A DNA stretch of 15,229 bases from Candidatus Woesearchaeota archaeon (GTDB taxonomy: Archaea > Nanobdellota > Nanobdellia > Woesearchaeales > GW2011-AR9): NCBI GenBank assembly GCA_016181345.1, contig JACOZM010000127.1, positions 1 to 15,229 on the forward strand, in the 5' to 3' direction. Positions 1-15,229 of this stretch are shown here, piece after piece; the stretch's first letter is position 1; each line of letters opens with the position of its first letter. The notes beneath the pieces were generated by a model, which made no database searches, had not been told where the DNA came from, and was given only the letters and a program-made list of their open reading frames with translations. The position numbers and the translations under genes were made by a program.

Positions 1-753
1 GTCGTTTTCCTTAACATTGCAGATGATCCTGCTGTAGAACGTTTAGTTACTCCTCGAATGGCGTTAACAGCAGCAGAATATTTTGCTTACGAGCATGATG
101 CTCACGTTTTAGTTATCTTAACAGACTTGACAAACTACTGTGAGTCTTTGCGTGAAATCGGAGCGGCTCGAGAAGAGGTTCCAGGACGACGAGGTTATCC
201 AGGATACATGTACACGGACTTAGCAATGATCTATGAACGAGCAGGGATGATTAAAGGAAGGAAAGGAAGTGTAACTCAAATTCCTATCTTAACAATGGTA
301 GGAGATGATATCACTCATCCTATTCCCGACTTGACTGGGTATATTACCGAAGGGCAGATTGTTTTGTCTCGTGAGCTGCATCGAAAGAATGTTTATCCGC
401 CGATCAACGTCTTACCTTCATTATCACGGCTGATGAATGCGGGAATCGGCCCGAAAAAAACTCGTGATGACCATAAACAAGTTTCAGATCAACTTTATGC
501 TAACTATGCTGAAGGTGTTGATCTACGAGGGTTAGTGGCGATTGTTGGAGAAGAAGCTCTCTCTGACCGAGATAAAAAGTTATTAAAATTTGCAGAGAAA
601 TTTGAAGATCAGTTTGTCCGACAAGGTAAGAAAGATGATCGTTCTATTGCTGCAAGTTTAGGCATAGGATGGAAGCTGATGGGAGATATCCCCGAAAGAA
701 TGCTGACAAGAATAAGTCCAGAGATCAAGAAGAAGTATTATCAGCAGAATTAA
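1..753 (+). CDS. atpB: A/V-type ATP synthase subunit B, C-terminal 250 residues (5' truncated by window edge)
   Basis: This is the non-catalytic nucleotide-binding subunit of the membrane A1Ao ATP synthase, which alternates with catalytic subunit A in the head. The frame is open from base 1, so the start lies outside the window. Visible family signatures include the stretch reading [11 protein letters not shown], then [14 protein letters not shown], the [18 protein letters not shown] block, and [16 protein letters not shown], which is highly conserved in B subunits. About 250 residues remain of the roughly 460 usual for the family. The C-terminal helical region ends in a lysine-rich tail. The gene is followed after 39 nt by subunit D on the same strand, the usual archaeal operon neighbourhood. 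Identification is secure; only the N-terminus is missing. Confidence 0.97.
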
Positions 754-792
754 GGTACTGGGTAGAATTAAATTACGTTAGTAGACGATACA

Positions 793-1413
793 ATGGCTTT
801 AGACATTAAACCTACAAGAAGTGAACTCCTGAAATTAAAGAAATCGATTAAGCTAGCTAAATCGGGCCATAGTCTTTTGAAGAAAAAAAGGGATGGCTTA
901 ATTTTAGAATTTTTTGAACTTATGAAAACAGCTAAATCTGTTCGAAAATATTTAGCTGAAGCTTATGGTCTTGCAATAGGTAAAGTAAATATTGCTCGAG
1001 TTGTACAAAACGATCTTAAATTACAGTCTCTAGCTTTGGCTATCCGGCAAACTCCTACTGTAGAATTGCAGACGAGAAACATTATGGGGGTTAAAGTACC
1101 CAAAATTACTGGTGAGAAAATTCGCAAGAGTTTAGAAGAAAGGGGCATGGGGGCTTTAGCTAGTACGGCAGTTGTTGATGAAGCTATTTCTGCTTATGAA
1201 AAGGTTGTAGAAGAAGTTATCAAGGTTGCAGAAGCAGAAACAGCGATGAAACGTCTATTAGCCGATATTGAAAAAACAAAACGACGAGTTAATGCTTTAG
1301 AATTTAATAGGATTCCAGCTATGGTAGGGGCGGGAAAGTTTATTGCTCTTCGCTTAGAGGAGATGGAACGAGAAAATGTTTTTCGGTTGAAGAGGATCAA
1401 AGCAAAATCATGA
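793..1413 (+). CDS. atpD: A/V-type ATP synthase subunit D (central stalk)
   Basis: Subunit D is the long coiled-coil rotor shaft that couples rotation of the membrane ring to the A3B3 head. The 206-residue length matches the family. The N-terminus, reading MALDIKPTRSELLKLKKSI, followed by a GHSLLKKKRDGLI segment is diagnostic. Residues 115-170 are another long charged helix (AISAYEKVVEEVIKVAEAET), and the end is rich in Lys and Arg, as expected for a left-handed coiled coil. No clear Shine-Dalgarno precedes the ATG. The 39-nt gap after atpB contains an AT-rich stretch near 766-774, so either coupled translation or a weak internal promoter is possible. Its stop codon overlaps the start of the next small gene in ATGA. 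Confidence 0.96.
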   Translation: MALDIKPTRSELLKLKKSIKLAKSGHSLLKKKRDGLILEFFELMKTAKSVRKYLAEAYGLAIGKVNIARVVQNDLKLQSLALAIRQTPTVELQTRNIMGVKVPKITGEKIRKSLEERGMGALASTAVVDEAISAYEKVVEEVIKVAEAETAMKRLLADIEKTKRRVNALEFNRIPAMVGAGKFIALRLEEMERENVFRLKRIKAKS

Positions 1414-1580
1414 GGTTAGCTCAGATTGTTATGCTTGTAGTTAGGTTTCCGCAATGGATAAAGGAAAAGAAAGTTAACCGGTTAATTTTTATAAGAATTC
1501 TATTGCTTCTTTTTAATCTTTTGATTTTTTTTGGAGCTGTTATTTGGGTTATCTTACAGTTTAAAGAAAAAATAAGTTAA
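1410..1580 (+). CDS. Small single-span membrane protein (56 aa) translationally coupled to atpD
   Basis: The ATG at 1410 shares bases with the atpD stop (ATGA), an arrangement typical of coupled genes. Translation gives 56 residues. Residues 1-25 are basic and amphipathic (Q15, W16, then KEKK around 18-21). Residues 26-50 are a strongly hydrophobic segment with a run of Leu, Ile and Phe, followed by a short basic tail ending FKEKIS. By the positive-inside rule both ends are basic, so topology is uncertain. I do not recognise a family. Position at the end of the ATP synthase operon suggests an accessory or assembly role, or chance co-transcription. It is too short to be a proteolipid ring subunit, which needs at least two membrane helices and a carboxylate within the membrane. 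The overlap and clean hydrophobic profile argue that it is real. Confidence 0.7.
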   Translation: MRLAQIVMLVVRFPQWIKEKKVNRLIFIRILLLLFNLLIFFGAVIWVILQFKEKIS

Positions 1581-1654
1581 GTGAGGTTATAGTGGGGTTA
1601 AGGAGAATTAAGCGAGATTAAAACAATTCTTAGTATGGAACTAAATACGTACTA

Positions 1655-1661
1655 TTTTTTT
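1655..1661 (+). terminator. T7 tract, likely end of the ATP synthase operon transcript
   Basis: Seven consecutive T residues lie 75 nt past the stop of the last + strand gene and just before the convergent KH gene ends at 1679. Archaeal RNA polymerase terminates on U-tracts without needing a hairpin, and none is visible here. This is a plausible but unproven termination site. Confidence 0.45.
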
Positions 1662-1678
1662 ATCCTGTTAAGATAGTT

Positions 1679-2221
1679 TTATCCGAATAGAATTTCTTTT
1701 TTCTTCTTTTCTAAATATCGATATACTGTTTTATGCATGGCTCCTTCCAAGAGCATGGCTACGGCTTGTCTGGCAAGCTGGACTTGTTGGTTTTCTCCGA
1801 TGATGCCAATAGTCTTTCCGTAAATGGAAATATGGGTATCGGTTAATCGTTCGACTTCTTCTCGAGCTTTTCCTTCCTTACCAATAACGCGGCCTTTTAA
1901 ACGCTCCATCGTACTCTTATTTTTTCCAGCAATATCCTTCATATCAATCATCTCTAAAGCATAATCCTGCTTTAATAATTGCAAGGCAATTCTAGGATTA
2001 AACCCTCTGCCGATGGCTCTGATGATCTCTCGAGCAGTAAATAGTCCTAATCCATCCTCTCCAGAAATAGTCACGTCTCCTTCTTTAGTGATTTGGAGTG
2101 CACACTTAGCTGAGTTTTCGATCTCTTTTTTCGTCTCTCCTTCTTTTCCAATCAAGACAGCTACTCGTTCTTCAGGAATTTTTAGTTCGTAAGCAAATTC
2201 GTCATTCATTGATACGTCCAT
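1679..2221 (-). CDS. KH-domain ribosome-assembly protein, Dim2/Pno1-type
   Basis: This 180-residue protein has two KH RNA-binding modules. The first has its GxxG loop at residues 25-28 (LIGKEGE) and the second at 114-117 (VIGKEGK). Its closing segment, EGAMHKTVYRYL around 159-170, is typical of Dim2/Pno1. The family binds the 3' region of small-subunit rRNA precursor during late 30S/40S maturation. The start at 2221 is supported by a GAGG Shine-Dalgarno at 2229-2232, seven nt upstream; an in-frame Met at residue 5 is less well placed. The classical archaeal order is eIF1A, RIO1, then this KH gene in one transcript. Here RIO1 is also on the minus strand upstream, but a + strand gene sits between them, so this gene needs its own promoter. 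Confidence 0.9.
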   Translation of the reverse strand: MDVSMNDEFAYELKIPEERVAVLIGKEGETKKEIENSAKCALQITKEGDVTISGEDGLGLFTAREIIRAIGRGFNPRIALQLLKQDYALEMIDMKDIAGKNKSTMERLKGRVIGKEGKAREEVERLTDTHISIYGKTIGIIGENQQVQLARQAVAMLLEGAMHKTVYRYLEKKKKEILFG

Positions 2222-2262
2222 GATATGTCCTCGTGATGATATCTTATTCTTGGAGTTCAGTT

Positions 2263-2277
2263 CTTTAAAAACCTTTG
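2263..2277 (-). promoter_or_regulatory. TATA-like element for the KH gene
   Basis: Read on the minus strand, a purine-led AAAGG followed by TTTTTAAAG lies about 45 nt before the ATG at 2221. Transcription would begin near 2240 and give a leader of about 20 nt that contains the GAGG site. This is plausible from spacing alone. Confidence 0.4.
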
Positions 2278-2307
2278 CCTAGAAAATAGTATCTTTTAAG
2301 TAGTAAC

Positions 2308-2318
2308 TTTTTTAAATA
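2308..2318 (+). promoter_or_regulatory. TATA box for the 486-aa membrane/RelE-like gene (leaderless)
   Basis: TTTTTTAAATA is centred about 27 nt upstream of the ATG at 2340. This places the transcription start at or within a base or two of the A of the start codon. No Shine-Dalgarno is present, which agrees with leaderless translation. Confidence 0.55.
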
Positions 2319-2339
2319 CCTGTTTATTTTCCTCTCAAT

Positions 2340-3800
2340 ATGTCATTGGCGATAGAAGCTATTCATCAAGAATTTGGCCGTGTACTTCAGTATTATCGTT
2401 CTCTTCTAGATTTATCCGTCCAATCGGATCGTGATATTGTTCTTATGCGTGGACGCTGTTTGCAACAGAGAGAATTGGAAGATTTAGTTCTAAAAGGAGA
2501 TGTTAAAGCGGATGTTAAACCAAATCAAAAACGTACTGTAGGTAGTGATAGGAATGCTGGCTCTTCTATCTTAGACGAGAATTTTTTTAGCTCTACTCAT
2601 TTTAAAGACTTAAAAGAACTTCACCAGCGATTATCTAAGCTAACGATCCGAGAAGGAAGCTTAGAGGCTCTTCTTCAGGAAAACCGAGAAGAGTTGAGTA
2701 AAAATCCTCTCTTTTCTTCAGAGCGCTGGAAAGAGGAAGTCAGAAAGATGGTGCGCACTAATTACTTCCTTGCTTTAGGTGCAGGAGTTACAGGGAATTA
2801 TGTTCCTGCAGGAATGGCGCTGGCAACTGCATTATCGACGAAGACTCAACGACAAGAGAATCCGTATTACCTGGCTTTTTTATATAGCGCAACTATTGTT
2901 AATACTGCTGTGACTATTGGATCAGTCATCAAAGATCCTTTGCTATCGTTTTGTTTAAGTTTAGCCCCTGCGGGATTAGCTTTATTTGGATTAATTAGAA
3001 TGGTTCAGAAAAAAGAGTATGCTGACAGCCATGGGAAAAAAGAAGAAGAGTATAAAGCTTTGTTTACATTTGATGTTCAACGATTTGAAAGGTTAGGAAA
3101 AACGATCGATGCAGGTCTTCGAAGCGTTCGTTATGTTGAAAATGTCTGTCGGAGCGATAATAGAGAAATAGAAGATTATCGCGATCAGCTAGAGGTCTTA
3201 GATGAGCTGATGAGAGATTATTTACTAGGTGGTTCTGAAGAAGCATTAGATCAGTTTTCTATCACTTACCGGCCTAAGGAGTATGTGCCCAAGAGAAGAG
3301 TTACACTTCCTCTTTCACCTGCAAGAAAAAATGGTTATTCTGCTGAAGATTATCAGCGTTTAGTAGAATCTCGAGAACTAAGGTTTAGTGATGATTCTGG
3401 TCATTCTACCAGGGATGATGAAGTTCCTAAACCATCGGCAGAACCAGATCTTTCTGAGGAGACTTCTCGTTTTCAGGTTTATCTAAGCCATACGGTGAGG
3501 GGTTTGTTAGATGAAGGGTATATTCAAGTAGATGGAATTTCAATTGAGGATTTAGTGGAAAGCAGTATAGAAAAACTTCAAGCTAAACCAAGGCATGAAG
3601 TTATTAAGGAACATAGGTCTAATGCTCGGTTTTTGGCTTCTCGGTTAAGGGAACGATATCAACTGCCGGATGACGCTAGGATTTACAAATTACGTACACG
3701 GCAAGGAGTTCGTGCGTTATATACTTTAACTGATGATTCTGCCACTATTTTGGAAATTGTTGATCACCGAGAATATGAACGGATGATGAAAAATAGATAA
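2340..3800 (+). CDS. Three-span membrane protein with C-terminal RelE/ParE-like domain (486 aa)
   Basis: I recognise no full-length family. Residues 1-140 are helical and charged. Three hydrophobic segments lie at about 142-166, 176-197 and 201-222. Residues 223-310 are again helical and charged, and 311-375 form a low-complexity linker with Ser, Asp and Pro. Residues 405-486 resemble the RelE/ParE/HigB fold: two helices with basic residues, then strands reading IYKLRTRQGVRALYTL and ATILEIVDHREYERMM. That layout, including the Arg after the hairpin and a closing His followed by a Tyr-containing helix, is the usual pattern in that fold. No antitoxin gene overlaps it. Whether the domain cuts RNA cannot be judged from sequence. 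The gene lies between the minus-strand genes RIO1 and KH, 118 bp from the KH start and 74 bp from the convergent RIO1 stop. The start fits the TATA distance. Confidence 0.85.
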   Translation: MSLAIEAIHQEFGRVLQYYRSLLDLSVQSDRDIVLMRGRCLQQRELEDLVLKGDVKADVKPNQKRTVGSDRNAGSSILDENFFSSTHFKDLKELHQRLSKLTIREGSLEALLQENREELSKNPLFSSERWKEEVRKMVRTNYFLALGAGVTGNYVPAGMALATALSTKTQRQENPYYLAFLYSATIVNTAVTIGSVIKDPLLSFCLSLAPAGLALFGLIRMVQKKEYADSHGKKEEEYKALFTFDVQRFERLGKTIDAGLRSVRYVENVCRSDNREIEDYRDQLEVLDELMRDYLLGGSEEALDQFSITYRPKEYVPKRRVTLPLSPARKNGYSAEDYQRLVESRELRFSDDSGHSTRDDEVPKPSAEPDLSEETSRFQVYLSHTVRGLLDEGYIQVDGISIEDLVESSIEKLQAKPRHEVIKEHRSNARFLASRLRERYQLPDDARIYKLRTRQGVRALYTLTDDSATILEIVDHREYERMMKNR

Positions 3801-3874
3801 ATTATTTTTGAGGGCAGTAGGTTATTTCAATTTTTACTTTTAGGTTTCTGGGATTCTTCTTCTCATTCTTATTA

Positions 3875-4609
3875 TTACTCTTCTTCTTCGGTTATCTTTT
3901 CAAAAACTTTCTCTTCATCTTCTTTTACTCCTAACTTATTGAAGAATTGCACGATATTCTTGATGTCTCTGCGGAGAAGCTCTTCAGAGTTCGGCGTTTT
4001 AGTTAATGTGGCTTGAGAGAAATCAATAAAGTAAGGAACTTCGTGATGATTCAAGATGTTAAAGGAAGATAAGTCTCCATGAATCAATCCGGCAGCGTAA
4101 AGTTTTTTCATCTCGTCGATGATATCAGCAAAAAATTTCTTTTTATTTTTTGGATGAGCATCTTTTAATGGCAAGGATGGTTCGCCGGTAGAAGGATCTC
4201 CTATAAGTTCTTCGACTAGAATATTCCATTTCCAGCCTAATGGTTCTGGAGAGTTGATATTACCTCTTTCGGCTCTTAGAAGATTTTTATATTCTCTTTG
4301 CGTCCAGGCAAAAATAATCTCTCTGCGCTTCTGCATAAGATAAGAATATCGAGGATCTTTTCTGATATAATCAAACATCCGCTTGAAGTCACAGTTTTGA
4401 ATCCGATAAATCTTAACAATAATAAAATGCTCTTTCCCATCTTTTTTAGTTTTAGCAACAAAAACGTTGCTTTCCTTGCCTACTTTGATGGGGCTTACTA
4501 ACTCATCAAAAATACCTTCAGACTGGAGTTTGAAGAGGTTTCTATTCGTAAATGCATCAAAAACTCCGGATAATGTTTTAAATCGTTCTTGAGAGGTTAC
4601 TGTGACCAT
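3875..4609 (-). CDS. rio1: RIO1-family atypical serine kinase/ATPase
   Basis: RIO1 kinases act in final maturation and recycling of the small ribosomal subunit, working more as ATPases than as protein kinases. The 244-residue length matches archaeal RIO1, and there is no N-terminal winged helix, which excludes RIO2. Visible motifs are the nucleotide loop GKESNVF at 44-50, the ATP-binding Lys at 66 in IVKIYR, the catalytic loop IHGDLSSFNIL at 176-186 with Asp179 and Asn184, and the metal-binding Asp196 in YFIDFSQ. The C-terminus is acidic. The ATG at 4609 lies about 27 nt from a TATA box, which indicates a leaderless mRNA. The gene diverges from the P-loop kinase at 4662 and shares that TATA element with it. 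The functionally related KH gene lies further downstream on the same strand. Confidence 0.95.
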   Translation of the reverse strand: MVTVTSQERFKTLSGVFDAFTNRNLFKLQSEGIFDELVSPIKVGKESNVFVAKTKKDGKEHFIIVKIYRIQNCDFKRMFDYIRKDPRYSYLMQKRREIIFAWTQREYKNLLRAERGNINSPEPLGWKWNILVEELIGDPSTGEPSLPLKDAHPKNKKKFFADIIDEMKKLYAAGLIHGDLSSFNILNHHEVPYFIDFSQATLTKTPNSEELLRRDIKNIVQFFNKLGVKEDEEKVFEKITEEEE

Positions 4610-4630
4610 TCTGAATAAAAGTTCAATAGA

Positions 4631-4641
4631 TTTTATATAAC
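4631..4641. promoter_or_regulatory. Single palindromic TATA box shared by divergent RIO1 and P-loop kinase genes
   Basis: The 52-bp gap between the starts at 4609 (-) and 4662 (+) contains TTATATAA at 4633-4640, a perfect palindrome in the middle of the gap. Its centre is about 27 nt from the RIO1 ATG and about 26 nt from the kinase ATG. Each is the distance expected for a leaderless archaeal promoter. No second TATA box is visible for either gene. Confidence 0.7.
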
Positions 4642-4661
4642 TTTACTTCTTTATTAGCGTG

Positions 4662-5147
4662 ATGAGAATGCTTTATGTTTTTATCGGCAAGCCAGGATGC
4701 GGAAAAACAACAATCTTAAAACATCTCGGAGTAAAGTATCATGATGTTTTGTATCATATTAAAAAATATTTTGATGCCAGCGGAAGGATGGATGAAGCTA
4801 ATACGATCAAAGCTTATCAGGAATTATTTGCTGAGCTGAAAGGGCTTTCCAATGAGAAGATCTTCTTAGAATTAGGGACAAATCATGCTGAGTTTGTGAT
4901 GAAGAATATTCACGAGCTGGGGTTTGAAACAACGATATTTTTTTGTCTGCTGAATAACGAAGAGTGTTTACGTCGAAATAAAATAGGAAATAATCCTATG
5001 CCGGAAGAGCCGTTGATGAGGAGAATTATCCGAGTTTTTCCAGATGAACATTTGAAGTACATTTCTGGAATGAAATATTATGAGTTAGATATGGGTAAGA
5101 ATGTGGAAGAGAATCTTTTAGTGGTAAGGAATATTATTAAAGAATAA
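4662..5147 (+). CDS. Small P-loop kinase (AAA_33 / polynucleotide- or nucleoside-kinase-like), 161 aa
   Basis: The protein begins with a strand and a Walker A motif, FIGKPGCGKTT, with Lys15 and Thr16. A second strand, KIFLELGTN near 67-75, takes the Walker B position. A segment with CLLNNEECLRRN followed by MPEEPLMRRIIRVFPDE matches the Arg-rich lid of small AAA_33-type kinases that phosphorylate nucleosides, nucleotides or polynucleotide ends. The substrate cannot be told. Three in-frame starts exist: GTG 4659, ATG 4662 and ATG 4668. I chose 4662 because it is 26 nt from the TATA centre, the leaderless distance seen elsewhere here. It diverges from RIO1 and converges on an unknown gene 26 bp beyond its stop. 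Confidence 0.88.
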   Translation: MRMLYVFIGKPGCGKTTILKHLGVKYHDVLYHIKKYFDASGRMDEANTIKAYQELFAELKGLSNEKIFLELGTNHAEFVMKNIHELGFETTIFFCLLNNEECLRRNKIGNNPMPEEPLMRRIIRVFPDEHLKYISGMKYYELDMGKNVEENLLVVRNIIKE

Positions 5148-5173
5148 TTTATCTGAGCTGTTTATTCTTGTGC

Positions 5174-5578
5174 TTATCTTTCCGTTGGTTCGCTGACTAG
5201 TAACTTAACAATGGTTTCGAGATATGTTTCTTCGTTATTATCAATCGTATTAGAATTAGTATTATATTGAAAATAAGGAAATTCGGCGGGCTGGCCAACT
5301 CTTAGCACTCCTTCTTCTAAATAAGGTCTTCTTGTTAATCGTGATTTTCTTAAGGTTGAAAGTTCGTTCGGTCCACCAACATAACTTCCTGCTGTGGGAT
5401 CCATCCAGATTTTAACTCCAACGCCAATTCGTTCTACTGTGTAAAGATATCCTCCACTGACTCCGATCTGGAGTGTACTGCCTAGAGGTAAGTCACGTAA
5501 AACTACCTGTTTTTTTGGGGTAGTACTACCTAAGTCAATTCTAGGAGTGTATCGTTCTAAATCGGGCGTCCAGGTCAT
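5174..5578 (-). CDS. Hypothetical protein, 134 aa, probably beta-rich
   Basis: I do not recognise this protein. There is no signal peptide or membrane segment. Residues 23-60 alternate hydrophobic strands with Gly turns (VVLRDLPLGSTLQIGVSGG, then YTVERIGVGVKIWMD), suggesting a small beta-barrel or sandwich. Residues 61-110 are rich in Gly, Arg and Pro. The stretch 104-118 is Asn and Thr rich, followed by a short C-terminal helix (ETYLETIVKLLV). The ATG at 5578 is preceded by a TATA box at the leaderless distance, which supports expression and this start. It converges on the P-loop kinase gene and borders the long non-coding gap before dnaG. Confidence 0.72.
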   Translation of the reverse strand: MTWTPDLERYTPRIDLGSTTPKKQVVLRDLPLGSTLQIGVSGGYLYTVERIGVGVKIWMDPTAGSYVGGPNELSTLRKSRLTRRPYLEEGVLRVGQPAEFPYFQYNTNSNTIDNNEETYLETIVKLLVSEPTER

Positions 5579-5601
5579 TATAGCAAGATAATTACCATCA
5601 A

Positions 5602-5609
5602 GTTATAAA
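5602..5609 (-). promoter_or_regulatory. TATA box for the 134-aa unknown gene (leaderless)
   Basis: Read on the minus strand, TTTATAAC is centred about 27 nt upstream of the ATG at 5578. The position implies transcription starting at the start codon. Confidence 0.55.
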
Positions 5610-5612
5610 TTT

Positions 5613-5855
5613 TCTCTTAATTTTCACTTAGCAGTAACAACATAACCATAACATTTATATATTAGTGCCTCTACCTAGTAGTAAACACCTCGAAACACCT
5701 CTTTTTCCTCAGCATCCAGGATCAAACTTGGGTGTTGGGGTTTTATAATCACTTTAAGCTGAGATAAGATAACTCTTGGGTTTAGCTGAACTTAGAAATG
5801 GGAATTATATCTAGGGATTATAAGAACCTGAGAAGTGGTAAAAGGTTACAAAAGC
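5613..5855. other. Non-coding stretch with a second TATA-like element and a small hairpin
   Basis: No credible protein gene is present. TTTATATATT at 5654-5663 could act as a TATA box, with a + strand start near 5685. Just after that point a near-perfect 10-bp tandem repeat (AAACACCTCG, then AAACACCTCT) occupies 5683-5702. The second copy can pair its AACACC (5694-5699) with GGTGTT at 5731-5736 to form a hairpin with a 31-nt loop. The rest is AT-rich with no recognised signal. A further short RNA here is possible but weakly supported. Confidence 0.35.
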
Positions 5856-5865
5856 TTTATAAATA
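5856..5865 (+). promoter_or_regulatory. Strong TATA box driving the candidate RNA gene
   Basis: TTTATAAATA is a near-consensus archaeal TATA box, preceded by a purine-rich stretch suitable for TFB contact. Its centre lies about 26 nt before G5886, where the GC-rich structured element begins. Confidence 0.7.
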
Positions 5866-5885
5866 GGCTTTCATAATGAGATTTA

Positions 5886-5956
5886 GCCCACACCGAGAGT
5901 ACCTGTGGGAGTTCACGGCAACGCCAAGCGATGAACACTGGGGTTAGCGTGCGGGC
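5886..5956 (+). ncRNA. Candidate structured RNA (71-nt GC-rich core), no family recognised
   Basis: By my count 45 of 71 bases are G or C, in surroundings that are strongly AT-rich. Its first base is where the TATA box at 5856-5865 should start transcription. It can fold in two competing ways. An outer stem pairs 5886-5893 with 5949-5956 (seven pairs, one A-C mismatch), or a local hairpin pairs CCCACA 5887-5892 with TGTGGG 5904-5909. A second hairpin pairs GTTCA 5911-5915 with TGAAC 5932-5936 and encloses GGC/GCC at 5917-5919 and 5923-5925. ACGC 5921-5924 can also pair with GCGT 5947-5950 as a pseudoknot. It lacks the signatures of tRNA, 5S rRNA, SRP RNA, RNase P RNA and the TPP and fluoride riboswitches. 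The mature 3' end may extend to about 6060. It could be a free RNA or the leader of dnaG. Confidence 0.5.
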
Positions 5957-5975
5957 ATCAAATTTATTATCAACG

Positions 5976-6059
5976 ATAGAAAAATAGTCACAATCATTAC
6001 ATCACGCGATCATTTGATTTACAATTTAAAGTGCGTAAAGTAAGTGCCTATTTTTCTAT
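5976..6059. repeat. Long inverted repeat 1 (12-bp perfect arms, extended to 15 pairs)
   Basis: ATAGAAAAATAG at 5976-5987 is the exact reverse complement of CTATTTTTCTAT at 6048-6059. After one mismatch (5988/6047) three more pairs form (CAC 5989-5991 with GTG 6044-6046). The 52-nt interior contains AATCA/TGATT, which can add a nested stem. On the + strand the second arm carries T5 and continues into TATATT, so it may end or process the candidate RNA that starts at 5886. Confidence 0.6.
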
Positions 6060-6070
6060 ATTAGATATAA

Positions 6071-6164
6071 AGAAGAAGTATCACATTCATCATATCACTA
6101 CATCACCAACAGTTTAAGATAAATTTAAGTGTGAATTAGAGAGAATTGATGATTTACTTCTTCT
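6071..6164. repeat. Long inverted repeat 2 (10-bp perfect arms)
   Basis: AGAAGAAGTA at 6071-6080 is the exact reverse complement of TACTTCTTCT at 6155-6164. Further in, ATCAT 6089-6093 can pair with ATGAT 6149-6153. It lies immediately after inverted repeat 1 and ends about 85 bp before the dnaG start, so it could be part of a structured dnaG leader or a protein-binding site. Confidence 0.5.
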
Positions 6165-6235
6165 ATCATAATTAAATACTAGCGTTATGCTTTCATCACT
6201 TAACGTGTTGGCTAAGGCTTACTATTTTAATACTT

Positions 6236-6241
6236 AGGAGG
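6236..6241 (+). promoter_or_regulatory. Strong Shine-Dalgarno for dnaG
   Basis: AGGAGG followed by T is a near-perfect match to the 16S anti-Shine-Dalgarno and sits seven nt before the ATG at 6249. It is the strongest ribosome-binding site in the window and fixes the dnaG start. An AT-rich element near 6170-6180 (AATTAAATACT) is the nearest candidate TATA for a short leader. Confidence 0.85.
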
Positions 6242-6248
6242 TTTAAAT

Positions 6249-7670
6249 ATGGCAAAAATAAGCCCAGTAGCGGCAAAATATATCGTTCATGCATCTATTA
6301 AGATTGAAGGTATAGTAGATCGTCCGGATGTCATCGGAGCAATTTTTGGACAGACGGAAGGTTTGTTAGGAGCAGATTTAGAATTACGAGAATTACAACG
6401 GTCGGGAAGAATCGGCAGAATCGAGGTTAATGTTTCAACATCTTCCGGAAAAACGGAAGGAGAAATTGTTATTCCTAGTTCTTTAGATAAGACAGAAACA
6501 GCTATTGTTGCAGCAGCGTTAGAAGTTATCCAGAGGATCGGACCTTGTAATGCGAAAGTAGAAGTTAATAATATTGAAGACGTAAGAATCAGCAAGCGGC
6601 AGTTTGTGATTGAAAGAGCTAAGGCCTTATTAAAGGATCTTACCGAAAGGACATTGCCTGATTCTCAAGAATTGGCTGATGAAGTTGCTCAATCTGTAAG
6701 AATGATGGAAGCAGTGACTTATGGCCGAGAACGGCTAGATGCCGGCCCAGCTATAGAAGAGAGTGATGAAATTATCATTGTTGAAGGAAGAGCTGATGTT
6801 CTGAACTTATTAAAACATGGGTTCAAGAATGCGATTGCTTTAAATGGAACTTCTGTCCCTCAGACGATCAAAGACCTTACCCGAAAGAAAACAAGCACTG
6901 TTTTTGTTGATGGAGACCGAGGCGGCGACTTAATTATCCGAGAGTTGTTAGGAACAGCGGAAATGGACTTCGTATCTAAAGCTCCGGACGGAAAAGAAGT
7001 TGAGGAAATAACCAAGAAGGAAATCCATAAAGCTTTACGGGGAAGAATAACTGCTGAGCAATGTAAGTTAGATTTAGGGATTGATGATACAGGAGCCTTA
7101 AAGGAAGATCATGCTGGAAATACGAGAATGCAGAGCAATTATCGTATGCCTCAGAAAAAATTTGAGCAGAATGATGTTCGTGAGCAGAGAGACAACCGTG
7201 ATATGAGAGATTCACGAGAAGGAAGAGATAACAAGGATCAAATTAGAACTTCCCGCGTACAACCTCGGCAATCGAATGCACCATTTAATCCTCAAGGAAG
7301 CAACTCTGGATCTAATGGCAGCACTAATGGATCTCCGGTCAATAGTTCTCCAGCACCAAGAAGGGATAAAAAATTGAGTCCTGATGAAGTTAAAATTTTC
7401 AAAGCAACCCTTGAAGATCTTTTTGGCACTAAGGGCGCGTGCATCTTTGACCAAAAGCTGAATGTCCTAGGAAAAGTTCCCTTGTCAGAGTTAAGTTCGA
7501 CGATTAAAAGCTTAAATGGCGGAGTCTATGCTTTGGCTTTAGATGGAGCGGCGGACATAGAATTAGTCAGAACTGCTGAAAAGCTAGGAGTTACTTATGT
7601 TATAGCTCCGGGAAGCAAGATCAAAGAAGCCAGTAAAGTTGTTGTTGTAACGGATGAGATGCTAGTTTAA
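6249..7670 (+). CDS. dnaG: Archaeal DnaG-type primase / exosome-associated Toprim protein
   Basis: Archaeal DnaG has a Toprim core, shows primase activity in vitro in some species, and is a stable partner of the RNA exosome with Csl4. Residues 1-165 match the family's N-terminal region (AKYIVHASIKIEGIVDRPDV, then AIFGQTEGLLG). The Toprim domain spans about 170-260, with catalytic Glu179 in IIIVEGRADV and the acidic metal cluster DGDRGGD at 221-227. Residues 280-375 are a low-complexity linker, first rich in Arg, Asp and Asn, then in Ser, Gly and Asn. A C-terminal alpha/beta domain (about 378-473) follows, ending in VVVVTDEMLV. The total of 473 residues is within or slightly above the family's usual range. 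The gene stands alone behind a 670-bp non-coding gap and is followed by a T-rich terminator. Confidence 0.95.
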   Translation: MAKISPVAAKYIVHASIKIEGIVDRPDVIGAIFGQTEGLLGADLELRELQRSGRIGRIEVNVSTSSGKTEGEIVIPSSLDKTETAIVAAALEVIQRIGPCNAKVEVNNIEDVRISKRQFVIERAKALLKDLTERTLPDSQELADEVAQSVRMMEAVTYGRERLDAGPAIEESDEIIIVEGRADVLNLLKHGFKNAIALNGTSVPQTIKDLTRKKTSTVFVDGDRGGDLIIRELLGTAEMDFVSKAPDGKEVEEITKKEIHKALRGRITAEQCKLDLGIDDTGALKEDHAGNTRMQSNYRMPQKKFEQNDVREQRDNRDMRDSREGRDNKDQIRTSRVQPRQSNAPFNPQGSNSGSNGSTNGSPVNSSPAPRRDKKLSPDEVKIFKATLEDLFGTKGACIFDQKLNVLGKVPLSELSSTIKSLNGGVYALALDGAADIELVRTAEKLGVTYVIAPGSKIKEASKVVVVTDEMLV

Positions 7671-7672
7671 GG

Positions 7673-7717
7673 TTTTTATATCTTTTAATTTTATTTTTAT
7701 TTTCTTTCTTTTTTTAT
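7673..7717 (+). terminator. T-rich terminator after dnaG
   Basis: Starting two nt after the dnaG stop, about 45 bases contain repeated T runs (T5, T4, T5, T4 and finally T7 at 7709-7715). There is no hairpin. Such U-tracts are the known intrinsic termination signal of archaeal RNA polymerase. Confidence 0.7.
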
Positions 7718-7776
7718 TGCTACAGATCCTAATGGAATAAGCCTAGAATTGTATCAACATTAATCTCCAAGCGGTT

Positions 7777-8088
7777 TTATCTAAAATATTTTTTGCTTAA
7801 TCCCTCTACATATTGTCTAACTCGATCTACTGCTTCTTCATTAACAACAACGTAGACTTCTTGGCCGCCGTCAGAAACAGTACATCTTACTTTTAAAGCG
7901 TGATTGTAGTACGTGCCTGGCCTTAATCCCTGATGCTTTCCTCCAGCTGTCTGAAAAGACTTATTGGCATGAACTGTTTGCACATCAGCATGGGTGGCTA
8001 GTTCTTCTAGCGGTCTTACCAAATCCTTAAAACTGGTCCATGAACTCCAACTGCTTCTATTTTTTTCCCCATTTTTTGTAAAAAACAA
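7777..8088 (-). CDS. Hypothetical protein of about 100 aa; start uncertain (possible one-base frameshift)
   Basis: I recognise no family. The frame is open back to a TTG at 8088 and contains no internal ATG. The body after residue 16 looks like a folded alpha/beta domain: a helix (KDLVRPLEELATHA), then GLRPGTYYNHALKVRCTV, a strand pair (EVYVVVNEEA), and a basic C-terminal helix (RVRQYVEGLSKKYFR). The TATA box at 8095-8102 predicts transcription starting at about 8072. That is downstream of the TTG and exactly at an ATG in another frame. Adding one A to the A7 run at 8060-8066 would join that ATG to the open frame and give an N-terminus reading MGKKNRSSWSSWTSF. I therefore suspect the true start is 8072. 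The gene lies convergent to dnaG and divergent from the HerA-like gene. Confidence 0.65.
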   Translation of the reverse strand: MFFTKNGEKNRSSWSSWTSFKDLVRPLEELATHADVQTVHANKSFQTAGGKHQGLRPGTYYNHALKVRCTVSDGGQEVYVVVNEEAVDRVRQYVEGLSKKYFR

Positions 8089-8094
8089 CGAATT

Positions 8095-8102
8095 TATTTA
8101 AA
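8095..8102 (-). promoter_or_regulatory. TATA box for the ~100-aa unknown gene
   Basis: Read on the minus strand, TTTAAATA is centred at about 8098.5. That predicts a start near 8072, where an ATG lies, and this conflicts with the TTG at 8088. Confidence 0.5.
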
Positions 8103-8214
8103 ATTATCTCCTCTTTGTAAGATTCAGTACTTTTGGTAACTTGTTTATGCTTCCATTATCTTGCGGCTTTATTAAAGGTAAAACTAGAAACATTTTTATC
8201 CTCTTCTGATTTAA

Positions 8215-8240
8215 GCTGAATTAAAGAAGTGAGGTTCAGC
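8215..8240 (+). promoter_or_regulatory. Hairpin presenting the HerA-like gene's Shine-Dalgarno
   Basis: GCTGAA 8215-8220 pairs with TTCAGC 8235-8240, leaving a 14-nt loop that contains AAGTGAGG. GAGG at 8231-8234 lies ten nt before the ATG at 8245 and is the likely ribosome-binding site. The hairpin may simply expose it or may be a target for regulation. A weak TATA candidate, TTTATTAAAG, lies near 8168-8177. Confidence 0.4.
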
Positions 8241-8244
8241 CGAG

Positions 8245-9591
8245 ATGGTTTTTGATGTTATTATTGGGAGAAGCAAAAAGGACGTTCAGAAATATGGCAA
8301 AGAAGGAACGGTCTTGATGGGGAAGCAGTATGTTCAGATGGGCCAAACAACATCTCTTTCTAATCCAGTTTATATGGACGTAGCCGGGGCGCATGTTGTT
8401 TTCATTGTGGGAAAACGTGGATCTGGAAAATCCTACACAATGGGAGCTATTGCTGAAGGGCTAACTGATTTACCATTAGAGATCAAACAAAATTTATCAA
8501 TTGTCCTTCTAGATACCATGGGAATATACTGGACGATGAAGTATCCTAATTTTCTCGATGCAGATCTCGTAAAACAATGGGGGTTTGAGCCAAAAGGTTT
8601 AGACGTGAAAATTTACACACCAACCGGTTTTTTTTATAAGTATCAAGACGAAGGCATTCCAACTGATTATCCGTTTTCTTTACGGCCAATTGACGTTAAT
8701 CCTGAAGATTGGTGCCAGGCATTTTCTTTAAATCCTAATTCGGCAGAAGGAGTTTTAATAACAAAAATAGTTCAAAAGCTTGGCGTTCAGGGAGAGAGTT
8801 ACGCGATGGATGACCTTATCCATGCCGTCCGAGAAGATGAAGAGAGTGATAAGGTTGTTAAAAATATTGTCATCAACCAGTTTGAGAAAGCGAAAGGATG
8901 GGAGATATTTTCTGAAGAAGGAACTCCACTAAAAGATATTGTTTCCGGAGGGCAAGTTACTGTCTTAGATGTTTCTCCTTATGCAACTATGGCTTCGGGA
9001 TGGGAGATCAAAGCTTTAGTCGTCGGATTAATTTGTCGGACGTTATTCAGCCAGCGGATGTTAGCCAGGAAGACGGAAGAATTTAAGTCTGTTGATGCGG
9101 CTATGCATTATTTTTCTAAAGAAGTAGAAGAAAAAATGGAAGAACCCTTAGTGTGGCTGGCCTTAGATGAGGCTCATGAATTACTTCCCCGAGAGGGAAA
9201 GACTGCAGCAACTCAAGCCCTTATCACTATTCTAAGAGAAGGCCGGCAGCCAGGAATAAGTTTAATTCTTGCTTCACAACAGCCAGGGAAGATTCATACT
9301 GATGTTATGACGCAATCAGATATTGTTCTAGCTCATCGGTTGACGGCAAGGATGGATGTAGAAGCTCTACAGATGCTTACTCAGAGTTATATGCGCCAAG
9401 GTTTAGAAAGGGAAATCGATAATTTGCCCAGAGTCAAAGGTTCTGCTGTGTTGTTTGATGATGCAAATGAAAGGATTTTCCCTGTTCAGATGCGCCCGAG
9501 ATTTACGTGGCACGGCGGAGGAAGCCCTACTGCTATCCAAGAGAAGAAAAATTATTTCAGCGAAGCAATGGAAAAGTTGAAAGATATATGA
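8245..9591 (+). CDS. HerA-like DUF87 hexameric ATPase / DNA translocase
   Basis: HerA ATPases of the FtsK/HerA class form hexamers that pump DNA, usually with the NurA nuclease in end resection. Residues 20-50 form a short beta region resembling the N-terminal HAS barrel. Walker A, VGKRGSGKS, has Lys62 and Ser63. Walker B, LALDEAHE, has Asp308 and Glu309. The REGRQPGISLILASQQP block at 331-347 combines the conserved Arg residues with the sensor Gln typical of this family. At 448 residues it is a little shorter than classical HerA (about 500). No NurA gene is adjacent. The start at 8245 is supported by the GAGG site. It could be HerA itself or a paralogous DUF87 ATPase, so I leave the symbol empty. 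Confidence 0.88.
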   Translation: MVFDVIIGRSKKDVQKYGKEGTVLMGKQYVQMGQTTSLSNPVYMDVAGAHVVFIVGKRGSGKSYTMGAIAEGLTDLPLEIKQNLSIVLLDTMGIYWTMKYPNFLDADLVKQWGFEPKGLDVKIYTPTGFFYKYQDEGIPTDYPFSLRPIDVNPEDWCQAFSLNPNSAEGVLITKIVQKLGVQGESYAMDDLIHAVREDEESDKVVKNIVINQFEKAKGWEIFSEEGTPLKDIVSGGQVTVLDVSPYATMASGWEIKALVVGLICRTLFSQRMLARKTEEFKSVDAAMHYFSKEVEEKMEEPLVWLALDEAHELLPREGKTAATQALITILREGRQPGISLILASQQPGKIHTDVMTQSDIVLAHRLTARMDVEALQMLTQSYMRQGLEREIDNLPRVKGSAVLFDDANERIFPVQMRPRFTWHGGGSPTAIQEKKNYFSEAMEKLKDI

Positions 9592-9662
9592 AACCAATAT
9601 TTAGTTGATCGCGATGCGTATTATCTTTTATTATTATTAATATTATTAATCACTTATAATTT

Positions 9663-10472
9663 CTATTTTCCCATCAATGACTGAGCAACATCATCAAGAT
9701 TATAAGTTGTTCCTAATGTTCTTAAAACTCTTTGCGCTTCTGGAGTTATAGTTAACCCTGGCCAGCGTTGGGTATCAGCTAATTGAGGAAACCGCTCTTG
9801 ATATAAGGCCAAGATATTTTCTAGTTTTTGCTTTCTACTTAATTCGTTTTGAGCGTGATAGATTGATTTAGCATCACTAAATATCTTATCGTAAGCATCC
9901 TGCCAAGACTTTACTGTGCTTAATAATCCTGGAACAGTTTCTCTACTTCCCGTTGCGGAGGCGTAACATGAACCTCCACCTGGGTTAGTTTTGGCTAAAC
10001 TTCTTGATTCAATAGTCTCGCTGCTGCTAATGTATGAAGCACCAGTCGTTATCGTATATGTTCCATCTTGATTATCATCCAAGGAGAGAACACTGTTATC
10101 AATTAAGACTGGATCGCTAAAAGGATTGCTTCGGTAGGGTTCAACTTTTTTCACTAAAAGAGATTGATTTGATCCGGAAATAACGTAAACATCTCCTGCT
10201 TTTTTTGAAGCATGAGTGTATCCATCTTCATAAAGAAGGTTTACCTTTGCACCAAATATTTCTTCTAATGTTGGCAAGAAGAGACGATAGGTAGAATTCT
10301 CGTCTGAAAGATCTATTTGATTGTCATTCGGCTTTTCCACTTCTTCAGACGCTTCAGACTCTTTAGGCTGAGCTAGAGCAGAGGTCAAGAGCTCTAAGCC
10401 ATCGGGATGTCCTGCTACCATTAACCCAGACACTCCTGCTAAAAATCGTAAGACTCCTCTCCTAGTGGTCAT
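9663..10472 (-). CDS. Hypothetical exported protein with Tat signal peptide
   Basis: The N-terminus reads MTTRRGVLRFLAGVSGL, a twin-arginine signal with the Arg pair followed by a weakly hydrophobic helix. A possible signal-peptidase site follows the SALA motif about 34 residues in. Tat substrates are exported already folded, often with a cofactor. The mature part, about 235 residues, has an acidic linker (EEVEKPNDNQ), beta-rich segments (AGDVYVISGSNQSLLVKKV, DGTYTITTGASYI), a GGGSCYA motif with the only cysteine in the mature part, and a helical C-terminal third (residues 185-269). I recognise no family. An earlier ATG at 10478 is in frame, but the TATA box is centred 26-27 nt from 10472 and too near 10478, so I prefer 10472. 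It converges on the HerA-like gene. Confidence 0.82.
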   Translation of the reverse strand: MTTRRGVLRFLAGVSGLMVAGHPDGLELLTSALAQPKESEASEEVEKPNDNQIDLSDENSTYRLFLPTLEEIFGAKVNLLYEDGYTHASKKAGDVYVISGSNQSLLVKKVEPYRSNPFSDPVLIDNSVLSLDDNQDGTYTITTGASYISSSETIESRSLAKTNPGGGSCYASATGSRETVPGLLSTVKSWQDAYDKIFSDAKSIYHAQNELSRKQKLENILALYQERFPQLADTQRWPGLTITPEAQRVLRTLGTTYNLDDVAQSLMGK

Positions 10473-10494
10473 TTTCATTTGGCGATAGGGGGAA

Positions 10495-10502
10495 TTTATA
10501 AA
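10495..10502 (-). promoter_or_regulatory. TATA box for the Tat-exported protein (leaderless)
   Basis: TTTATAAA, palindromic, is centred at about 10498.5, which predicts a transcript starting at about 10472, at the second in-frame ATG. This separate promoter suggests the gene is not simply read through from the upstream 598-aa gene. Confidence 0.6.
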
Positions 10503-10561
10503 TCTTACGTAAATTACTACTTGTTAGGAGTTTCTCACTCTGGCGGGTGTTCTTAACTTCT

Positions 10562-12358
10562 TTAGTCTCTTCTTCTTGCAGGATGACGTCTAGGTGGAGT
10601 ATACTGATCCTTCCAGAATCTTTGCAGTAAGCTTTCAACCATCTCATTTACGATACTCATGTTTACTCCAGGATGGGTATGGTCATCATTATCAAAACTA
10701 TTGGTACTTTCTGTGGGTTGATCATCATCATCAGCATCATCCGTTCTTGATCGAGATGCCCCATTAGGTTTGTGTTTTTCTTTTTTTTCTCTGCCCAGTT
10801 TTTTTGAACTTCTTTTTTTCTTAACTTCTTTTTCTCCTCCTTCGTTTAAATTTATCTCTCTATTCCCCGTGTCATTGAGACTTTTCATCTCCTCGCTGAT
10901 GTCCTTCGCAAATTCAATCTCTGCAATAATACTAAAACTGCGTATTCCGTAATGAGGATCTGGATTTTCTTTAGGATCAAGACAATTCCATCCAAGCCAA
11001 TAGGAACCACTAGCAGGAAAAACATAAAGAACTCCAGCTTCATAGCTGTGTTTTGGCAAGGCTATCTCTTTAGATAATTGCCTTATTTTATCCCCTAATT
11101 CCCGCATTGATCGATATCGTCCGCTGATTTCGTCATCTTTGCTATCTTTTTTACTATCTCTCTTTCTATCTTTCTTTCCTTTTTCTTTACTAGATTTAGT
11201 GTCTCTAATCAGATATTCCAGCCTAAATTCTTCGTTTGTTCGATCAGGAATACATCCAGTCTCTAAGAGGATATCTTCTGAAAATGGAAAATGCAACTGG
11301 ATCCGCGAATACTGATTTGGTGATTCTAGATGCCCTGGATTGTTTGAATCTAAAGGAACTTTCTTACCGTCTGTTCCTTCTTTTCCTTTTACTGCTAGAG
11401 GATTACTCATTGGATGATCATTTACTGGACGATCCTGGATTGGATGGTCGCTATCTAGGTTGATATCATCAAAAGGTAGAAGATATTGTTTTCCATCAAG
11501 GGCTGCTGGTACTTTTTTTCTGAACCTAAAAGATAATTGCAACGAGTTATTCTGTATTTGTTGTTTCTCTGACAACTTACTATCTTTTTTAGTATCACTA
11601 TCATTGCTTATCTCTTTATCTGAAGATGCCGGCCTGTTTTCGTAATACGAAGAATCTAATTTTTTAAAAGGAAATTTCATCTGATCTCCATCAAGAAAAT
11701 AGTGGACGATATCTTTTATCTTACTTGTATCTAGTGCTATGCCCATGACTCTTTCGTATCTTTGTTGTACTTCATCAAGGATAGGAGGCTCATGTCCATT
11801 ATCAACAAGACCATAAGTTAGGATAAGGACATCAGTCATTAAATCTAAAGTTGTTGTAGCCCAGTCTTGCTGATGAACTTTTTTCTTAGGCTCCATCCTC
11901 TCTTTTTCAAGAATAGAATCAATCAAAATAGGATCAATCTTTTGAGAAGTATATCTAGAAGCAAGAGCCTGAATAGTAGCGTAAACGAATCTGCCGGATG
12001 TCATCATAGAATGTAGAGGACCTAATTTTTCTTCTATAGCAACGGCGATACCACCGGCAGAATATCTCTTTCTTTTATTTTGATCAACTTCTTGTTCTTC
12101 TCGTTCTTCTTCATGAGAACTTGATCCTAGATGGTCAGCTTGCCCTACGTGATCTTGTTCTTCTAATCCTTCATGTAGTGAGAGAGTTAAACTGGGTAGA
12201 AGAGTAGGGGGTAGAAAAGTTGAATGATACGAAAGACTTTCTTTTAAAATGTCATCAATGACTCTTTGTCCAACACGTAGTCCTCTTTTCCTTAAGAGAG
12301 ACTGAACGTGTTCACTCCCTTGAATGTTATCAAGGTAAAAAGCATCATCTTTTGTCAA
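10562..12358 (-). CDS. Large, mostly disordered hypothetical protein (598 aa) with recurring LxFxF-type motifs
   Basis: I recognise no family. Two parts look folded: residues 95-235 (helical, including ATTTLDLMTDVLILTYGLV) and 411-490 (helix, then GVLYVFPASGSYWLGWNCL and FSIIAEIEF strands). Between and after these lie highly charged stretches: 62-98, 241-268, 385-410 (KEKGKKDRKR, DSKKDSK) and 500-565 with runs of Lys and then Asp. Four short hydrophobic-aromatic motifs recur in or next to the linkers: QMKFPF (226), LQLSFRF (273), QYLLPF (291) and IQLHFPF (353). The start is a TTG at 12358 with GAGG at 12368-12371. An ATG at 12365 is out of frame and meets a stop at once. It follows the GHKL ATPase gene on the same strand after 203 bp. 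Confidence 0.8.
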   Translation of the reverse strand: MTKDDAFYLDNIQGSEHVQSLLRKRGLRVGQRVIDDILKESLSYHSTFLPPTLLPSLTLSLHEGLEEQDHVGQADHLGSSSHEEEREEQEVDQNKRKRYSAGGIAVAIEEKLGPLHSMMTSGRFVYATIQALASRYTSQKIDPILIDSILEKERMEPKKKVHQQDWATTTLDLMTDVLILTYGLVDNGHEPPILDEVQQRYERVMGIALDTSKIKDIVHYFLDGDQMKFPFKKLDSSYYENRPASSDKEISNDSDTKKDSKLSEKQQIQNNSLQLSFRFRKKVPAALDGKQYLLPFDDINLDSDHPIQDRPVNDHPMSNPLAVKGKEGTDGKKVPLDSNNPGHLESPNQYSRIQLHFPFSEDILLETGCIPDRTNEEFRLEYLIRDTKSSKEKGKKDRKRDSKKDSKDDEISGRYRSMRELGDKIRQLSKEIALPKHSYEAGVLYVFPASGSYWLGWNCLDPKENPDPHYGIRSFSIIAEIEFAKDISEEMKSLNDTGNREINLNEGGEKEVKKKRSSKKLGREKKEKHKPNGASRSRTDDADDDDQPTESTNSFDNDDHTHPGVNMSIVNEMVESLLQRFWKDQYTPPRRHPARRRD

Positions 12359-12526
12359 TATTCATTTCCTCGTGATCATACGACGATGTTGATTATACAG
12401 ATAATGTTATTGAATATTCAGTAACAAACTATTTATTAAAAATCTTCCATCAAATCTATTCATTAGCAATTATTGGTTAAAGACTATTATCCATTAAATT
12501 ATTTATCTTGGATTATTTATTCAAAA

Positions 12527-12558
12527 TAATTTAGTAACTACATAACTAATTTAGTAAC
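12527..12558. repeat. 12-bp direct repeat with 20-bp period
   Basis: TAATTTAGTAAC occurs at 12527-12538 and again at 12547-12558, directly beyond the stop of the GHKL ATPase gene. The 20-bp period is close to two helical turns, so it might be a protein site. It lies in an AT-rich gap and may be chance. The rest of the 12359-12561 gap holds only a weak TATA candidate near 12393-12398 (minus strand). Confidence 0.35.
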
Positions 12559-12561
12559 AAC

Positions 12562-14778
12562 TTATCTTTCATAGAGGTCCATAATTACCGGACCAAGAGG
12601 ATGCCGGAATTCTTTAGCTTCAGACATCGGTAGGAAGGCTGCGTCTTGTTTAGAAACTTGATTTGTTACTGATTTAAGATGATCATTTTTAGTCATTACT
12701 CTCTTAAAACCATGAGCGACGAATAGTTCAGCTAAAGGCTTTACTGTTCCGACAATATATCCCCCTACGTGGGGAGCTCCTTCAATAGGGGCGTAGACAG
12801 AAAATCTTTTGGCATCAGGAGGGAGAACTCCTCTTTCGTCAAGAAATGAGAATTGCGCACGGTGTTCTTCACGGGCCATCTCTCGGCTAAAATCTGACTG
12901 TCTTACTTTCAGTAGATAAACTAAAGAGCCGAATCCAGTGTCAAGATCAGCTAAAAGATTAAATCTTCCCTGAATTAAGATGTCAGCAGGGAAAACTTTA
13001 TGTTCAGCAAAATATCCAAATGAATGAACACGAGTTTGGTCAACAACAAACAGAGGGTTAGTTCTAGAGCCAATATTATGAACGTAATTTGGAATGCCCT
13101 GAACCATGGCAGCAAGATGTCTCGTTAATTCTCCGGCTTGTCGTCCATAAGATCGAGGGTCGCGCTGTTCACTGTCTATTTTTTGGATAGCCTCTGCTAA
13201 AAAGAGTCTTCCCCGCACTGCTTCAGCAGCAGCAGCAACATCTCTTCCTAAAAAATCTCCTTCTGTATCTTTGTACGGAAGAAGAACTCCCGCTTCAAAC
13301 AGTCTAGCAAGAACATCGCTGTTTACACTCTCACCTATGGCTATGCCAACTTCTCTTCTAGAATAGACTCGATCTGGGCTGATCCTGACAATATCTAGTT
13401 GAGAAGCTTCTACGACGCTAGTTAAGGGAACAGTATCTCCTCTTGGCTTTCTTCTTAATTCAGCAGCTTGGCTAACAACAGCTGCGTACGTAGCTCTAGC
13501 ACCATCATCAGAAAGTAAGTCACTGACGACGGCATGTTCTAAGGCAGTAGCTAAGGCTGCCTTTACTCCCGGAGCGTCATTCTGAGCCATCCGTAATTCT
13601 TGCGCAGCATGATTGACGTATAATCTTCTTTCGTCTTTGCTTAGACGGCTAATTCTTCCTGCTTGTTCTGGATCATAGATAATAGTGAACGGCGTTTCTC
13701 CACCGTAACTAGCAGATAAAGTTTGTCCAATCTGTTCTCCGATTTGGCCCAATACTTTTCTAGCAGTTCTTCTTCTCACCAGACGAGCTTCCATTTCTGA
13801 GTCTCGTCTTGTCTGCTGTAAGACCTCTTTGATCCCATCGACAACTGCTTTGTATCTAGGATCGTCTCTGACAAATCCTCCCCAGTCAAAAGTAACAATC
13901 TGATCTAAACCATCGGCATGAATAACCCCAAAAACCCTATTTCCTAAACCAATTCCTTCATCGGAAAGAGTAGGTTTTCCTCCGCCGACAGCTCTTCCAT
14001 TAACTTTAACGTAGACTCCTGCTTTAGCTATAGGTTCTTCAGCTACCCAAATATCTCCGTAAATTCGTCCAGCTCGTCCGGCCTTGAAATCAACGACATA
14101 CCTTGTTCCCTGGACTTTTACCATCGGTTCGACGATTCTTCCATTAAGAGTCAATTCCAGATCGGGATGAGCGGGAATGTCTAAGCTTAATCGATGGTAA
14201 AGTTCTTCAGTGTCAATGTGTAATCCTTCACGTAAATAAGCGAGATCATCAATGACTATTTTCGTTCCACGCAGCATGCCATCAATTGAATCTCTAGCTG
14301 TTCCTTCAAAACTTCTCGTGTCGTCAGTTCCATGCGATAGATCTTCTTCAACTTGGCTATGGAGGCCAGCACACCACGTATCGAGAGTATAATGTCTGGC
14401 TAGTCTTAAAAGTCCGACAGTAGCGATACCAAATTTTCCAACTCTTCGTCTTCCTTCATCGGTATATGGATTGCCTACTTTTTCACTTCCACCCATGGAA
14501 AAAAAATCTTCTAGATTAGGGCCGTGTCCAAAAGTGCTATCGGGAAGCATGCCGGTTCCATCACCAGAAATAGACAAAAATCCTTTTCTGTCTCCAGGAC
14601 TAACTCTGCTCTCATCAAGAATGACCTCAATATCATGAGCTCCAGCATCATGCTCGTTGATGACCAATTCTTCTATACAGACAATAAGGTCATCCATCAA
14701 AGCTCTGCCTAAATTGGAAGAAAGATTGGGCCGTGCTCTTCGCTGTAACGTTACTTTTACTGGTTCTGATCCGGACAT
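12562..14778 (-). CDS. GHKL (Hsp90/MutL/MORC-like) ATPase with internal MerR/excisionase-like HTH, 738 aa
   Basis: The N-terminal 320 residues are a GHKL ATP-binding module plus transducer-like domain. The N-box reads IEELVINEHDAGA (35-47) with Glu37, Asn41 and Asp44. The second box, reading GDGTGM (72-77), has Gly72 where the adenine-contacting Asp of DxGxG normally stands. The ATP-lid region reads GRRRVGKFGIATVGL (109-123), close to Hsp90 and MORC, and Gly171-Thr172 complete the pocket. Residues 380-425 are helical (RLYVNHAAQELRMAQ). Residues 470-522 look like a MerR/excisionase-type winged helix (YSRREVGIAIGESV, then LFEAGVLLP and GRDVAAAAEAV). The C-terminal 200 residues are unrecognised. 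The ATG at 14778 is leaderless by TATA distance. The family suggests a DNA-acting or chaperone-like machine, possibly in defence or chromosome handling; its target is unknown. Confidence 0.85.
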   Translation of the reverse strand: MSGSEPVKVTLQRRARPNLSSNLGRALMDDLIVCIEELVINEHDAGAHDIEVILDESRVSPGDRKGFLSISGDGTGMLPDSTFGHGPNLEDFFSMGGSEKVGNPYTDEGRRRVGKFGIATVGLLRLARHYTLDTWCAGLHSQVEEDLSHGTDDTRSFEGTARDSIDGMLRGTKIVIDDLAYLREGLHIDTEELYHRLSLDIPAHPDLELTLNGRIVEPMVKVQGTRYVVDFKAGRAGRIYGDIWVAEEPIAKAGVYVKVNGRAVGGGKPTLSDEGIGLGNRVFGVIHADGLDQIVTFDWGGFVRDDPRYKAVVDGIKEVLQQTRRDSEMEARLVRRRTARKVLGQIGEQIGQTLSASYGGETPFTIIYDPEQAGRISRLSKDERRLYVNHAAQELRMAQNDAPGVKAALATALEHAVVSDLLSDDGARATYAAVVSQAAELRRKPRGDTVPLTSVVEASQLDIVRISPDRVYSRREVGIAIGESVNSDVLARLFEAGVLLPYKDTEGDFLGRDVAAAAEAVRGRLFLAEAIQKIDSEQRDPRSYGRQAGELTRHLAAMVQGIPNYVHNIGSRTNPLFVVDQTRVHSFGYFAEHKVFPADILIQGRFNLLADLDTGFGSLVYLLKVRQSDFSREMAREEHRAQFSFLDERGVLPPDAKRFSVYAPIEGAPHVGGYIVGTVKPLAELFVAHGFKRVMTKNDHLKSVTNQVSKQDAAFLPMSEAKEFRHPLGPVIMDLYER

Positions 14779-14800
14779 TTGAGTAACGGAGAGTAGTGAC

Positions 14801-14808
14801 TTTAAAAA
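14801..14808 (-). promoter_or_regulatory. TATA box for the GHKL ATPase gene (leaderless)
   Basis: Read on the minus strand, TTTTTAAA is centred about 26-27 nt upstream of the ATG at 14778. No Shine-Dalgarno is present. The rest of 14809-14996 holds no gene I can support. It does contain a TATCAA/TTGATA hairpin at 14971-14986. Confidence 0.55.
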
Positions 14809-14996
14809 GATTGTTAAAAAAGAAACTAATAGTTAAGGTATCCTCTTCATTTAGGCTTTATACAAAGTCTTGTTTTCAAATATAGTTACCTGTTGAACAT
14901 GGTCTTTTCTAAACAATAATCTGCTTCAATAATAGTATTCTTCAATGGTGTGCTCTTTAATTTTTTTTACTATCAATTCTTTGATAATAATGTTCT

Positions 14997-15229
14997 TCAA
15001 AAAGTAATGATTCTCAATGGTTCTCTATTATCTATACTAATCCTTATTTCATCCATAGGTTGAATAGTTTTAATCTTATCCTGGGAATCAAAAGAAATGA
15101 CGTGAGAATCATTGTTAACGCGGATGTAAAGTTCTTTGTTTTCCGGAAGCGTTCCCTGTTTGAAGGCAGGCTTTCGATCAAAATTTGGTTCTCTAACAAT
15201 AAATCCAAATCGGTTTTTGTTAAATGCTT
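14997..15229 (-). CDS. Probable NAD kinase, C-terminal 76 residues (5' part beyond window)
   Basis: The minus-strand frame is open from the window edge to a TGA at 14997-14999. The translation includes FGFIVREPNFDRKPAFKQG, then LPENKELYIRVNNDSHVISF, then IQPMDEIRISIDNREPLRII at the very end. This succession of paired strands, a VISFD turn in place of the usual 'DG' loop, a 'PMDEIRI' strand and a short tail resembles the C-terminal beta-sandwich of NAD kinase, which makes NADP from NAD. The ATP- and NAD-binding GGDG and NE motifs would lie outside the window, so the assignment rests on fold pattern only. The gene would be transcribed towards the GHKL gene on the same strand, ending 218 bp before its start. 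Confidence 0.55.
   Translation of the reverse strand, partial: AFNKNRFGFIVREPNFDRKPAFKQGTLPENKELYIRVNNDSHVISFDSQDKIKTIQPMDEIRISIDNREPLRIITF

Follow-up and report, generated by a model that had tools for sequence, protein, structure and literature searches.

A covarying small RNA upstream of dnaG in Woesearchaeota, predicted as a box H/ACA-type guide for helix 69 of 23S rRNA

In a 15,229-nucleotide stretch of DNA from a Candidatus Woesearchaeota archaeon (GenBank assembly GCA_016181345.1, contig JACOZM010000127.1; this whole stretch is called the window), a GC-rich island lies between a TATA box and dnaG, which raises the question of whether the island encodes an RNA and, if so, what that RNA does. 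The island, which opens with GCCC and closes with GGGC, spans positions 5886–5956; direct counting gave 71 nt with 45 G/C, and neighbouring 100-base windows have a G+C content of 29–36%. A preliminary description, made from the letters alone, had reported a TATA box and a GC-rich 71-nt element in AT-rich surroundings, and both were confirmed by the count, by the G+C windows and by homologs. It was also right in placing a structured RNA where an archaeal promoter upstream of dnaG should start transcription; the element covaries in relatives. Among 99 distinct copies, TTTAWA peaks at 30–33 nt before the stem, and 66 of the 99 carry this motif within −40 to −22. The further claim that the element matches no known RNA family held in one respect: Rfam 15 models gave no match in the window at E ≤ 1 and two matches at E ≤ 10, both off the element and on the other strand, none matched the element in seven relatives, and a tRNA search likewise returned nothing on the element. 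The kind of RNA is nevertheless a known one, because the element has box H/ACA anatomy and a covarying rRNA target. In literature mostly readable without subscription, nothing was found on Woesearchaeota riboswitches or DPANN pseudouridine guide RNAs, nor on archaeal pseudouridine guide RNA with sR-h45, and a search of the same scope on Woesearchaeota noncoding RNA returned off-topic papers only.

The distribution of the element was examined at several taxonomic depths. A DNA search of 60 relatives found a match at E ≤ 1 in 31 genomes, and 24 of the 25 places that were aligned proved to be homologs. In all 24, TTTATA stands at a similar distance upstream, and dnaG follows in the same orientation; the remaining place, L027, was rejected as a homolog. 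A covariance model built from 21 of these 24 homologs matched 47 of 49 genomes of the window's family, 233 of 287 genomes of its order and 218 of 371 genomes from a phylum-wide sample, and in that sample all of the matches listed were from the same family, order or class as the window. Each matching order genome gave a single match, except for two each in G110 and G196. The two family genomes with no match were G028 and G017. A pattern scan of named genomes returned 43 stretches, titled Woesearchaeota, Nanoarchaeota, Nanoarchaeia or simply archaeon; the DnaG motif GQTEG was present downstream in 42 of them, and the remaining stretch ends before that point.

Two alignments were used to examine structure: A2, which holds 100 chosen loci with some overlap avoided, and A3, which holds 73 of these and omits long-insert rows, near-duplicates and several divergent rows (L133, L136, L151, L153, L009, L019 and L023 among them). 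A single hairpin accounts for the data from the 100 aligned copies in A2, and it consists of a lower stem of nine pairs, an internal loop (GAGARUA against NGUUA), an upper stem of five to six pairs, a K-turn (GA-GY against GC-NAU-GA) and a variable, expandable tip. Stem cells are paired in 92.9% of cases in this alignment, and double-change cells number 230, compared with 59.5 (sd 11.0) after shuffling and 13–51 with slid partners, the alignment being partly fitted to the structure. In the plain 73-copy alignment, 92.7% of stem cells are paired, and 167 double-change cells were counted against 46.7 (sd 7.4) after shuffling. The GA/GA letters of the K-turn are invariant (100/100 rows) and the bulge U is nearly so (98/100); the sixth upper-stem pair is weak, being unpaired in 51 of 99 rows, and 25 rows lack the third tip pair. 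The covariation across relatives that had been put forward as a check on the preliminary description is thus strong in both the lower and the upper stem, but the two hairpins and possible pseudoknot proposed there gave way to one hairpin, and the CCCACA/TGTGGG pairing, although present in the window copy, is not conserved. Folding of the single sequence gave an energy no better than chance on the plus strand (z −1.05; 36 of 200 shuffles as good) and z −1.78 on the minus strand (10 of 200 shuffles as good); support for an RNA structure therefore comes from conservation and covariation, not from single-sequence folding energy. The comparison marks the GC-rich island as a genuine gene for a small RNA, and its features are collected in Table 1.

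Table 1. Features of the RNA gene and its surroundings in the window
Feature	Position	Strand	Remarks
TATA box TTTATAAAT	5856..5864	+	30 nt before the stem; seen in the window copy and in homologs
H/ACA-type guide RNA (stem 5886-5956 and 3' box)	5886..5960	+	Homologs, covariation
Lower stem, 5' strand GCCCACAC	5886..5893	+	Pairs with 5949-5956; A5890/C5952 mismatched in the window copy
5' guide arm GAGAGUA	5895..5901	+	GAGAGU complementary to ACUCUC of 23S helix 69
Upper stem, 5' strand	5902..5907	+	Pairs with 5936-5941; U5904/U5939 mismatched in the window copy
K-turn, non-bulged strand, GA then GU	5909..5912	+	Columns 28-30 invariant in 100/100 rows
Variable tip, short stem 5917-5919/5923-5925	5913..5927	+	Tens of bases longer in L024, L025 and L026
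K-turn, bulged strand GC-GAU-GA	5928..5934	+	GA 100/100, U 98/100
Upper stem, 3' strand	5936..5941	+	Covariation
3' guide arm GGUUA	5942..5946	+	GUUA complementary to UAAC of helix 69
Lower stem, 3' strand GTGCGGGC	5949..5956	+	Direct reading
3' box position	5958..5960	+	UCA here, ANA expected
dnaG (TOPRIM protein), next gene downstream	6249..7670	+	

The anatomy of this hairpin was compared with that of archaeal H/ACA guides, for which limits of 7–9 for the lower stem, 8–11 for the GA stem and 14–16 nt from pocket to box are given in PMC4652768. As in an H/ACA hairpin, the covarying lower and upper stems enclose an internal-loop pocket, and the upper stem bears a K-turn; the GA stem of about nine layers (read from the alignment), the guide arms of 7 + 5 nt and the lower stem of 8–9 all fall within the published ranges. 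The window copy has eight lower-stem positions with one mismatch, and one mismatch also in the upper stem. The distance from pocket to box is 17 nt in 91 rows, 16 nt in three and 15 nt in six of the 100, usually with a 2-nt bulge, and it is 16 nt in the window copy. An ANA box is present in 48 of the 100 copies, comprising 20 of 20 class rows, 28 of 40 order rows and 0 of 40 family rows; at this place the family rows carry UCA (39 rows) or CCA (one row), and the window carries UCA. The two H/ACA proteins searched for, Cbf5 and Nop10, are present in the lineage: Cbf5 matched 56 of 60 relatives (49 over the cut-off) and Nop10 matched 59 (58 over the cut-off). In the window's own assembly, which is 68% complete, Nop10 was found and Cbf5 gave no match. 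Cbf5 was also not matched in G006, G027 and G056, the last of which is 99% complete and has the guide, and it gave weak partial matches only in G001 and G007. In four genomes (G030:C17, G031:C1, G032:C26 and G054:C10) the Cbf5 profile is split in two within frames of 823–844 aa, which probably contain an intein. The Cbf5 C-termini of the window's family lack a tail, and their PUA part shows a gap of one residue (17 proteins, nine of them from the family; L221–L236 and L217). A tie between this tail loss and the UCA box was considered, and no conclusion was drawn because Cbf5 of G055, a genome with an ACA box, is without the tail as well. Taken together, these features make box H/ACA-type guides the best reading of the RNA family, with the window copy itself having no ANA.

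A target for the two guide arms is found in helix 69 of the 23S rRNA, which in relatives reads UAAC-UAUA-ACUCUC (the window's own assembly gave no 23S or 16S match). The arms GAGAGU and GUUA are complementary to both flanks, and the UAUA left between them holds the positions of U1915 and U1917. Where class genomes have a GAGAA guide, helix 69 reads AUUCUC; G378 and G363, also of the class, carry guides that read GAGAGA. Among the 44 genomes with both sequences, guide and helix 69 are consistent in 43 (GAGAG/ACUCUC in 31, GAGAA/AUUCUC in 11 and AGAGU/ACUCUC in one), the misfit being G129 with GAGGA/ACUCUC; G110, which is counted among the 31, carries one additional G beside the arm. The division between the two guide/helix 69 states is also that between the order and the other class families sampled, so that the covariation may stem from one or a few events, and the stem of helix 69 changes too. 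In L178, L180, L182 and L184 the 23S rRNA leaves the usual sequence right after helix 69 (AAGGU...), which suggests insertions or introns. With this anatomy and these pairings, the element is very probably a box H/ACA guide, with U1915 and/or U1917 of helix 69 as its predicted target.

It is improbable that the RNA is an H/ACA guide whose true target lies elsewhere. In a strict H/ACA target scan, helix 69 came first in 3 of 21 genomes (one of them a tie) and did not score above shuffled rRNA, and in most genomes other sites scored as high or higher. The pairing with helix 69 leaves 3–4 target bases unpaired where the canonical number is 2 (UN), and a published haloarchaeal guide model, as set out in section 14 of PMC4652768, likewise needs a third unpaired residue. 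The scan was also run with a relaxed rule that tolerates a single unpaired guide base per side and spacers of 2–4; of 25 genomes with an LSU match, 20 were used (four had no guide row and one had a fragmented LSU). Under this rule, which was chosen post hoc and used without a shuffle control, helix 69 ranked first in the LSU of all 20 genomes, with a mean score of 25.4 versus 17.95 for the next column; in the SSU the best column under the same rule, set after the helix 69 match had been seen, reached 13.8, in 15 genomes. No other column of the LSU or SSU was consistently complementary in the relaxed scan, however, and the changes in the guide arm follow helix 69.

The position of the RNA gene bears on whether the element could instead be a cis-acting dnaG leader only, in which the hairpin or K-turn binds DnaG, L7Ae or a ligand and controls dnaG while guiding nothing. 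Of 100 copies, 97 are followed by dnaG in the same orientation, at a distance of 94–567 nt (median 212). TATA-like sites are rarer in the stretch from guide to dnaG than in shuffled spacers (0.34 versus 0.62 per spacer), so dnaG probably shares the guide's promoter and may depend on it. Furthermore, archaeal L7Ae is reported in PMC6298567 to bind a K-turn within the leader of its own mRNA, and DnaG is described in PMC4227792 as an RNA-binding exosome subunit. A leader that guides nothing is nevertheless very improbable: three copies are not followed by dnaG, and the loop arms covary with 23S rRNA, which is not required of a leader. Two of these copies (L112 and L116) precede a phosphoglycerate-mutase-like ORF, as judged from the translation alone, and the next gene after the third (L159) is on the other strand; the RNA can therefore act in trans. 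A cis-regulatory leader or riboswitch would always be attached to the gene it regulates, and here 97 of 100 copies are linked and three are apart; because of the unlinked copies and the rRNA covariation, the riboswitch reading is weakened and was set aside. The three copies away from dnaG share GGACGTTC[T/G]TGCA just upstream of the guide, and in L116 the 5' part of the guide is partly duplicated.

A guide with a second job in cis is a different matter, and we regard it as unlikely. Sitting as a K-turn RNP at the start of the dnaG transcript, the helix 69 guide would tie its own maturation to DnaG expression, the leader would couple rRNA modification to RNA turnover throughout the class, and a second long-range stem near the ribosome-binding site would act as a switch. 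Such a stem, AGAACAAG...CUUGUUCU, is seen in many order and class copies, with its 3' arm shortly before the ribosome-binding site, and part of the window's family has AGAAAGAGUA...UACUCUUUCU. The score for a second leader stem is at or above the 95th percentile of shuffles in 42 of 97 spacers; the window's own spacer scores 17 with a shuffled mean of 17.4, below that percentile. The fold of the window spacer shows stems 5976–5987 with 6048–6059 and 6071–6080 with 6155–6164. In the window's family, CUCUUUCU stands ahead of the dnaG ribosome-binding site and at first resembled a partner for GAGAGUA. This reading was rejected; many relatives use the sequence for the 3' arm of a local stem. Finally, it is extremely improbable that an H/ACA-like RNA pairs with helix 69 as a chaperone or assembly factor with no pseudouridylation, as the non-canonical target spacing and the loss of ANA in the window's family might suggest, since 48 of 100 copies keep ANA and the bases left exposed are those that, according to PMC2584109, are modified in haloarchaea, yeast and man.

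For a box H/ACA guide aimed at helix 69, the following steps are proposed. The TATA box at 5856 would drive transcription, probably of guide and dnaG as one unit, and the RNA would be cut from the leader. Judging from the RNA family, L7Ae would bind the K-turn, and Cbf5 with Nop10 and Gar1 would hold the lower stem and the 3' box. The arms GAGAGU and GUUA would pair with ACUCUC and UAAC of helix 69, as complementarity and covariation suggest, with UAUA exposed, and U1915 and/or U1917 (E. coli numbering) would be converted to pseudouridine. For a large and mostly uncultivated archaeal lineage, this provides a likely guide for two rRNA pseudouridines that are among the most conserved; the covariation between guide and rRNA can be checked, and the covariance model annotates the RNA. 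The steady address before dnaG is unexpected and makes a tie between rRNA modification and an exosome/primase protein testable, and the family that has exchanged ANA for UCA offers a ready-made case in which to test how Cbf5 recognises the box.

Several described RNAs resemble the woesearchaeal RNA in part. The Nanoarchaeum equitans 159-nt H/ACA sRNA, seen by RNA-seq, also has K-turns and a TATA box and is from a nanoarchaeon, but it has two hairpins and lies between NEQ389 and NEQ392 (PMC3491384; compared by description). Pyrococcus Pf7-III/Pab40.3 and Archaeoglobus Af4.3 are likewise archaeal guides, for the equivalent of 1915 (as presented in PMC2584109 and PMC4652768), although no Rfam model matches the woesearchaeal RNA; Pf7-III is moreover a hairpin within a multi-hairpin RNA, and the in vitro activity recounted in PMC2584109 is for 1915 only, not 1917. 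In eukaryotes, the H/ACA snoRNAs snR191 of yeast and U19 of man are said in PMC2584109 to modify both equivalent positions, and they are likened to the woesearchaeal RNA by described target, not by sequence. Also close is the H/ACA hairpin HP2 (Hvo2) of Haloferax volcanii, which is reported to target L1956 and L1958, corresponding to E. coli 1915 and 1917 (PMC2584109). As in the woesearchaeal RNA, one hairpin is proposed to serve both helix 69 positions from one pocket by alternative pairing (accounts in PMC2584109 and PMC4652768), and one model has a third unpaired target residue (PMC4652768), compared with 3–4 here; the likeness is one of description, not of sequence or gene order. The woesearchaeal RNA is best read as a guide that would work like haloarchaeal HP2, snR191 and U19.
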